Below are positions 1-64,000 of a stretch of DNA of 64,000 nt, in pieces. Under the pieces are notes generated by a model. That model was given only the letters and a program-made list of their open reading frames with translations. It ran no database searches and had not been told where the DNA came from. The DNA is from Anaerolineaceae bacterium. Lineage in GTDB: Bacteria > Chloroflexota > Anaerolineae > Aggregatilineales > Phototrophicaceae. The translations under genes and the position numbers were made by a program. Where the stretch lies: assembly GCA_016124855.1 (NCBI GenBank), contig WGMX01000042.1, forward strand, positions 1-64,000, in the 5' to 3' direction. Position 1 is the first letter of the stretch; every line of letters begins with the position of its first letter.

Positions 1-69
1 ACTCGTTTTCACGAGTGCCACTGCTTCTGCTTTGAATGCTTCGGTTTGGTGCTTTCTGTGTTTGCTCAT
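1..69 (-). CDS. IS3-family transposase OrfA, N-terminal fragment
   Basis: Only the first 23 codons are in the window. They read MSKHRKHQTEAFKAEAVALV and then three more residues. The basic start followed by xxFKAEAVxLV is the helix-turn-helix opening typical of IS3 OrfA (transposase_8 type), which binds the element ends. An AAGGAG-type ribosome site precedes the ATG at 69. The rest of OrfA and the OrfB integrase domain would lie to the left of the window. It could belong to another IS with the same HTH family. Confidence 0.7.
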   Translation of the reverse strand, partial: MSKHRKHQTEAFKAEAVALVKTS

Positions 70-141
70 CGTTTTCTCCTTGCTCCTTCATTAAGCGTAC
101 CTGTGCAATTTCATACTCTCCACTTAATCGGGGCAAGTCCA
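1..141 (-). mobile_element. End of an IS3-type insertion sequence, cut by the window edge
   Basis: The reverse strand from 141 begins TGGACTTGCCCCGATTAAG. This resembles the terminal inverted repeats of IS3-family elements, especially the IS2 type that starts TGGATTTGCCCC. About 70 nt inside this end the first transposase frame starts on the same strand. The other end and the main transposase frame lie outside the window, so the family assignment rests on one terminus and 23 codons. The sequence just beyond 141 belongs to a dispersed noncoding element, so the insertion appears to have truncated that element. Confidence 0.7.
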
Positions 142-560
142 GAAGATTCGGAACAGCTTTTAGTAGCGATCTATTGGCTCTTAGCTCGATACAAAGGCAT
201 TTTGTGTCGACGATGTCCTCGCCGCTGACGACAAAACCATTTTTTATGGCGGCACTGTCAATGGCGGTATGTGAAATATTGCAGTTGATGTTGTTAATTT
301 GCGGTTGGATACCCCTAACCCATACAACAGGGCAAGAGAGCAAAGATAAGTGCGCTGATGATTATTTTACTATAGGTTGAAAGACGATGGGTTACATTTT
401 GGAAGAACATTTTGTAACTCTTTTCGAACGTTTTCACTAACCGTTTTGAGGGACTAGAAAGCGGGTATTTGTTGATAAATGGATAGAAAATGGTAGACAA
501 AGTTTGTAAAAATATACTTTGGAAACTGATGAAAAATCAGGTATTTTAAGAATGATGCAT
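142..560 (-). repeat. Dispersed noncoding element, copy A (core 389-419)
   Basis: No credible gene lies in 142-583. The reverse strand carries a 31-nt core at 389-419, running AGTTACAAAATG...AAAATGTAACCC, identical to cores at 25603-25633 and 50362-50392. Flanking similarity to the 50 kb copy includes GGTTAGTG followed by CGAAAA before the core. About 100-150 nt after the core it includes CATCAACTGCA, then ATTTCA and CCGCC. The copy stops at the insertion-sequence end at 141. Outer limits are approximate. Confidence 0.65.
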
Positions 561-583
561 GACTGTGAAATGGAGCGGTCACG

Positions 584-1519
584 ATGGCGGTCTCAATTCG
601 AATACCGAGCTTGAATAACAGTCCAATTGAGTGGCAAGAAACCCGCCAGCAACAGGGTGCTTCGGCACGGACCCGATTGAGTATGTGGATGGTATTGGTG
701 CTGCTGGTGGGAGCGGTGGTTTCAATTGTACTGACATTGAATAACTTCAATACCCCGACGCAGCAGTTAGCCATTTATGTTATCTGGGTTGTCCATGCGG
801 TGACAGCATCGCGGGCGATTTCGGCCGGCGCAAACGCCATCAGTCGGGAACACGTAGGCAAAACATGGGACTCGCTAGTGCTTACCGGAGTCAGCGCGCG
901 GCAAATCTTAATTGGCAAATGGTTGGGTGTATTAAACCGTGTCTCTCTTTGGATGCTGATTTTCGGGGCTGTGCGGATGGTGATGGTTCCAGTATTTATG
1001 CTGTCGCTATTGTATCGCTACGCATGGTTTAATGGCGGTGTGAGTGTCAGCCAATATTATGGTGATCGTTTGCCTGAGCCAGTTGGATGGATTCCATGGG
1101 CGGCACTACTGGCGGTGGTCATGAGCGGGGTATTAGCCGTACTTGAAGTTGCGGCTTGCACAGCGTTAGGGATGGCGGCCAGCGCATGGACCCGGCGGGG
1201 ATGGACGGCCATGATTGCAGCATTTTGTATCCGGTTAATTCCAGTGGCCCTATTTGGTGGATTTACGCGCTACGAAATTGGTAACGGTCCTTACTGGCGG
1301 ACATTGAGTTTTCCAATTTTATCGTTAGCGGATGCCGGAACTGGCCCATTGTGGCAGCTATCATTACCTTTAACGGGTTGGACCCGTGCGACGCACGGCG
1401 CAGCGCTGCCGGGATTGTTGATGTGTACAGTGATGTTGACGGTCTTTATCGCTGTTTCTTTGTTCGGGATATGGTGGTCGATTCGGCGAGATGGTGCTCT
1501 GGCAAGTGGAAGCCAATGA
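584..1519 (+). CDS. ABC-2-type transporter permease-like membrane protein
   Basis: The 311-residue protein has a basic cytoplasmic N-terminus containing NSPIEWQETR, then six or so hydrophobic segments (about residues 33-52, 60-75, 120-145, 165-190, 200-220 and 280-300). The pattern ISREHVGKTWDSLVLTGVS between early helices is characteristic of ABC-2/ABC-type export permeases, where a coupling helix contacts the ATPase. No ATPase gene follows, so its partner may lie left of the insertion sequence or elsewhere. A GGAG site precedes the ATG. Transported substrate cannot be inferred. Confidence 0.7.
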   Translation: MAVSIRIPSLNNSPIEWQETRQQQGASARTRLSMWMVLVLLVGAVVSIVLTLNNFNTPTQQLAIYVIWVVHAVTASRAISAGANAISREHVGKTWDSLVLTGVSARQILIGKWLGVLNRVSLWMLIFGAVRMVMVPVFMLSLLYRYAWFNGGVSVSQYYGDRLPEPVGWIPWAALLAVVMSGVLAVLEVAACTALGMAASAWTRRGWTAMIAAFCIRLIPVALFGGFTRYEIGNGPYWRTLSFPILSLADAGTGPLWQLSLPLTGWTRATHGAALPGLLMCTVMLTVFIAVSLFGIWWSIRRDGALASGSQ

Positions 1520-1934
1520 GCCAACTTATTGGTACCGGTTTAGCTGTAAATATTGGCAAATTTTGGAAAGTGAAGTGAAATCCGGTATTTTTAAGAGCAG
1601 ATTACAGATAATAATGAAGGCTCAGTGAAACATCATCCTGAATATTGCCTTCGTGTGAGACAACGATGTGCTTTGATGATCGCCAAAAGTCGTTATCTTC
1701 GGTGAAGTGACATCTCATCATGTGGTGTCTTAATGGCATGTGGGTTACAGAGTGGTATGCTTATTGTAGTGATATTCACGCTAGAGTGAAGGCGGGCCGC
1801 GGCAATTGGTTTGTAAAATCTGGTGGCCGGGTAAGGCTCTGTTACCTTATATGAGATGGTCAATTAGACCTTCCAACAACATTAATCATCGGATTATCAG
1901 ATAGTGGGTTTTCTCCCTCAGAAAAGCGCGATCA
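1520..1934. other. 415-bp gap with no gene; partial repeat of upstream sequence
   Basis: No coding frame with a plausible start is visible. Sequence at about 1553-1597 (TTTTGGAAAGTGAAG, then AAATCCGGTATTTTTAAGAG) resembles sequence at about 518-553 upstream of the preceding permease (ACTTTGGAAACTGATG, then AAATCAGGTATTTTAAGAA). A promoter for hxlA presumably lies in the last 100 bp, but no clear -35/-10 pair could be assigned. Confidence 0.5.
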
Positions 1935-2603
1935 TTGAATAGCAATAATTCGAATTCTCATCAACGTCCGTTGCTACAATTGGCGTTGGATGGAACGTTG
2001 GAGCAGGCAGTGGCGGTGCTGGGGCATGTCGCGCCATCAGTCGATATTATTGAACTGGGTACGCCGCTCATTTACCGTGAAGGAATTCGGGTTGCTGCCC
2101 ATATTCGGGACTTGTTTCCGGACGCAACTCTGGTTGCTGATCTCAAAATTATGGATGCGGGTGACGAAGAGGCTAGCATCGCGTTTGAGGTTGGCTGCCG
2201 TTACGTGACAGTCTTAGGAGTGAGCCAGGATCGGACGATTCATGGTGTCGTAGCTGCGGCTAAACGGCATGGCGGCGAAGTCATCGCTGATATGATGCAG
2301 GTCAGTGATGTAGTGGAGCGCGGTCATTATCTACTGGCACTGGGTTGTGATTACCTATGCGTTCATACGGCGTTTGACCAACAGGAATTAGAAACGCCAT
2401 TAGCGACATTGAAGCGGCTGCGTAAGGGATTACCTGATGCACCATTGGCAGTCGCAGGCGGTATTGGATTGCCGACCATTAAGTCTGTGATGAAGCAGTA
2501 TCCCGCAATTGTTGTGGTGGGTGGCGCGATTGCACGGGCAGCTGACCCGGCGGCAGTTGCGATACTTCTGCGCGAGCGAATGGCGGGTATGGCTGAGACC
2601 TAA
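1935..2603 (+). CDS. hxlA: 3-hexulose-6-phosphate synthase
   Basis: The 222-residue protein belongs to the orotidine-5'-phosphate decarboxylase superfamily. It carries LQLALDG, DIIELGTPL, the metal-binding VADLKIMDAGDEE, and phosphate-binding VAGGIG and VVGGAI near the C-terminus. In this family hexulose-6-phosphate synthase condenses formaldehyde with ribulose 5-phosphate, or runs in reverse to make ribulose 5-phosphate. The next gene encodes the matching isomerase, which favours this over keto-gulonate-phosphate decarboxylase. The start is a TTG; no upstream in-frame ATG fits. Confidence 0.88.
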   Translation: MNSNNSNSHQRPLLQLALDGTLEQAVAVLGHVAPSVDIIELGTPLIYREGIRVAAHIRDLFPDATLVADLKIMDAGDEEASIAFEVGCRYVTVLGVSQDRTIHGVVAAAKRHGGEVIADMMQVSDVVERGHYLLALGCDYLCVHTAFDQQELETPLATLKRLRKGLPDAPLAVAGGIGLPTIKSVMKQYPAIVVVGGAIARAADPAAVAILLRERMAGMAET

Positions 2604-2626
2604 ATCAACAAAAAAGAGTTGAAGTC

Positions 2627-3193
2627 ATGACGGGTTTTCAAAAGTGGGTTGATGTGGTGGTGGACGAGGTGTCAGCGGCATTGAAGACTGTTTCAGCCGA
2701 TGAAGTCGCCGAGTTACAGCGTGAGATCATGGGCGCGAAACGCATCTTTATTGCTGGCAAAGGACGTTCAGGATTATTCATGCGCGCATTCGCGATGCGG
2801 CTGATGCATCTGGGTTTGCATGTGTATGTCGTTGATGATGTGACGACACCGGGCATCGCTGCGGATGATGTGCTAATCATGGCATCCGGTTCGGGAAGGA
2901 CTGCCTCATTGGTGCATTATGCCAGCAAAGCCAAAGAGATTGGTGCTTCGGTAGCGTTAATCACGGCCTATCCAGATTCACCTGTTGGACACCACGCTGA
3001 CAAAGTGGTTCGTATCCCAGCGCCGACCTCTAAAGTTGAAGCCAGCAGCAGTGAACCGCACTCCGCGCAGCCGATGGCGAATCTATTTGAGCAAACATTG
3101 GTGCTGATGCTCGATATTTGCACACTGCAATTGATGAAAGCGCTAAGTAAAACAGGCGAGCAAATGTTTGCCCGCCACGCGAATCTGGAATGA
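2627..3193 (+). CDS. hxlB: 6-phospho-3-hexuloisomerase
   Basis: This 188-residue SIS-domain protein interconverts hexulose 6-phosphate and fructose 6-phosphate. The family pattern is clear: IFIAGKGRSGLFMRAFAMRL near residue 37, a central SGSGRT phosphate-binding loop near 85, and a C-terminal FEQTLVLMLD helix. It starts 23 bp after hxlA behind a GAG-containing ribosome site, so the two are very likely cotranscribed. Together they allow formaldehyde capture, or production of pentose phosphate from fructose 6-phosphate where the oxidative pentose pathway is missing. Confidence 0.9.
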   Translation: MTGFQKWVDVVVDEVSAALKTVSADEVAELQREIMGAKRIFIAGKGRSGLFMRAFAMRLMHLGLHVYVVDDVTTPGIAADDVLIMASGSGRTASLVHYASKAKEIGASVALITAYPDSPVGHHADKVVRIPAPTSKVEASSSEPHSAQPMANLFEQTLVLMLDICTLQLMKALSKTGEQMFARHANLE

Positions 3194-3195
3194 AA

Positions 3196-3948
3196 TTAAA
3201 TGCGTTTGGCTAACCAGCGGATGGCTTGCTGCCAGAGTTGAGCATAACCGCTCCATGCGAGGAAGGGCGGCGGACACCAATGCGGGCCGATGTCGGATGC
3301 CCAAATCAATGTGCGGCCTTGACCAACCGTTTGGACGGCAAGTAATGGGTCATTGCCAGCGCTAACGATCAAATGTGCTTCGGGCTTGAGCATCAGTTCG
3401 TTGTAACCAAGCAGTGGCGGCCATTCACCTGTGATGCCGGACACAATGGGATGGTTTGCGTCAATCAGTGTAGCGACAACCCCTTCCGGCGTTTCTACAC
3501 GATCATCAAAGGTATATAGGTTGACGGGCAAGATTGCTTCAATCGGCGAGCGATAATACTTGGCTGAGGCGTTGATGCCGGAAAATGACAAATAACCGCC
3601 GCACATGCCGAGTCCGCCACCGTTTTCAGTCCATGTTTGCAAGAGCTTGAGGCGGTTAGGGACGATTTTCCCAGCCGAAGTATCCGGATGCAGCAAGAAT
3701 GTATTCGCGCCGATGTCGCTAAGGAGGATGACATCGTAGGGTTTCAAATCCTCTAATTGGGTAGGGAAGGATGCGGCGGCGATATGACTGGGCATATGAC
3801 CGAACTCAAACTCATCAGCAGCGAGGGCTTGCACGAGATAGCCTGTGCCAACGCTGTATTCGGTACTTGAGAAGAAGTCCCAACCTTTGACATGGGTGCT
3901 GGTGGACACCCATGATTCCCCAACCAGTAAAACACGTATTTTGCTCAT
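3196..3948 (-). CDS. GATase1-like protein (putative glutamine amidotransferase fold)
   Basis: The 250-residue protein starts MSKIRVLLVGESW and contains YDVILLSDIGANTF and the nucleophile-elbow-like GGGLGMCGGYLSFSG around residue 110. It ends with VGQGRTLIWASDIGPHW. This matches the GATase1-like family PF07090, whose biochemical role is poorly known. The Cys of GMCGG sits where class I amidotransferases have their nucleophile. It is the last gene of a minus-strand sugar locus, so a role in sugar or polyol metabolism is possible but not shown. Confidence 0.7.
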   Translation of the reverse strand: MSKIRVLLVGESWVSTSTHVKGWDFFSSTEYSVGTGYLVQALAADEFEFGHMPSHIAAASFPTQLEDLKPYDVILLSDIGANTFLLHPDTSAGKIVPNRLKLLQTWTENGGGLGMCGGYLSFSGINASAKYYRSPIEAILPVNLYTFDDRVETPEGVVATLIDANHPIVSGITGEWPPLLGYNELMLKPEAHLIVSAGNDPLLAVQTVGQGRTLIWASDIGPHWCPPPFLAWSGYAQLWQQAIRWLAKRI

Positions 3949-3984
3949 TTTAGTTAAACACTTTCGCTAAGATGTCATTTTAAC

Positions 3985-4006
3985 GGGCGAGATTAAGATC
4001 GCCCCT
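3985..4006. repeat. Short REP-like palindrome
   Basis: GGGCGA and TCGCCC flank an 8-nt loop, followed by CTACAA; read on the minus strand it begins TTGTAGGGGCGATC. It sits between two minus-strand genes, with no T-run. The form resembles short intergenic REP-like palindromes; a second, different one opens with GTAGGG at 50180. Confidence 0.5.
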
Positions 4007-4026
4007 ACAATAAATACGGTTTTCAA

Positions 4027-4995
4027 TTAGTGGCTATCCGAACGCAGATCAAGCCACGCAGATATTTCCGGTGAAAGATGATGTTCCAGCGCTTCGATGT
4101 TGGCGGCGAATTCTTGACCATTTTGGCAGCCGACCAGCGCATAAATGTCGAGTGGTTGACTCATGACGTAGGCCATCGCGACCTGCGGAATCGAGAGGCC
4201 AGTTTCCGCGCCGTACTGTTTGACACGATCCAGCCTTTTAAAGTTGTCTTCCGAGCAGTAACAATCTACACAGAGTTTGTCGAAGTATTCGGTGAATGTG
4301 TCGAGGTTATCACGCGAGAAGCGACCGGAGAAAAAGCCGCCGGCGAGGCTCGACCATGTGAACAGCGGCATGTGGTGCTGCTCGTAATAGGCGCGGGCTT
4401 CGGCATTTTTCGGGCCGCTGATGGTGATGCATTTGGGCCACGGTTCTTTGATTTGATCAGCAAGGCTAAAGTTCGGGCTGCTGGCGGTAAAGCCCTGCAA
4501 GCCATGAGCCTTCGCATATTCATTGGCCTCTTGAACGCGTGAATGTGTCCAGTTGGAGCCGCCAAAGGCATGAATGCGTCCTGCTTTGAGATGTTCATTC
4601 AGCACTTCGACAATCGGGCCAACTGGAACATCAGGATTATCCCGATGAAGTAAATAAAGGTCGATGTAATCCGTTTTCATGCGGGCTAATGAATCAAATA
4701 TATCGGAGGTGATGTCGTGAGGGGTAACGCGTTGACGATCCGGGCTGAGGTGCGCACCTTTGCCGATGATGACGACTTTGTCACGTTCGCCCATGTGTTC
4801 CAGCCATTTGCCAAAAGCCCGTTCGACATCGCCGTTGCCATATACGTGGGCGGTGTCGAAGGTGTTGCCGCCGAGGGCATAAACATCATCCAAAAGTTTG
4901 AAGCTGTAATCTAGTTTATTTGTGCCAATCGGGATCGTTCCCTGCACCAGCCGCGAAACCGGTTTGTCGATACCGGGCAGTTTGCCGTATTGCAT
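4027..4995 (-). CDS. Aldo/keto reductase
   Basis: This 322-residue NAD(P)H-dependent oxidoreductase has the AKR barrel signatures. FDTAHVYGNG carries the catalytic Asp and Tyr, VVIIGKG the Lys, and YIDLYLLHRDNP the His. FGGSNW follows mid-protein, and a VGCQN segment near the end is the likely cofactor loop. AKRs interconvert sugar or polyol carbonyls and alcohols. It follows a Gfo/Idh/MocA gene by 28 bp in the same operon as a carbohydrate importer, so it probably acts on the imported substrate or its product. Confidence 0.9.
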   Translation of the reverse strand: MQYGKLPGIDKPVSRLVQGTIPIGTNKLDYSFKLLDDVYALGGNTFDTAHVYGNGDVERAFGKWLEHMGERDKVVIIGKGAHLSPDRQRVTPHDITSDIFDSLARMKTDYIDLYLLHRDNPDVPVGPIVEVLNEHLKAGRIHAFGGSNWTHSRVQEANEYAKAHGLQGFTASSPNFSLADQIKEPWPKCITISGPKNAEARAYYEQHHMPLFTWSSLAGGFFSGRFSRDNLDTFTEYFDKLCVDCYCSEDNFKRLDRVKQYGAETGLSIPQVAMAYVMSQPLDIYALVGCQNGQEFAANIEALEHHLSPEISAWLDLRSDSH

Positions 4996-5023
4996 CGTTG
5001 GTCATCCTTTTAAAAAATGCTTA

Positions 5024-6004
5024 TTATTCGGTCGGATATTTGAGTCCCCATTGGGAACGAATTGTATCCATTGTCTGCATGATTGTCAGCGATTCATCCA
5101 GCGGCATGGTATTACTTTCGATTTTGCCCGCGCGAACACAAGCCGCCACTTCGATGGCTTCGTGCGGGTAGCCGTTGCCGAGATGAGGAACGTCAAGTGT
5201 TTCGGTGGGTTTGCCGTTCGTACTGACGATGAGTTTTTGTCCGTGCCACCAATCGGGAATGCGGATTGAGCCATCTGTGCCGTAAATAATGGCTTCGTGG
5301 GCAGTGTTGGTTCGGCTAGCGGATGAGAGCAGTGCAAGCTGGCCTTGATCGTAACTGAACACGATGGCGTTTTGGTCATCAGCACCGGTTTCGCTGAAAT
5401 GGGCCTGCGCATTAATGGTTTTGGGTGTGCCGAACAGCGCAAACGCCAATGATATCGGGTAAATACCGACGTCCAGAAGTGCGCCGCCGCCGAGTGCTAA
5501 ATCGAACAACCGGCTATTGGGATTGTAGTTGGTACGAAAGCCGAAATCGGCATTTAACATGCGAACTTCACCAATCGCGCCGCTGGCGATGAGTTCACGC
5601 GCGCGGACGATAGCTGGTAAGAACCGTGACCACATGGCTTCCATCAAAAAGACTTTTTTCTGACGCGAGAGGCTAATCATTTGTTGGGCTTCGGCGGCGT
5701 TGATGGCGAATGGTTTTTCGACCAGTACCGCTTTGCCGGCGTTCAAGCAGAGCAGGGTATTGTCCTTGTGAAAAGGATGGGGCGTGGCAATATAGATGGC
5801 TTCGACTTCGGGATCGCTGGCTAAGGCTTCGTAGCTGGCGTGACGGTTTGGTGCTTTGAATTCGTCAGCGAACTTATCGGCTGATGCCTGAGTGCGCGAA
5901 CCGACGGCGACCAACTGCGCGTCCGAAAGCACCGATAAGCCTGTAGCGAATTTGTGGGCGATGCCGCCTGTGCCGAGAATACCCCAGCGAAATGGTGTGG
6001 TCAT
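5024..6004 (-). CDS. Gfo/Idh/MocA family oxidoreductase
   Basis: The 326-residue protein has an N-terminal Rossmann fold (WGILGTGGIAHKFATGL), then VEAIYIATPHPFH and VLVEKPFAINAAEA with the conserved EKP lysine. The C-terminal substrate domain follows, including GGGALLDVGIYPISLA. Family members oxidise or reduce sugars, inositols and related cyclic polyols with NAD(P). The start was set at 6004 because GGAGGACAC lies directly upstream; an in-frame ATG seven codons earlier lacks such a site. A hairpin with a short T-run separates it from the permease gene. Confidence 0.9.
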   Translation of the reverse strand: MTTPFRWGILGTGGIAHKFATGLSVLSDAQLVAVGSRTQASADKFADEFKAPNRHASYEALASDPEVEAIYIATPHPFHKDNTLLCLNAGKAVLVEKPFAINAAEAQQMISLSRQKKVFLMEAMWSRFLPAIVRARELIASGAIGEVRMLNADFGFRTNYNPNSRLFDLALGGGALLDVGIYPISLAFALFGTPKTINAQAHFSETGADDQNAIVFSYDQGQLALLSSASRTNTAHEAIIYGTDGSIRIPDWWHGQKLIVSTNGKPTETLDVPHLGNGYPHEAIEVAACVRAGKIESNTMPLDESLTIMQTMDTIRSQWGLKYPTE

Positions 6005-6025
6005 GTGTCCTCCGGTGCTGCTCAT

Positions 6026-6052
6026 AAAAGAAGGCGCTCAGGTTGCGCCTTC
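6026..6052 (-). terminator. Hairpin plus short T-run between permease and oxidoreductase genes
   Basis: GAAGGCGC (6030-6037) and GCGCCTTC (6045-6052) form an 8-bp GC-rich stem. On the minus strand the stem is followed by TTTTAT. It lies just downstream of the second permease and about 25 bp before the oxidoreductase start, so it could partly terminate the transporter transcript and lower expression of the enzyme genes. Confidence 0.6.
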
Positions 6053-6108
6053 CAACATATACAGTATCCAGAATTGGTCGGTCTTTCAAGTCGGGTGGAT
6101 TGAATCCA

Positions 6109-7140
6109 TTAGCCCTTAACCGCACCAACCAAAATACCTTTGGCGATGTAACGTTCCAAGATGATTGCTAATACGATAATCGGGGCAATCATAATCGTGA
6201 CCAGCACCGAAATATTCCACCACTGTGGACCGCGCGTGGCATTTTGTGCCGCAATCAACAAGGGCATGGTTTGGGTATCCGCGCCGCTGAGGAACAGGGC
6301 CATCGTATATTCATTCCACGCGAAGACTAGTACGATTAAGAAGGTGGCCACTAAACCGGGCATTGAAAGCGGCAAAATGATGCGCCACAGCACTTGATAG
6401 CGGGTTGCGCCATCAATGAAAGCACTTTCTTCCAGTTCAAGCGGAATCCCATGAAAATAATCTCGCAAGAACCAAACCGCTAAGGGCAGATGTGCAGCAG
6501 TGTAAGCGATGATTAGACCCGTTTGGGTGTTTAATAGGCCGAGCTGTTGAAACATGACATATATCGGTATGATGACAGCGACCGGTGGTAACATGCGCTG
6601 GGAGACGAGCCAAAAAGCGATGTCATTGTTGCCGAGGCTGCGGGTGAAACGGCGACCGAGTGTTTGGGCAAGAATGAAAAAGACTACAAGCCCGATTACC
6701 ACTCCAGCAGGCCATGGCAAGCCAACGACGATTAATATCGCCGACAGTAACACACACAGCGCGAATAAGCCGATGAGTCCCAGTTTAGGTTTGTATTCAA
6801 AGCGGGTTAACGCATAGGACGCGCAGGCCCCTAAAAGCAGTGAACCGACGGCGCTTAATATGCCAACCACAAGCGTATTGATGAATGGACGGCTGACGAA
6901 TTTGTCGCCTGCTTCAACTAGCAGATAGTGCCATGCATCGAGACGCGGTTGAAAATCCACGAAGGGCAAATAGCGCGGGCCGTTATCGACATCGGGCTGA
7001 ATCTTGAAGGCGGTGATGACTAACCAGTACAGAATAAAGATGACAAAAAACGCCCATAAGCCGAGGATGATGTATGAGATCAACATCCGAAAGGGCGAAG
7101 GTTCAAAAGGTCGTTTTGATATAAAAAGTTGTTTAATCAT
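6109..7140 (-). CDS. Carbohydrate ABC transporter permease, MalG-type
   Basis: The 343-residue inner-membrane permease has the binding-protein-dependent transport EAA loop (ELEESAFIDGATRYQVLWRI) that docks to the ATPase. SQRMLPPVAVIIPIY is also typical of MalG-like subunits. It is longer than the usual 270-300 residues: about 55 extra residues with two hydrophobic stretches (near 120-170) sit between ALTRFEYK and DIAFW. It overlaps the upstream permease by 4 bp (ATGA), indicating translational coupling. No ATP-binding subunit is in the locus, so a shared MsmK-type ATPase is expected elsewhere. Confidence 0.93.
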   Translation of the reverse strand: MIKQLFISKRPFEPSPFRMLISYIILGLWAFFVIFILYWLVITAFKIQPDVDNGPRYLPFVDFQPRLDAWHYLLVEAGDKFVSRPFINTLVVGILSAVGSLLLGACASYALTRFEYKPKLGLIGLFALCVLLSAILIVVGLPWPAGVVIGLVVFFILAQTLGRRFTRSLGNNDIAFWLVSQRMLPPVAVIIPIYVMFQQLGLLNTQTGLIIAYTAAHLPLAVWFLRDYFHGIPLELEESAFIDGATRYQVLWRIILPLSMPGLVATFLIVLVFAWNEYTMALFLSGADTQTMPLLIAAQNATRGPQWWNISVLVTIMIAPIIVLAIILERYIAKGILVGAVKG

Positions 7141-8303
7141 CCTAGCAGCTCCAACAAACGGCGGCGTACAAAATTGACAAATACGGTGGCGGTGAACGTT
7201 ACAATAATAAGCAGTAAGTAAGAGAGCGCCGCTGATCCGCCGAGGTCACTGGAACGCCAACTAACGTAAGACTGTAAGGTCAGCGTCTCAGTAGCTGTGC
7301 CGGGTCCGCCTCCCGTCAAAATGTTGGGCATGTCGATGATTTTGAAGGCTTCGATCATGCGAATGAGGATAACCGTGGCGCTTACAGGGATGATTTCCGG
7401 TAAGGTGATGTAGCGGAACAGTTGTAAACCCGTTGCGCCATCAACAGAAGCGGCTTCAATGGTTTCACGGGATACGCCTTCCAGAGCCGCCAACAAAATG
7501 ATGAACATGAAGGGTGTCCACTGCCACGTATCACCGATGACGACGGCGAGACGTGCTGTGTCGGCTTGTCCTAGCCACGACATTCCGCCTAGTCCAAGCG
7601 CTTGCCAGATGGGCGACAGCGGTCCTTTGCCGGTATCGGTGACCATCTTGAACAGGAAGCCGATGCCAACAGGGGTAATCATCATGGGCAGCAAGAAAAT
7701 GACGCGGAAGAAACGCTTTATAGGCAGGTTTTGAACCAGCAGCATGGCTAAACCCAAGCCGATGAGATATTGCAGCGTAACACCGCCCAATACAAAGATC
7801 AAAGTTACGACCAGCGTACCGGGCAGACCTTCGCCGTTCAATGTGGCAGCCATTAAATAGGCTAGGGCCGAAGTGAAAATGACGGTGATAATGCGCATGA
7901 CTAAGCCGAAACCAGTTAGTTTAGGGCTGCGGCTATAGCGGTAAAGCATATAAAGCAAAAAGCCGACGAATGCGGCTAATAATAGGCCAGTGGTAATCGG
8001 CAGCGTACCAATTTTGCCTAAAAAGTGGCGTTGTTCGCTGCCAAAAAGTAATTTGTTGTAATTAAAAAATCCAATGAAATTTATTTCGAAGCCGCCCTTC
8101 ACAAATTTGAAGCGTGAGAAGGACAGGTAAAGCGATACCAATAATGGGAAGATCGCCATAACCAAAACAACAGAAATGCCGGGAAGCAACAGCACATAAC
8201 GCGCCCATGCGTCCAGTTTGGCAACTAAGCGAGCAACGGCTGAGTGTTGCACATCTGACGGGTCGAGATACAGACTATTTTTTGCTTTATTGTCCACTTG
8301 CAT
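7137..8303 (-). CDS. Carbohydrate ABC transporter permease, MalF-type
   Basis: The 388-residue permease has a cytoplasmic N-terminus, a first membrane segment (YVLLLPGISVVLVMAIFPLL), a periplasmic stretch with FIGFFNYNKLLFG, and the EAA loop EAASVDGATGLQLFRYITLP. An insertion of roughly 75 residues with two extra hydrophobic segments (about residues 105-165) is present compared with ordinary MalF-like subunits, mirroring the insertion in its partner. A GGAGA ribosome site precedes the ATG at 8303. The two permeases presumably form the heterodimeric channel for the upstream binding protein. Confidence 0.92.
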   Translation of the reverse strand: MQVDNKAKNSLYLDPSDVQHSAVARLVAKLDAWARYVLLLPGISVVLVMAIFPLLVSLYLSFSRFKFVKGGFEINFIGFFNYNKLLFGSEQRHFLGKIGTLPITTGLLLAAFVGFLLYMLYRYSRSPKLTGFGLVMRIITVIFTSALAYLMAATLNGEGLPGTLVVTLIFVLGGVTLQYLIGLGLAMLLVQNLPIKRFFRVIFLLPMMITPVGIGFLFKMVTDTGKGPLSPIWQALGLGGMSWLGQADTARLAVVIGDTWQWTPFMFIILLAALEGVSRETIEAASVDGATGLQLFRYITLPEIIPVSATVILIRMIEAFKIIDMPNILTGGGPGTATETLTLQSYVSWRSSDLGGSAALSYLLLIIVTFTATVFVNFVRRRLLELLG

Positions 8304-8326
8304 GGGGAATCTCCATCAACTAAATG

Positions 8327-8365
8327 GCGAACACTCCGGTCGCGCGAGGCAGCCGGAGTGTTCGC
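8327..8365 (-). promoter_or_regulatory. Strong intercistronic hairpin after the binding-protein gene
   Basis: Perfect 13-bp arms GCGAACACTCCGG (8327-8339) and CCGGAGTGTTCGC (8353-8365) enclose a 13-nt loop between the binding-protein stop and the first permease start. No T-run follows on the minus strand. In other ABC operons such hairpins protect the binding-protein part of the mRNA and give it higher expression than the permeases. That role is inferred here. Confidence 0.7.
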
Positions 8366-8384
8366 TGTTTGAACCAATTAGCGC

Positions 8385-9866
8385 TTAGCTGCCGCCCTTA
8401 ATTCCACCAAGGGTAGCGAGATAAGCTGCTTTCTGTGTGTCGAGGCCGAGTTCTTGGGTGATCTCGTCCCAACGTGAACTGATTTCTTTTGCAGCGTCTT
8501 CAGCGTTCAATTCACCGGCGAGGAAGCGGCTGAGAACTTCATCCAACACGACCTGCTGGTAACGTTGATTTTGCGGAATACGCAGGTCAAGCACCATGTT
8601 GGGGCTGTTCAAACTAGATTCGATGGCACCTAGATAGTTCTTGGCTGAATCTTCGCTGAATCCAGCGGCAAGCCACGGCGTCATGTCCTTGAACTGCGAA
8701 ATGCGATAGGGGTTGAAACCCGTCTTGCCAATGGTCACATCCACGTTCGATTGAGCGGGCTGGGTCATGTAGGAGAAGAAGGCATAAGCCGCATCTTTTT
8801 CTTTCTGGTCAATGCCAGAGCTGATGCCACCTGACCAACCACCGAAGGAAGCAAATGGCGCGTGGTTCACGCCGTCAACGGCGTAGGGGCAAGTCTTATC
8901 ATCGCACTTGACCAATGTGTTGGTCGCGCGATCCAGAACCATATCGGAACCGGGGGTAATGACTGCACCAGTTAAGCCGTTGACTTTGGAGCCTTCGGCA
9001 ACTGCTAATGAGCCAATATCGCCCCAATCAAGCGTCAAAGCCCAGCGTCCGGCAGTCCATTCACCGCGGGTATCGCCGACACCCTGTGACAATTCATCGG
9101 GTGAACCGTACTGGTTGGTTTCTTTGTAGATTTCCAATGCGCGGATGAAACCGGGATTGTCGATTAAGGGTTTAAAGGTGTCGTTATCAAAGAACGCGCC
9201 TTGACCCGTTCCCTCTGTTTGGATGAACGGTGCAGCAATCGAGGTAATCCACCAATAGCCTTGTTCACCGCGCTTTTTGGCGATGCATGAACCAAAGTCA
9301 GGTGTGCCGTCGCCGTTCATGTCTTTACCGTTGGCGGCTTTGGCAATCGCCAGATAATCATCCCATGTTTTGGGCGGATCCATCTTCAAGTCAGCAAGGA
9401 CATCCGTACGGTAATAAACCATGTGGAAGTCGCCATCGAGCGGAATCGTATAGGTCTTACCTTCGTAGCTGGCGCTGAAGTTGCGGAAGAATTGACCGAC
9501 ATCATCCCACTGAATATCTTTGTCTTTGGCGATATACGGGCCGAGGTCTTCCAGATAACCGGGGGTGACGTAATCGCCCATCCATTGCGGCGCGAACACG
9601 AATGCTTGATAGCTGCGGGTTCCAGTTGCTTCGTCGGTGAGAATGGTCTGGTACAGGTCACTGAATGGTACGGTGACGACATTTACTTTTGCACCGGTGA
9701 GTGCTTCAAAATCCGGAGCACGGCGCTGTAATGGTTCAGCAATTTGAGGCCCCGTGAAGGTCAAGACATTAATTTCGACACCGGCAAAAGGCTTGTCTTG
9801 GGCGGCGGTTGGCATCATGCTGAGTGCCAACAAAGCCAAAATGACGACTAAGAGTACTTTTTTCAT
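8385..9866 (-). CDS. Extracellular solute-binding protein, family 1 (sugar/polyol)
   Basis: The 493-residue protein starts with a signal peptide (MKKVLLVVILALLALSMMPT, then AAQ) and continues as a family 1 binding protein: TFTGPQIAEPLQRRAPDFEA, TVPFSDLYQTI, YTIPLDGDFHMVYYRTDVL and the C-terminal GFNPYRISQF region. There is no lipobox Cys, so it looks secreted or released rather than lipid-anchored. The start at 9866 was chosen because ATGAGG eight bases upstream supplies a GAGG site and the signal peptide begins there. Substrate is not determined; the neighbouring oxidoreductases suggest a sugar or polyol. Confidence 0.9.
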   Translation of the reverse strand: MKKVLLVVILALLALSMMPTAAQDKPFAGVEINVLTFTGPQIAEPLQRRAPDFEALTGAKVNVVTVPFSDLYQTILTDEATGTRSYQAFVFAPQWMGDYVTPGYLEDLGPYIAKDKDIQWDDVGQFFRNFSASYEGKTYTIPLDGDFHMVYYRTDVLADLKMDPPKTWDDYLAIAKAANGKDMNGDGTPDFGSCIAKKRGEQGYWWITSIAAPFIQTEGTGQGAFFDNDTFKPLIDNPGFIRALEIYKETNQYGSPDELSQGVGDTRGEWTAGRWALTLDWGDIGSLAVAEGSKVNGLTGAVITPGSDMVLDRATNTLVKCDDKTCPYAVDGVNHAPFASFGGWSGGISSGIDQKEKDAAYAFFSYMTQPAQSNVDVTIGKTGFNPYRISQFKDMTPWLAAGFSEDSAKNYLGAIESSLNSPNMVLDLRIPQNQRYQQVVLDEVLSRFLAGELNAEDAAKEISSRWDEITQELGLDTQKAAYLATLGGIKGGS

Positions 9867-9961
9867 GTTTAACCTCATAATTCTTTTAAACAGGACATAG
9901 TAACTACTAGCGAACACTCCTCTGCAAGTTGGTTTTCGAATATACCCTCCTTTATGTATGG

Positions 9962-9991
9962 CTTCAGATTTTTTGTATAAATAATCTGAAG
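9962..9991. promoter_or_regulatory. Inverted repeat upstream of the binding-protein gene
   Basis: CTTCAGATT (9962-9970) and AATCTGAAG (9983-9991) form a 9-bp inverted repeat with a 12-nt AT-rich loop. It lies about 100 bp upstream of the binding-protein start. Absence of a T-run argues against a simple terminator; it could be an operator or an mRNA end for lacI. Confidence 0.45.
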
Positions 9992-10025
9992 TGGCTATCG
10001 CAGCCGATAAATTGATGTGAAGGAA

Positions 10026-10039
10026 TAGCGTTATCGCTA
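10026..10039. promoter_or_regulatory. Candidate operator TAGCGTTATCGCTA
   Basis: A near-perfect 14-bp palindrome (one non-pairing position pair) lies between the lacI-type gene and the binding-protein gene. Its size fits a LacI-family operator, but its sequence differs from the pair found upstream of the regulator gene, so the assignment is weak. Confidence 0.3.
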
Positions 10040-10082
10040 CCTTCGGAAATTTGCTTATTACGAATGCATCCGCGCAGTGCGT

Positions 10083-11111
10083 TTACGATCCTTTGTTGCG
10101 GCGCAGTTGAACGCCGCAGGATTGGCGAATAATCAAGCGTGTTTGTAGGGTGACGGTGCGGGTGGGAGCAGAGGGTTGAGCGATGCGCCGCAATAATAAA
10201 TGGATGGCTTCTTGTCCCAACTCATAACTAGGTTGGGCTACAGCGGTAAGTGGGGGCGAAAACTCACTGAGCCAAGGCATGTCGTCAAAGCCGATTAAGG
10301 CCACATCTTCGGGGACACGTTTCCCTACATCACGTAAGGCACGTAATACACCTAATGACATGAGGTTATTGGCCGCAAAAATAGCTTCAACAGGATTAGG
10401 TTGACTGATGAGTTCTTGCGTGGCTTTGAAAGCGCTTTCTACTGAAAAATCGCCATATTTGACTATATTGCTGTCAAGTGGAATATTCGCATTCCCTAAA
10501 GCTTTCACATAGCCTTCATAGCGTTCGACGCCTGTGGAGATGTTTCCTGAATTAATAACAGCACCAATGCGGCTGTAGCCAAGTTCGGCAGCGTGTTTGA
10601 CCGCGTTATAAGCGCCGCCGATGTTGTCAACTTTTGCGACATCAGCGTCTACACCGTCCACAAAGCGGTCAAGCAAGGTAAAGGGAATTCCAGTTTGTAA
10701 CAACGAGCGTAAAGTTGTGGCCTTTGTACCCGGACTCGGCACAAGAATTAAACCGGCAACCCGTTCGGCAGTCATTACATCCAGATATCGCGCTTGCTTT
10801 TTGAGGTCTTCATCCGAGTTGCACAGGATGACGTTCATCTTCTGTGCATACGCAGCATCTTCTAATCCCCGAATGAGAGATAAAAAGAAGGGGTTTTCTA
10901 TGTCAGAAATGATAAGGCCAATTACCGAACTCGAGGGTGACCGGAGGCGGCGAGCCGCGCGGTTGGGCTGGTAGTTCAATATTTCAATAGCGTGGTTGAC
11001 GCGTTCGCGCAGCACCTCGTTGACCGAGGCGTGATTATTCAATACGCGTGAGACGGTCGCCTCGGATACATTCGCAAATTTAGCAACGTCTCTTAGGGTT
11101 GCAGTTGCCAT
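10083..11111 (-). CDS. LacI-family transcriptional regulator
   Basis: The 342-residue protein has the N-terminal HTH and hinge (TLRDVAKFANVSEATVSRVL, then YQPNRAARRLRS) and a periplasmic-binding-like effector domain. Diagnostic segments are IGLIISDIENPFF, YSRIGAVINS and the dimer-interface DVALIGFDDMPWL. It lies immediately upstream of the uptake operon on the same strand, so it most likely senses the imported sugar or a phosphorylated product. Two matching 14-bp palindromes upstream of its own start suggest autoregulation. Confidence 0.93.
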   Translation of the reverse strand: MATATLRDVAKFANVSEATVSRVLNNHASVNEVLRERVNHAIEILNYQPNRAARRLRSPSSSVIGLIISDIENPFFLSLIRGLEDAAYAQKMNVILCNSDEDLKKQARYLDVMTAERVAGLILVPSPGTKATTLRSLLQTGIPFTLLDRFVDGVDADVAKVDNIGGAYNAVKHAAELGYSRIGAVINSGNISTGVERYEGYVKALGNANIPLDSNIVKYGDFSVESAFKATQELISQPNPVEAIFAANNLMSLGVLRALRDVGKRVPEDVALIGFDDMPWLSEFSPPLTAVAQPSYELGQEAIHLLLRRIAQPSAPTRTVTLQTRLIIRQSCGVQLRRNKGS

Positions 11112-11145
11112 AACGCTCTAAATAGTCCCAAAAGAAGCAATAATT

Positions 11146-11159
11146 AGCAATCGATTTCT
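11146..11159. promoter_or_regulatory. Candidate LacI-family operator, near copy
   Basis: AGCAATCGATTTCT differs at one position from the perfect palindrome at 11243-11256 and has the central CG typical of LacI-family operators. It lies 35 bp upstream of the regulator gene start, consistent with autorepression. Confidence 0.6.
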
Positions 11160-11242
11160 TGGTGCCAATATCAATTTGATGACGTTTTAAGCGATGGTTA
11201 TTAATTTCTGCAAATAATAATGGTGAAGGTCGGTATATTTTG

Positions 11243-11256
11243 AGAAATCGATTTCT
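11243..11256. promoter_or_regulatory. Candidate LacI-family operator, perfect palindrome
   Basis: AGAAATCGATTTCT is a perfect 14-bp palindrome with a central CG. Its centre is 97 bp from that of the second site, so a looped complex is possible. The pair lies between the divergently transcribed lacI-type gene and the carbohydrate genes starting at 11412, and could control both. Confidence 0.65.
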
Positions 11257-11411
11257 AAGGGGAAGTATAAGCGGATTTTTTAGTTTGTCAAGATTTTACG
11301 ATTACTAGCCACTTGGTTTTTCGCTTTTATCGAGGCCGATGTTATGCTAGAGGCGGCGAAAATATAGGTGATGTGGCTGTGACGGGCTGTTATTGATTAA
11401 AGGCAGGCAGG

Positions 11412-11798
11412 ATGTCTCGACTTGAACGCTTTGAAGATTTGATCGTGTGGCAAAAAGCGCGTGAACTCACCAAACTGGTATACTTTATCACGCGGCATGA
11501 AACATTTGACAATCGCCTCGCCAACGACATCCGGCAGACGACAGTAATGATGGCGGCCAAGATTGCGGCGGCTTTTGAGTCACGTGGCAGCCGGCACGCG
11601 TTGGAGATGCTGACATTAGCAAAATCCGCCTGCAATGGATTTAAGCTGCAATGGACAATCGTCTACCGATGGAAGCGCATCAACGAAACGGAATATGATG
11701 AACTGATGAACCGTGCCGTCGAAATCCGGCAACTGCTTTTCGAACTGGAATATACATTTGAGTTTTGGTATCCCCAGCAAGATGATTCACAGGAGTAA
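11412..11798 (+). CDS. Four-helix-bundle protein (23S rRNA intervening-sequence type)
   Basis: The 128-residue protein begins ERFEDLIVWQKARELTKLVY, the hallmark of the small four-helix-bundle family first seen in 23S rRNA intervening sequences. RLANDIRQTTVMMAAKIAAAFE follows, then ELMNRAVEIRQLL. Most chromosomal members are stand-alone and of unknown function; they form oligomers. It is only 5 bp upstream of the phosphoglucose isomerase gene, so the two are probably cotranscribed, an unusual placement. Confidence 0.8.
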   Translation: MSRLERFEDLIVWQKARELTKLVYFITRHETFDNRLANDIRQTTVMMAAKIAAAFESRGSRHALEMLTLAKSACNGFKLQWTIVYRWKRINETEYDELMNRAVEIRQLLFELEYTFEFWYPQQDDSQE

Positions 11799-11803
11799 AG
11801 GAT

Positions 11804-12382
11804 ATGCCGAATTACATGTCTCCTTTCACCACCATGATTAATTTATCCAATGGTCTGATTCCAATCGCAGCCGTGGTTCAAAAGCGTTATTTACACGATT
11901 TGGAAGGAATGTTCGCGGACTCGACTGCTGAAGATGCCCTGATGATTAATAACCCTTTGTTGTACGAGGTACAGGAGGCCACCCAAAACCCGATGGAAGA
12001 AGGTCAACTGCGCTATTCGACCACCACCATTTATCCGGGTAAGGTTGGGGATGAATATTATTTCACCAAAGGGCATTACCATGCGATTGGCAGCCGTGCC
12101 GAACTCTATATGGGACTGGCGGGCGAGGGTTATTTGCTGCTGATGTCGCCTGAAAACGAAATTAATGTGCAGCGTATGACACCCGGCGCGATGAGTTATA
12201 TCCCGCCGTATTGGGCGCATCGCACGATCAACATTGGCAAAGATAACTTTGTGTTTTTTGCCTGTTATCCGGCGGACGCCGGTTATGATTACGCCTCGAT
12301 TGCCGACAAAGGGTTCGCCCAAATTGTGGTGGAACGCGGTGGCAAGCCTACTCTAATTGAAAATCCGAAGTGGGAGAAATAG
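11804..12382 (+). CDS. Cupin-type glucose-6-phosphate isomerase
   Basis: The 192-residue protein has the cupin core YFTKGHYHAIGSRAELYMGL, giving the His-x-His...Glu metal ligands, and a later YIPPYWAHRTIN with the third His. This is the archaeal-type metal-dependent phosphoglucose isomerase family (PF06560), not the usual SIS-domain enzyme. It interconverts glucose 6-phosphate and fructose 6-phosphate in the cytoplasm. A GGAG site precedes the start. The next gene, a KDPG-type aldolase, places it in an Entner-Doudoroff-like or sugar-acid pathway. Confidence 0.85.
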   Translation: MPNYMSPFTTMINLSNGLIPIAAVVQKRYLHDLEGMFADSTAEDALMINNPLLYEVQEATQNPMEEGQLRYSTTTIYPGKVGDEYYFTKGHYHAIGSRAELYMGLAGEGYLLLMSPENEINVQRMTPGAMSYIPPYWAHRTINIGKDNFVFFACYPADAGYDYASIADKGFAQIVVERGGKPTLIENPKWEK

Positions 12383-12436
12383 GTCCATTTTTGTGGACTT
12401 AGGATGCTAAAAAATACGTACAGAAAGGTTTGAAGG

Positions 12437-13123
12437 ATGGCTCGTTTTGACCGAATGACCGTTTACAGCACTATGATGAATGATGGTGTGCTGCCTTTAT
12501 TTAACAGCCCTGATATTGCGACCGTGAAGGGTGTCGTCGCGACCTTAGTGCGTGGTGGCAGTCACGTCATGGAATACACCAATCGCGGTGACTTTGCAAT
12601 GAACGTGTTCACTGAACTGATTCAACACACCACCAAAACCTACCCCGATATTATCCTCGGCGTGGGTACAGTAGAGGATGCACCAACCGCTGCGGCCTAT
12701 ATCGCACAGGGAGCGAACTTCATCCTCGCACCCAACTTTAATCCAGAAGTGGCACGGCTGTGCAATCGACGTAAGGTGGCTTACGTTCCCGGCTGTGGCA
12801 GCGTCAGCGAAATCTCAAACGCCGAAGAATTGGGCGCGGAAATCGTCAAGTTGTTTCCAGCAGATGCACTCGGCGGCCCGGATTTTGTGAAGGCGATTCT
12901 TGGTCCGCGTCCATGGACACGTATCCTGCCGACCGGCGGCGTGAGTCCAGATGAAGCCAACCTACGCGCGTGGTTTGATGCCGGTGCGGCATGTGTAGGT
13001 ATGGGCAGCAAACTCATTCGTGCTGATTGGTTGAAAGAGGGTAACTTCGCTGCGATGGAAGTTTTGGTGCGTGATACACTGGCACTGATTAAAACGATTC
13101 GCAGTGAGAAACAGGCCAAATGA
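12437..13123 (+). CDS. eda: KDPG/KHG aldolase (2-dehydro-3-deoxyphosphogluconate aldolase)
   Basis: The 228-residue class I aldolase shows the expected series. LGVGTVEDAPTAAAYIAQGA is followed by FILAPNFNPEVARLC. IVKLFPADALGGPDFVKAI carries the Schiff-base lysine in KLFPA, and ILPTGGVSPDEANLRAW precedes VGMGSKLI. The catalytic Glu appears in VMEYTNRG. It splits keto-deoxy-phosphogluconate to pyruvate and glyceraldehyde 3-phosphate; related sugar acids are possible. It is preceded by a 54-bp gap and overlaps the next gene by 4 bp. Confidence 0.9.
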   Translation: MARFDRMTVYSTMMNDGVLPLFNSPDIATVKGVVATLVRGGSHVMEYTNRGDFAMNVFTELIQHTTKTYPDIILGVGTVEDAPTAAAYIAQGANFILAPNFNPEVARLCNRRKVAYVPGCGSVSEISNAEELGAEIVKLFPADALGGPDFVKAILGPRPWTRILPTGGVSPDEANLRAWFDAGAACVGMGSKLIRADWLKEGNFAAMEVLVRDTLALIKTIRSEKQAK

Positions 13124-14166
13124 CCAGCTTGCTTGAGCAGGCACAAGCTGAAGGTACGCCACTGCTGACTGGCGATCTAGCAACGTTTGTCTGGCAAGGT
13201 GCCGAGGCACAGCTTGTCGGTGATTTCAACCACTGGTCGATGGAAATGAAACCAATTGCGATGCGGCAGGTTGAACCCGATGTGTGGGCAGTGACGGTTC
13301 AAATCCCGAGTGATGCTTATTCCGAGTATCGCTTTGTCGTGAACGGTGAATTTACTGCTGACCCACTGAACAAACGACAGTCAGATGATGGCATGGGGCA
13401 TAGCAACAGCTTCTTCTGGATGCCGGACGGAATTGATAACCCTCTGGCACAGGAACAACCGAACGTGCCTAAAGGTCAAGTTACACAGCATATCCTTGAT
13501 GGCAAAGGTTTTGTTGTAGACGGTCAGCGAACCGTTCATTTTTATCAACCACCAGTTGATCAGCCTGTGCCGCTGTTGGTGGTATTCGATGGCAGCGGTT
13601 ATTTGCATAAAGCTAAACTTGCCACGATTGTCGATAATCTGATCGCGCAGGGACGTATTCAACCGGTTGCAATGGCATTGGTTGATCCGGGTGGGCAGGG
13701 AAGGGTCGTTGAATATGCGTGCAGCGACGCAACCACCGCCTTTATTATCAAGTGTGTGCTGCTTGAAGCACAGAAACATCTTAAGCTGATTGACATCAAT
13801 CAGTCACCCGGCACTTTTGGAATCATGGGCGCATCAATGGGCGGCTTGATGTCGATGTATATCGCTCATCGAGCGCCCGAAATTTTCGGCCATGTGTTGT
13901 GCGAATCGGGCGCGTTTGGCTCGGATCATCTCTACTATCGGTCTGTGCTTTATGATCTCATCCGTTACGCCCCAAAGCCGAACATCAAAATTTGGATGGA
14001 TGCCGGTGTGCAGGAATGGTTCATCAAACCTAACCGCGAGATTGTCCCACTATTAAAAGAACGTGGCTATGATATGACCTACGTCGAACATACCAGCGGA
14101 CACAATTATCCGTCGTGGCGTAATATCCTCTGGCGTGGGTTGGAACATCTTTATGGGCGAACGTAG
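13120..14166 (+). CDS. Esterase of the enterochelin-esterase-like family with CBM48-type N-domain
   Basis: Residues about 20-95 resemble an AMPK/CBM48 carbohydrate-binding module (FVWQGAEAQLVGDFNHWSME, then YRFVVNGEFTADPLN). From about residue 110 an esterase D-type alpha/beta hydrolase follows, with the Ser elbow GASMGG near 235, WMDAG for the acid and HTSGHNYPSW for the His. There is no signal peptide, so it acts in the cytoplasm. The start overlaps the aldolase stop (ATGA), indicating coupling. It may deacylate a sugar or a glycan-bound substrate; the substrate is not evident. Confidence 0.82.
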   Translation: MTSLLEQAQAEGTPLLTGDLATFVWQGAEAQLVGDFNHWSMEMKPIAMRQVEPDVWAVTVQIPSDAYSEYRFVVNGEFTADPLNKRQSDDGMGHSNSFFWMPDGIDNPLAQEQPNVPKGQVTQHILDGKGFVVDGQRTVHFYQPPVDQPVPLLVVFDGSGYLHKAKLATIVDNLIAQGRIQPVAMALVDPGGQGRVVEYACSDATTAFIIKCVLLEAQKHLKLIDINQSPGTFGIMGASMGGLMSMYIAHRAPEIFGHVLCESGAFGSDHLYYRSVLYDLIRYAPKPNIKIWMDAGVQEWFIKPNREIVPLLKERGYDMTYVEHTSGHNYPSWRNILWRGLEHLYGRT

Positions 14167-14186
14167 TTAATTTGGTTCGCCCATAA
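14151..14186. terminator. Bidirectional hairpin between convergent genes
   Basis: TTATGGGCGAAC (14151-14162) and GTTCGCCCATAA (14175-14186) form a perfect 12-bp stem. It overlaps the esterase stop codon and ends 4 bp before the FucU-like gene's stop. There is no long T-run on either side, so it may act as an mRNA end or a weak terminator for both. Confidence 0.6.
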
Positions 14187-14189
14187 AGT

Positions 14190-14612
14190 TTACTTCGGTG
14201 GTGCGACTACGCCGATGGTCAGCAGAATGTTGGCATAGATACGCTGTTCACCGGTGGCGATGACCAAGCAGCAGTCAGGGTCACGCGCTAGATCATAGAA
14301 GGGGAAGCGCGCATTTTTCTTGAGTTCAAGGTCAGGCAGTAAGCGCCGGAAATCAGCGAAGATGCCCGGTTCGTCGCCGCTGTCGGGTATCATCACATCC
14401 GCCGACTCAATCGGAATAGCGTTGACCAGCACTTCTAACACCTCAACCGCATTCAATTTTCCCGGTGTAAAGTTCAGGTAAACGCGCTTGGCTGCCGGAT
14501 TTGCACGGGTGACGAAGGGATAATTGCCGTCGGCAATCAATACCTTACCGCCATGACCGGAACTGCCGAGCGCTTCCAAAATTTCAGGATGAAGCAATTG
14601 CGTTGTGAGCAT
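14190..14612 (-). CDS. RbsD/FucU-family sugar mutarotase
   Basis: The 140-residue protein has the family signature ALGSSGHGGKVLIADGNYP with the catalytic His near residue 20 and the conserved Asp. NAVEVLEVLVNAIPIESADV also matches. RbsD and FucU interconvert anomers of ribose or fucose. The fucose-isomerase-like gene at 15052-16704 on the same strand makes a fucose-type role more likely than ribose, but the sequence alone does not separate the two. Confidence 0.88.
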   Translation of the reverse strand: MLTTQLLHPEILEALGSSGHGGKVLIADGNYPFVTRANPAAKRVYLNFTPGKLNAVEVLEVLVNAIPIESADVMIPDSGDEPGIFADFRRLLPDLELKKNARFPFYDLARDPDCCLVIATGEQRIYANILLTIGVVAPPK

Positions 14613-14645
14613 TTCAATATTCCTTTTGCGAAAAGAGAAAAAATT

Positions 14646-15020
14646 CTACTGATCCCATGAGCCGACTTGCCAACGCCGCTGTACACTTTTATACAAACAG
14701 AACAAGCCAATGAGTCCGAAGATTAGCGTTCCCCATGTGCGACCGAGCAGCATGTAAATGATTGCCAGAACAAAGACAACAATTTCGCCAGTCATTCCGT
14801 CAGAGCTGCTGGATTGGGATCGGTAATTGGCGAGACTCAATACATCGATATAGAAACAACCTGTCAAAATCAGCATGACACCGGCTAATAATCCCCAAAA
14901 ACCGGCTGTCAGCGGCTTATCAGCTTCAGCCTTGAGTTTAGCCTGACGTTCGGCTTCGCGCTCGGCTTTTGATTTGCGCGGACGCTTCGGTTTTGCATCG
15001 GGTTCGGGTGTATCAGTCAT
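14646..15020 (-). CDS. Small membrane protein with charged N-terminus, unknown function
   Basis: The 124-residue protein starts with about 35 mostly charged residues (PKRPRKSKAEREAERQAKLK), then three hydrophobic segments (about 42-60, 78-95 and 96-112) and a short polar tail. I do not recognise a family. It is placed between the FucU-like and fucose-isomerase-like genes, with 33 bp and 31 bp gaps, so it is probably cotranscribed with them; a transport accessory role would be speculation. Confidence 0.6.
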   Translation of the reverse strand: MTDTPEPDAKPKRPRKSKAEREAERQAKLKAEADKPLTAGFWGLLAGVMLILTGCFYIDVLSLANYRSQSSSSDGMTGEIVVFVLAIIYMLLGRTWGTLIFGLIGLFCLYKSVQRRWQVGSWDQ

Positions 15021-15051
15021 AGCACGATTCCTCGATATTTAATCCCCTCAC

Positions 15052-16704
15052 TTACAGCTTAACGTCACCGCACAGATGAACTTCGATGCCCATCGCACTG
15101 AACATAGCCGCTTTGGCTGCCAACGCTTTATCAGCCGAATCAGCATCGCTGCCATAAGCCACGTTTAGATGATTGGCTTTATGACGCGCCATCATCTGGT
15201 CGCGGGTAATACCGTGCAAAACAGCGTGCATAATCGGCCATTCCGGGCTGGTGGCTTTCCAGCGGCGTTCCGTTTCTTTTTGCGGCAGTTGGACGACGGT
15301 TGCTCGTCCTAAATCGGCATGTAAGGCACCGTCCATCACATAAACACGGCTCCAAACGATTTCACCCGGCTTGCTCACGCCGCGGAGTGTGCCACCGCCC
15401 AACCGGAAGTACATGGGTGATTGGCGCATACTGGTCGCGCCTGCGTAGCCGCCAATGAAATGTGAAGCTGGAGCCGCACCGGAAATCAAAAATACCCACA
15501 CATAATCATCCACACCTTTGCCTTTAAAATGCTCACCCCACCGGATGTCATGAAGCGTGGTCGCCGGATCAAGTGCCATCGCGTTCCAGATGCGGTTGGT
15601 GACAATTTCATCGACCGCCGCACCTTCATCGACTTCGTTGAAGTGGGGCAGCGCTTGCCCTGCATAGAGTTCTTCACCGGTTTGGGCATGATAAACCGGA
15701 GGCCGTTCGACATTATTCAGCAAACCTTCGACCAAATCCGAAGCGGGGACTAAATCCTTCAAACCCTGTTGATATTGGATACCAATCGCCGCGCAGCCAA
15801 AATCATGGGCGATTCGAACCGCCGCGATATACATTTTGCACTGCTCAAGGATTTGTTTGTCGGTGAGTTCAGTAGCCTCATCCTTACCGATGACAAATTT
15901 CAGGCCGCGCTCATCCAGCCATTGACGCACCTTTTTGGCTTCGGCATCTTTAACCAGTTTCATACCTGCGACTAAGGCCGATTGACTCAAACGCTCTTTA
16001 TAGATGCCGCTTGGGTTCAGCAGTTCATCATCAATAATGGCGTTGTACATGCCCATGCAGCCTTCATCAAAGATACCGATGATGGCCTTATCCTGCTTGA
16101 GTTGGGCAGCCAGTGCTTCGCCGAGCGCCTGTTCGGCTTTAGGCAGCTTGCTCTTCTTCAAGTCTTGGACATGCTTAGCCTGATGTGTGATTTTGCCGGT
16201 CTTGATCCATTCGCGGATGCCCTTGATGAAAAACTCGTCTTTGAAATCTTCGCTCCAAAGGGTGCTGTAGTTCACGCCCATCTTGGTGAGTGAACCATTC
16301 AAGTTCAACATGCCGACCAAACCCGGCCACTGCCCACTCCAATTAGCAACGGTCAAAATCGGCCCGCGATGCGCCCGCAGTCCGGCGAGAACGTGGTGGC
16401 TGTACTGCCACACGGCCTCAGCGACGATCAGTTTGGCATCAGGGTTAATATTCTGGAACACGTCCATGCCCATGCGTTGGCTCCAGATGAAACCGTGCTT
16501 GAGTTCGGGATCATAGTCATGTCCACGTTTGACCTTAATGCCTTCTTTCTTGAAGGCGGCCACGATTTGTTTTTCCATCGCTTCTTGTGCGGCCCAACAG
16601 GTCTGGTTGGCCGCGAGACGCAAATCGCCGCTGGCAATCAAAATCGCTTCGTTATCTTTAACCGGGGCGGCTTCGTGTAATTGGGGCAGAGTATATGTTG
16701 CCAT
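15052..16704 (-). CDS. L-fucose/L-arabinose isomerase family protein
   Basis: The 550-residue protein has the fucose-isomerase-type layout. An N-terminal alpha/beta domain contains ILIASGDLRLAANQTCW and ILTVANWSGQWPG. IIGIFDEGCMGMYNAI carries a metal-ligand Glu, and a C-terminal domain ends near HLNVAYGSD. The enzyme would convert an aldose to a ketose with a divalent metal. A clear AAGGAG site fixes the start. Association with a FucU-like mutarotase supports a deoxysugar such as fucose, though related aldoses are possible. Confidence 0.83.
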   Translation of the reverse strand: MATYTLPQLHEAAPVKDNEAILIASGDLRLAANQTCWAAQEAMEKQIVAAFKKEGIKVKRGHDYDPELKHGFIWSQRMGMDVFQNINPDAKLIVAEAVWQYSHHVLAGLRAHRGPILTVANWSGQWPGLVGMLNLNGSLTKMGVNYSTLWSEDFKDEFFIKGIREWIKTGKITHQAKHVQDLKKSKLPKAEQALGEALAAQLKQDKAIIGIFDEGCMGMYNAIIDDELLNPSGIYKERLSQSALVAGMKLVKDAEAKKVRQWLDERGLKFVIGKDEATELTDKQILEQCKMYIAAVRIAHDFGCAAIGIQYQQGLKDLVPASDLVEGLLNNVERPPVYHAQTGEELYAGQALPHFNEVDEGAAVDEIVTNRIWNAMALDPATTLHDIRWGEHFKGKGVDDYVWVFLISGAAPASHFIGGYAGATSMRQSPMYFRLGGGTLRGVSKPGEIVWSRVYVMDGALHADLGRATVVQLPQKETERRWKATSPEWPIMHAVLHGITRDQMMARHKANHLNVAYGSDADSADKALAAKAAMFSAMGIEVHLCGDVKL

Positions 16705-16885
16705 GTAAAACTCCTTGAAAGGGCTGCATAGACTCGCGTATGCAGCCTAATGTAAGTAAATAATAATTAGAGAAGCTCAGTCTGCATCGTCCAGCAAATC
16801 AAGAGCTTCAATTTTTTGATGTCATTCACTAGTAGTTAAGCGTTGATTATACGCCACCTGTGCTGCCGCACAACCGAACTTGGTT

Positions 16886-17212
16886 TCATTGGGCAAAGAA
16901 ACCGAAATCGAGAAAGGCGTAGGTTTTATCTTTATCGGTTTGGAAGCCGTGCTCCTTAAAGACGAATACACTTGGATCATGGCGCTTAAATTTTTTCTTG
17001 AGACTGCTCCACTGCGATTTGCTGGGTTCGGTTTGTCCCGCTTGCAGCACAAAATATGCCGGATCAAACAGCACGTGGTAATGCCCATCCGCATGGGATA
17101 CAAGTTGATGCAAATAAGAATGGTCGCTGTGAGAATCCAACATCAAAACACGGTGAACAAGGGTCATCACTTGGTCACGAGGACGTTCTCGGAAAGCGGG
17201 TAAGTCTTTCAT
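16886..17212 (-). CDS. Hypothetical protein, about 108 residues
   Basis: No family recognised. From the chosen start (MKDLPAFRERPRDQVMTLVH) it is a soluble protein with several His residues (SHSDHSYLHQLVSHADGHYH) and a C-terminus rich in Phe and Lys. AAAGGA lies about 8 bp before the ATG at 17212, which favours this start over one six codons upstream. The His-rich stretch could bind metal, but that is only a guess. It lies alone between the isomerase and the CorC-type gene. Confidence 0.5.
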   Translation of the reverse strand: MKDLPAFRERPRDQVMTLVHRVLMLDSHSDHSYLHQLVSHADGHYHVLFDPAYFVLQAGQTEPSKSQWSSLKKKFKRHDPSVFVFKEHGFQTDKDKTYAFLDFGFFAQ

Positions 17213-17361
17213 AAATGTTCCTTTGGACAACGGGTGAGCTGCATTTGATTATAGTTCCATTCCATTAACTATTGCCTTATAGCCGTCTGTCCTACACATA
17301 TGCTCCTTAAAGCATGATATTATAAAGGCGTTTGACAACCAAAAGGGGTACAAGGACAGGG

Positions 17362-18744
17362 ATGAACACCATCTTAGGAGTATTGTCGGTATTTTTGCTG
17401 GTAGCGACCAACGGGTTTTTCGTCGCGGCAGAATTTGCGCTGGTGGGGGCGCGGCGCACCCGAATTGCGCAGCTTGCCAGCGAAGGTAACAGAGCTGCTA
17501 AAGTCGCCCAACAGGCCACTGTACATTTAGATAGTTATATCGCTGCTACCCAGTTAGGCATTACCCTGTCTAGCTTGGGGCTGGGTTGGGTTGGCGAACC
17601 TGCCGTCGGTCATTTAATCGAACCCCTTATCGAGCATGTCATACCAAAGGAAAGTGTCGAAACGGTTGGCACGGCTGTTTCATTTGCCATTGCCTTCTCA
17701 TTGGTCACTTTGTTACACATTGTCATGGGCGAGCTTGTCCCCAAATCGATTGCGCTCCAGCGGCCAGAAGGGACCGCGCTGGTGGTTGTCCGTCCGGTAC
17801 GCTGGTTTCTGCTGCTGTTTCGTCCGGTCATTCATTTAATGAACGGTCTGGGAAACGGCATTGTTCGCATGATCGGCTTTGAGCCTTCCGGCGAACATTC
17901 CTCTGTCCATTCGGCTGAAGAGCTAGAAATGCTGGTTCATTCCAGCCGCGAAGCGGGACTGCTGCAAGAAAGCGAAGAGGTCTTGCTGCGGCGTGTGTTT
18001 GATTTCAGCGGCATAACGGTTGAAGAAATCATGCAGCCCCGTGTGAATGTCGAAGCCATTGCCAGTGATGCACCATTTTCAACCATTGTCGATATGGTCG
18101 TCTCAAATATGCACTCACGCTATCCCGTTTACGAGGAAACGATTGACAATGTAATCGGTCTGCTGCTGGCAAAGGATGTGCTGGACATTGTCATCCACAA
18201 GCCGGAACTGCTGTCGGATAGAACGCAGGTCGCAAATCTCAAACCATTTCTCCGTGATCCGCTGTTTGTGCCTCAAACGCTTGGCGTAGACGCTCTGCTG
18301 AAGCGAATGCAGGAAACCAAGACCCATCTTGCGGTCGTTATTGATGAATACGGCGGTATGGCGGGTGTCGCTACCATGGAGGACATCATCGAAGAATTGG
18401 TGGGTGAGGTGCAGGACGAATATGATGAGGAAGAACCGGAACTGATTCATGAAGACGGTAATGAGATTATTGTTGATGGCTTAACAAGCTTGAGTGAAGC
18501 CATCGAGCGTTTCGGACAGCCTGAAGGAGAGCCTTCTTCGACTACACTAGGCGGTTATGTCGCCGAAAAACTAGATCGTATTCCCGAAGTCCACGATAAA
18601 GTGGTTTTTGGAAACTACGATGTGTCGGTGGAAGAAATGAATGGATTACGTGTGGCGAAACTCCGTTTTTTCAAAAGGCCATCACCGCCGTCTGAGGAAT
18701 CCGATGCTGCGCCCGAAAATCAGCCCGCTAATTCTGAAATTTAA
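17362..18744 (+). CDS. CorC/HlyC family membrane protein with DUF21, CBS and CorC domains
   Basis: The 460-residue protein has an N-terminal DUF21 (CNNM) domain: GVLSVFLLVATNGFFVAAEF and VGARRTRI, with three to four membrane helices to about residue 145. A CBS pair follows (VEEIMQPRVNVEAI and SRYPVYEETIDNVIGLL), then the C-terminal transporter-associated domain with AVVIDEYGGMAGVATMEDI. Relatives export or sense magnesium or other divalent cations. The ATG at 17362 is preceded by AGGACAGGG; a TTG ten codons earlier is less likely. Confidence 0.9.
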   Translation: MNTILGVLSVFLLVATNGFFVAAEFALVGARRTRIAQLASEGNRAAKVAQQATVHLDSYIAATQLGITLSSLGLGWVGEPAVGHLIEPLIEHVIPKESVETVGTAVSFAIAFSLVTLLHIVMGELVPKSIALQRPEGTALVVVRPVRWFLLLFRPVIHLMNGLGNGIVRMIGFEPSGEHSSVHSAEELEMLVHSSREAGLLQESEEVLLRRVFDFSGITVEEIMQPRVNVEAIASDAPFSTIVDMVVSNMHSRYPVYEETIDNVIGLLLAKDVLDIVIHKPELLSDRTQVANLKPFLRDPLFVPQTLGVDALLKRMQETKTHLAVVIDEYGGMAGVATMEDIIEELVGEVQDEYDEEEPELIHEDGNEIIVDGLTSLSEAIERFGQPEGEPSSTTLGGYVAEKLDRIPEVHDKVVFGNYDVSVEEMNGLRVAKLRFFKRPSPPSEESDAAPENQPANSEI

Positions 18745-18792
18745 GGTGGGGTGTATAATGCGGCAGTTGTTGCACTGCGGAGTTTCGATTTC

Positions 18793-20094
18793 ATGCGTTT
18801 AGTTTTCGCCGTATTCCTTGCCCTGTTCGCTGCGTTGTGTGTTTCGTGTGCTTCACCTTCGGCGCAGCTTGTTTCAGCCACTACTGAAGCCACCATTGTG
18901 TTGTCGATGACACCGCCGCCGCTGCTGCCTGTCGCAGAAGTAACACCGGATGTCACCACCGAGGCACCACCGACGCTGCATATCTGGTGGCCGGATTCCC
19001 TTGCACCAACCAGCAATCAAAAAGCCTCGCTGATGCTGGCGGATTATGTGGATACCTTTCGCGCTACCATTCCTGAACTGACTATAGAAATGCGCTTGAA
19101 GAAGTCACAGGATTCGGGCGGCGTGATTGAAACGCTGCGAACCGCTTATGCCGTTGCGCCGGACGCGATGCCCGACATAACGCTGCTGCGACGCAACGAT
19201 ATGCTAGCGGCGGTTGACGCAGGATTTATCCAGCCCATACAAGGGCAGGTGACTTCCGCTGTTCTAGGTGACTTGTACCCGACAGCTTTGGATTTAGGCC
19301 GCGTCAATGGCACACTCTATGGTTTAGCTTATACCTTGGATGTCGAGCAGATTGCGTATCGCCCTGTGGTTTTGAGCGGCAGTTTTGCTCATTTTGAGGA
19401 TGTGCTTAAAGACAATCAGAAATTCGTGTTTCCGGCGGGTGTCACCGAAGGCTTGAGTGATGTCCTGCTGCTCCAATACATATCGGCGGGCGGCACACTC
19501 AATGAACTCATTCAAGGAAAGCCGAACGCCAAGGCACTTCTCACCATATTGACCTTTTATAAGCAGGCTGTTGATGCCGGAATTATCGACCGCAGCGTGT
19601 TGGATTACGCCCGGCCTGATGACTATTTATTCCAATTGGCGCAGGGCAAATTCGATGCGGGTATGATTACCTCAAGCCAATATTTGAATCTGCTAGCCAA
19701 CGGCCAAGCGTTCGAGGCCGCGCCCATTCCATTGGCCGCTGGCGAACCATCGACGGTTCTAAATGGTTGGATGTGGGTGGTCGTCAATAAAAATAAAGAC
19801 CAGCAAACCCTCGCCTTACATTTCATCGAGTGGATGTTGGAAGCCAATCGTCTTGCCGCTTACAGTCGGCAGATCAATATGCTGCCAGCGCGTCGTGCAG
19901 CCATGCGTTTGTGGAATGCCGGAACGTTTACTGATCTGGCGAACCGTTTATTGGCGAATGCCCGTTTGCCCTTAGTCGATGGCAATGCCACCACACTCCG
20001 TGCGATGGAGAATGCTCTGGCAGCCGTTATTTCAGGTCAGCGGACACCCGAAGAAGCCGTAAGTGATGTGGTGGAGCAGGGGCAAAAACCCTGA
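18793..20094 (+). CDS. Extracellular solute-binding lipoprotein, orphan
   Basis: The 433-residue protein has a hydrophobic signal (MRLVFAVFLALFAALCVSCA) ending in a Cys that can serve for lipid attachment, although the box (LCVSC) is imperfect. A short Thr/Pro-rich linker leads to a family 1 binding domain (LHIWWPDSL, PDITLLRRNDM, TLYGLAYTLDVEQIAYR). No permease genes accompany it, so its transporter is elsewhere or it acts as a sensor. It begins 48 bp after the CorC-type gene and ends 2 bp before a convergent CheY-like gene. Confidence 0.8.
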   Translation: MRLVFAVFLALFAALCVSCASPSAQLVSATTEATIVLSMTPPPLLPVAEVTPDVTTEAPPTLHIWWPDSLAPTSNQKASLMLADYVDTFRATIPELTIEMRLKKSQDSGGVIETLRTAYAVAPDAMPDITLLRRNDMLAAVDAGFIQPIQGQVTSAVLGDLYPTALDLGRVNGTLYGLAYTLDVEQIAYRPVVLSGSFAHFEDVLKDNQKFVFPAGVTEGLSDVLLLQYISAGGTLNELIQGKPNAKALLTILTFYKQAVDAGIIDRSVLDYARPDDYLFQLAQGKFDAGMITSSQYLNLLANGQAFEAAPIPLAAGEPSTVLNGWMWVVVNKNKDQQTLALHFIEWMLEANRLAAYSRQINMLPARRAAMRLWNAGTFTDLANRLLANARLPLVDGNATTLRAMENALAAVISGQRTPEEAVSDVVEQGQKP

Positions 20095-20096
20095 GG

Positions 20097-20459
20097 TCAC
20101 TTGACCCCTGCGTTAGCGATGGCGGCTTTGAGCATATCCAGTTTGATGGGTTTCATCAGATAACCATTCGCACCTGCACTGGTGGCTTCCTCGGTCATTG
20201 GAGGAAAGTGCGCCGAAATCATGATGATTGGCACGGTTTTTGTGGCATCGTTCAACCGCATTTTGCGGCAAATCTCTAAACCGCTGTCATCCGGCAGCAT
20301 AATGTCCAGCAGCACCAAATCCGGTTCTTCATAGGCCAGCTTATCCCACGTTTGGCGGGCAGACAGGGCTGTTATCGCCTGATGCCCGATCAACTTGAGG
20401 AACGTACTGAGCATTTCGAGAGTCAACTGTTCATCATCAACGACCAAAATTTTTGCCAT
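20097..20459 (-). CDS. Single-domain response regulator (CheY-like)
   Basis: The 120-residue receiver domain has the acidic pair VVDDEQ near residue 7, the phospho-acceptor in LVLLDIMLPDDSGLEI near 54, IMISAH for the switch residue and YLMKPIK for the conserved lysine. It has no output domain, so it should act through protein interaction or as a phosphorelay intermediate. No kinase gene is adjacent. It is convergent with the binding-lipoprotein gene and not obviously part of an operon. Confidence 0.92.
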   Translation of the reverse strand: MAKILVVDDEQLTLEMLSTFLKLIGHQAITALSARQTWDKLAYEEPDLVLLDIMLPDDSGLEICRKMRLNDATKTVPIIMISAHFPPMTEEATSAGANGYLMKPIKLDMLKAAIANAGVK

Positions 20460-20565
20460 AAGACCTTAATTCCTTGCAGCGCCCAACGCTGGATAAAGAG
20501 TGTAATAAAAAGACATGCACGCCGCAGCAGGACATTAGTCAGCAATAATGAACGATAATTTGCTT

Positions 20566-21723
20566 CTATGCCTGCAACTTCTTTTCGTAAAGCCGGTGCG
20601 TTTTATAAATCGTTGAACCGAAACTCAGGGCGATACTCACCATATTTTCGTTGACTTCCAATATCCAACCGGAGTCAGAGTGTTGGATATTAGGGGCCTG
20701 TAGTAGCGCCATCAATACATAATAATATAGCACTGCATCTACACCCTTGTTGCGAAAGATTTCTTTCACACCCATTAGCGGAATACGTGCTGTATCAATA
20801 ATCGGACGGATTTTCCAATACCACAACGCCCGGACCAGCGAAACGACTTCTGGCACACCGGGGCGTGGATTCGCAGCTTTCAAAACTTGATTAAAATCGG
20901 GTACACCCATCACAAACCCGGCTGGAACACCATCGACCTCCGCGAAGAAGGCAAAGCGCGAGTCGAAGAACTGCCCTAAACTGTTGACCATGGCATCCAG
21001 TTCTTTGGGAGTCATCGGCGTGAAGCCCCAATTTTTATCCCATGCTGCGTTATAGAGTTCCTTAAATAGATTGAATTCTTCCTTCAGATGTTTGCTGTCA
21101 ATCTGGCGCACCGTAATTTTATTGCGCTTCATCACGGCTTTGGTTAGCCGTTCCAAGCGTTCGCCGGTAGCATGTTCGGCGGCTCCTTGCCGGCTCAGGT
21201 GAAAGCTGAACACATCCATTGATTTGGTGAAGCCCGCACCTTCAATCAGGTTTTTATAATAGGGCATGTTATAGGGCATCAGCAGTACCGGACGGGTGAA
21301 ACCATCCACCAAAACGCCCACATCTTCATGGGTCGTAAAGGTTTGTGGCCCGCGTATTGCATCATATCCTTTAGCCTTAACCCATTCTGCCGCTGTATTC
21401 AACAGCGCGGTTGCCGCTTCTTGGTCGTCAAAGACCTCGAATGCTCCAAACCAGCCGATATGCTCATGATGAAATTCGTTATGCCTGTTGTTGATGTAAG
21501 CCGCAATCGTGCCGACGATTTTATCACCGCGCCATGCCGCGAAATAATCGCCCTCCATGTATTCCCAACTGGGATTCTTTTTCTGGTCGAGCTGGTCGCG
21601 CCGCATCGAAAGCAGGGGCGGAACCCAATTCGGATCATTCTTATAGATTGTCCACGGAAACTCGAAGAACGCTTTGAAGTCAGCCGCATTTTCAACTTTG
21701 CGAACCGTTACCGCTTGTGACAT
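20566..21723 (-). CDS. GNAT-like acyltransferase family protein
   Basis: The 385-residue protein opens VTVRKVENAADFKAFFEFPW and contains YKNDPNWVPPL, YFAAWRGDKIVGTIAAYINN and IGWFGAFEVFDD. These features are typical of a large GNAT-fold family with a second, degenerate acetyltransferase-like half (FAFFAEVDGVPAGFVMGVPD). The substrate is unknown; members are often annotated simply as N-acetyltransferase. It lies alone, divergent from the tRNA gene. Confidence 0.7.
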   Translation of the reverse strand: MSQAVTVRKVENAADFKAFFEFPWTIYKNDPNWVPPLLSMRRDQLDQKKNPSWEYMEGDYFAAWRGDKIVGTIAAYINNRHNEFHHEHIGWFGAFEVFDDQEAATALLNTAAEWVKAKGYDAIRGPQTFTTHEDVGVLVDGFTRPVLLMPYNMPYYKNLIEGAGFTKSMDVFSFHLSRQGAAEHATGERLERLTKAVMKRNKITVRQIDSKHLKEEFNLFKELYNAAWDKNWGFTPMTPKELDAMVNSLGQFFDSRFAFFAEVDGVPAGFVMGVPDFNQVLKAANPRPGVPEVVSLVRALWYWKIRPIIDTARIPLMGVKEIFRNKGVDAVLYYYVLMALLQAPNIQHSDSGWILEVNENMVSIALSFGSTIYKTHRLYEKKLQA

Positions 21724-21840
21724 ACATCATTTTCCAATCTAAAATTGAGATAGTGAGCTGCGTGTGGAATGCGACATTACGTGTGTTGGTGACGCGGTTG
21801 ATAATAATACTCTCTTTTGTCATGCTCGCAAGAAATCGCC

Positions 21841-21869
21841 TTGACAGCCTGCCGCCTGTTTGCTACCAT
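21841..21869 (+). promoter_or_regulatory. Promoter of tRNA-Asn
   Basis: TTGACA (21841-21846) is a perfect -35 box, followed 17 bp later by TACCAT (21864-21869) as the -10. The expected start of transcription is about 5 bp before the mature tRNA. This is the clearest sigma-70-type promoter in the window. Confidence 0.75.
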
Positions 21870-21880
21870 TCTCGCCATCT

Positions 21881-21952
21881 TCCGCAGTAGCTCAACGGCA
21901 GAGCAACCGGCTGTTAACCGGTAGGTTCCTGGTTCGAATCCAGGCTGCGGAG
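21881..21952 (+). tRNA. tRNA-Asn (GTT)
   Basis: A full cloverleaf is visible. The acceptor stem is TCCGCAG with CTGCGGA; the D-arm is AGCTCAACGGCAGAGC. The anticodon stem-loop is ACCGG-CTGTTAA-CCGGT with anticodon GTT at 21913-21915, and the T-arm is CTGGTTCGAATCCAG. The discriminator is G, as expected for Asn. CCA is not encoded. Confidence 0.97.
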
Positions 21953-21960
21953 CATGTCGA

Positions 21961-21986
21961 ACGCCCTGCACTATGTGGGCGTTTTT
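21961..21986 (+). terminator. Rho-independent terminator of tRNA-Asn
   Basis: ACGCCC and GGGCGT form a short GC-rich stem just after the tRNA, followed directly by TTTTT. Confidence 0.75.
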
Positions 21987-22027
21987 GATTCTAATTCAAT
22001 TTATTGAAAAAGGAATTTGACAGTAAT

Positions 22028-22750
22028 ATGACCGCTCCTTCCAATACCCTCGCGTTTTGGCAGAATCCGACCGGCGTTGACATTCTCCACGATCCCCTTA
22101 AATTTTTGTATATCACTGATGAAGCCGAGCATATGATGGTTTCATGGTTGGCGCACCGCGTTTTCGACTACCAACAAAAATATGTTGGCACGGAACGCCA
22201 GTTCACCAAAATGATTATGATTACGATGGGTGCGCTTTTGCCCGGCGTACTGTTGCAGGATTACATCACGCACTGCGCCACGCCGGAGATGCCACATATT
22301 GAGTTTGGAACCTTTGGCGTGAAGTGTTATCTAGGGCCGGGGCAGCCGCTTCAACATCCTGAGATTGTTCAACCACTTTCGATTGATGTTCGTGGACATA
22401 CAGTTGGCATGGTCGAAGATTTAATCGACCTCGGTGGCACGGCCCGTTTTGTGCGCGATACCCTTACCTCGCCTAAATATGGTGCGCGTGACGTGGTCAT
22501 TATCGCCCCTTATCGCAAGAGCGCCTCAGCCACTAACGATATGGAAGCCATTACCTTCGGGCTTGTTCCCAAAGATACATGGATTATCACCCCGCGTGAA
22601 CGGGTTGAAACGATGATTAAGCGAGTACCGTTTTGGGCACAGCAAGGGGCTGATCGTGCCGCCTGTATCACCAACTTGCGCCGCATCGGTTATCCGCAGT
22701 ATCTCATCGACGACTGGTTCGATACCGCGTGGATGCGCGTGGATATTTAG
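22028..22750 (+). CDS. Phosphoribosyltransferase-domain protein
   Basis: The 240-residue protein contains VGMVEDLIDLGGTARFVRDTL. This matches the PRPP-binding loop of type I phosphoribosyltransferases (two acidic residues, then GGT). VVIIAPYRKS lies before a hydrophobic FGLVPKDTWIITP, where a purine PRTase has its purine-contact region. The N-terminal 100 residues are longer than in simple purine PRTases. The specific substrate is not clear. The gene faces the TIR-FHA genes, and short copies of its 3' end recur at 23777-23803 and 24773-24807. Confidence 0.7.
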   Translation: MTAPSNTLAFWQNPTGVDILHDPLKFLYITDEAEHMMVSWLAHRVFDYQQKYVGTERQFTKMIMITMGALLPGVLLQDYITHCATPEMPHIEFGTFGVKCYLGPGQPLQHPEIVQPLSIDVRGHTVGMVEDLIDLGGTARFVRDTLTSPKYGARDVVIIAPYRKSASATNDMEAITFGLVPKDTWIITPRERVETMIKRVPFWAQQGADRAACITNLRRIGYPQYLIDDWFDTAWMRVDI

Positions 22751-22784
22751 CAGGATTTTCCCTTCTATTGAGGATAAGATTTGC

Positions 22785-23615
22785 TTAGGAGAGTGTTATT
22801 GTTTTGTAGTAAATGCGGATGAACAATGTGCCGAGTTGAATTAGCGAATCGTTCTTGAGCGGAGTTGCTAGCCTAGTGGGTATTCGGTATCTGTCCACCA
22901 AGGTTCCATTAATAGAGTTCAAATCCGTCAAAGTCAATTTGCCATTTTCAATAGAGAGCATTGCATGTTGCCGTGAAACGCCACTTTCTTCAGCGTGGAA
23001 ATTTTCGAGATTAATATCCATATTCAATCCACGTCCAATAAACATCTTACTATTTTTGATCTCGACGATTAGGGTTTCAGGAATATAGTTAGGAAAAATG
23101 AGCAGGAGATGATTATCCTTGAGCGAAGTCAATTGGGCTTTAATAATGTCGTCGCTGGCCTTCATCAGGCTGACGATGGTGGTTTCTTGTGTGATCTTTG
23201 AAGATAATATAGTGGGTGAGGTAGCGCCCAATGCAGGCTTGGGGAGAGAATTAATAAGCAAGCTAAGCTGCTCATCGTATTTGGTTTGATCCACAAAGTC
23301 AATGCGTTGGAGATGACGAATAGGAAGGGGGAGTGGTGCAGGAAGGAATACAAGAGGGATGATTAGTTTGTCTTTTGCTTGAAACTCACGCCATTCGATA
23401 CTGACATTGTTCGATGTCGATGCAGTGGGTGACCATATCAGCAGCATCACCTTTGCATCTTCCAATTTCATATCTACATACTCATCCCAAAATTGTCCTG
23501 CTGGAATAGTGTGCAAATGATCAACCCAAGTTTCAAACGCATACCGTTCCAAACTGCGGCTAAGATTATTTACAAATTCATCTTCAGCCGATGAGTGACT
23601 AATAAATAGCAGCAT
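22785..23615 (-). CDS. TIR-FHA fusion protein, copy 1
   Basis: The 276-residue protein has an N-terminal TIR domain: MLLFISHSSAEDEFVNNLSR, VDHLHTIPAGQFWDEYVDM and VMLLIWSPTAST. A Glu two residues after the Trp of FWDEY is a candidate for the NADase glutamate, pending alignment. From about residue 185 there is a complete FHA domain: MFIGRGLNMDINLE, SGVSRQHAML and DLNSINGTLVD, giving the GR, S-R-x-H and N-G-T phosphothreonine-binding positions. No membrane segment. TIR domains cleave NAD or assemble signalling complexes; FHA would bind a phosphorylated partner. Confidence 0.87.
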   Translation of the reverse strand: MLLFISHSSAEDEFVNNLSRSLERYAFETWVDHLHTIPAGQFWDEYVDMKLEDAKVMLLIWSPTASTSNNVSIEWREFQAKDKLIIPLVFLPAPLPLPIRHLQRIDFVDQTKYDEQLSLLINSLPKPALGATSPTILSSKITQETTIVSLMKASDDIIKAQLTSLKDNHLLLIFPNYIPETLIVEIKNSKMFIGRGLNMDINLENFHAEESGVSRQHAMLSIENGKLTLTDLNSINGTLVDRYRIPTRLATPLKNDSLIQLGTLFIRIYYKTITLS

Positions 23616-23776
23616 TACAAACCCTCGAATTGGTAATCCTCATTCAAAGTATAGTCTCAAAAATATAACCTAACCACTAATATTATCTAAATGATAATAA
23701 AACTTATATAGCCTTATTTTCCATAGTTAAGGCTTGATTTTTTCTTTAAAATCGTTATGTACTAATTAAAGGTGGC

Positions 23777-23803
23777 ATCGCATGGATGTGCGTGGATATT
23801 TAG
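23777..23803 (+). pseudogene. Remnant of the PRTase 3' end, middle copy
   Basis: ATCGCATGGATGTGCGTGG followed by ATATTTAG mirrors the last codons of the PRTase gene (ACCGCGTGGATGCGCGTGG, then ATATTTAG), including its stop codon. Only about 27 bp survive, flanked by unrelated AT-rich sequence. It is direct evidence that the duplication unit began inside the PRTase gene. Confidence 0.75.
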
Positions 23804-23834
23804 AGGAATAATCTCGGATGATTTGAAAAACCGT

Positions 23835-24665
23835 TTACGAGAACGCGATCGCCTTGCAGTAAATGCGGATGAACAACGTTCCCAATTGAATCAGCGAGTC
23901 GTGCTTGAGCGGAATCGGGCGCTGCGTGGGTATACGCCGCCGATCCACCAGCGTTCCATTAATCGAGTTCAAATCCGTCAGTGTTAACTGCCCATTTTCG
24001 ATTGCGAGCATGGCATGTTGTCGGGAAACACCGCTTTCTTCAGCATGAAAATTTTCCAGATTGATGTCCATATTCAGCCCACGACCGATAAACATCTTGC
24101 TATTCTTGAGTTCGACCACCAAAGTTTTTGGCAAATAATCCGGGAAAATGAGCAGTAGTTGATTATCTTTGAGCGATGCCTGTTTTTCTTTAATCACGTC
24201 ATCGCTAGCATTCATCAGGCTGACGATGGTGGTTTCTTGGGTGATTCGGTTTGAAATCTTGGTCAGCGAGGTTGCGTTTAAATCGGGTGTCGGCAGCGAT
24301 TTGATGAGTAAATTAACCTGCTCGTCGAACTTCGCTTGGTCAGCAAAATCAATCCGTTGAAGATGACGTAGGAGCAGCGGCAGCGGAGCAGGACGAAATA
24401 CAAGCGGGATGATGAGTTTATTTTTGGTGTGGAATTCACGCCATTCAACACTGACGTTATTCGATGTTGATGCAGTAGGTGACCACACCAGCAGCATCAC
24501 CTTTGAGTCTTCTAACTTCATATCCACATATTCATCCCAATACTGTCCCGCCGGAACACTATGGAGATGATCGACCCAGACCTCAAACGCGTACCGTTCC
24601 AAACTGCGGCTAAGATTATCGACAAACTCATCTTCAGCAGAAGAGTGGCTAATAAAGACCAGCAT
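23835..24665 (-). CDS. TIR-FHA fusion protein, copy 2
   Basis: This paralogue is also exactly 276 residues and aligns with copy 1 without gaps. The TIR domain has MLVFISHSSAEDEFVDNLSR, VPAGQYWDEYVDMKLED and VMLLVWSP. The FHA domain has MFIGRGLNMDINLENF, SGVSRQHAMLAIENG and NSINGTLVDRRRI. Substitutions are concentrated in the interdomain linker (about residues 140-185), while both domain cores are kept, suggesting that both copies remain functional. The AT-rich upstream region is also conserved, so the two probably share regulation. It could be phage defence or internal signalling; no defence genes flank it. Confidence 0.87.
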   Translation of the reverse strand: MLVFISHSSAEDEFVDNLSRSLERYAFEVWVDHLHSVPAGQYWDEYVDMKLEDSKVMLLVWSPTASTSNNVSVEWREFHTKNKLIIPLVFRPAPLPLLLRHLQRIDFADQAKFDEQVNLLIKSLPTPDLNATSLTKISNRITQETTIVSLMNASDDVIKEKQASLKDNQLLLIFPDYLPKTLVVELKNSKMFIGRGLNMDINLENFHAEESGVSRQHAMLAIENGQLTLTDLNSINGTLVDRRRIPTQRPIPLKHDSLIQLGTLFIRIYCKAIAFS

Positions 24666-24772
24666 TACAAATCCTCAGACCGATGATTTTTGACATTAAA
24701 AGTATAGCCGTAAAAATATAAACCAACCACTAATATTATCCAAATGAGAATGAAACTTTTAGCCCTGATATT

Positions 24773-24807
24773 AACTTGCACCACATTGGTTATCCACAGT
24801 ATCTTAT
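24773..24807 (+). pseudogene. Remnant of the PRTase gene, distal copy
   Basis: This stretch matches PRTase nucleotides 22673-22707 with five internal differences, all transitions. It still translates as LHHIGYPQYL against LRRIGYPQYL in the intact gene. It lies just beyond the second TIR-FHA promoter region and marks the far end of an older duplication event. Confidence 0.8.
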
Positions 24808-24852
24808 GCTGAGGCGTTTGGTACGACATAAATAAGAGTGGATGGTTAACCT

Positions 24853-25473
24853 TTGAAACGCAAACGGCTTTTTAGTCTATTAGCCATCTTTTTTATCGGT
24901 GGGATATGCTGGTTGTTCATCGGGGTGACCATCAACTTCCCGCCTAAATCGCCTGCACAAAAGCTAACTGAAGCCCGCGCCCTATGGCAATCTAAACGGA
25001 TTTCCAATTACAGGCTGACAATGGTGTTTAGCTCATTCGAATTCTTAACAAGTTTCAATGTTACCGTTAATGACAATCAAGTGTCGCGTGTTGAACCAAC
25101 TTTTTTGGGTTCAAATCAAACTCTTTCTTCAGACCCAGACCTTACTGCTGCCACTTTTGAATATTATCGGTTACATATTGCTAAGAACTATTTACCGACT
25201 GAGCATGATTACACGATAGATAATCTTTTTGATTTTGTGTCCACCAAAGTGAATGATTATCCAACACCCGCTCTCCTTGCTTTATGTGCCTCTCCCAAAT
25301 TAGATTGGCGTTATGAAGCTCAATATGACTCTGATTATGGTTATGTCACTCAGCTAGCCTATACAAATTGTGCAAGTTGGCAAGTTGGTGGTGGTTTAAT
25401 GTGCGGAGTAATATCACATTGTTCTGTAAACGCTTCCGTTCGTCATTTCGAAATCTTATCATCGAGCCAATAA
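24853..25473 (+). CDS. Membrane-anchored protein, possibly DUF6174-like
   Basis: The 206-residue protein begins with a TTG codon and a basic stretch (MKRKRLF), then a signal anchor (LLAIFFIGGICWLFIGVTI). The outer domain has ARALWQSKRISNYRLTMVFS, resembling DUF6174, where a W...I.NY.L pattern opens the domain. Four Cys residues in the last 70 residues could form disulfides outside the cell. No nearby partner is evident. Confidence 0.6.
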   Translation: MKRKRLFSLLAIFFIGGICWLFIGVTINFPPKSPAQKLTEARALWQSKRISNYRLTMVFSSFEFLTSFNVTVNDNQVSRVEPTFLGSNQTLSSDPDLTAATFEYYRLHIAKNYLPTEHDYTIDNLFDFVSTKVNDYPTPALLALCASPKLDWRYEAQYDSDYGYVTQLAYTNCASWQVGGGLMCGVISHCSVNASVRHFEILSSSQ

Positions 25474-25499
25474 AGTAGATTAGTAATAGAGATTATTCG

Positions 25500-25960
25500 T
25501 AACAAGGTTTACTTTAAGTTTGTCGGCAAACCATTTGCCAACCCAACCTCAACCTCTTACTTGTGTTTCTCGCCTGCAAAGTTAGCCTCGAATCCTCGAA
25601 ACAGTTACAAAATGTTCTTCCAAAATGTAACCCTTTTGCATCGCATCTCAGGTATGATTTTGAATTAGGCTATGTCTTGGTATTTTACTGGTGACTGGTG
25701 ACTGGTGACTGGTAGCTGACGACTATCGCCTCTTTATGGCAATCTTGGCAAAAAATTGACATATACCATTGCCGAAATTGCTGCCAAATTTGCTATGTTC
25801 TCGGCTAAAATCACAGGATGAACCCTCTTTTTTGGCAAAGATGGCGTCGGAAGTTCCCCTCACCAAAATTGCCAATTTCGCCATTAAATGTATTTTGCTG
25901 GTGACGGGTAGCTGATGACTGGAGACTTCCGAAATCCTACCGTTTTGGTCAGGTTCACAA
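25500..25960 (+). repeat. Dispersed noncoding element, copy B (core 25603-25633)
   Basis: The 554-bp gap 25474-26027 carries no credible gene. It holds the exact 31-nt core shared with 389-419 and 50362-50392, preceded by GGCAAACCATTTGCCAACC. TGGCAATCTTGGC (25737) and GCTGATGACTGG (25911) follow in the same order as the related motifs in the copy at 50 kb. Three direct copies of ACTGGTG start at 25687. Outer limits are approximate. Confidence 0.65.
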
Positions 25961-26027
25961 CCACACAGTAATCGTGTATATATGACCCTATGAGTAAATA
26001 AACCCACACCAACTAAGGAAGCTATAA

Positions 26028-26603
26028 ATGGGCAAAGGACGCTTAGAAGCCTTCAGTGATGGGGTCATCGCCATCGTCATCACCATTATGGTACTGGAAC
26101 TCAAAGTTCCGCATGAACCCACGCTGCAAGCATTAGGGGAGTTGGCGCCTATCTTTTTGAGCTATGTGCTGAGCTTTGTCTATATTGGAATTTACTGGAA
26201 CAATCATCATCACATGCTGCACATGGCACGTTCCATCAACGGTCGTATTCTATGGGCGAATTTGCATCTTTTATTCTGGTTATCGCTGATCCCGTTTGTC
26301 ACCGCTTGGATGGGTGAAAATCATTTCGCTATGGTGCCGATGGCTTTGTACGGCGCGGTAATGGATTTTAGTGGCCTTGCCTATTATTTGCTCAGCCGTT
26401 CCCTAATCGCCCATTTGGGTGAGGATTCAGACTTGGCTCGTGCAGTCGGTGGTGACCGCAAAGGGATCATCTCATTAGTAATCTATACAACGGGAATTGT
26501 GCTCGCCTTTATTAATCCGCTGCTTGCTTTTGCGTTCTATGTTGCGCCCGCTGTGATGTGGTTCATTCCTGATCCACGCATCGAGCGGTCAATAAGTAAA
26601 TAG
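26028..26603 (+). CDS. TMEM175-family (DUF1211) membrane protein
   Basis: The 191-residue protein starts MGKGRLEAFSDGVIAIVITI. The RxxxFSDG motif in the first helix is the signature of bacterial TMEM175-type proteins, some of which are potassium channels. About six membrane segments follow, with YWNNHHHMLHM between helices two and three, also typical. It would sit in the cytoplasmic membrane, probably as a tetramer. A TATATAT-type -10 lies about 50 bp upstream. It is convergent with the acetyltransferase genes that follow. Confidence 0.88.
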   Translation: MGKGRLEAFSDGVIAIVITIMVLELKVPHEPTLQALGELAPIFLSYVLSFVYIGIYWNNHHHMLHMARSINGRILWANLHLLFWLSLIPFVTAWMGENHFAMVPMALYGAVMDFSGLAYYLLSRSLIAHLGEDSDLARAVGGDRKGIISLVIYTTGIVLAFINPLLAFAFYVAPAVMWFIPDPRIERSISK

Positions 26604-26616
26604 AAGCTGTGCGGGA

Positions 26617-27207
26617 TTAGCCTAAACTAGCTGCAAATCCTAGGGGATAGCGAGTTGTCCATTCGTCACGCAGCACACCGTAACCCAACCCATCATAGTA
26701 TTCGCCATTGACGAGGCGCGCCTTACGGAAACGGGCTTCTTCGCGGTAGCCGAGTTTTTGCGCCAGCCGCATCATGCCTGCATTCCCTGACCATGTTCGC
26801 AAATCCAGCCGCACAAATAATGGCTGTACCTCAAGCAGGTAATCGCTCCATAAACCCAGCGCTTCGTAGCCAATACCTTTGCGCCAATCTTGTGGATCAT
26901 AAATGACGATTCCCAACGCAGGCCAGTTGGTTTCCTCGCTGATCCAATACCACGACACCTGCCCGATCATCCGGTTATCTATTTGATTCGCAATGATCAA
27001 CTGGTGGCGCGGTGTAGACCAGTCGGCAAATTCAATCGCGGTTCGTTGGTCATCAATGATCTCAGGGATTTCTTCAAGGCTAGGGCCTGCGTAGTATGGG
27101 CCATCTAACTTTTTCCATTCGTGACCGGGCTGCAACCACTGAGCATAAGCAATTAGGTCATTAGTATTCCAATCCCGCAGGATAATTTGTTTGCCGTTAA
27201 TGACCAT
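26617..27207 (-). CDS. GNAT acetyltransferase, RimJ/RimL-like
   Basis: The 196-residue protein has IILRDWNTNDLIAYAQWL at the start, then IGQVSWYWISEETNWPALGI. IYDPQDWRKGIGYEALGLWSDY is the acetyl-CoA-binding region (WRKGIGYEA for the usual Q/R-x-x-G-x-G/A loop), and LDLRTWSGNAGMMRLAQKLGY completes the fold. The substrate is unknown. It lies 4 bp downstream of a second acetyltransferase gene on the same strand. Confidence 0.88.
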   Translation of the reverse strand: MVINGKQIILRDWNTNDLIAYAQWLQPGHEWKKLDGPYYAGPSLEEIPEIIDDQRTAIEFADWSTPRHQLIIANQIDNRMIGQVSWYWISEETNWPALGIVIYDPQDWRKGIGYEALGLWSDYLLEVQPLFVRLDLRTWSGNAGMMRLAQKLGYREEARFRKARLVNGEYYDGLGYGVLRDEWTTRYPLGFAASLG

Positions 27208-27211
27208 CTCG

Positions 27212-27793
27212 TTAGCCTTTCAGTCTGGGGTTGTATAACACACCCACCACCTGAAACCAGAAAGGCTCACCGGGTGTCGGATTTTGTTCGACCTTCATTC
27301 CCAGTTTATGCATGACGGCTTGTGAGGCTTCGTTTTCAAATTCGGTGGTGGCTACGATCCGGCGAATACCCATATCGTTAAATGCATAATCAATCATGGC
27401 CTGTGCAGCCTCAGCCGCATAGCCTTTGCGTTGATGTTCCGGCGCAATCGCCCAGAACAGCCCGAACTCCGGTTGATTAAAAGAGTCCTCTTGTTCACCA
27501 TTTTTGCGGAACGAATGGAGTCGTTGATACGGCCCCAAGGCCGGCGCAAGTCCTACTGCGCCGATGAGTTCACCGGTCGCTTTCAGAACGACAGCCCGTT
27601 CACCATAAAGTGGCTGATGGAGGCGTGCTAATGCGATGTAATTTCTGACCGTCCATTCCAGCCATTCGCGTCGTTCTTCCAAAGGCGATTCACCAAAACA
27701 CGCGTTGAGAATCTGGTGTATCTTATCAAGGTCATCCATTGTCAGTGAACGGATATTTAATCGGGATGTTTCGAGCTTCAAAGCATCGGGCAT
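27212..27793 (-). CDS. GNAT acetyltransferase, RimJ/RimL-like
   Basis: The 193-residue protein has LETSRLNIRSLTMDDLDKIH, AVVLKATGELIGAVGLA, the acetyl-CoA loop EHQRKGYAAEAAQAMIDYAF, and IRRIVATTEFENEASQAVMHKLGM. These are all standard RimJ/RimL features. The start at 27793 was chosen because the domain begins there; an upstream in-frame start would add 15 unrelated residues. It is paired with a second acetyltransferase gene and probably cotranscribed with it. Confidence 0.87.
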   Translation of the reverse strand: MPDALKLETSRLNIRSLTMDDLDKIHQILNACFGESPLEERREWLEWTVRNYIALARLHQPLYGERAVVLKATGELIGAVGLAPALGPYQRLHSFRKNGEQEDSFNQPEFGLFWAIAPEHQRKGYAAEAAQAMIDYAFNDMGIRRIVATTEFENEASQAVMHKLGMKVEQNPTPGEPFWFQVVGVLYNPRLKG

Positions 27794-27874
27794 TATTGTT
27801 GGCCTTCTGTAAAGATCAAGGTCACATATAGGCCACATTGTGTCATAACACGCTCAAATGGGCAATTTTCTTGG

Positions 27875-28546
27875 TTACGGCCCGCATCCGCTGCTTCTGA
27901 TTTGTTCGGGATGCAGGCGCACAAAACGCCGAAATGATATGATGCCTTCCCATGTTTTGCGTCCATCAGATTCTCGCGGCTTCACCAGATACAGTTGGCG
28001 CACATTCCCTTGTAAGGACAACCACGAGCCAAGCCTAGCCGGACGGTTAATCGCCGCGATGATTCCGTCTGCTGGATACTCGATGAAATAATTATCCAGT
28101 TGGATGATTGGGTGCTTAGGATCGCAGTTAATGGTTGTTCCGAGTGTTTCAGGTTCACCGTATCGCGCCAGCAAATCGCCCAATCGTACCCGCGCACAAT
28201 TGGTCAGAATAATCTCGTTGATAACCGTTGATCCACCCCGTCCGCAAACGAATTGGGCAAAGCATCCACCGAGCGTGGTTTTGAATATTTCAAGTTGGCC
28301 TTTGGTGGTGTTATCAAAGAACCTGTCGCCAAGTGGACTGAAAATAGCCATCACATCTTTTGCTGTTGTTTCGCCTAATACAACCCCATACCAACAGGGT
28401 TGTGGCTTGCCTTCGCAATCCGTATCCAAACCGGTTATGACGGGATGTAAAACGCGGCTTTTGCCGACTATTTTTGCCGCAAGCGAAATACTTGATAAAA
28501 CGATGCCGCTGAATAGGATCAGCCGAAAAATATATCGTATCATCAC
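27875..28546 (-). CDS. Anchored protein of an unrecognised Cys-Trp-Tyr-Gly family, member 1
   Basis: The 223-residue protein has an N-terminal signal anchor (about residues 5-25), then GLDTDCEGKPQPCWYGVVLG near residue 40. A central domain has CFAQFVCG and ILTNCARVRLGDLLARYGEP near residue 125. The C-terminus contains KTWEGIISFRRF. Four other copies in the window share the GC...PCWYG...T and C...LGD...G.P pattern. The family is unknown to me. The conserved cysteines fit an extracytoplasmic, disulfide-bonded domain. Its ATG overlaps the previous gene's stop by 4 bp. Confidence 0.75.
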   Translation of the reverse strand: MMIRYIFRLILFSGIVLSSISLAAKIVGKSRVLHPVITGLDTDCEGKPQPCWYGVVLGETTAKDVMAIFSPLGDRFFDNTTKGQLEIFKTTLGGCFAQFVCGRGGSTVINEIILTNCARVRLGDLLARYGEPETLGTTINCDPKHPIIQLDNYFIEYPADGIIAAINRPARLGSWLSLQGNVRQLYLVKPRESDGRKTWEGIISFRRFVRLHPEQIRSSGCGP

Positions 28547-29142
28547 GTACAGGGATTAAAAGTATTGAGTTGACAGTAACGCCATCGGGGTGCAAACCCG
28601 CGCCAATCATAACCGTATTCAGTGAAAGCACGCGGGACGTATAAGATAAATTCCACGATAGGCGATTGAGGAGTAAGCGCGCCTTGAATTTTTAAGCGCA
28701 TTTCGGTTTTGCGGTTGTAATAAAGCACGTCATGATATTGGCCTACAGCATCTGGTACGCCAAATTGGTTTATCCAATCGCCTACCTGCAAACCATGACA
28801 TTGGATGACCAGCCCGTTGACGGTCGCATACTCGTAAATGAAATCCACGCTGCAAGGTAGATTTTTGTCCTCATAATTTTGTGCGGATGGTTTGGTTGAG
28901 TCGCTGACGAAGAAATAGCTGTGTCCCTGCAATTTGTTGATCGCTTCTGAGATCGGTGTTTGGTTAATCGTGATCCCATACCAGCACACATCAACCGCAG
29001 CTTGGCAGCCTTCTCTAAATCCCCGCATTGCTGGCTTTACAGCTTGTTGTTCGCCAAATGCGCGTGCAGTCAAGCAGGTGAATATGATGACCCCAAAAAC
29101 GACAATTGTCAGTTTGAGAAGCAGCTTTGTCATACTATTCAC
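28543..29142 (-). CDS. Anchored protein of the Cys-Trp-Tyr-Gly family, member 2
   Basis: The 199-residue paralogue has a signal anchor at about residues 8-25 (LLKLTIVVFGVIIFTCLTA). GFREGCQAAVDVCWYGITIN, with T four residues later, is followed by a central VIQCHGLQVGDWINQFGVPD and a C-terminal WRGFAPRWRYCQL. It lacks the PQP before CWYG seen in other members. It is coupled by a 4-bp overlap to member 1. Two copies in an operon suggest complex formation or a dose effect; function is unknown. Confidence 0.73.
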   Translation of the reverse strand: MNSMTKLLLKLTIVVFGVIIFTCLTARAFGEQQAVKPAMRGFREGCQAAVDVCWYGITINQTPISEAINKLQGHSYFFVSDSTKPSAQNYEDKNLPCSVDFIYEYATVNGLVIQCHGLQVGDWINQFGVPDAVGQYHDVLYYNRKTEMRLKIQGALTPQSPIVEFILYVPRAFTEYGYDWRGFAPRWRYCQLNTFNPCT

Positions 29143-29168
29143 CTTGCCGTGCGTTCAACTGTGACCGA

Positions 29169-30230
29169 TTAGGTTCCGGTATCAACCAAATATCGTGCGA
29201 TCAAATGCGCCGTATGTTCGATGCTGCTGGTATGGGTACGTTCATAACCATGTGAGGCATCAATGCCGGGGCCAATCAACGCAACCTTTGCCGAGCCACC
29301 CGCCCGCCAGTATGCCGAGCCATCTGAACCATAGTAGGGGTAAATATCGACTTTATAAGGGATGTTGTTGGCTTTGGCTAACTCCCTCATCCGTGCTGTG
29401 AAGGCATAGTGATACGGGCCGCTGCTGTCTTTAGCACAAATGCTTACCGAATATTCGTCGGAGTTTTGTCCGTCACCCATCGCCCCCATATCAATTGTTA
29501 GGAATTCTTCGAGGTTGTCCGGCCAATCGGCGGAACCACCATGTCCCACTTCTTCATAATTAGCGATGATAATGGTTGTGTCTTGTACTGGCTGCCGCTT
29601 GGCTGCTTTGAGTGCCATAAGCGCCCCATAAATTGCGGCTACGCCTGCTTTATCATCCAGATGGCGCGAACGGATAAAACCTGTATCAGTCACTTCCACT
29701 CGCGGATCAAGGAAAATAAAATCACCAACTTCGATGCCCAGTTCACGCGTTTCGGCGGCGCTTCGAGTAATCGCATCTAACCGAATTTCCATGTTATCGG
29801 CTTCGCGCTGTGTAATGTTGAGTTTACTGTTGACGTGGGTGCTGGGGTTACTCAGCAGCATCGTTCCTCTGATTCGTTTGTTATCGGCGGTACGAACCAT
29901 CACACCTTCATACTCGACCGCGTTCCAAGCATAACCGCCTAACTGAGTAGCCTTTAATCGTCCGCTGCCTTTAATTTCCTTGACCATCAATCCCAGTGTA
30001 TCGACGTGTGCAGTGATGCCACGTGGAGCGCTATTCGACTCTCCTTTCAATTGGATGCTAAGCGCGCCTTTCTTAGTCCGGTTGATTTTCGCGCCCGTAA
30101 ATTTCAGTTTTTTGAAAGCGGCTTCGGCGAAATCAACCGCTTCTACGGCGTATCCGGTTGGGCTAGGGGTATTCAGAAGTCCGGTCAAAAAGCTCATCGT
30201 TTCATCAAGGTTGATCTTTAGATCACTCAT
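29169..30230 (-). CDS. M42-family metallopeptidase
   Basis: The 353-residue protein has the dinuclear-zinc ligands of M42 aminopeptidases in order: GITAHVDTLG (His, Asp), RSRHLDDKAGV (Asp), ANYEEVGHGG (catalytic Glu and ligand Glu), LTIDMGAMGDG (Asp) and ASHGYERTH (His). Members form dodecameric tetrahedral aminopeptidases that trim peptides in the cytoplasm. A GAGATTTCTATG leader precedes the start. It lies 26 bp upstream of the second anchored family gene, on the same strand, so cotranscription is possible. Confidence 0.92.
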   Translation of the reverse strand: MSDLKINLDETMSFLTGLLNTPSPTGYAVEAVDFAEAAFKKLKFTGAKINRTKKGALSIQLKGESNSAPRGITAHVDTLGLMVKEIKGSGRLKATQLGGYAWNAVEYEGVMVRTADNKRIRGTMLLSNPSTHVNSKLNITQREADNMEIRLDAITRSAAETRELGIEVGDFIFLDPRVEVTDTGFIRSRHLDDKAGVAAIYGALMALKAAKRQPVQDTTIIIANYEEVGHGGSADWPDNLEEFLTIDMGAMGDGQNSDEYSVSICAKDSSGPYHYAFTARMRELAKANNIPYKVDIYPYYGSDGSAYWRAGGSAKVALIGPGIDASHGYERTHTSSIEHTAHLIARYLVDTGT

Positions 30231-30415
30231 AGAAATCTCCTGCGCAGGCCAATGAAGCTAATACTATAACACTCCGCTGCATTTAATCCTGTTCAATTCG
30301 GATCAGTTTTAGGTTTACATACTTCAACCCAGCCTTCGAAGTGTTACAATCGCGGCACTCGCCGGGTCGGAACTTTCAAAGTCAATTCTTTACTTCGAAT
30401 ATAAGCACTAAGCTG

Positions 30416-32338
30416 ATGACAATAGATAAAAACAAGATGTTTACTCGCGCAGCGCCGCTTACACGCCGGGATTGGTTTGCACTCATATTTATAGTGTTGA
30501 TTGCATCGTGGATGCGTTTATCCAACATCGACATTAGCGAATTTGCTAAAGACGAAGCGCAGCTTTCAATAAGGGCGCAAGGCATCGCGCTGGGTCACTC
30601 ATTCCCTTTGTTAGGTACTCCTTCATCTATCGGTACAAGTACGCCTCCCATCGCGATTTATCTACTTGCTATTCCTTACCTCGTCGGAGCAAATCCGGTG
30701 GCGGCAGTTTCGTTTGTCGCGATTGTCAATATTTTTGCCGTAGCACTTTTGTGGTGGATTGTTCGCCGCTATTTCGGCTTTGTTCCTGCTTTAATTGCAT
30801 CTTTGTTGTATGCCTGTCAATTATGGGCTGTTTACTACAGTCGCAAAATTTGGGAACCGAACTTAGTATCGGCCTTTTTCTTGTTGGCCTTAACACTGGC
30901 GCTTGTTGGCTTTGGAGAGGGCAAACGATGGGCGCAAATCCTTTGTGTTCCTATCCTATTGTTAGCCTTTCAACTTCATTTTTCGTCGACACTTCTACTG
31001 CCAATCTTTATATGGATTATCTGGCAGGGGCGGCGCAACCTTTCTCGACGGTCGCTGATTTTTGGTGCAGCGCTTGCTATCTTGACGCTCACTCCTTATA
31101 TAGCCGGTTTGCTCCAAAGTCGGCAGCCGAGTGCTGCGGCGGGGCTAGGCAGTGGTTTAGCGAATACGATCTCTCCTAGTGGTACCTCATGGGCAATTTT
31201 CGCAGATGTGATTACTGGATGGGGCAGTGAACTAATTTTTGACCCGGTTGCGCCCGAACGATTACATGCCTCTGTCAGACTTGCCGAACCTATTTGGGTG
31301 ATAGTGTTGGTTTTCATACTGCTGGGACTTATTCATTTATGGCGAACCAGACGCGCTTTTGCGATTTTCTGCTTAGGTTGGTTATTGCTGCCGCCAATTC
31401 TAATGACACCGGCTTGGATCGAACCCCGTTTACATTACATGTTAGCTGTTATTCCCGCTGCCTGTTGTTTGGCTGCCATCGGCGCAGTGACATTCATGCG
31501 TTCTCGACTGCTGACCGTTATAGTTAGTGGGGTTGTTTTGCTCACTACAGCAACGCAAATCATGGCATGGCGCGACTTGATGTTTTATGGCGCGACAACC
31601 TATACCAAGCCACCCGGTTTTCGTACACCGTTAAGCATCTATCTGCCCATTCGTGAGGTACTTTCACCCTATCACGACATACTGACCCTGAATGCAAAAT
31701 CTTATACGGGGAGTATTGATGATTATCAATTTCTCCCGCCGTTGTTATATCGGGATGCCATTTGTATCCGTGAAGTGGGTATGGCGGAAGGTGGAATGAT
31801 GTTGTTTCCATCACATCCCTTTGCGACTATTCAAACTGTAGGGAGCGCAGCCGATCTACGTTACCCTAATGATCATCCACTTGATGTCTCATTACGTCCC
31901 GGTGAAGGCGCGTATCGCATACATAAATTTGAGTCAGTTCCAACGAGCAATTTACCTGCACTTACCCCACTCACTTCGGCTGTTCGTTTTGATAATGGTG
32001 TAACGCTCGATAGTTATGTTCTTCACGATGGCAAAATATATCTGAGTTGGGGATTACCTTCGGCCACCAATACAAGTTACCAATACTCTGTCCAGTTCCT
32101 TGACGCTGATGGTGCTCGCATCAATGGACGGGATACTAATTTTTATAACAGTGCTTATTGGTGTCAGGGAGATCGTATCGTGACATGGATTGACGTTAGC
32201 ATTCCGATAGATACAGTGACTGTTCGTGTTGGCATGTATCATCTCGCCAAAGATGGCACAATAATTGATGTCTATGCGCTTAATAATTCTGGTCAGCCAG
32301 TTCGGGGAGGAGAGTTTCAGTACAGTGGCGATGGATAA
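30416..32338 (+). CDS. GT39-like multi-pass membrane glycosyltransferase
   Basis: From the ATG at 30416 the protein is 640 residues. It has an acidic motif after the first helix (SEFAKDEAQLSIRAQGIALG), in the position of the catalytic Asp/Glu of GT-C family enzymes, and about ten to twelve membrane segments to residue 400. A soluble C-terminal domain follows. GT39/ArnT-type enzymes move sugars from lipid-phosphate donors to proteins or lipids outside the membrane. The longer GTG-start form is less likely because TTACAAT at 30344 looks like a promoter -10 box. Confidence 0.75.
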   Translation: MTIDKNKMFTRAAPLTRRDWFALIFIVLIASWMRLSNIDISEFAKDEAQLSIRAQGIALGHSFPLLGTPSSIGTSTPPIAIYLLAIPYLVGANPVAAVSFVAIVNIFAVALLWWIVRRYFGFVPALIASLLYACQLWAVYYSRKIWEPNLVSAFFLLALTLALVGFGEGKRWAQILCVPILLLAFQLHFSSTLLLPIFIWIIWQGRRNLSRRSLIFGAALAILTLTPYIAGLLQSRQPSAAAGLGSGLANTISPSGTSWAIFADVITGWGSELIFDPVAPERLHASVRLAEPIWVIVLVFILLGLIHLWRTRRAFAIFCLGWLLLPPILMTPAWIEPRLHYMLAVIPAACCLAAIGAVTFMRSRLLTVIVSGVVLLTTATQIMAWRDLMFYGATTYTKPPGFRTPLSIYLPIREVLSPYHDILTLNAKSYTGSIDDYQFLPPLLYRDAICIREVGMAEGGMMLFPSHPFATIQTVGSAADLRYPNDHPLDVSLRPGEGAYRIHKFESVPTSNLPALTPLTSAVRFDNGVTLDSYVLHDGKIYLSWGLPSATNTSYQYSVQFLDADGARINGRDTNFYNSAYWCQGDRIVTWIDVSIPIDTVTVRVGMYHLAKDGTIIDVYALNNSGQPVRGGEFQYSGDG

Positions 32339-32426
32339 TTTTTGAGTTTTCTTGATTACCAACATGAAAGCCAAATGCTTTTAGCGGTGTTACAATCGGT
32401 TTTTTCAGATAACGTGGGAGTTGGGC

Positions 32427-33377
32427 ATGAATTCTATTCATATGCGTAGTGCAGCACTGGATGACACTCAGGCCATTAGTGACTTGTTTCGAACGCATAT
32501 TTCCATCTGGCAGCGCCTGAATCCTGCGGGTAAAGTCGAAGATGTAATGTACGACTCGTTAACCATCTATGAACGCTGGCTGCACGGCGGCCCGTGGATG
32601 AGTGTCGAAACAGCCGCTATTCATTTGAGCCATTTGCTTCGTGGCGCAGGACTCCCGTTTGTCGTTGAGGCCGATGGCAAAATCGCAGCTTATGCGGAAG
32701 CGTATCGCGGTACTGAACCAGAACCTTTTGATGACCATGTTCATCTGGCGCAGGTCATGATTCACCCTGATTTCGAATCAGCCGGATTGCAGGATGTCAT
32801 TTTAAATGACCTGATTGAACAAGCCAAAATTGCTCGTTTGGCACGGGTTACTGCTAACTGTATCGCAGGGGATAATAAGGCTCAATCGCTGTATGCCCGT
32901 CATGGTATGAAAGCGTTGTCGCGTATCCGGCGCTTTAATCTGCCTGCGAAATCGGGGCAGGGATTTTACAAAGTTGTTGATCATCACAACGACAATCCTC
33001 AGCAAATTAGTAATTGGTTTATGCCTGTTGGACGCCTTGGCAGCTCTCGTCAGCAGTGGGAAACCTTATGGCCCCAAACTTGGTACGCAATTTCTGAGAT
33101 GCGCGAACGCCGTACTTACCGCCTAAACTTTTCAGCCTCCGGTCAAGAAGCGTTGATCTACTGCCAGCAGCAGTTGTATGCGCCGCGTGCGGTAGAGGTT
33201 TATTTATGGTCGCCAAAACCCTTGACGACGCAACTATTAATCGCCCTACGGGATTGGACGCATCGCGAGGGCTACCGCAACCTCATCATGAGTGTGAATG
33301 ATGATACAGCTAAAGTATTAGGCACTGAAGCTGAAGCCGATGGTTATTATGAAGATGTGTATGGGGTAAATATATAG
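32427..33377 (+). CDS. GNAT acetyltransferase with C-terminal extension
   Basis: The 316-residue protein has a GNAT fold in its first 175 residues (HMRSAALDDTQAISDLFRTH, VVEADGKIAAYAEAY, HLAQVMIHPDFES, CIAGDNKAQSLYARHGM). A 140-residue second part ends LRDWTHREGYRNLIMSVNDD, which looks like a degenerate second GNAT half. GGGAG lies upstream of the ATG. The substrate is unknown. A TGTTACAATCG motif about 40 bp upstream is also found before the GT39-like gene and may be a shared -10 region. Confidence 0.78.
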   Translation: MNSIHMRSAALDDTQAISDLFRTHISIWQRLNPAGKVEDVMYDSLTIYERWLHGGPWMSVETAAIHLSHLLRGAGLPFVVEADGKIAAYAEAYRGTEPEPFDDHVHLAQVMIHPDFESAGLQDVILNDLIEQAKIARLARVTANCIAGDNKAQSLYARHGMKALSRIRRFNLPAKSGQGFYKVVDHHNDNPQQISNWFMPVGRLGSSRQQWETLWPQTWYAISEMRERRTYRLNFSASGQEALIYCQQQLYAPRAVEVYLWSPKPLTTQLLIALRDWTHREGYRNLIMSVNDDTAKVLGTEAEADGYYEDVYGVNI

Positions 33378-33406
33378 GGTGAGCGAGTTTAGTCTTCTCA
33401 CCCTAT
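33374..33406. terminator. Hairpin between convergent genes
   Basis: ATAGGGTGAG (33374-33383) and CTCACCCTAT (33397-33406) form a perfect 10-bp stem with a 13-nt loop. It overlaps the end of the GNAT gene and lies 14 bp before the next gene's stop. No strong T-run follows in either direction. Confidence 0.55.
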
Positions 33407-33420
33407 CACTGTTAAGTTAG

Positions 33421-34428
33421 TTAGCCGGCAGCAGTGGGTTCAACTGTCATTTCTGGCATGGAAGCATCGGTTGTCGCTTCACTCATTATCGGTTCACTGA
33501 AGGTGACCTTCTGGATGTAATAGGACGTAGCATCGGCCTTAGCGAACTGCGCATCCGTGGTATAGGGGATACCGTCACGAACAGCAACTGTAGTTACCGA
33601 ACCTGACGCGGGGATATAGTCGCCCGTAATGGCTGCGGTTTCAAAGTCGTCTTCGCTTGTGAGTTGGACGACATGTTTGGGATTACCCACTGCTGCCACC
33701 AATGTCTTGGCATCAACAAAAATAATACCGTCTCCACCCGGAACATCCCCATCAACTTTAACGACCGTAAATGATTGGGGATTATCCAGCGGAATTTTGA
33801 TGAGATCTGTTCCACGAACTGCCACCAGATAACCATTCGGATTGTAATCAATGCCGTTGAGGACAAATTGTCCGACAAAACTTGGGTCTTGCAAGAACAC
33901 GGAAGCCTTGCCGTCTACATCAACTTTGTAGAATACGCCCGCTGCGCTGTCCGCAACGTAGGCGTTGCCATCTTTATCAATCGCAATGTCATTCGGGAAG
34001 TGGCCGCTGGCATCCGGGGTGAGCGCTGCTAGATCAACCACATGGATTTCTGCGCCGGTTGTTAGGTCATAAATACCCAGTTGTCCCACTTGGGCGCGGT
34101 CGGTCGAGCCAAAGAGTAAACGATTACGTTCGGCATCAATTTGAAGTCCGATAATCGAATGTAATTTTGGATCTTGAACAAGTGTGGTTAATGTACCGTC
34201 ATCAGCAACAACCGAAACGCTGCTTTGCGATATCGAACCAAGGAGGAATTGTCCGCGTGTCGCATCATATTCAATACCTTCTGGCATCAAGCTGGGAACA
34301 TTGATTGTGATTGTATCCGGTGCACTGGACATTGCACTTTCAGGGGTAGCGTCTTGTGCAGCGGTTGCAAAAACGCCTGATCCGAGTGCTAGTGTTGCCG
34401 TTAAAAGAACAATCTTTCGTTTCAGCAT
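33421..34428 (-). CDS. Secreted SMP-30/NHL-type beta-propeller protein
   Basis: The 335-residue protein has a signal peptide (MLKRKIVLLTATLALGSGVF, then ATAAQ) and a propeller domain with repeated segments. These include MPEGIEYDATRGQFLLGSI, GHFPNDIAIDKDGNAYVADS, FVLNGIDYNPNGYLVAVRG and GGDGIIFVDAKTLVAAVGN. Similar SMP-30/gluconolactonase-like proteins bind divalent metal. The C-terminal tail is Glu/Pro/Thr-rich, typical of secreted proteins. GAGGAGA before the ATG at 34428 fixes the start. Substrate or partner is unknown. Confidence 0.78.
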   Translation of the reverse strand: MLKRKIVLLTATLALGSGVFATAAQDATPESAMSSAPDTITINVPSLMPEGIEYDATRGQFLLGSISQSSVSVVADDGTLTTLVQDPKLHSIIGLQIDAERNRLLFGSTDRAQVGQLGIYDLTTGAEIHVVDLAALTPDASGHFPNDIAIDKDGNAYVADSAAGVFYKVDVDGKASVFLQDPSFVGQFVLNGIDYNPNGYLVAVRGTDLIKIPLDNPQSFTVVKVDGDVPGGDGIIFVDAKTLVAAVGNPKHVVQLTSEDDFETAAITGDYIPASGSVTTVAVRDGIPYTTDAQFAKADATSYYIQKVTFSEPIMSEATTDASMPEMTVEPTAAG

Positions 34429-34618
34429 TCTTTTCTCCTCATACTTTCGAGTACATTGGGGCACCATAGGCGTCCTTTTTATCCGAGTGGGTTTTGCGCC
34501 TAACCCTTACCCCTTACTGGGCTGAACTCTCACCCACTTTTCATATCAACTGGGTACAGAGCTTTAATCCTAATTTAGCTATAATGAAGGTGTAGGATGT
34601 ACTGGTAAAGGAGCCGTC

Positions 34619-35371
34619 ATGCCCGGATATGACTCTGATCGAGCCGAATATGGTGTTACCAGCGGGCACATCCAGATGGTGATGGAAGGTGGTACGCAGT
34701 TACCCGCCTATTGGGCACATCCCCTTACAGGACGTTTGTTTCCAGCGGTTGCTTTGATACACGATTGGTGGGGTATCACGGCTGCAATCCGTCGCATCGC
34801 CCATCGCTTCGCACAGGTCGGATATTATGTTATCGTGCCGGATTTGTTTGATGGACAAATAGCGACGACGCCTGAACGGGCGATTGAACTGGTCAAAGCG
34901 CTTGGTGATTCGGGTTATCCCCGTGTAGATGCCGCCTTAACCGTTTTGGAAACACATAACAATACCAATCATGATGTGGCCGTTGTAGGCATCGGCATGG
35001 GCGGGAGCTTGGCTTATGAAGCGGCAATCATTCGCAAAGACATGGAAGCCGCAGTGGTTTATTATGGTTTCCCGCAGCGATACTTTGGTCGCCTGAAAGA
35101 TACGCGTGTTCCATTACTGGCGATTTATGGTCAGCATGAACAACTGGTAGCCGCAGATGTCGTTTCCCGTACACGTCGTGAACTTGATTCGAATGTAAAA
35201 AATCTCAAGCATGAAGTCTTCGTGCTCCCTGATGTTGGACACGACTTTTTCAGCGATACAGCCAATGAAGTTGAACAAGCACAGGGACAGTTTGCTTTGA
35301 ATAAAACGTTTACCTTTCTTGAGAAACATCTCAAAGGCCCGTCACGTACCGGCCCTTTAATTCAGAAGTGA
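34619..35371 (+). CDS. Dienelactone hydrolase family protein
   Basis: The 250-residue alpha/beta hydrolase begins HIQMVMEGGTQLPAYWAHP. It then shows ALIHDWWGITAAIRRIAHRF and IVPDLFDG. The nucleophile region GIGMGGSLAYEA has Met where dienelactone hydrolase has Cys and serine hydrolases have Ser. VPLLAIYGQHE and PDVGHDFF supply Asp and His positions. Loss of the usual nucleophile (G-x-G-M-G-G) suggests altered or absent hydrolase activity. AAAGGAG precedes the ATG; a TATAAT lies 40 bp upstream. A MazG-like gene and lipB follow closely. Confidence 0.82.
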   Translation: MPGYDSDRAEYGVTSGHIQMVMEGGTQLPAYWAHPLTGRLFPAVALIHDWWGITAAIRRIAHRFAQVGYYVIVPDLFDGQIATTPERAIELVKALGDSGYPRVDAALTVLETHNNTNHDVAVVGIGMGGSLAYEAAIIRKDMEAAVVYYGFPQRYFGRLKDTRVPLLAIYGQHEQLVAADVVSRTRRELDSNVKNLKHEVFVLPDVGHDFFSDTANEVEQAQGQFALNKTFTFLEKHLKGPSRTGPLIQK

Positions 35372-35394
35372 ATTCATTCCACAAGGACATATAG

Positions 35395-35748
35395 ATGACA
35401 TTTTCCACTACGGACCCATTGCGTGACCTAATTCGCTCGACGCTCGGTTTTTATGAACGTTTTGGCTGGCAGCCGCTAACCGATGATGCCATCCGCGTGT
35501 TCGAAGAAGAAGTTCGCGAAGTAACCGAAGCTGCACAGGACGGCACAAATAAAGCTCACATCGCAGAAGAAGCCGCCGATGTTATTGTCACGTTGATTGG
35601 CGTATGTCAGGCATCCGGTGTCGAACCCGAACAACTTATTGAGCAGTTGTATGCTGTGATTGCCAAGAATGATGCTAAAAACCACGATACGCATATTTAT
35701 ACAGATGGCAAAATACGCCGCCGCCTCCCGAAATCTCCAACCACATGA
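35395..35748 (+). CDS. MazG-like nucleotide pyrophosphohydrolase-domain protein
   Basis: The 117-residue protein has RVFEEEVREVTEAAQDG near residue 38 and HIAEEAADVIVTLIGVCQA near 60. Together these give the EExxE...ExxD magnesium-binding acidic residues of all-alpha NTP pyrophosphohydrolases. The C-terminal KNDAKNHDTHIYTDGKI also fits. It would hydrolyse nucleoside triphosphates or related compounds. It overlaps lipB by 4 bp and follows the hydrolase gene by 23 bp, so the three probably form an operon. Confidence 0.8.
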   Translation: MTFSTTDPLRDLIRSTLGFYERFGWQPLTDDAIRVFEEEVREVTEAAQDGTNKAHIAEEAADVIVTLIGVCQASGVEPEQLIEQLYAVIAKNDAKNHDTHIYTDGKIRRRLPKSPTT

Positions 35749-36425
35749 CCCCCATTTGCGAAGTTTTACAGCCGGGCTGTATGCCATATCAGCAGGCGTG
35801 GGATTGGCAGAATGCGCTGGCTGACTCACGGGGGCGCAATGAAACGCCTGACCGGTTGCTGCTGCTCCAGCATCCACATACTTATACGCTTGGCACATCT
35901 GCTCACGAGGACAATTTACTGTTCTCACCCGATGAACTTGTGAAGCGGGGCATTACCGTTTTTCGTGTGGATAGGGGAGGCGACATTACTTATCATGGGC
36001 CGGGGCAGTTGGTTGGTTATCCGATTATTCAACTGCCACACGCTTCGGATACCTTTCGCATGGATGTTATTGGGTATGTTCGAAACATTGAACAGGTTAT
36101 TATCCGTACCTTAGCCGATTACGGAATAGACGGTAAATCCATTCCCGGACTCACCGGCGTTTGGGTCGATACGCCGGCAGGCGAAGTTAAGGTTTGTGCT
36201 ATTGGTGTACGTGTGAATGTTCGTGCTGTCACGAAACACGGCTTTGCACTAAACCTCAATACAGACCTCAGCTACTTTGACGGCATTATCCCCTGTGGCA
36301 TTCGCGATAAAGGTGTGACCAGCCTTGCTCAACTGCTTGGCGCACCAGTGGATGAAGCACTCGCGACTCAGCGCCTTATCCGCCACTTTGGTTCTGTCTT
36401 TGGTTATGACGTGATAATCGCATAA
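35745..36425 (+). CDS. lipB: Lipoyl(octanoyl) transferase
   Basis: The 226-residue protein shows the LipB signatures: LLLQHPHTYTLGTSAHEDNL, VDRGGDITYHGPGQLVGYPI and KVCAIGVRVNVRAVTKHGFAL. NLNTDLSYFDGIIPCGIRD follows, with the catalytic Cys in IPCG and the Lys in EVKVCAIG. It transfers octanoate from acyl carrier protein to lipoyl domains. It can serve the E2 acyltransferase encoded at 44172-45452, which with lpdA points to a 2-oxoacid dehydrogenase complex. lipA is not in the window. Confidence 0.95.
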   Translation: MTPICEVLQPGCMPYQQAWDWQNALADSRGRNETPDRLLLLQHPHTYTLGTSAHEDNLLFSPDELVKRGITVFRVDRGGDITYHGPGQLVGYPIIQLPHASDTFRMDVIGYVRNIEQVIIRTLADYGIDGKSIPGLTGVWVDTPAGEVKVCAIGVRVNVRAVTKHGFALNLNTDLSYFDGIIPCGIRDKGVTSLAQLLGAPVDEALATQRLIRHFGSVFGYDVIIA

Positions 36426-36567
36426 GTTGCACTCTCATGCCTCTGAATGTTAAGAAAACAGCTCTTGTAACAGCGAATGTTAAACTTTTCCCACGATATT
36501 TAATATTTTGTAGTCAGGTGTCATAAAGTGATTTAAATTTAGGTTAAATCAATAATCTGGATTTAAC

Positions 36568-37212
36568 ATGATGACACGCATCTACATCAAGCTGTTCATG
36601 TTTTTCATGATGCTGTTGAGTGCAGGGGCTTTAACTGCTTCTGTGCTGGGACGCTTCCGTTCAACAAATCCTGTGCTGGACGGCATCGTACAGGGCTGCG
36701 AAAATCAGCCTCAGCCCTGCTGGTATGGGATTCGTCCCGGTAAAACCTCGCTCGAAGACGCGTTACAGGTCGTCAGTCAAACGGATTATGTCAAATTGCA
36801 GCGGAACAGTCATTTGGTTACGTTGGTCTATCGTAACACTGATATGCGTTGTGGAGTCGAGCTGCGTATCGAGGCTGGAATTGTAGATACAGTGACAATC
36901 ATTAACTGTCTAGATAGACAAGTTGGTGATTTGGTGAAAGCCATGCACAACGCCACTCATAAACTGCCTTTTAGCATGGGAATGCTGGACACCATCATGA
37001 CTGAAGAGACGAGAGACAGTTATGACAATTACATTCCATGTACGGCTTATACCCCATATGGGCAGATTATCGGTATGCCACTCAGCCTTTCAGGAGAACC
37101 TGCTGTGACTAAACCTGCCGGCTGGAATGACTTTCTCCCTTATGGATGGTATGTTCATACGGGCGGCAGTTTGTCTTGTGATATCGTTGATGGCCTAACC
37201 AAAGTTTCCTAA
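36568..37212 (+). CDS. Anchored protein of the Cys-Trp-Tyr-Gly family, member 3
   Basis: The 214-residue paralogue has a signal anchor (about residues 8-28, LFMFFMMLLSAGALTASVL). GIVQGCENQPQPCWYGIRPG, with KTSLEDAL after it, is followed by a central MRCGVELRIEAG and IINCLDRQVGDLVKAMHN. The C-terminus includes WNDFLPYGWYV. Cys positions match members 1 and 2. It begins a run of three copies on the plus strand, after lipB. Confidence 0.75.
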   Translation: MMTRIYIKLFMFFMMLLSAGALTASVLGRFRSTNPVLDGIVQGCENQPQPCWYGIRPGKTSLEDALQVVSQTDYVKLQRNSHLVTLVYRNTDMRCGVELRIEAGIVDTVTIINCLDRQVGDLVKAMHNATHKLPFSMGMLDTIMTEETRDSYDNYIPCTAYTPYGQIIGMPLSLSGEPAVTKPAGWNDFLPYGWYVHTGGSLSCDIVDGLTKVS

Positions 37213-37312
37213 ATACCTGCTCATTTGTCAGGACAGTTTCTAACGAGAATTCAGAACATTTCACGGCGTTCTGTGTGTATCATGAAAATAACTTCACTGT
37301 TCGGAGATTTTC

Positions 37313-37980
37313 ATGCCGCGCCTGCTGCTCAAGTTCTGTATATTCATCATGCTGATATTGAGTGTTATGAATCTGATCGCTCGGGCAATTGGTACGACTC
37401 AACCACAGAATTCCGCCATGCGCGGGTTCACCGACGGCTGCGAAGATCAACCGCAGCCGTGTTGGTACGGCGCCATTCCTGAAGAAACCTCCTTTGACGA
37501 TGCCGTGCATCTCATTCGTAACCATGATTTGCCCGTAACCAAATCGCCAAATGAGACGGATATTCCCGCTGCCATAATCAAAGCCGATTTTATCGACTGT
37601 GAAGTGGAATTATTCCGTTCCAATAAAGACAAGACTTTGTTTGGGGCTTTTACTTTCAAAATTGTCAGGCACTCAAACTCGGTGATATCTTAACCGTCTT
37701 GGGAACGCCGAACATTCTAACAGCAAACCTCCGCTGCCCTGATAAACCGGGTGATTCACCAAGACCCATGTCATACTATTGGATGCAGTATATGGATTAT
37801 GGCGGTGTTGGCTTGAACGCAAATCCTGATTTTTGGACATTGCTCTCAACATATGACCTAGTTCTTTACCTAAATTTTGCAGCTACTCGGCATGAACAAA
37901 ACTTGCCTAAAACGTGGGAAGGTTTCATCCCATTCTGGCGCTACAGTCGCCTTCATCGGAATCAAATCTTGCGGCCCATA
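37313..37980 (+). pseudogene. Cys-Trp-Tyr-Gly family, member 4, frameshifted
   Basis: The first 105 or so codons read MPRLLLKFCIFIMLILSVMN and include GFTDGCEDQPQPCWYGAIPE, a normal start for the family. The frame then derails near 37645-37660 and stops at 37693. In the next frame NCQALKLGDILTVLGTPNIL continues the family pattern, through FWRYSRLHRNQ. A single-base indel in or near the GGGGCTTTTAC/TTTCAAAA stretch explains this; a sequencing error is possible. There is no stop before the following copy, so the restored frame would join member 5. Confidence 0.75.
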
Positions 37981-38589
37981 ATGCCTCGCCTACTTTTCAA
38001 ACTCATGCCGCTCGTGATTTCGCTGCTCATGATCTTAATTCTTGTTGCCCACATATTTGGCAGCACACAACAGACTAGCCTTGCCTTACGAGGGTTTGTA
38101 GAGGGCTGCCAAGTGCTTCCGCAGCCTTGTTGGTATGGAATTGTTCCCGGTATCACAACTTTAGAGGAATCGAAAGCACAATTATTAAGCCATGGATATG
38201 TTTTGGCCTCCAATTCGACCGTGCAGCTTAGTGCCACAAAAATAACTGACGATTGTCAAAAAGCTGTTATAGTGCTCGACTCCCATGTAAAGCAAATTAG
38301 TATCAGCCTATGTGAAAGAGTTGCATTAGGGGATTTTGTGAGACAGTTCAACCAACCGGAATATATTATGCTTGACCCGCTCAGCATCTGGTATGGTGGT
38401 GAGATTCAGCTTATCTTTGGTCGGAATGCTCGATTCTCCGACGCACTTTCCTATTACACCCCATTGCAAGAAATCATACTCTTTCCGCTTAAGAGCAGCG
38501 TACCTCAACTGCGCCAGCCGTGGTTGGATGTATTGCTTCAGCGCAAATACTGTAATTTAACTGGCTTACGCTACCATTGTTCAAATTAA
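37981..38589 (+). CDS. Anchored protein of the Cys-Trp-Tyr-Gly family, member 5
   Basis: From the ATG at 37981 this is a 202-residue paralogue: MPRLLFKLMPLVISLLMILI anchor, GFVEGCQVLPQPCWYGIVPG with TTLEE next, a central DDCQKAVIVLD and SLCERVALGDFVRQFNQPEY. Its start resembles that of member 4 (MPRLL). There is no stop codon between the end of member 4 and this ATG and no clear ribosome site, so it is in frame with member 4's second half. Either it starts internally or it is the second half of a fused double-domain protein. Confidence 0.7.
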   Translation: MPRLLFKLMPLVISLLMILILVAHIFGSTQQTSLALRGFVEGCQVLPQPCWYGIVPGITTLEESKAQLLSHGYVLASNSTVQLSATKITDDCQKAVIVLDSHVKQISISLCERVALGDFVRQFNQPEYIMLDPLSIWYGGEIQLIFGRNARFSDALSYYTPLQEIILFPLKSSVPQLRQPWLDVLLQRKYCNLTGLRYHCSN

Positions 38590-38623
38590 TATTGGTTAAC
38601 GAAATAAATGATACTTACTTGAT

Positions 38624-38656
38624 AAAAAACGCGGATAGCCATCTCGACCATCCGCG
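38624..38656 (-). terminator. Rho-independent terminator of lpdA
   Basis: CGCGGAT (38630-38636) and ATCCGCG (38650-38656) form a GC-rich stem. On the minus strand it is followed by TTTTTT, directly downstream of lpdA. Confidence 0.75.
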
Positions 38657-38672
38657 CCTTTATCCTAACCTA

Positions 38673-38700
38673 GACAGTCAACCGGAACCTGTTGACTGTC
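38673..38700. repeat. Perfect 10-bp inverted repeat before the lpdA terminator
   Basis: GACAGTCAAC and GTTGACTGTC enclose an 8-nt loop, without a T-run. It lies between the lpdA stop and the terminator and may stabilise the mRNA end. Confidence 0.55.
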
Positions 38701-38709
38701 ACCTTCCAA

Positions 38710-40113
38710 CTACATGTTAATCATGTGGCCCTCAAGCCCGTGTGCCGCTTCCTTAAGCGCTTCGCTCAATGTCGGATGCGGATGGACATTGCGGGCGATT
38801 TCGTTGGGAGTCAGTTCAGCAAACCGTGCCAGTGTCAACTCAGGCAGCAGTTCGGTGACATCTGGCCCGATCAAATGTGCACCCAGCATTTCACCGTACT
38901 TCTTATCGCTAATCAGCTTGACGAAGCCGACCGTGTCACCTAAACCATGTGCCTTGCCATTGGCTTGGAACGGGAATTTGGCGACATTGATTTCGTAACC
39001 TTTTTCCTTGGCCTGAGTCTCAGTGTAACCAAAGCTAGCGATCTGCGGCTGGCAGTAAGTCGCACGCGGCATCATATCGAAGTCCAGTTCAATCGTCTCC
39101 GCGCCAGCGATGTTTTCCGCCGCAATGATTCCCATATTCTCGGCTACGTGTGCCAGCATCAACTTAGATGTGACATCTCCAATCGCATAAATGTGCGGAA
39201 CGTTGGTCTGCATCTTCTTGTTGATCTCAATCGCGCCACGATCTGTCAGCTTCACACCGGTCTTTTCTAAGCCATAACCTTCAGTGCGAGGCTTGAAACC
39301 AATCGCTTGCAAAACCTTATCGGCTTCCAAAACCGATTGCTTACCATCAGCAGTTGTGACGGTTACCTTAACGTTCTTGCCCGTGTCCTCAATCTTCTCG
39401 ACTTTGGTACTGGTCATTACTTTGATGCCAAGACGTTCGTACTGTTTGCGGAGTTCAGCCGAAACTTCCTCATCTTCTAGTGGAACCATCCGGTCAAGGA
39501 ATTCGACGATGGTTACTTCGACACCATAGTTGTGCATCACATAACCAAATTCCACGCCGATTGCGCCTGAACCCGCGATGATAATGCTCTTGGGCAGGTT
39601 CTCTTCCATGATCTGTTCTTCGTAAGTCACCACGCGTTCGCTCAATTTCGTGCCGGGAATCAAGCGAGTCGTTGCACCCGGAGCAAGGATCAAGTTCTTG
39701 AACTTGAGTGTTTCTTTGCTACCGGCATTCAGCGCCACTTCTAACGTGTTCGCGTCGGTGAAAGTCCCCCAACCGTCGTACTCGTCAATTTTGTTCTTCC
39801 GCATCAGGAAGTGAACACCCTTGACGCGACCATCCGCCACGCGCCGGCTCCGCTTGAAGGCTTCACCGTAATCAAATGTGACATTACCCTCAATCTTGAT
39901 GCCAAAAGTCTTGGCTTCTTTATTGACGATATGCGCCAATTCTGCGTTACGCAGCAGTGCCTTTGACGGGATGCAGCCCACGTTCAGGCAGACGCCACCC
40001 CAATATTTCTTTTCGACAACGGCTGTTTTCAAGCCCAATTGTGAGGCACGCACAGCAGCGGTATAACCGCCTGGCCCTGCGCCCAGCACAACTACATCAT
40101 ATTCTTTTGCCAT
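38710..40113 (-). CDS. lpdA: Dihydrolipoyl dehydrogenase
   Basis: The 467-residue flavoenzyme has the FAD motif [20 protein letters not shown], then the redox-active disulfide in [16 protein letters not shown]. The NAD domain has [31 protein letters not shown] lies between, and the C-terminal interface carries [10 protein letters not shown] with the catalytic His. It reoxidises dihydrolipoyl groups in 2-oxoacid dehydrogenase or glycine cleavage complexes. AGGAG supports the start at 40113 rather than one eight codons earlier. The E2 gene lies about 4 kb downstream in the same direction. Confidence 0.95.
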
Positions 40114-40289
40114 TGTTATCTCCTTGGCAGACGGCATTGATGACTGATCCAGCCGCCTACAGTATGTAAATTCAAACGTGTGATGATTCTAATATGTTGA
40201 TAGGGGAGAATGCAATAATCTTACAGCCCACTTCCTCAACCTCAAGTAAATTGATTGTCAACGGGTCGAGGAAGCGGATATTACCAGAA

Positions 40290-41564
40290 TTATCCACCGG
40301 GCAGGGAAGGCAACGCCCCGCCAATGGACTTGTTAGACGTATCTACTGGCGCACTGATAGGAGCTGCTGTGGCCGTTGCGGTCGGTTCGCTGTTGGAAGG
40401 TTTGATCAACGGTTTTACAATCCCAAGGGATGTGGGCACTGCAATGTGACCCGCATCGTTGCCTGTCGGTGCCGGCGGTGGAGGACACAATGGACGTTTT
40501 TCGCTGGGTGGAAGCGGTGGCTCACCCGGCGCGGGGGGCATTACACAGTCATTCGGATCAACCGTCGCAAAAATCTCAGGCGTAGCCTCGACAGGATTTT
40601 TAAATCCATCTTCGCAAGCCGGCATCGGAGCCTCACCACATAACGCACCACCAGCTTTAACATGATCGTTAATTGCCTTCACTTGATCATCACTCAATGG
40701 TGGAACAAGGTCTATTTTGCGCTCTAATAATCCCAGCGGCAGCGAGTCCATCTTTAGAAACTGCTTCTTATAAGCCTTAGGTTCTTCAGGCGCACCGTCC
40801 GCCACCATCATCCGCATGTTGACCGTTCTTCCGTTGGCCGCGCGGAAAGGAACTATTCGCCCCGCCACCGGTACACGTGCCCACGTCCCCGGTACAATGA
40901 CCTGTGTATTGTTCTTAGAAGTCACGTAAGCCGCGCCTTCTAACGTGCTGACGGTCATGCCATCGTCGGTAGCAGTCGTCTGGAAAAACACCGTCGAACC
41001 CATCTGCACATCTACGCCGTTTACATTAAACGCAACTTCACCTACGCCTTTGGGTGTTTGTACGAGCAAACCACTTTCTGGCGCTTCATCACACTGCGCG
41101 TCGCCCGCTCCAGTTTTGAGGTAGAAAGCTTGCATCGGCTTCATATCATTGCTGATATTGGTGTTAACCGCGTTCGTAATTTCAACATCCCCAAACAAAA
41201 GGAATGTCACGTTCTGCCCCGGTAAAGTGTCCGGAATGTTGGCCTGCAACTTCAGCAGCGCCACGCCCCATTGATCTTTGCCGACATTCATGGGGCTGAG
41301 TTTCAAACTTTGCACATCCGCGATGTTGACGATGTCACCCACTTTATCAAAAGAGAAATTTTCTGCTCCCGGTTGACCGGTTGCCTGCAAGTTGAAGTTG
41401 CCATAACAGGCTTGGTTACGCCCAGTTTTTTTACACGCTGTGTCAGCGGCGCTCAAAGCCTTAGAAACAATTTCCGGGCATGAGCTTGCCTGCGCCAGCG
41501 CCAACGCTGGAGCCAGCCATAAAATGAACGTAAACGAGAGAATCATTTTCAGATAATGTTTCAT
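40290..41564 (-). CDS. Secreted FecR-like protein with Pro-rich tail
   Basis: The 424-residue protein starts with a signal peptide (YLKMILSFTFILWLAPALAL, AQA). The middle section resembles a FecR domain: LLVQTPKGVGEVAFNVNGVD, MTVSTLEGAAYVTS and VIVPGTWARVPVAG. The last 100 residues are rich in Pro and Cys (MPPAPGEPPLPPSEKRPLCP). FecR-like domains usually sense or bind at the envelope, but no sigma factor accompanies this gene, so its role is unclear. The start at 41564 fits the signal peptide. Confidence 0.68.
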   Translation of the reverse strand: MKHYLKMILSFTFILWLAPALALAQASSCPEIVSKALSAADTACKKTGRNQACYGNFNLQATGQPGAENFSFDKVGDIVNIADVQSLKLSPMNVGKDQWGVALLKLQANIPDTLPGQNVTFLLFGDVEITNAVNTNISNDMKPMQAFYLKTGAGDAQCDEAPESGLLVQTPKGVGEVAFNVNGVDVQMGSTVFFQTTATDDGMTVSTLEGAAYVTSKNNTQVIVPGTWARVPVAGRIVPFRAANGRTVNMRMMVADGAPEEPKAYKKQFLKMDSLPLGLLERKIDLVPPLSDDQVKAINDHVKAGGALCGEAPMPACEDGFKNPVEATPEIFATVDPNDCVMPPAPGEPPLPPSEKRPLCPPPPAPTGNDAGHIAVPTSLGIVKPLIKPSNSEPTATATAAPISAPVDTSNKSIGGALPSLPGG

Positions 41565-41646
41565 GGCGTTTCTGCAAAACCTATGCTGCTTTATAACATT
41601 GTTGTTATATCCATTATAAAACAGAATTTTGGTCAACTGCTGTATG

Positions 41647-42006
41647 CTAATTGTTATGGTATCGTATACCAACTGTCCGTTCGACATCGATCACGAAGAA
41701 AATTCCGTTTTCCGGAGACTGCAAATCACCGAGAATTTCCTGTGAATTGCTGAGCAGCGTATCAATTATCTTTTCGTCTTCGAGCAGTGCCATCAAAATA
41801 AAGCTGCTTGGAGCATTTGCCCGCAGGATATCTACCAACGACATCATGCCCGGCAGTATTTCGCCTGTACGTGACGTCTGGCGGATGCGCTGCAATCCAT
41901 ACCCTTCAATAATCGTAGTCCCCGGTGCTCCAGAATTCATCCAACTTTCACCGACTTGTTGTGCAACATCATCACGCGCAGTGATTAAGACGACCAATTT
42001 TCCCAT
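41647..42006 (-). CDS. PII-like regulatory protein paired with the antiporter
   Basis: The 119-residue protein reads KLVVLITARDDVAQQVGESW, IIEGYGLQRIRQ and FFVIDVERTVGIRYHNN, which suggests the ferredoxin-like fold of PII-type signalling proteins. It lacks the usual T-loop uridylylation Tyr. A ribosome site AAAGGGA precedes the start, 18 bp after the antiporter gene. Adjacent position strongly suggests it binds a small molecule and regulates the antiporter, as other PII-like proteins do next to transporters. Confidence 0.68.
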   Translation of the reverse strand: MGKLVVLITARDDVAQQVGESWMNSGAPGTTIIEGYGLQRIRQTSRTGEILPGMMSLVDILRANAPSSFILMALLEDEKIIDTLLSNSQEILGDLQSPENGIFFVIDVERTVGIRYHNN

Positions 42007-42024
42007 TGAGTTCCCTTTCCAGAA

Positions 42025-43257
42025 TTAAGCATTTGCAGGTGCAGATTGGAACACGCGCCGAACCAAGGGTGGCGTGACCACCGTTGTCAGCAGAATAACT
42101 AAGAATAAGACCGCGAACAGGGGATGATCGAGTTTGAGTACGCCGCTGCTCACACCCAGAGATGCGATAATCAGCCCGACTTCCCCGCGTGACACCATAC
42201 ACACCCCTAAACGGAACGATTCTTGATTGTTGAACCCACCAAGCCGCGCCCCTAATCCGCATCCTACAACTTTCGAAACAACCGCTAATACCAGAATGAC
42301 GACTGCCAGCGGCAGCGCATCCAACGGAAATTGGCTCAAGTCGGTTTGCAATCCGACACTTACGAAAAAGACAGGAACGAGGAAAGCGTAAGCCAGTGCA
42401 TTAGTGGCTTCTTCTACCGGATGGTTTATCTGATGCGGAGTCCGGCTGATACCTACTCCCGCAATGAAGGCACCGGTAATGGCTGCCACACCACCAAAGG
42501 CTTGCGCTGCCCAGCCATATATGAATGCTAACACCAATCCGACTGCCGGATTCCCATATGCTTTGGTCAGATCAAAAAACCGGTTTAGGAGCTTCATGAA
42601 CAGCGGAACGCCATACCACGCCAGTAAAAATGCAATGACGAGGTATAAGGTCATACGAACAATGATTTGTACCAAACTTCCCACGTCAACATTACCTGAT
42701 GCCGATGTGATCGCCACTGTCAGCGATACCAGCAAGATAGCGATCACATCATCAATTAAGGCCGTTGCCAGCAGCGCATTGCCCTCTTTTGTTTGTAGGA
42801 CGCCCAGTTCTAAAAGCACCTGCGCCGAAATGCTTACAGATGTTGCCGCCAGAGTCACGCCCGCAAACAAGGCTGGTTGCCACTCATAACCGAACAACAT
42901 CACAACCGGCAGTACCAATATCATGGGTAAAAGAGCACCTAATGTACCGGCGATCCCTGCTACGATGCCCACTTTCTTAAGTTCATCGATGTTGACCTCA
43001 AGACCGACCTTAAACATCAGAAGCATCACACCCAGCTCTGCCATTTCAATGATGGTTTCTTCAATGTGTGCGTCGGCCAACCCCAATACGTGTGAATGCA
43101 TCATGTTCAATAATGTTGGGCCGAGTATGACTCCGATGATCAGTTCACCAAGCACACGCGGTTGGTCAAACTTGCGGGCGATTTCCCCGGCAATTCGCGC
43201 GGCGAAAACAATTATTCCAAGTGCCAGCATCAAAGCTACTACCGGAGAATTTTGCAT
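42025..43257 (-). CDS. Cation:proton antiporter, CPA2 (Kef/NhaS3-like)
   Basis: The 410-residue membrane protein has about twelve helices. The CPA2 signatures are RVLGELIIGVILGPTLLN, MLLMFKVGLEVNIDEL, ATSVSISAQVLLELG, NALLATALIDDVIAILLVSL (with the ion-binding Asp pair) and GEVGLIIASLGVSSGVL. There is no C-terminal TrkA-N domain, so regulation may come from the PII-like protein encoded next. It would exchange sodium or potassium for protons. Confidence 0.92.
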   Translation of the reverse strand: MQNSPVVALMLALGIIVFAARIAGEIARKFDQPRVLGELIIGVILGPTLLNMMHSHVLGLADAHIEETIIEMAELGVMLLMFKVGLEVNIDELKKVGIVAGIAGTLGALLPMILVLPVVMLFGYEWQPALFAGVTLAATSVSISAQVLLELGVLQTKEGNALLATALIDDVIAILLVSLTVAITSASGNVDVGSLVQIIVRMTLYLVIAFLLAWYGVPLFMKLLNRFFDLTKAYGNPAVGLVLAFIYGWAAQAFGGVAAITGAFIAGVGISRTPHQINHPVEEATNALAYAFLVPVFFVSVGLQTDLSQFPLDALPLAVVILVLAVVSKVVGCGLGARLGGFNNQESFRLGVCMVSRGEVGLIIASLGVSSGVLKLDHPLFAVLFLVILLTTVVTPPLVRRVFQSAPANA

Positions 43258-43282
43258 ATTTTTCTACCATAACTTTCTGATG

Positions 43283-44071
43283 CTAAGGTACCAGCATCAT
43301 AACCTCTATAGTATTGTCGGTTACGGCAATACTTTTAAGCCTTTGTTGGGGGCCAATCCGTGTTTTAACGATTTGGTCTAGTGTATTCACCATCAGCGTG
43401 AACAAATCTCCCGTAGCCACGTCAATATAACCTTGCGGAACAGGTTGTTGGTCGCTGGTGATGTCGCTGATGGTGATACTTGCCAGATCGTTCACAAGTG
43501 TCACTGGAATGGTGACAGTGCCGCTAATGGGTGTTGTGCCGCTGGTCGTCATCTGTACTTTGATTGCCCCCGGCACAAAATCGACCGTCGCACTTTGGAT
43601 GCTGTTTGATTTCAGCAAATTCAAATCTACTTCTTCTTGAAACTGCTGCTCGGTGATAACCACATCCGCCACTTGTTTGAAATTATTCGCAGGCGGCAGT
43701 GTTCCGAGCGGCGCAGCCGTGAATGTCGCATACTGAGGTGCTTCTAAAACGGCCTGAGTCGCGGTGCCAATCGCTGCTTGTGTCGGTTCAATCGTGTTTG
43801 TCGGTGTAACCGGACGGGGTGTCACCGTACGGGCCTGAGTTGGTTGCGCCGTCTCGCTGGGCAAGCCGCCAGCACTGACACTCTCTGTTGCCTCGCTCGT
43901 ACTTTCTACGGTAGCCTCGGCAGTAACCTCAGCAGTCTCTGCTTCAGTAGGTTCAACTGTAGCTGTAGCACCGAGTACAGCAACCGTTGGTAATGTTTCC
44001 GTCGGTGTAACATTGGGTTGGCAAGCGGCCAAAACGAACATCAAAATGAGCAGGGGCATAATGAACTTCAT
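43283..44071 (-). CDS. Lipoprotein with Thr/Glu/Pro-rich linker, unknown function
   Basis: The 262-residue protein has a clear lipobox (MKFIMPLLILMFVLAACQPN). A long low-complexity linker to about residue 115, full of T, E, P and V, follows. A folded domain has ADVVITEQQFQEEVDLNLLK, VDFVPGAIKVQMTT and IEVMMLVP at the C-terminus. It should be anchored on the outer face of the membrane. I do not recognise the domain. It is 25 bp upstream of the antiporter gene on the same strand, so it may be part of that operon. Confidence 0.75.
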   Translation of the reverse strand: MKFIMPLLILMFVLAACQPNVTPTETLPTVAVLGATATVEPTEAETAEVTAEATVESTSEATESVSAGGLPSETAQPTQARTVTPRPVTPTNTIEPTQAAIGTATQAVLEAPQYATFTAAPLGTLPPANNFKQVADVVITEQQFQEEVDLNLLKSNSIQSATVDFVPGAIKVQMTTSGTTPISGTVTIPVTLVNDLASITISDITSDQQPVPQGYIDVATGDLFTLMVNTLDQIVKTRIGPQQRLKSIAVTDNTIEVMMLVP

Positions 44072-44171
44072 AATGCGTCTTTCTGAATGTGCCGCACGGA
44101 CTGGATTTCGGCAGAGAACTTTCTAAAGATAACACATCTTCATCTGCTCCTGCACAAAATTGCCATAAAGG

Positions 44172-45452
44172 TCACTGCCAGTTCTCAATACTATCTTTTA
44201 ACTTCTGCATAAATGAATCGCCGGTTGCGCCGTCTGCTACCCGATGATCAAAGGTCAGTGTGACATAACAGCATGGACGAATTGCGATCATGTCGTTAAT
44301 AACCTTCACCCGTTTTTCCACCACCCCGATACCCAAAATCGCGGATTGAGGTTGATTTATGATAGGAGTCGCTAACAAACTCCCGCTTACCCCGTGATTA
44401 GTAATCGTGAATGTCCCGCCTTGCACCTCATCACTTTTGAGCTGCTTGGAACGTCCTCTTGTTGCCAGATCATTAACTGCCCTTGCCATTCCCAACAAAT
44501 TCAAATCACCAGCGTTTTTGATAACCGGCACAATTAAGCCTTCGTCCATCGCCACGGCAATCCCTAGATTAACCGAGTTGTGCAGGAAGATGCCTTCATT
44601 CGTCCATTGAGCATTCAAATAGCGTTGGCTTTGTAGCCCTTGAGTTGTTGCTAAGGCGAAATAAGCAGTGAGCGTTAAATTGACTCCTTGCTTGGCAAAA
44701 GCTGCTTTATTCGCCTCTCGATGGGCCAGCACCGCACTCATATCGACTTCAAAAACCGTTGTCACATGGGGGGCAGTTTGCAGCTTACTCCGTACCATGT
44801 GCTCGGCAATCGTCCGTCGCATCGCTGAAACGGGTACTAACTCGCCAGAACCTTGCTTCATCGGATCGACGTGCTGCACAATGTTGTCCATACGCTCGGT
44901 CTGATCTTCGCCATCACTGCGTCTTGGCAAAGCGTCACTATTCGCCAGTGTTTCAACAGCTCTTGTTGTCGGTGCAGCCAAGTAGGCCTCGACATCCTTT
45001 TTCGTTATCCGTCCATCACGTCCCGTACCACGGATTTGCCCCAGATCAAGCTGATGTTCAGCTACCATCCGCGCCACGACGGGCGATACATAACCGGTAT
45101 ATTCCGTTACTTGTCCATTACTGGTTCTGATTCTATTGCCCTCGCCCAGAGCGCTATCAGCGGAGATAGCCTGCGAATGTTGCTGATGTGGGGAGAGGGG
45201 AGAGCGTTTTTCCTCAGCCTCACCAATCATTGCTAGACAAACACCCGCTTTTACCAGTTGTCCGACCGGCGTCAAAATCTTCAATACCACACCGCTCACA
45301 GGTGCCGGGATTTCCGTGTCAATTTTGTCGCCGCTGACTTCCAACAGAGGATCGAACTGGGTAACTTGCTCACCTTCATGCTTCAGCCACTTGCTGACTG
45401 TGCCTTCGCTCACACTGTCGCCTAATTGCGGCATAATCACTTCAGTTGGCAT
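44172..45452 (-). CDS. Dihydrolipoamide acyltransferase (E2) of a 2-oxoacid dehydrogenase
   Basis: The 426-residue protein has one N-terminal lipoyl domain (VIMPQLGDSVSEGTVSKWL, EVSGDKIDTEIPAPVSG with the lipoylated Lys of GDKID). A Ser/Pro/His linker follows, then the E3-binding domain (SPVVARMVAEHQLDLGQIRG, RITKKDVEAYL). The catalytic acyltransferase domain ends YVTLTFDHRVADGATGDSFM with the DHRxxDG active-site motif. E1 is not in the window, so the oxoacid is not known. AGGTGGAG supports the ATG at 45452. lipB and lpdA elsewhere in the window complete the lipoate link. Confidence 0.92.
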   Translation of the reverse strand: MPTEVIMPQLGDSVSEGTVSKWLKHEGEQVTQFDPLLEVSGDKIDTEIPAPVSGVVLKILTPVGQLVKAGVCLAMIGEAEEKRSPLSPHQQHSQAISADSALGEGNRIRTSNGQVTEYTGYVSPVVARMVAEHQLDLGQIRGTGRDGRITKKDVEAYLAAPTTRAVETLANSDALPRRSDGEDQTERMDNIVQHVDPMKQGSGELVPVSAMRRTIAEHMVRSKLQTAPHVTTVFEVDMSAVLAHREANKAAFAKQGVNLTLTAYFALATTQGLQSQRYLNAQWTNEGIFLHNSVNLGIAVAMDEGLIVPVIKNAGDLNLLGMARAVNDLATRGRSKQLKSDEVQGGTFTITNHGVSGSLLATPIINQPQSAILGIGVVEKRVKVINDMIAIRPCCYVTLTFDHRVADGATGDSFMQKLKDSIENWQ

Positions 45453-45748
45453 GAACTCCACCTTTTATTTGTGTTCGCCCAAGAGTGGCATCCATCCATA
45501 CGTTTTACAACATATTTGGATACCTTGCACGGTATTAATTGTATCAGTGTTCCCCGGCAGCCAAAGAAATCATTATGCCACATGGAACAACCCAATCAGT
45601 ATGTTTTGACATGTCTCGCGTCCATTTCGGGCGAGAAATTTGCCGCCTGTCATGTCCTAATCATGATTATTTCTTCTACCACAAATTTCACGGTTACCGG
45701 ACAATCGAGAGGCAACACCATAACATCCTAGAGAGGAATATATACACG

Positions 45749-46441
45749 ATGACCACGCTCGAACAAAAACTGCGCGAAGAAATATGCTTGGTTGGTCGCC
45801 AAATGTACAAATACAGATTTGTCGATGGCACCGCCGGAAACATTTCTGCCCGTTTGGATGACAACCATATCCTGATTACCCCGTCCGGTTTATCCAAAGG
45901 CTTTATGAAGCCCGAAAAATTGATTGTTGTCGATATGCGAGGCAACAAAATTGACCGCGATGACGAAACATCTGGTTTGAATCCTAGCACTGAAACTCCC
46001 ATGCACATCGAAGCCTACAGATGTCGTCCCGATGTTAACGGTGTCGTTCATGCTCATCCAGCTTATGCTGTCGCTCTAACAATGGCTGGAATCGATTTGC
46101 AAACCTATACCATTCCCGAAGCGATTATTCTGCTCGGCGAAGTGCCGAATGCGCCCTATGCGACACCCGCCACGGTCGAAGACCGCGATGCCATTGCCGA
46201 CTTAGCGCCTTACCACGATGCCATTATGCTCTCCTTCCACGGCTCATTGACGATGGGACAAGATGTCTGGCAGGCTTATATGCGTTTGGAAACATTGGAA
46301 CATACCGCCCATCTGACCTATTTGGTTCATCAGCTTGGCGGCGGCAAATCATTACCCGAACAACGAATCCGCAAACTGTTGACATTACGCAAGGAATTTG
46401 GCCTGATGCATCCCGATGAACAGAGCCTGTTACCAGTTTAA
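45749..46441 (+). CDS. Class II aldolase/adducin family protein
   Basis: The 230-residue protein has TAGNISARLDDNHILITPSG early, then VVHAHPAYAVAL with two zinc-binding His and PYATPATVEDRDAI. HDAIMLSFHGSLTMGQDVWQ supplies the third His, and the C-terminal HTAHLTYLVHQLGGG completes it. Members cleave fuculose 1-phosphate, ribulose phosphates or related sugars. The start at 45749 follows GAGAGG; upstream in-frame codons are not supported by similarity. With a fucose-isomerase-like gene 30 kb away a fuculose role is possible but not shown. Confidence 0.87.
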   Translation: MTTLEQKLREEICLVGRQMYKYRFVDGTAGNISARLDDNHILITPSGLSKGFMKPEKLIVVDMRGNKIDRDDETSGLNPSTETPMHIEAYRCRPDVNGVVHAHPAYAVALTMAGIDLQTYTIPEAIILLGEVPNAPYATPATVEDRDAIADLAPYHDAIMLSFHGSLTMGQDVWQAYMRLETLEHTAHLTYLVHQLGGGKSLPEQRIRKLLTLRKEFGLMHPDEQSLLPV

Positions 46442-46522
46442 ACCATCGGACGAGTTCACAAGGATTTTCCAAAAGGAGAGCAGGTATAATGGCAGTATAT
46501 CGATCATACCAGAGGCTCTCTG

Positions 46523-47596
46523 ATGGCTAATCAATCAACACCGAATCCCGCGCCGCAAAGTGGTGCGAAAGTCTATGAGATGCAGTGGGATTGCAAATTT
46601 TGCGGCACAAAAAAGCTGCTCGGCAAAACCCACCGCTTTTGCCCCAACTGCGGCGCACAACAAGACCCAACGTGGCGTTACTTCCCCTCTGATGCGGAAA
46701 AAGTCGCCGTTCAAGATCATGTGTATGTCGGTGCGGATATTATTTGCAAAGCCTGTCAAACCTTAAACAGCGGTAAATCCGAGTTCTGCGGCAACTGCGG
46801 CGCACCACTCAGTGATGCTGCGCGTGCAGCACAGGGAGCCAGTCGTACTAAAGATGATGGACAAACCCTCGAGGCCGAAGATTTAAAACAGCGGCAATTG
46901 TCTAGCCAAGTTCCGGCGTTAGCCGCGAAACCTGCCGCTAAAAAGGGCGGCGGAATTCTCAGCAAGTGGAAGTTGATTGCGCTGGTCGTGGTCGTCCTCA
47001 TCGGCGGCGCAATTTTCGCACTCACCCGCACCACCAAAGCCACCGCCTATGTCACCGGATATAAGTGGAATCGCAGCATCGACATTCAATCGCTTCAGCC
47101 CGTACACGGAAAAACGACCTGTGACCGGATGCCGTCTAGCGCCTACAATGTCACGCGCAATTATGAGCAAGTAGATACCAAACAAGTTGCCGATGGGGAA
47201 ACCTGCCAAACCAAACAAGTCGATCAGGGCGATGGCACATTCCGTGAAGAACGCCAGTGTCAGACCAAGTATCGCAGTGAGCCGGTTATGGGATATATGT
47301 GTACCTACGTCACCAACCAATGGGTCGGCTCTGCGCCCGTCACCGCTTCAGGCGATAAAACTAACGCACCCTATTGGCCGGAAAGTAAAGTCAGCAACTG
47401 CTTGACCATCGGCTGCACTCGCGAAAGTGGACGCGATGAAACGTACACCTTGATGCTCAAAGGTGATGGAAACCGTCCCTTTGAGTGTAAAGTTGCTTAT
47501 GACTTGTGGCAAAGTACGCCGCTCGAAAAAGGCTTCGATGTCGAAGTCGGCACGCTGCTGCACAATTTCTTGTGCAGCACACTCAAGCCCAAATAA
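46523..47596 (+). CDS. Double zinc-ribbon membrane protein, unknown function
   Basis: The 357-residue protein has two N-terminal zinc ribbons (CKFCGTKKLLGKTHRFCPNC at about 19 and IICKACQTLNSGKSEFCGNC at about 75). An Ala-rich linker and a single membrane helix (LIALVVVVLIGGAIFALTRT near 155) follow, then a C-terminal domain of about 180 residues with several conserved-looking Cys. The ribbons face the cytoplasm and the large domain probably faces outside. No enzymatic motif is visible. TATAAT at 46487 could be its -10 box. Confidence 0.75.
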   Translation: MANQSTPNPAPQSGAKVYEMQWDCKFCGTKKLLGKTHRFCPNCGAQQDPTWRYFPSDAEKVAVQDHVYVGADIICKACQTLNSGKSEFCGNCGAPLSDAARAAQGASRTKDDGQTLEAEDLKQRQLSSQVPALAAKPAAKKGGGILSKWKLIALVVVVLIGGAIFALTRTTKATAYVTGYKWNRSIDIQSLQPVHGKTTCDRMPSSAYNVTRNYEQVDTKQVADGETCQTKQVDQGDGTFREERQCQTKYRSEPVMGYMCTYVTNQWVGSAPVTASGDKTNAPYWPESKVSNCLTIGCTRESGRDETYTLMLKGDGNRPFECKVAYDLWQSTPLEKGFDVEVGTLLHNFLCSTLKPK

Positions 47597-47598
47597 GA

Positions 47599-48171
47599 CT
47601 ATTTTTGTGCCGGGAAAATATCTTTTACAGCCAGTGTAAAACCCGGCAGCACATCTTCCCCATCCAAAATGCCATTGAGGTCGAGCTTCTGTACGGAGGT
47701 TCGACCTTTTCCGTCAGGTCGCCACACACGTACCAATTTTTCTTCGGGATAAACCGCCCACACCAAGCGTGTACCACACTCGATGTAGCTTTCGATTTTG
47801 AGCAGCATATCGTCTGGTTTATTACTTGGCGAAATCACCTCGACTGCTAAATCTGGCGCGATGTCGTAGCGCTCTGGAACAAATGGAACATGTTCTTTCG
47901 AAACAAAAGCGGCATCAGGAATGACTTTATCACCATTTGGGAGATAAAACATGCAGCCATCCGCAAATGCAAAACCCAAAGGATGAACATCCAAAAAATT
48001 TGCAATTAGACGATAGATCAATGAGCCAATGAAAGCATGAATAGGTGTTGGCACGATAACCTCATAAATGATTCCGCGCAGCATCTCAAACCACTTATCG
48101 GCATTTTCCGGCGCATTGATAAGCTGCTCAAATTGTTCGTCTGTCGGTTTGACTGGATCAATACTGACCAT
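47599..48171 (-). CDS. Uma2-family (DUF820) endonuclease-like protein
   Basis: The 190-residue protein has the PD-(D/E)xK-like layout of the Uma2 family: DKWFEMLRGIIYEVIVPTPI, GDKVIPDAAFVSKEH with the conserved Pro-Asp, and PDLAVEVISPSNKPDDMLLK with the E-x-x-S-P-S motif. YIECGTRLVWAVYPEEKLVRV also matches. Family members are abundant in cyanobacteria and Chloroflexota, usually as single genes of unknown role. It stops 3 bp from the convergent zinc-ribbon gene. Confidence 0.88.
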   Translation of the reverse strand: MVSIDPVKPTDEQFEQLINAPENADKWFEMLRGIIYEVIVPTPIHAFIGSLIYRLIANFLDVHPLGFAFADGCMFYLPNGDKVIPDAAFVSKEHVPFVPERYDIAPDLAVEVISPSNKPDDMLLKIESYIECGTRLVWAVYPEEKLVRVWRPDGKGRTSVQKLDLNGILDGEDVLPGFTLAVKDIFPAQK

Positions 48172-48216
48172 GTTTAACCTCTTGCCAACTTACTCACCAC
48201 TATTATAGTCCAAAAT

Positions 48217-50079
48217 TTACCCCTCCAGCAGCAAAACACGCCCCGCAGCAAGTTCGCCCAAATTTAACTGTCCTTGCTCAACCGTGAACACTTGACCCGT
48301 AAGGTAATCAGTCAAACTCACGCCATCCGCTATTCCGGCATGTTGAACGGGTAAACTGATATTCGAGGGCGCATCATTTCCACGTTGAGCAACCACAATC
48401 AGCCGTTGCTCTGCTGACTGCCGCTGATATGCTAACAAATCCCCTTCGGCATAAATCATCTGGAAACCGCCATGGCGCAGTGCAGGTGCAGTTCGCCGTA
48501 GATGAATCAACCGTTGATAATAGCCCCTCAAATCGTGATCCCACTGCGCCTCGTCCCAGATCATACAGCGGCGGTTGTCGGGGTCGCGCCCACCTTCCAT
48601 ACCAATTTCATCACCGTAATAAATGCATGGCACACCGGGAATTGTCATCAGCAGCGCCACAGCTAACTTCATCCGCGCTTTATCCCCGCCAAGAATATTG
48701 AGAATACGCGGCGTATCATGGCTGTCAAGGAGGTTAAATTGCTGTGCCGTGATCGCCCAAGGAACAGCCGCCCAAAAGCGCTGCCACTGTTCCGCCATCG
48801 CCTCCGTTGTCAGTGGAACGGGGTCGCTTTGCGGACGTAATTCTTGTGCCGGAATCTCGTGATGCAGCCAATCCCACAGCGGTAAGGTAAATCCTTTGTA
48901 ATTCATGATGGCATCCAGCTCGTCACCCTGTAAATGCGGCGTGCCATCGTAAAAATTTTCACCGAACAGATAAGCCTGCGGATTATCCGCCTTTACCGAC
49001 CGCCTCATTTCGCGCCAAACTTTGTGCGAAAGCTGCACCATTCCCTGCCGTGCTGTCATATTGGCGACATCCAACCGCCAGCCATCAATCCGGTAAGGCT
49101 CATGCATCCAATGGCGTATCACCGAGTCCTCACCCCGATACATCACATCACGCAGCGCTTGACTGCGATAGTTCAACTTCACCAACGATTTATGCCCCAG
49201 CCATGTTTCATAATCATCTGGATAATGATTAAAAGTAAAGTATTCGGCGGTCGGCACATTCGGGTCTTTCAACGCCTCCAAGAACCAGACATTCTCGGAA
49301 CCGCAGTGATTCGGGGTCACATCCAGAATCAGCCGCATTCCGCGTGCATCCAATGCCTGTCGCAGTTCCGCCAGCGCTTTATTTCCACCGAGATGCGGAT
49401 CAATCTCGTTGTAGTTCGCTACATCGTAACGATGATTGGTGTAAGCCGTAAAAATCGGATTCAGGAAAAGCGCGTTCACGCCCAAATCCTGCAGATAATC
49501 CAACTTTTGAGTGATGCCCTGTAAGTCACCGCCGTAAAAATCGAGTGTCCCCGCCTGCTGAAACGACAGAATCGGCGCCCCCCACTCACGGTGTTGTGTT
49601 GTGAATCCGCGTCGACTCCAAGCACCATCGGGCACATCATTGGTTGGGTCGCCGTTACAAAACCGGTCAGGGAAAATCTGGTAAAAAACTGCGTCGTCTA
49701 ACCAATCCGGTGCAGCAAAATCCGCCAGCAGCTTGTAATCCCATAAATCCGGTGCATCGGCGCGGCTCACACCCATCGCCGTTAACCAGTAAGCCCCTTC
49801 ATCAGACATGATTCTAAAACGGTAGGGAATATAAGGCATGGATACTTGCACATCGGTTGACCAGTAGGCGCAAATGCCCGCCTCGCTTTCCTTATGCATC
49901 GCGGCAAGATGCTGCTCACCATCCGGTGCAGTTCGCAGAAATACCGCTCGAATCGGGGCATCTTTCGGCACACGCAGCCGTATTGTGACCGTTTCGCCTT
50001 GTTTCGGCAGCGGGTTAGAAACATACATCGCTGAACCATCGTGATGCAAACCAGCCGTCCAATGAAGAACATTAACCAT
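48217..50079 (-). CDS. GH13 amylolytic enzyme (neopullulanase/cyclomaltodextrinase type)
   Basis: The 620-residue protein has an N-terminal Ig-like domain (about residues 5-110) like CBM34 of neopullulanases. The GH13 barrel follows: YQIFPDRFCNGDPTNDV, LILDVTPNHCG, YRIDGWRLDVANM (nucleophile Asp), LFGENFYDG (acid/base Glu) and LLDSHDTPRIL (third Asp). A C-terminal beta domain ends it. No signal peptide, so it acts on imported maltodextrins in the cytoplasm. GAGG lies ahead of the ATG at 50079. It faces the same way as malQ and could share its substrate pool. Confidence 0.9.
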   Translation of the reverse strand: MVNVLHWTAGLHHDGSAMYVSNPLPKQGETVTIRLRVPKDAPIRAVFLRTAPDGEQHLAAMHKESEAGICAYWSTDVQVSMPYIPYRFRIMSDEGAYWLTAMGVSRADAPDLWDYKLLADFAAPDWLDDAVFYQIFPDRFCNGDPTNDVPDGAWSRRGFTTQHREWGAPILSFQQAGTLDFYGGDLQGITQKLDYLQDLGVNALFLNPIFTAYTNHRYDVANYNEIDPHLGGNKALAELRQALDARGMRLILDVTPNHCGSENVWFLEALKDPNVPTAEYFTFNHYPDDYETWLGHKSLVKLNYRSQALRDVMYRGEDSVIRHWMHEPYRIDGWRLDVANMTARQGMVQLSHKVWREMRRSVKADNPQAYLFGENFYDGTPHLQGDELDAIMNYKGFTLPLWDWLHHEIPAQELRPQSDPVPLTTEAMAEQWQRFWAAVPWAITAQQFNLLDSHDTPRILNILGGDKARMKLAVALLMTIPGVPCIYYGDEIGMEGGRDPDNRRCMIWDEAQWDHDLRGYYQRLIHLRRTAPALRHGGFQMIYAEGDLLAYQRQSAEQRLIVVAQRGNDAPSNISLPVQHAGIADGVSLTDYLTGQVFTVEQGQLNLGELAAGRVLLLEG

Positions 50080-50113
50080 AAAGCGCATCCTCAAATCTAA
50101 CGATAAAATGGAT

Positions 50114-50900
50114 TATGTGAGGCAAGCATACACGAACCGGAGAGACACCGGAAGGATAGACAGACAATATCCGCAGATGTAGGGACACGGCAGTGCGTAG
50201 CCTCCCCGTGGGATGCCGTGTCCGATTTGATGTATCTTTACGCCAGCATTATTAGACATTAAGTTTATTTTCGGTTTAGGTGGCAAACCGATTACCAACC
50301 ATCCTTAAATCTAATTCGCCTTATTGCTCTCCTATTTTGGTTAGTGCCAATGCGACGAAAAAGTTACAAAATGTTCTTCCAAAATGTAACCCAAACCGAC
50401 CGCAATTCCCTTACAATAAACAACAGAGTTGGCATTGGATTTTGTTGCTGGCAAATCCAACGCTTAATGCTTACCGCATATTAACAATAGCCTCTTGCTA
50501 TAAACGAGACAACAACCGCTCATTCTCAACTGCAACAACAGCATCAACTGCATCATTTCACCGCCGCTCATTTTTATCCGTCACCACCACAAAGAACGAG
50601 GAGGCGATATCTTACAAGGGTATTCAACTCGGTACTCGGAACTCATGCTCGATACTTCTCGATTGGCAATCTTGGCGGCGGACATCCCAACGCCATTTTG
50701 CCGCAATTCTAGCCGGATCATCCGCCGAATTGTCACAAATTTCGCCAAAAAATGGAGGTCAAATTGCCAGCTTTGCCAATAAATCGCCAAATAAAAAGCG
50801 ATGAACTTTCGCGCACCGCTTTCTTGTATCTTGAAACTGGACTCTTGTAACTTGCTAAGACTTTCGACTGGCGACTGATAGCTGATGACTTGTACCAGCT
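50114..50900 (+). repeat. Dispersed noncoding element, copy C (core 50362-50392), with adjacent palindrome
   Basis: The 821-bp gap 50080-50900 has no credible gene. A REP-like palindrome at 50183-50223 opens it, and the 31-nt core lies at 50362-50392. GGCAAACCGATTACCAACC and GGTTAGTG precede the core. AACAGCATCAACTGCATCA, TTGGCAATCTTGGC and GCTGATGACTTG follow it in order. Core identity is complete with the copies at 389 and 25603; the rest is diverged. Outer limits are approximate. Confidence 0.6.
50183..50223. repeat. REP-like palindrome GGACACGGCA...TGCCGTGTCC
   Basis: Perfect 10-bp arms enclose a 21-nt loop, preceded by GTAG. It belongs to the kind of short intergenic palindrome common in Chloroflexota and cyanobacteria. 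The sequence differs from the one at 3985. Confidence 0.55.
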
Positions 50901-52448
50901 TTAGGCTTGTTCAGCCTCTTCTTCCTCAGTTTTAGGCCAACGTCCATAAAGTCGGGTCAGGTAGGCCAGCCGTTCACGGGCAGGATGATTAAGCCACTCG
51001 CCGGTAAAACGCCAACCCCAATTCCCCGACTCGCGACCCGGTGTATTCATGCGGGTATCTGCGCCAAACCCGAACACATCCTGAAGGGGAAAAACAGCCG
51101 TATGCGCCACCGAAGCCATCGCCAACCGGATCAAATCCCACTGGACTTCATCGACTTTACGTCCCATATATTCGGGCAGGAAGTTACGAATATCCTCGGT
51201 AGCCTCACCGCTGTTCCACCAACCAACTGTCGTGTTGTTATCGTGGGTTCCAGTATAGACTACACAGTTTGGAGTAAAGTTGTGAGGCAAGAAATTGTTC
51301 TCGCCGCCTGAACCTCCGAACGCAAATTGGAGGATTTTCATACCCGGTAACCCTAATCCATCCCGCAGTTCTATTACGCCGGGGGTAATCAAACCGAGGT
51401 CTTCTGCGATAATCGGCAGTTCTGAAATTTGCTCGACGACAGCATTGAAGAAATCGAACTTCGGCCCCGGAACCCATTGTCCCTTAATCGCCGTTTGCTC
51501 ACTTGCGGGTACTTCCCAATAAGCTTCAAAACCTCTGAAGTGATCCACCCGTACAATATCGACCATCTTGAGCGTCGCTTTGATCCGGCTGATCCACCAC
51601 CGGTAATCGTTCTCAGCCATCTTGTCCCAGCGATAAAGTGGATTGCCCCAACGCTGTCCGGTCGGGCTGAAATAATCCGGTGGAACGCCTGCAATAACAG
51701 TCGGGTTACCCAGCGCATCGAGATAATACTCGTCACGGTTTGCCCACACGTCGGAGCTGTCATGCGCTACGAAAATCGGCACATCACCCACCAACCGGAT
51801 ACCTTTTTCATTCGCGTAGGCTTTCAATTCATGCCATTGTTTGAAGAACAGCCACTGACGGAACTTATGCTCATCAACACCACGCGCATTTTTGATGCGA
51901 GCTTCTTCAATCGCGCTTGGTTCACTCAGTGCCTCACCTTCCGGCCATTCTACCCACGGCTTTCCACCATAAAGGTTTTTAAGGGCGATAAACAACGCCC
52001 AGTTGTCTAGCCAATAGGCTTCTTTAGCGCACCATGCCACAAATTCACTGCGCTGTGCTGCCGAAGCGGTTTTCCCGAATTGTTCATAAGCTTTTGTCAG
52101 TATCGTATTGTGATAGTTTATGACAGTGCCGAAATCAACGAGGTAAGGAGGGGAATTGGGTACTCTAGCTACATCGTCAGCCGTCAGCCAACCTTCACCC
52201 ACCAGTTTGTCCAAGCTAATCAAAAGAGGATTGCCGGCAAAAGTGGACAGGGATTGGTAAGGCGAGTCGCCGTAACTCGTCGGGCCAAGCGGCAGCACTT
52301 GCCAGATGGTCTGTCCTGCCGACTCAAGCCAGTCAACAAACGTATAGGCCCACTCCCCTAAATCACCTACACCATAACGTCCGGGGAGTGATGTAGGGTG
52401 CAGCAGTACACCACTAGAACGTGGAAAGAGGGTTTTGCCTGCGGTCAT
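50901..52448 (-). CDS. malQ: 4-alpha-glucanotransferase
   Basis: The 515-residue protein has the GH77 signatures: SSGVLLHPTSLPGRYGVGDL, WQVLPLGPTSYGDSPYQSLS, RLVGDVPIFVAHDSSDVW, VDIVRVDHFRGFEAYW (nucleophile Asp) and LPIIAEDLGLITP (acid/base Glu). VYTGTHDNNTTVGWW supplies the third Asp. It transfers maltodextrin segments between chains in the cytoplasm. It ends QA at the C-terminus after EEEE. A GH13 enzyme gene lies downstream on the same strand, separated by the repeat element, and both serve maltodextrin use. Confidence 0.95.
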   Translation of the reverse strand: MTAGKTLFPRSSGVLLHPTSLPGRYGVGDLGEWAYTFVDWLESAGQTIWQVLPLGPTSYGDSPYQSLSTFAGNPLLISLDKLVGEGWLTADDVARVPNSPPYLVDFGTVINYHNTILTKAYEQFGKTASAAQRSEFVAWCAKEAYWLDNWALFIALKNLYGGKPWVEWPEGEALSEPSAIEEARIKNARGVDEHKFRQWLFFKQWHELKAYANEKGIRLVGDVPIFVAHDSSDVWANRDEYYLDALGNPTVIAGVPPDYFSPTGQRWGNPLYRWDKMAENDYRWWISRIKATLKMVDIVRVDHFRGFEAYWEVPASEQTAIKGQWVPGPKFDFFNAVVEQISELPIIAEDLGLITPGVIELRDGLGLPGMKILQFAFGGSGGENNFLPHNFTPNCVVYTGTHDNNTTVGWWNSGEATEDIRNFLPEYMGRKVDEVQWDLIRLAMASVAHTAVFPLQDVFGFGADTRMNTPGRESGNWGWRFTGEWLNHPARERLAYLTRLYGRWPKTEEEEAEQA

Positions 52449-52536
52449 TTAAGTTTCCAATCATTAATATTATGAACTCAATTGACCGCTATTCTACCCA
52501 ATTTTGTAGGTTAAGTGCTTCAGCCACTTGGGCGCT

Positions 52537-52995
52537 TTAAACAGCTAACATCTCCTCAACCGTAAATCGCTGCTTAAATGTAAAGGCCGCAGGAGTTACG
52601 CCGTGTTGTTCAATCAGTGCCAGTTTTTCTTTGGCTTCATCAACCGTTGGGATGTGACCTGCATCAATCCACCACAAGGCAATTGCCGGAGTGTCCATTT
52701 TATGAAACCATTCCTTACGACGTCGGAAGAAGTCGGTGTGGTCGCTGTAATAAGCATATTGAAAGAGCGCGTCAACCGACTCCCAAACCGACATATTGAC
52801 GATAATTCGCTCATCCTCATAAGGTCGCAGCGAAGTTGCATCATTTCCATCCCCTTTGAGCCGCCATACGAACCCATGAGCAGTTTCAGCCAGCGCATTA
52901 ATCCGGCCAAGGTTGTCCACAAAATCCCGCATGATAGGGCTGTCGAGCGGGGCAATCATTCGGGCGATATTAATTTGTGCGATGTGATAAGTCAT
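52537..52995 (-). CDS. DUF3291-family protein
   Basis: The 152-residue protein begins MTYHIAQINIARMIAPLDSP and has GRINALAETAHGFVWRLKG, VNMSVWESVDALFQYAYYS and ALWWIDAGHIPTVDEAKEKL, all typical of DUF3291. This domain resembles the ferredoxin-like fold of antibiotic-biosynthesis monooxygenases and heme-degrading enzymes, but its function is not established. It lies between malQ and an unrelated gene. Confidence 0.82.
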   Translation of the reverse strand: MTYHIAQINIARMIAPLDSPIMRDFVDNLGRINALAETAHGFVWRLKGDGNDATSLRPYEDERIIVNMSVWESVDALFQYAYYSDHTDFFRRRKEWFHKMDTPAIALWWIDAGHIPTVDEAKEKLALIEQHGVTPAAFTFKQRFTVEEMLAV

Positions 52996-53196
52996 TTCTT
53001 CTTTGTCCTCTCAAAAATCATTTCATACCTGTTGAACTGTATAACAAAATAAGAAAAACGTCATCCTATCCACATTGCTAGGATATATTACGCAATATTC
53101 TTGACAAGTCTTAACATAAGATGAAATACCTTTACGAATTTTACGTTTAATTTACCTTATATTCATGAATGAGAGACTGTTATATGGAGTAGCATC

Positions 53197-53598
53197 ATGC
53201 CCTTAAAAGTTGAATGGCTCGATACTCAAATGACAATTATGGGTTGTACTGGTGAAGGTACTTGGACGTGGAATGATTACCATGAAGCGCTCGATAATAT
53301 TGCAAACCAATTTAAAGCGACTCAGAAGCGGGTCGATTTAGTCATCATGAGCGCACCTAATTCAATTGTTCCTAAAGGCTCATCGATGCCGCACTATCAA
53401 CGTGCTATGCGAATCATGCCTGATAATTTGGGACTATTAGTGATGGTAACGAGCAATACCTTTGCCCGTACCATTGTCTCCATATTTACCAAAGTGTATC
53501 CTAACCAAGACAATGTTAAGATGCTTATGGTGGCTTCGCTCGATGAGGCTAAAATGAGAATATCCAATGACCGCATGAAACAGGTCAGTGTGCGCTAA
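53197..53598 (+). CDS. Hypothetical protein, possible STAS-like domain
   Basis: The 133-residue protein reads MPLKVEWLDTQMTIMGCTGE, then GTWTWNDYHEALDNIANQF and later GLLVMVTSNTFARTIVSIFT. Alternating beta and alpha predictions and the DxxEAL helix suggest a small alpha/beta domain of the STAS or SpoIIAA-like kind, but key residues cannot be confirmed. It has a GGAG site. Monocistronic, in front of the convergent hisS gene. Confidence 0.5.
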   Translation: MPLKVEWLDTQMTIMGCTGEGTWTWNDYHEALDNIANQFKATQKRVDLVIMSAPNSIVPKGSSMPHYQRAMRIMPDNLGLLVMVTSNTFARTIVSIFTKVYPNQDNVKMLMVASLDEAKMRISNDRMKQVSVR

Positions 53599-53621
53599 GT
53601 TATCCGTAGCGCACCTAACAC

Positions 53622-54953
53622 TTAACGCAGCATCGAGATCACTTTATCAGCAGCGGCGCTGGGGTTTACCGTTACTTCAGAACCATCACTCAGGCGCTTG
53701 AGCTTCACCACGCCGGCTGATATTTCTTCTGGGCCTTGGATGGCAACCATCGGTATACCTTTTTTGTTGGCGTACTCAAACTGTTTACCCAGTGCTCGAT
53801 CTTGCATGTAAAGTTCCGTACGCACGCCACCAGCGCGTAGGTCAGCCGCTAACTTGGCCGCGGCAGGGCGTGACTCTTCATTAAAGACGGTAACTAAGGT
53901 CTCTACAACTGTTCCCACAATATTGGGCGGATAGAGATTTAGAATGTCCATAAGATCAATGATACGTTCGATTCCTAAAGACGTACCCACATTAGGCAGA
54001 CTTTCCTTGCGGAACATACCGATTAAGTCATCATACCGTCCGCCTCCGGTTACACTGCCAAGATTAGGTTCAGTGATAATCGTCTCGAAAATTGGCCCTG
54101 TGTAATAACCCAGCCCACGCACCATCGTGAAATCAAATTCATAATTTTGGGCGGGAACACTTGTCATTTCCAAGTGTGCGGCTAATTCACGGAGTTCGCG
54201 CAAACCTTCACGCGCGGTTGGAATATTGCCCATCATTTCTTCGACAATATCTAGGTTAGCCAAACCCTCCTGGCGGGTTGTTATGAGTTGAATCATCCGC
54301 TTCACCGCATCAGGGGCGATACCGCGTTCGAGCAGTTCTTTCTCGACACCTTCTGCGCCAATCTTGTCGAACTTATCCACGCTGCGGTACAAGTCTGGAA
54401 GTTGTTCGTCAGTTACACCTGAATACTGTCCCATTCCCGTAAGCAGTTTGCGATTATTGATTTTGACGACGAACTGTGTGAAGCCTAAGCGTCGCAAGGC
54501 AGTCGTGATTAAGCTAATGATTTCCGCATCCGCGACCATGCCACTAATACCGACAATATCCGCGTCGCACTGGAAGAACTCCCGATAACGCCCGCGCTGT
54601 GGACGTTCGGCACGAAAAACAGGTGAGAGTTGATAGCGTTTGAACGGTAGCTTAATTTGGTTTTCATATTGGGCGACCACACGCGCTAACGGGACGGTCA
54701 GGTCATAACGCATTGCAACTTCTTCTTTACCGCCGGGATGTTGCGAACTGTAGATGAGCTTTTCAGCATCCTCACCGTACTTGCCGTACAGCGTTTCTTT
54801 CAATTCAAGGATTGGTGTTTGCAGGGGTTCAAAACCGTACAGGTGAAAAACCTCGCGCACAATGCCAAATACATACTCACGTTTGAGCATATCTGCGGGC
54901 AGAAAATCACGCATCCCTTTGGGCAAACGGGGAACAATTTTAACGGCGGCCAT
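53622..54953 (-). CDS. hisS: Histidyl-tRNA synthetase
   Basis: The 443-residue class II synthetase has motif 1 near the start (PRLPKGMRDFLPADMLKREY), then motif 2 YQLSPVFRAERPQRGRYREF. The histidine-specific VRGLGYYTGPIFETI and motif 3 with GVGTSLGIERI-like NVGTSLGIERIID are present, and a C-terminal anticodon-binding domain ends the protein. It charges tRNA-His. The ATG at 54953 is preceded by AAGGA; an in-frame TTG 14 codons upstream lies inside a terminator hairpin. The upstream leader shows it is regulated by histidine through attenuation. Confidence 0.95.
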   Translation of the reverse strand: MAAVKIVPRLPKGMRDFLPADMLKREYVFGIVREVFHLYGFEPLQTPILELKETLYGKYGEDAEKLIYSSQHPGGKEEVAMRYDLTVPLARVVAQYENQIKLPFKRYQLSPVFRAERPQRGRYREFFQCDADIVGISGMVADAEIISLITTALRRLGFTQFVVKINNRKLLTGMGQYSGVTDEQLPDLYRSVDKFDKIGAEGVEKELLERGIAPDAVKRMIQLITTRQEGLANLDIVEEMMGNIPTAREGLRELRELAAHLEMTSVPAQNYEFDFTMVRGLGYYTGPIFETIITEPNLGSVTGGGRYDDLIGMFRKESLPNVGTSLGIERIIDLMDILNLYPPNIVGTVVETLVTVFNEESRPAAAKLAADLRAGGVRTELYMQDRALGKQFEYANKKGIPMVAIQGPEEISAGVVKLKRLSDGSEVTVNPSAAADKVISMLR

Positions 54954-54978
54954 TATTTTATCCTTCAGCCATAGAAAT

Positions 54979-55006
54979 AAAAAAGCGCAGTCCAACGCCT
55001 GCGCTT
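54979..55006 (-). terminator. Attenuator terminator in the hisS leader
   Basis: AAGCGCAG (54983-54990) and CTGCGCTT (54999-55006) form an 8-bp stem. The minus strand then has a run of T residues. The hairpin is only about 25 bp upstream of the hisS start, so it must be regulated rather than constitutive. One arm also takes part in an alternative pairing with 55017-55028. Confidence 0.85.
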
Positions 55007-55028
55007 AGAGGTGACTCGCAACGGTTGG
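54992..55028 (-). promoter_or_regulatory. Antiterminator of the hisS leader
   Basis: On the minus strand CCAACCGTTGCG (55017-55028) can pair with CGCAGGCGTTGG (54992-55003). CCAAC pairs with GTTGG, two mismatches follow, and then TTGCG pairs with CGCAG (5'-side T opposite G). This captures the terminator's upstream arm. The first segment begins directly after the leader-peptide stop codon, so a ribosome at the stop would block it. Confidence 0.75.
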
Positions 55029-55064
55029 TTAACAGTATTTCGTTAAATCGTGATGATGCAGCAT
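55029..55064 (-). CDS. hisS leader peptide MLHHHDLTKYC
   Basis: An 11-codon frame, ATG CTG CAT CAT CAC then five to six more codons and TAA, encodes three consecutive histidines near its start. AAGGA lies six bases before the ATG, so it can be translated. The stop codon touches the antiterminator segment. This is the classical layout of ribosome-mediated attenuation. With abundant charged tRNA-His the ribosome reaches the stop, the antiterminator is blocked and transcription ends. With scarce tRNA the ribosome stalls at the His codons and hisS is made. Confidence 0.85.
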   Translation of the reverse strand: MLHHHDLTKYC

Positions 55065-55093
55065 GGCAATTCCTTAGTGTACTTGCTGCCTAT

Positions 55094-55122
55094 AGAGTAG
55101 CGGAAAATTGTAACCCACGCAA
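55094..55122 (-). promoter_or_regulatory. Candidate promoter of the hisS leader
   Basis: On the minus strand TTGCGT (55117-55122) and TACTCT (55094-55099) are separated by 17 bp, about 30 bp before the leader ATG. The -35 is imperfect and the -10 is weak. Confidence 0.4.
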
Positions 55123-55267
55123 CTCCCTTGTTGATCTCGATACGCGTAACACAATTAATAATTGTGCTGCGATCAAAATCAAATTTATACAAAATTCACA
55201 TTCGTTACCGAAATAATTTCGCTTATTGCATTAGAGTCAGATATAGAAATCATGAGAGGATCCATTA

Positions 55268-56062
55268 ATGGCGAATTTAACAGAAGTCCAAATGGCACTT
55301 AAACAGGGCGATAAAGCAAAAGCCAACCAGCTTTTGAAATCAATCCTACAGCAAAATCCTTCAGCCGACGCATGGGTGATGGCGGCGCGAATGACAAGCA
55401 ATCCTGAAACGGCCAAGCTCCATTTGCAGCGCGCACTTGCGTTCGACTCCAAACATGTTAAGGCTCGCGACATGCTGCGCGACTTGGGCGGTACACAGAA
55501 GTCAGCTTCCGCAGCTTTAACAGGAGGACTCCTGACTACCTTTCGAAGCGAGTTAGAAAAATTTGGCGCCAACAAACCCGTCCTTCGTGATTTAAGCCCT
55601 AGCTTGCGAATGGTTACTGCCCTTAGTTTATACACGCTCATACTTGCACTAATATTGGTGGTTGTAGCCTCTTTGCTGTCTCCAACAGCGCCACTTGAAT
55701 TACCGGCGTTTACCCCTGTTACCGTTTATCAAGGCGATACTTTGATTAGCCAATGGAATACCGAAGGTTTAAACATAACCAATCTGGTTAATGTGGTTCA
55801 GGATCCTAACGTGCTATCTAAGGAACAAATCAACTTCACCGTGACTGACGACAATGGCTCTCATAAAGTTCAGATCTATCTCTATGACGACGTTGCGGGG
55901 ATTGTCAATGATGGGGTGCGAATGACGGCCCTTACAACCGATGGCACAAACAAAATGGATATTGTACAAACTGCCGTCATCATTTATCCGGCAGATATGA
56001 ATGAATTGACCGTCTCGTTATTGGAAAGCGCCCTCAAACCGGCGCCGACCGCCCCCGTATAA
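55268..56062 (+). CDS. TPR-like membrane protein next to a Flp-type pilin gene
   Basis: The 264-residue protein has an N-terminal TPR-like hairpin (MANLTEVQMALKQGDKAKAN, then LLKSILQQNPSADAWVMAAR). A membrane helix near residue 118-140 (ALSLYTLILALILVVVASLL) and an external domain of about 110 residues follow. A Thr/Pro-rich end follows a final helix. The pilin-like gene begins 31 bp downstream, so a role in pilus assembly or surface display is plausible. The family is not recognised. Confidence 0.6.
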   Translation: MANLTEVQMALKQGDKAKANQLLKSILQQNPSADAWVMAARMTSNPETAKLHLQRALAFDSKHVKARDMLRDLGGTQKSASAALTGGLLTTFRSELEKFGANKPVLRDLSPSLRMVTALSLYTLILALILVVVASLLSPTAPLELPAFTPVTVYQGDTLISQWNTEGLNITNLVNVVQDPNVLSKEQINFTVTDDNGSHKVQIYLYDDVAGIVNDGVRMTALTTDGTNKMDIVQTAVIIYPADMNELTVSLLESALKPAPTAPV

Positions 56063-56092
56063 GTATTATCTGGCATTATCGAAGGAGTACCA

Positions 56093-56542
56093 ATGAATAC
56101 GGAAGTCGCGAGCATAACAAAGGAAACGCATAAGCGTATCCAACGTGGACAGGGCTTGGCTGAATATAGCCTGATTATTGCCTTGGTAGGGCTGGTATGT
56201 GTACTAGCCCTATCGCTGTTGGGAAAAGGAACCAAGAGTGCCATCTATAAGGTAACCTGCGCCGTCGGAAGTACTGACCCACAATGCGCCTGCATTAATG
56301 AGAAGTTGACTGTCACATCGACGTATCCAAATGGTTGCAGCGGCAATACACTCATTGTTACTGTAAAAAGCTCATGTTCAGTGAGTGCAATTACGGTCAA
56401 CGGCAGCAGCGGTGTGACTCCATTAAGTGTATCTTGGAGCAATGCACCGGTCTGTACCGGCGGCGCCTCGACATTTAATGTTCAGACCTATCAATCTTCA
56501 CCGTACAACACATCGAACAGCTATAACGTCTCTCGACCATAA
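56093..56542 (+). CDS. Flp-type (class IVb) pilin-like protein
   Basis: The 149-residue protein begins with a basic leader. A prepilin site follows in RGQGLAEYSLIIALVGLVCV: cleavage after the Gly of RG would leave Glu at position 5, as in Flp pilins, followed by the hydrophobic helix. The C-terminal part after residue 55 is longer than normal (Flp pilins are 50-80 residues) and has several Cys and many Ser/Thr. AAGGAG precedes the ATG. Secretion would need TadV/Tad components, which are not in the window. Confidence 0.8.
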   Translation: MNTEVASITKETHKRIQRGQGLAEYSLIIALVGLVCVLALSLLGKGTKSAIYKVTCAVGSTDPQCACINEKLTVTSTYPNGCSGNTLIVTVKSSCSVSAITVNGSSGVTPLSVSWSNAPVCTGGASTFNVQTYQSSPYNTSNSYNVSRP

Positions 56543-56561
56543 GCCAATTTTCGTATAAATA

Positions 56562-56593
56562 AAAAGAGCGCAACTGAATTTTTGCGCTCTTTT
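56562..56593. terminator. Bidirectional rho-independent terminator
   Basis: AAAAGAGCGCAA (56562-56573) and TTGCGCTCTTTT (56582-56593) form a perfect 12-bp stem between the convergent pilin and DinB-like genes. The A/T ends give T-runs on both strands. Confidence 0.85.
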
Positions 56594-56609
56594 CATATCG
56601 GGCAGCAAA

Positions 56610-57218
56610 TTATACTCCGGCGGTAGCAATTTCTGATGCAGCTTTCGCTTGCCGCGCGACCTCACGGAACTGAGCATAATGCCCTAATTCATGTTTGAGC
56701 CCATACAGAAAACAAGTTGTAGCATTAAATTGTCCATTTCGCTCGATAAAACGTGGGGAAAGCTCGCGTTTGGTTTCCAGATTGGGCTTATCCGGCCATG
56801 CATCCAAATATCCTAAGCGGATACGGCGGCTTTCTTCCAAGCGCTGAATACATTGCGCAGTCGTCGTTACCGTTTTCCAGTCAGTTTCGTAGCGCAAACG
56901 GGGTTCGGCTGGATAGGGTACGCCCCGCGCCAAAAAGCTGCTGTAGGTGGCCCATTCCTCGCTACTCGCGGTAACGTGAACCACAAGGTGTGCAACACTC
57001 CAACCAATCTTTTCTTCACCGGGTTTGGCGTGGGGATCATCCGCATCAGGATCATAAGGCAGGAAGCTAACTTGGGTATCGTCCAAACCTTGAACTATTT
57101 TGAGCAGTGTATCAATTGATTCATTGGTCGCGTTACGTAAATCCTCGACAGTAAAATGCTCTGAAAATTGCAGCAAGGTTATTTCATGGTTTTCAACTTG
57201 GCTAAAATCCAACGACAC
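56610..57218 (-). CDS. DinB-family protein
   Basis: The 202-residue protein has LRNATNESIDTLLKIVQGLD in its first helix, IGWSVAHLVVHVTASSEEWA with two His in helix two, and LYGLKHELGHYAQFREVARQ with HxxxH in helix four. These match metal-binding positions in DinB-like four-helix proteins. They may act as thiol-dependent enzymes or be regulators; the substrate is unknown. Monocistronic, with the terminator shared with the pilin gene. Confidence 0.78.
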   Translation of the reverse strand: MSLDFSQVENHEITLLQFSEHFTVEDLRNATNESIDTLLKIVQGLDDTQVSFLPYDPDADDPHAKPGEEKIGWSVAHLVVHVTASSEEWATYSSFLARGVPYPAEPRLRYETDWKTVTTTAQCIQRLEESRRIRLGYLDAWPDKPNLETKRELSPRFIERNGQFNATTCFLYGLKHELGHYAQFREVARQAKAASEIATAGV

Positions 57219-57358
57219 AATAAACTCCTAACAACTACTATAGTTTGTTTTCAGGCCGAACATGAAAATAGAAGGTGCGTTTTCATACCTCTTCCTAGAA
57301 GATCGATGAAGAACAATTCTTACAACTCTATCTAAATATTTACGAAATGCACAAATGT

Positions 57359-57403
57359 ACGTTTTAGCGTTTCGATTCGAGCGGTGTTACACTTCTAAAA
57401 CGT
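57359..57403. promoter_or_regulatory. Inverted repeat upstream of the iron-sulfur oxidoreductase gene
   Basis: ACGTTTTAG (57359-57367) and CTAAAACGT (57395-57403) are 9-bp inverted arms, 27 bp apart and about 45 bp before the start codon. The spacing suits two regulator half-sites across a promoter. No matching site elsewhere in the window was found. Confidence 0.45.
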
Positions 57404-57446
57404 GTCGTTTGCGCCCACATCAACAAATACTTCATGAGGGAAATTT

Positions 57447-59498
57447 ATGCTAACACCATTTGAACAATTCCTTTTTATCACGTTAGCAGTGCTGGCTATC
57501 GGTGCGACATACAGCGGCTTCCGCGATATGTACCTCATCATTTTTCGTGGAGAAGGCCAACTCTATTTAGATCACTTGCCCCAGCGGCTTTGGAAAGCCC
57601 TGAAAATCTACCTCACCCAGCAGACTACACTCAAAACGCGGCGTGTCAGCAGCCTTTTTCATCTCGGAATCGTATGGGGTTTTACGTACTATTTTCTCGT
57701 CAACGGCTTGGATACGTTTAAAGGTTTTATTCCGAATTTTCTGGAATGGCTTCAAAATTTTGGCCTTATTTATGATCTCTATCGCCTGATTGGGGATGTA
57801 CTCAGTGTGGCCGTGTTGGTGGGCGTTGTCTACTTTATTCTGCGCCGGTATGTACTCCCCAATAAAAAAGAATTGGAATATCACGACAATATTCTCTTGT
57901 ACCCTAAAGTAAAGGCGGGCGCAATCGCTACCGACTCGCTGGTGGTAGCGATTTTCATCCTTTTGCATGTTGGATCCCGCTTTTTGGGTGAGTCCGTTTA
58001 TGCAGCCCATCATGGTGCTGATATTTTCATGCCTTTCGCCACTTTAGTTTCACCTATTTGGGGCGGCATGAATACGGATTCACTAACCGCGCTGGAGCAT
58101 ATCTTTTGGTGGCTGGCGCTGGGCGGCATTCTGGTTTTTACACCTTACTTTCCCTATTCTAAACATGCTCATTTGTTTATGGCTCCACTTAATTTTCTCA
58201 CCAAGCCTAAGCGAACCTCACTCGGTGAAATGGATAAACTTGACTTGGAAAACGCCGATATTGAACAGTTTGGTGTGAATAAGCTGGAAGATTTACCCAA
58301 AACCAATATTTTAGATGGCTTTGCCTGCATCATGTGTAATCGCTGTCAGGACGTGTGTCCAGCCTATGTGACTGGCAAAGAACTTTCGCCTTCTGCCTTA
58401 GAAATCAATAAGCGCTATTTCATGCGTGACCACATGACCGATTTAGCCGGCGGTTCGGAGTCAGAATTCTCGCTGGTTGGCATGGCGATTAGCGAGTCGG
58501 CGGTATGGGCATGCACATCGTGCGGCGCATGTATTGACATTTGTCCGGTAGGCAATGAACCCATGTTGGACATTCTGAATATCCGCCGTGACGCGGTGTT
58601 GATGCAGTCAGAATTCCCATCGGAATTGCAGGGTGCTTTCAAGGGCATGGAACGACAGGGTAATCCATGGCAAGCCCCTCGTGAAGATCGCTTTAAATGG
58701 GCGAAGGGTTTAGAAATTCCTGTGCCGACGGTTGATGAAAACCCAGACTTTGACATTCTCTATTGGACAGGCTGCGCAGTGAATTATGATCCACGTGCCC
58801 AACTAACCGCACGGGCATTGGTTAAGGTGTTGAATACGGCTGGTGTGAACTTCGCGGTACTAGGTGAGATGGAGAACTGCACCGGTGATGTTGCACGGCG
58901 AGCGGGCAAGGAAGATTTGTACTTCGAACTAGCGACAGGTAATGTGGAAACGCTGAACGAGGTGAACCCCAAGCGTATCGTCGTCACCTGTCCACATTGT
59001 TACCATAATATTGGTAAGGAATACCCTCAATTCGGTGGAAATTATGAGGTGGTGCATCATACCGAATTGATTGAGGAATTGATCGCAGCCGGGAAAGTCC
59101 CTGCAAGCGCGAGTCCGAAGAAAATGAGCAATGTTACCTTCCATGATCCTTGCTATCTGGGACGACACAACGATGTAGTCGAAGCACCGCGTAATGTGTT
59201 GGGCTTAGTCACCGAGAATATCATCGAGATGCCGCGCACTAAGAAAAAGTCCTTCTGCTGCGGAGCAGGTGGCGCACAGTTCTGGAAGGAAGAAGAACAC
59301 GGCACAAAAGCAGTCAACGCCGAGCGTTATCAAGAGGCCAAGGCGACAGGTGCTGAAGTGTTAGCGGTCGGATGTCCATTCTGCGCCCAAATGTTTGAGA
59401 CAGCGAAGGCCAACGACAGCGGCACCGGCATGATTATTAAAGATGTAGCCGAATTGATCGCAGAGAATTTAACAATGGAAGCGATTGTCCACGACTGA
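57447..59498 (+). CDS. Membrane iron-sulfur oxidoreductase (HdrD/GlpC-type with NarI-like N-domain)
   Basis: The 683-residue protein has five to six membrane helices in the first 240 residues, resembling the NarI/DUF3483 heme-binding domain. Two [4Fe-4S] ferredoxin motifs follow (CIMCNRCQDVCP near 293 and CTSCGACIDICP near 356). Two CCG-type domains come last: GCAVNYDP, NCTGDVARRAG and CPHCYHNIGKEYP, then HDPCYLGRHND and FCCGAGG. It should transfer electrons between the quinone pool and a soluble donor, as related heterodisulfide-reductase-like proteins do. The substrate side is not encoded nearby. Confidence 0.88.
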   Translation: MLTPFEQFLFITLAVLAIGATYSGFRDMYLIIFRGEGQLYLDHLPQRLWKALKIYLTQQTTLKTRRVSSLFHLGIVWGFTYYFLVNGLDTFKGFIPNFLEWLQNFGLIYDLYRLIGDVLSVAVLVGVVYFILRRYVLPNKKELEYHDNILLYPKVKAGAIATDSLVVAIFILLHVGSRFLGESVYAAHHGADIFMPFATLVSPIWGGMNTDSLTALEHIFWWLALGGILVFTPYFPYSKHAHLFMAPLNFLTKPKRTSLGEMDKLDLENADIEQFGVNKLEDLPKTNILDGFACIMCNRCQDVCPAYVTGKELSPSALEINKRYFMRDHMTDLAGGSESEFSLVGMAISESAVWACTSCGACIDICPVGNEPMLDILNIRRDAVLMQSEFPSELQGAFKGMERQGNPWQAPREDRFKWAKGLEIPVPTVDENPDFDILYWTGCAVNYDPRAQLTARALVKVLNTAGVNFAVLGEMENCTGDVARRAGKEDLYFELATGNVETLNEVNPKRIVVTCPHCYHNIGKEYPQFGGNYEVVHHTELIEELIAAGKVPASASPKKMSNVTFHDPCYLGRHNDVVEAPRNVLGLVTENIIEMPRTKKKSFCCGAGGAQFWKEEEHGTKAVNAERYQEAKATGAEVLAVGCPFCAQMFETAKANDSGTGMIIKDVAELIAENLTMEAIVHD

Positions 59499-59526
59499 TT
59501 AATCGCAAAGATGTGGAAAATAGAAA

Positions 59527-59555
59527 AACGCTGTTCGAGAGAGCGGCGTTTTTTA
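59527..59555 (+). terminator. Rho-independent terminator after the oxidoreductase gene
   Basis: AACGCTGTTC and AGAGCGGCGTT pair across a small loop, with one or two wobble pairs, followed by TTTTTT. Confidence 0.75.
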
Positions 59556-59688
59556 TTCCTCCACAACAGATAATCTGTAGCCGCCCAACCCCATTTTTTT
59601 GATCACGACTTTAGTACACTGTACCACCGGACGATCTATTCCCCACGCAGCCGATGTATAATGAAGTTAGTGCTTTTAGCCGGAAATT

Positions 59689-60864
59689 ATGCCCATGTCT
59701 GGTCGCTCAAAAACCGAATCGGATACCGAAAAACTCCAGCGGCGTAACCGTGAATTATCAATTCTAAACACGATTGCTAAAGCCTTGAATCAAGAAGTCG
59801 ATTTGACCCGCGCATTAAGCGTAGCACTGCACGATGTTGCCGAGTTGTTTGATTTAAAAACCAGTTGGATTTATTTACTAGATGTAGAGAATAAATTCTA
59901 TCTGGCTGCCGCTCAAAATTTGCCACCAGCATTGGCTGAACATCCCCGCCGGATGGCTGGCTCCTGCGACTGTATGTGGTATTTCAACAACAATCAACTC
60001 CCTGCACCAGAAAATATCACTTGTTCACGCCTTGAAAATCTGACGGTCGGGACAGCCGACTTGCGCCAACATGCCAGCATTCCCCTTAGTGCGCGGGGTA
60101 AGCCCTTGGGGATTCTGAATGTTGCCAGTACGGATTGGGGTGATCTTCGTACTGAAGACTTGCAGCTACTTTATTTGGTGGGGGATTTGTTAGCGATCGC
60201 TATTGAACGCGCCCGTTTATTCAACCGCAGTGCGGAGATTGGGGCGATTGAAGAACGCAACCGTTTAGCCCGCGAAATTCATGATACATTGGCACAGGGC
60301 CTAACCGCAATCGCGCTCAATCTAGAAACAGCAGATGCCATCATGGACAGTGGTGGGTCACCGGAACGTGCGCATCAATCTGTGATGCAAGCCTTGTACT
60401 TGGCACGCACTAATCTAGAGGAAGCTCGACGATCCGTTATGGATTTGCGTGCTGCGCCGTTAGAGGGGCGTCCATTGAATGAGGCGATGAAAGCACTCAT
60501 TGATGAATGGGCTTCCCGCCGCAAGATTATTGTCAATTTTAATGTAGTTGGGGCAGGCAGACTGTTACCGGTTCGCATCGAAGTTGGTTTGTACCGTATT
60601 TTGCAGGAAGCACTCACGAACATTGGTCGTCACGCACAGGCTCACCATGTCAATGTTCAACTGATGGTGATGCCGGAACAGATTCGACTTCAGATCACGG
60701 ATGATGGACGTGGCTTTGACCCTGACCAAGTGCCTGCAAATCACTTTGGCTTAATTGGTATGAACGAGCGCGTAAAACTGTTGTCTGGCATATTACACAT
60801 TAGCAGCAGTCCCGGTGCCGGTACTGAACTTGAAGTTTCTGTTCCTTTGGAGGCTAACCTATGA
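59689..60864 (+). CDS. GAF-domain sensor histidine kinase, NarL-type
   Basis: The 391-residue protein has a GAF domain (about residues 30-175) and a HisKA_3 dimerisation domain (NRLAREIHDTLAQGLTAIAL) with the phospho-His at about 198. The HATPase_c domain has VGLYRILQEALTNIGRHAQA, DDGRGFDP and FGLIGMNERVKLLSG. It has no membrane segment. Cys93 and Cys95 (SCDCMW) and Cys112 in the GAF domain could hold a metal or sense redox. It overlaps the response regulator by 4 bp, so the two are translationally coupled. Confidence 0.92.
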   Translation: MPMSGRSKTESDTEKLQRRNRELSILNTIAKALNQEVDLTRALSVALHDVAELFDLKTSWIYLLDVENKFYLAAAQNLPPALAEHPRRMAGSCDCMWYFNNNQLPAPENITCSRLENLTVGTADLRQHASIPLSARGKPLGILNVASTDWGDLRTEDLQLLYLVGDLLAIAIERARLFNRSAEIGAIEERNRLAREIHDTLAQGLTAIALNLETADAIMDSGGSPERAHQSVMQALYLARTNLEEARRSVMDLRAAPLEGRPLNEAMKALIDEWASRRKIIVNFNVVGAGRLLPVRIEVGLYRILQEALTNIGRHAQAHHVNVQLMVMPEQIRLQITDDGRGFDPDQVPANHFGLIGMNERVKLLSGILHISSSPGAGTELEVSVPLEANL

Positions 60865-61511
60865 TGAGTCCTATTCGCATTCTGGTTGCAGATGATCATC
60901 CGATTGTCCGTGATGGTTTAATCTCGATTTTGGGTACACAGCCGGATTTTGAAGTTGTTGGTAAAGCAGGGGACGGGCGCGAAACGTTGGAGCAGGTCGA
61001 AAATCTACATCCGGACGTTTTGCTGCTTGACCTCGAAATGCCGCAAATGGATGGGGTCGAGGCGCTTCGCCAGTTGCGTGAATCGCACAATACCGTTCGC
61101 ACGATTGTCTTCACGGCTTTTGATACGGATGAGCGTATTGTCAGTGCGGTACAGGCCGGAGCGCAGGGCTATCTGCTCAAAGGTGTCCCGCGTGAGGAAA
61201 TATTCAATGCCATCCGTGTCGTTCACGCCGGTGGTTCGCTGCTGCAGCCGGTTGTTGCGTCTAAGCTGTTGAAACAGGTTTCTAACGACCATAAACCGCA
61301 GCCGGAAATAGATGCACTGACGCCGCGTGAACAGCATGTCCTCAAACTGTTGGCACAGGGATTGCAGAACAAGGAAATCGCCGTAGAACTGGTTATCACC
61401 GAGCGCACGGTGAAGTTTTACGTCAGCTCAATTCTGAGTAAACTCGGCGCGGGCAATCGCACTGAGGCCGTGACTCTTGCCGTTCAACGCGGGCTGGTCA
61501 AATTAGGATGA
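60861..61511 (+). CDS. NarL/LuxR-type response regulator
   Basis: The 216-residue protein has a receiver domain (IRILVADDHPIVRDGLISIL, DVLLLDLEMPQMDGVEAL with the phospho-Asp). A C-terminal LuxR-type HTH follows (LTPREQHVLKLLAQGLQNKE, then TERTVKFYVSSILSKLGAGN). It is the partner of the upstream kinase. It ends 9 bp inside the convergent small membrane protein gene. Target genes are not known; nearby energy genes are the iron-sulfur oxidoreductase and the FMN reductase. Confidence 0.95.
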   Translation: MMSPIRILVADDHPIVRDGLISILGTQPDFEVVGKAGDGRETLEQVENLHPDVLLLDLEMPQMDGVEALRQLRESHNTVRTIVFTAFDTDERIVSAVQAGAQGYLLKGVPREEIFNAIRVVHAGGSLLQPVVASKLLKQVSNDHKPQPEIDALTPREQHVLKLLAQGLQNKEIAVELVITERTVKFYVSSILSKLGAGNRTEAVTLAVQRGLVKLG

Positions 61512-61694
61512 CCGGGCATGTGGCAAACGCATCACAAACCAAGTGGCAGTTAAACCAGCCAACAGCAGTAATATGGCCAATGTAACTACCGTATTCGGTG
61601 GCACAAACAGGCTAATGCCAAATGCATAAAAAAGGGCTACTCCTAACACAATCCAAATGAAGAAAATAGCGATCAGCCGATGTGTTGAAGTCAT
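61503..61694 (-). CDS. Small two-helix membrane protein, unknown
   Basis: The 63-residue protein has two hydrophobic segments (LIAIFFIWIVLGVALFYAFG and VVTLAILLLLAGLTATWFVM) and short tails. GAGGAGG eight bases before the ATG is a strong ribosome site, which supports expression. No family is recognised. Its 3' end overlaps the regulator gene by 9 bp, convergent. Confidence 0.65.
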   Translation of the reverse strand: MTSTHRLIAIFFIWIVLGVALFYAFGISLFVPPNTVVTLAILLLLAGLTATWFVMRLPHARSS

Positions 61695-62056
61695 ATAATC
61701 CTCCTCACCCGAAAATCCTCATTGATATGGTTATCATGTTAATGGTTCTGCCTGCTGTTCTCATCGAATGATAGTTGCATCTTCGCTTAAGACTTTAGTC
61801 TGACACCACATAAAGTTGTTTACACTCTCCCAAGATATCCGTAAAAAATCGAGTCAAACTTGATCTACTTATATTCACAACTCACCTAGAAAAATTGTTT
61901 GGCTGTACGAATGGTCATTTCGCGAGTGACAAATTATCGGTAAGATGCGTTAAGGTTATGTGCAAGGACAAACGAAATCGTAAGCGAAAAGCTTGTCACT
62001 GCATCCAGATAGAATACATGTTTACTGTATTTTCACTTCGGATAAGGATTTAATGT
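61695..62056. other. 362-bp gap without a gene
   Basis: No gene, repeat or hairpin of note is visible. The region is AT-rich and presumably holds promoters for the divergent small membrane protein and FMN reductase genes. Confidence 0.5.
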
Positions 62057-62662
62057 ATGACCAGCAGTAATCCAATACGTGTCGTTGGGCTTGGCGGCAC
62101 ACTGCGCGAAAACTCGACCAGTTTGTGGGCGCTTCAACGGGCGCTCGAATCAGCTCGTACAGAAGGCGCAACTACCCAACTACTTGATATACGCCGCCTC
62201 AATTTGCCGATGTACCAACCCGATTGGGAACTTGAAGACTACAGCGAGAACGTTCAGAATTTTATTCGTGTGATGCGTCACGCCGACGCTTTTCTGTTCA
62301 GCACCGCCGCATATCATGGCACGCTGGCTGGTGTCACGAAGAACGCCCTCGATTATCTTGAGTTTTTAGCAGAAGCGCCGCGTCCTTACTTGCATAACAA
62401 ACCTGTCGGATTAATTGCAACAGCTTCAGGTGACATGGCCGATGTCAATTCAATCCGTGCCATGATTGATGTGGTGCATTCCGTTCGGGGTTATGTGCTT
62501 CCGCTATCCGTGCCGATTCACCACGCCAGCAAAGCCTTCGACAAAGAGGGTAACATCCTCAATGAGAAAATTGCTGCCCGCTTAACTCAATTGGGGAAAA
62601 TGGCTGTGGAAACGGCTGCTCATTTCCGTCCGGTCACGGTTTCTGAACCTGCTGCTCTATGA
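62057..62662 (+). CDS. NADPH-dependent FMN reductase
   Basis: The 201-residue flavodoxin-fold protein begins RVVGLGGTLRENSTSLWALQ. It has AFLFSTAAYHGTLAGVTKNA for the phosphate- and flavin-binding loop and a KPVGLIATASGDMADVNSI segment. Members reduce FMN, azo dyes or quinones and may serve stress responses. It is monocistronic. A short hairpin (62671-62697) without a T-run follows. Confidence 0.88.
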   Translation: MTSSNPIRVVGLGGTLRENSTSLWALQRALESARTEGATTQLLDIRRLNLPMYQPDWELEDYSENVQNFIRVMRHADAFLFSTAAYHGTLAGVTKNALDYLEFLAEAPRPYLHNKPVGLIATASGDMADVNSIRAMIDVVHSVRGYVLPLSVPIHHASKAFDKEGNILNEKIAARLTQLGKMAVETAAHFRPVTVSEPAAL

Positions 62663-63135
62663 AATCTGTTTAGGGATTCGCCGAGGGCAAATCCCTAGCC
62701 TCGACATTTAATCTCGGCATCCCATCATTTTCTGTATGAATCGCCGCGCCTCCAAACCTGTTACAAATTACTCAATAGGGTAGTTTGCTTATCCGCTATG
62801 ATATAGCTCTCGAAGACTAACTGAGTCAAGTTGTGATTGAACCCGCATATCCGGCGTTCCGTATCTTCATTGTCTACTATGCAAAAAATGTTGTTGTACC
62901 AGAGGATATTCATTAAAGTTTGGATTTGGTTAAGATTGATTTCGCAAAAGTAAATTCATTTTCTGTCCCCCAATTTGTGGGGGGTACTGCGGCTCATATT
63001 AGCTAGATAATGAACAGAGTCAAATGCCGAAAACCGAACTACACAGAGGGAGTAATGCGTGTAGTTTAAAGTACATTTGACATCTCAAAAGGGGTATGCC
63101 CACGTTAAAGAATACGTTGGGTAGAGAGGTTTAAT
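62663..63135. other. 473-bp gap without a gene, two small hairpins
   Basis: A 12-nt-arm hairpin with one mismatch, TAGGGATTCGCC/GGCAAATCCCTA, follows the FMN reductase gene at 62671-62697. CCCCC (62967-62971) and GGGGG (62979-62983) form a second small stem. No promoter with clear boxes was found, although TTGACA occurs at 63076. Confidence 0.5.
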
Positions 63136-64000
63136 ATGGAGCTGTTCAACTTATTGATCCCGGTCGTGGTAGTCGTACTAATAATTTTGGGGGTGTTCGC
63201 CGCGACCGGTCTGGTCATAATTAGCGAACGTCAAGTCGGTGTCGTGGTTAAGCGCTTCTCAGGGAAATCGCTTCCGCCGGATCGCTTAATCGCGCTGCAC
63301 GGTGAAGCCGGCTATCAGGCCGATACTTTGGCACCCGGTTTCCATCTTGGCTATTTTCCTTGGGTCTATAACGTTCGTAAAGTCTCGGTAACCGTTATAC
63401 CACAGGGTGAAATCGGTCTAGTAGTCGCCGCTGATGGTGCGTCTATTCCACCGGAACGGATTCTTGGTAAAGTTGTTGATTGCAACGACTTTCAGGATGC
63501 GCGGAAATTTTTGTCCAGTGGCGGCGAAAAGGGGCGTCAACTCGGCATTCTAACGGCGGGTGCATATCGCATTAACACTGCCCTGTTCACAGTCATTACC
63601 CGCGCCAACGCGCCTCAGCAGGGTATGAATCCCGACGATCTACTAATCTACCGTGTGGATCCGGATATGGTTGGTATCGTTACGACATTGGATGGTGCGC
63701 CAATAGACGAAGGTGAAATCGCTGGCCTTTACATTCCGGGGCATGACAACTTTCAGAACGCTCAGGCATTCTTAACATCCGGTGGTCGCCGTGGTTTGCA
63801 AGAGCAGGTCTTGCTCTCTGGCTCATGGAATTTGAATCCATGGTTTGTCGGCGTTGAGCAAGTTCCTATGACTGAAATTCCCATTGGTTATGTCGGTGTG
63901 GTGATTTCATTCGTTGGTAAAGCACACATCGATGTCAGTGGTGTGGACTTCAAGCACGGCGATCTGGTCAATATTGGTCATAAAGGTGTGTGGGTAACGC
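63136..64000 (+). CDS. SPFH/band-7 (flotillin-like) protein, cut by the window end
   Basis: The first 288 codons are present. A membrane helix (LIPVVVVVLIILGVFAATGL) is followed by VIISERQVGVVVKRFSG and GFHLGYFPWVYNVRKVSVTV, typical of an SPFH-family opening. Two related segments recur: GLVVAADGASIPPERILG with DFQDARKFLSSGG, and GIVTTLDGAPIDEGEIAG with NFQNAQAFLTSGG. The complete SPFH core lies beyond the window. AGAGAGG precedes the ATG. Members form membrane scaffolds. Confidence 0.82.
   Translation, partial: MELFNLLIPVVVVVLIILGVFAATGLVIISERQVGVVVKRFSGKSLPPDRLIALHGEAGYQADTLAPGFHLGYFPWVYNVRKVSVTVIPQGEIGLVVAADGASIPPERILGKVVDCNDFQDARKFLSSGGEKGRQLGILTAGAYRINTALFTVITRANAPQQGMNPDDLLIYRVDPDMVGIVTTLDGAPIDEGEIAGLYIPGHDNFQNAQAFLTSGGRRGLQEQVLLSGSWNLNPWFVGVEQVPMTEIPIGYVGVVISFVGKAHIDVSGVDFKHGDLVNIGHKGVWVT

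Follow-up and report, generated by a model that had tools for sequence, protein, structure and literature searches.

Leader-peptide attenuation is described, in the sections of the reports drawn on here, in Proteobacteria, in Actinobacteria and, as a prediction, in Firmicutes (PMC2965389, PMC1262725, PMC9413887). Attenuators of trpS and leuS have been reported in Streptomyces and that of pheST in gamma-proteobacteria is cited alongside them (PMC1262725), His leader peptides have been predicted before the hisS* and hisZ genes of bacilli (Naville and Gautheret 2010, PMC2965389), and His leaders are found on the his operons of the Bacillus cereus group, the Eubacteriales and the Erysipelotrichales (PMC9413887). 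A survey of Rfam attenuators raises the possibility that amino-acid attenuators stem from gamma-proteobacteria (PMC3766115), and a further study counts the Chloroflexi among the groups with too few genomes to judge (PMC4833913); T-boxes have been reported in Dehalococcoides (PMC2494555). Judged by titles and abstract openings, the matches listed contained no report of leader-peptide attenuation in Chloroflexota, the subscription literature being mostly beyond reach. A 2004 survey is said to give attenuator candidates in Thermotogales and Bacteroidetes. Rfam includes a his leader family, and the T-box responds to the same physiological signal, tRNA charging, and acts on the same target class as the candidate attenuator considered here.

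The hisS gene and its leader region

The window, that is the whole stretch of 64,000 nucleotides that was analysed, carries a gene whose product matches Pfam tRNA-synt_His (E=4e-44) and scores 388 bits against TIGR00442, the cut-off of which is 286.75. It is a true histidyl-tRNA synthetase and the sole full-length HisRS match of the genome assembly; the second HisRS match, on contig C56, is taken as HisZ-like because it adjoins hisG. On the minus strand, from a divergent ORF that begins at 55268 towards hisS, a promoter-like motif is followed by a leader ORF, an antiterminator strand, a terminator with its T-run and hisS itself (Table 1), an arrangement that very probably represents a ribosome-mediated transcription attenuator controlling hisS. 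The hisS ATG at 54953 is separated by 75 nt from the leader stop codon and by 29 nt from the end of the terminator. A TTG within the attenuator terminator (54995, minus strand) would be the start codon of the longest hisS ORF, which is likely a trap for automatic gene calling. The divergent ORF (55268-56062, plus strand) adjoins the hisS leader and has a weak, sub-threshold TPR match. A DinB-family gene (56610-57218, minus strand) lies upstream of hisS on the same strand, and in some relatives a DinB-like gene, named by eye, stands immediately before the leader or hisS.

Table 1. Features of the hisS region, with coordinates in the window
Feature	Position	Strand	Basis
hisS, histidyl-tRNA synthetase, 443 aa	53622..54953	-	profile matches
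hisS Shine-Dalgarno AAGGA	54961..54965	-	read from sequence
Predicted intrinsic terminator hairpin, 8 bp, -12.9 kcal/mol, then T-rich tail	54983..55006	-	terminator scan, covariation, folding
Predicted antiterminator 3' strand CGCAGGCGTTGG, equal to terminator 5' arm and loop	54992..55003	-	covariation, folding
Predicted antiterminator 5' strand CCAACCGTTGCG, adjacent to leader stop codon	55017..55028	-	MFE, covariation
Predicted leader ORF MLHHHDLTKYC, three consecutive His codons CAT CAT CAC	55029..55064	-	sequence; His-specific enrichment in relatives
Leader ORF Shine-Dalgarno AAGGA, 6 nt before ATG	55071..55075	-	read from sequence
Candidate -10 element TACTCT, 17 nt after -35	55094..55099	-	by eye, register of relatives
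Candidate -35 element TTGCGT	55117..55122	-	by eye, in register with relatives

The initial annotation had described a leader with three His codons, an antiterminator that starts at the leader stop codon and a terminator with a T-run that shares an arm with it, and each was recovered in its place. The leader (ATG CTG CAT CAT CAC GAT TTA ACG AAA TAC TGT TAA, 55064-55029 on the minus strand) has its Shine-Dalgarno AAGGA. The antiterminator 5' strand CCAACcgTTGCG (55028-55017) begins directly after the stop codon and can pair with CGCAGgcGTTGG (55003-54992). For a piece of window RNA that has the stop codon at one end and takes in the partner strand as far as GTTGG at the other, this pairing is the minimum free energy structure (-10.4 kcal/mol). 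The terminator, AAGCGCAG-GCGTTGGA-CTGCGCTT plus TTTTATTT (55006-54983, minus strand), is the sole terminator-like site in the scanned kilobase.

The -35 register of the window matches TTGCAT in one relative (G015) and TTGCAA-N17-TAnnnT in others, and many relatives have TATACT or TACACT as the counterpart of the window -10. The conserved-register promoter scores weakly in the window genome, where the script preferred TCAACA-N16-TACAAT (55134-55107), a site also returned by the promoter scan. Neither the promoter nor the terminator scan of the window gave scores above those of shuffles, and the window sequence alone folds no better than shuffles do (z 0.14, 110 of 200 shuffles as good). By folding and consensus scans it is thus unremarkable, as would be expected if a spurious ORF happened to lie ahead of an ordinary terminator, a reading that is hardly to be credited in the face of the His specificity scan, which argues strongly against it, and of the covariation, the locus controls, the covariance model R1 and the pairing scan. 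The evidential weight of the predicted attenuator is accordingly in the comparison with relatives and not in single-sequence folding.

Recurrence and covariation among relatives

Comparison with relatives shows a predicted leader that is specific for His, a predicted terminator, a helix that competes with it and the covariation of these elements. A fixed rule was applied to all 20 amino acids, asking for an upstream ORF 6-45 aa long in which a given residue takes up three or more of five codons and which ends within 75 nt before a terminator, and it was run on 109 of the 110 fetched hisS upstream regions of relatives, that of G007 being too short. His matched in 32 of the 109 regions and the next residues, Arg and Ser, in 7 each, and His gave no match in 327 dinucleotide shuffles or on the 109 reverse strands. 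In a control set of hisS loci, of which 78 of 80 were used (L116 and L163 left out) and 77 tested (L113 too short), none of the 70 loci not labelled Chloroflexota matched, these including L178, an unnamed bacterium; L118 alone was positive among the set's seven Chloroflexota-labelled loci. A phylum-level sample, 70 of the 150 genomes with a HisS match, gave no match in its 70 hisS regions, 66 of them from other Chloroflexota classes, and no His match was found in 79 tyrS, pheS and trpS upstream regions of relatives.

The 32 rule-positive regions fall into seven family-level groups (f1 16, f2 2, f3 1, f4 3, f6 2, f44 4 and f48 4), and 77 of the 109 fail the strict rule. Of the 17 genomes of the window genus, 15 have the element by an R1 match with E below 1e-3. 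In G005, one of the other two, the start of the hisS match is missing and the match opens at the very first base of its contig; the second, G011, seems to be without a leader. The model matches the window at 54979-55037 with E=2.3e-9, the window row being part of its training set, and it also finds the elements of G007 (E=2e-4) and G014 (E=6e-6), both outside the model alignment. The fetched f7 and f8 genomes, which are of the same order, fail the rule, one of them (G043, f8) having an upstream ORF with HVHLH and no terminator. Several f1 genera are without the element, in eight f1 genomes it was still not seen when 0.8-2 kb upstream was taken in, and no leader was seen in G051, where an arsC-like gene precedes hisS. 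An arsC-like gene, named by eye, leads to hisS in G038 (L422) and G056 (L256), and there a His leader and terminator stand ahead of that gene, so that one or two genes may lie between the attenuator and hisS; the search for such operon-head leaders covered 14 longer upstream regions and yielded one (G038). In the class sample a search at E 1e-60 gave no HisS match for 189 of 296 genomes, and the matching ones were fetched in part. Given these gaps and the lack of matches in the other groups sampled, the best reading is that the predicted attenuator is present but patchy in at least seven families of Anaerolineae and, in the sample, confined to that class. The refuting condition set by the initial annotation, leader His codons and pairings missing from relatives, did not hold: at the levels of genus, family, order and class the His runs are found again, if not in every relative, together with a terminator and an antiterminator that show compensatory changes.

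For the finer comparisons 41 leaders were picked by eye from the hisS upstream regions, some with just two adjacent His codons. Dropping G021, which has no terminator, left 40 for the pairing scan, and dropping G017 as too short left 39 for the counts of start signals and codons. The covariation alignment A2 holds 25 of the 41; it excludes G021, G060, G055, G047, G041 and the sequences from the class level, whose arms lie elsewhere relative to the stop codon or are unalignable. In these 25 leaders 85.1% of the cells of the antiterminator helix are paired, 23 cells are changed on both sides and the covariation score is 0.418, each value being reached in none of 500 shuffles; the other two of the five measures are ordinary (192 of 500 shuffles as high for pairs changed on both sides, 382 of 500 for pair types). 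Compensatory examples are ACCAAC/GTTGGT, ACTGAC/GTCAGT and ACCCGC/GCGGGT, and in slid registers pairing is at most 43%. The terminator is paired in 94.8% of cells with 19 double-changed cells (0 of 500 shuffles) and is followed by invariant TTT columns. RNAalifold returns the terminator alone from the alignment, as expected because the two helices exclude each other.

When the search begins at the stop codon, each of the 25 leaders has an antiterminator strand whose start is -2 to +10 nt from that codon, and the strand after the stop pairs better than shuffles (mean z -1.70). A wider scan of the 40 leaders gave a mean z of -1.73 for the antiterminator pairing, with 30 leaders below -1 and 10 above. 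Measured from the cluster of His codons, the strand has a median start 29 nt past the first codon and 22 nt past the last; the scan began 9 nt past the last, and shorter spacings were invisible to it.

A promoter-like motif containing TTG, with 16-18 nt to a TA-rich box and in relatives often a sigma-70-like TTGCAA-N17-TATACT, lies upstream of 34 of the 39 leaders as against 18% of shuffles, so the main hisS transcript probably includes the leader, the motif being weak in the window genome. An SD-like motif precedes 20 of the 39 leaders as against 21% of shuffles. His codons vary synonymously (91 CAT, 58 CAC), and the peptides, apart from the His run, vary both in sequence and in length (10-38 aa). 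A functional His-rich microprotein, for instance a metal-binding one, with a terminator that merely ends the ORF transcript, would account for an ORF that recurs, is rich in His and has start signals in many relatives; its probability is nevertheless negligible, as the peptides vary outside the His run, the antiterminator covaries and the strong R1 matches precede hisS.

Another possibility is that leader and hairpin act mainly on translation, through access to the hisS ribosome binding site or re-initiation, and that the hairpin is not a working terminator. The leader is near hisS, 75 nt from stop to start, and leader ORFs are described as able to aid re-initiation in the cited section of PMC4833913. 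We regard this as very improbable since a T-run follows the hairpin, the hisS Shine-Dalgarno lies outside it, 72-173 nt separate the end of the terminator stem from hisS in G008, G013, G014 and G138, and terminator and hisS have one or two genes, named by eye, between them in G038 and G056.

Proposed mechanism and layouts

The transcription start, leader translation, stalling and direction of response that we infer for the transcription attenuator are as follows. RNA polymerase would start upstream of the leader ORF with a ribosome trailing it. When charged tRNA-His is plentiful the ribosome would soon be at the leader stop codon, its footprint would cover the antiterminator strand, and the terminator would form and end transcription before hisS. 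When charged tRNA-His is scarce the ribosome would stall on the His codons, about 22-30 nt upstream of the antiterminator strand, which would be free to pair with the emerging 5' arm and loop of the terminator, and hisS would be transcribed; the extra synthetase would in turn restore the charging of tRNA-His. The argument that a ribosome at the stop codon masks the strand draws on the general size of the ribosome footprint. As far as sequence comparison reaches, the initial annotation's central proposal, that hisS would sense charged tRNA-His by stalling on a leader peptide, is supported.

Equilibrium folds computed for the finished RNA with the His codons occupied by a ribosome give the terminator in the window and in G003, G009 and G015, and the antiterminator fold in G004, G006, G008, G013 and G025. 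Since the finished window RNA favours the terminator, the antiterminator would have to win during transcription, as it does in attenuators. Pairing of the 1:2 protector or pause type, as in the classical his and trp attenuators of E. coli, has a mean z of -0.61 (n=30), lies below -2 in G004, G244 and G280 and at -2.0 in G035, and has a z of 1.2 in the window; no consistent protector helix is seen in the f1 layout, and in the absence of a strong 1:2 hairpin loss of leader translation is predicted to give read-through there.

A second layout seems to exist in f44 and f48, judging from the best-scoring arm, which in seven of the eight leaders starts inside the ORF, 13-30 nt ahead of the last base of the stop codon, the exception being G152. 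In seven of these eight leaders 10-17 nt separate the end of the -10 box from the start codon, and seven are without an SD-like motif, a hint that initiation of the sensing ORF is nearly leaderless in these two groups. The spacing is just 10-11 nt, with the SD-like motif absent, in G303, G280, G271 and G244, for example.

Related regulation and known systems

No Rfam family matched the window region at the gathering threshold and a relaxed search returned three unrelated matches with E above 1; both the Rfam his leader, with no match at gathering, and the T-box (RF00230), with none at gathering or in the relaxed search, were rejected at hisS. T-boxes do seem to be present in these genomes (pheS of G007, G010 and G011; trpS of G044), and hisS might be controlled by a T-box or by another leader that binds tRNA or protein, with the His ORF incidental. 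The lack of a T-box match near the leader, relaxed search included, and a His signal that is amino-acid specific make this very improbable. As the leader-peptide attenuator matches no Rfam family it could become one.

In the window genus the upstream regions of pheS in G007 (L341), G010 (L326) and G011 (L332) match RF00230 with E from 4e-17 to 4e-14, below the gathering score, which none of 20 pheS loci exceeded; T-boxes before pheS are likely in these three genomes. In G044, trpS (L373) has a T-box above the gathering score (117 bits). In the same genome, which belongs to a related family, tyrS (L252 / L294) is preceded by the leader MLRNSNLYYYSKAIRVSMARVSGR with three Tyr codons (LYYYS) and a terminator, likely a Tyr attenuator. 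A cognate leader and terminator was found before 1 of 29 tyrS (G044), 0 of 22 pheS and 0 of 28 trpS regions, the scan having used 22 of 29 pheS and 28 of 30 trpS loci with partial matches left out, and leader attenuation as a general rule for synthetases was rejected on these counts; the rule is strict for Trp, for which a relaxed look gave no convincing further case. Leaders with aromatic codons and terminators were seen before DAHP synthase in G025 (L255, YCSYYF; gene named by eye) and G050 (L464, WAWFGFYYFF). The latter is the one leader among 30 DAHP synthase upstream regions; the former was found separately, G025 being outside the 41-genome DAHP synthase set. A His leader on the his biosynthetic operon was rejected, as no His-bearing upstream ORF with terminator was found within up to 700 nt upstream of hisZ-hisG in 13 f1 genomes, counted from hisZ, which is possibly not the first gene of the operon; in G019 an upstream ORF with HHH and no terminator lies upstream of hisZ.

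These observations suggest that within one genus pheS is served by a T-box and hisS by a leader peptide, and why one sensor replaces another thereby becomes a testable question. In a wider reading, which we hold as tentative and at somewhat less than even odds, the Anaerolineae would have evolved their own leader-peptide attenuation of synthetases, separately from that of proteobacteria and of bacilli and alongside T-boxes; low charging of His-tRNA would raise the synthetase and not histidine biosynthesis, the sensing ORF of f44 and f48 may be read nearly leaderless with ribosomes loading without a Shine-Dalgarno, and the tyrS and DAHP synthase leaders would be further patchy members.

The hisS leader compares with described leader-peptide attenuators in having a short ORF ahead of the gene, predicted to be translated, that is equipped with start signals and with a series of codons for the pathway amino acid; a predicted intrinsic terminator between leader and gene that covaries in 25 leaders; and an antiterminator that excludes the terminator, as judged by covariation and placement, with masking by the ribosome suggested by the spacing and the general footprint size. 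It is a compact two-hairpin switch, and a recurrent, covarying His attenuator on a canonical hisS in a Chloroflexota class would widen the known range of leader-peptide attenuation. Of the novelty first claimed for hisS in Chloroflexota the lineage stands and the idea does not, His leaders on HisRS-family genes of bacilli having been predicted (PMC2965389). A new lineage for His attenuation of hisS is well supported by the sequence comparisons, and the kind was already known from pheST, from trpS and leuS and, as a prediction, from the bacillar HisRS paralogues (PMC2965389, in the section cited).

Like the window leader, those of bacillar hisS* and hisZ are predicted His-leader attenuators before HisRS-family genes, but as described they serve paralogues of HisRS in Firmicutes that also have a hisS with a T-box (PMC2965389), whereas the window gene is the sole full-length HisRS match of a Chloroflexota assembly. 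The pheST, trpS and leuS attenuators share with it the control of an aminoacyl-tRNA synthetase gene by a leader peptide and differ, by their descriptions, in amino acid and phylum (PMC1262725). The his operon leaders of Firmicutes likewise have three to five His codons in a row with terminator and antiterminator, and act on biosynthesis operons instead of a synthetase gene (PMC9413887). Unlike the window leader-peptide switch, the T-box reads tRNA directly. The enterobacterial his leader resembles the window leader in its short His-run peptide, its choice between terminator and antiterminator and its response to charged tRNA-His, which for the window leader is predicted (PMC9413887); it differs in having biosynthesis and not a synthetase gene downstream, and the window leader is set apart by an f1 layout with no consistent protector or pause hairpin and by an antiterminator strand placed at the leader stop codon.
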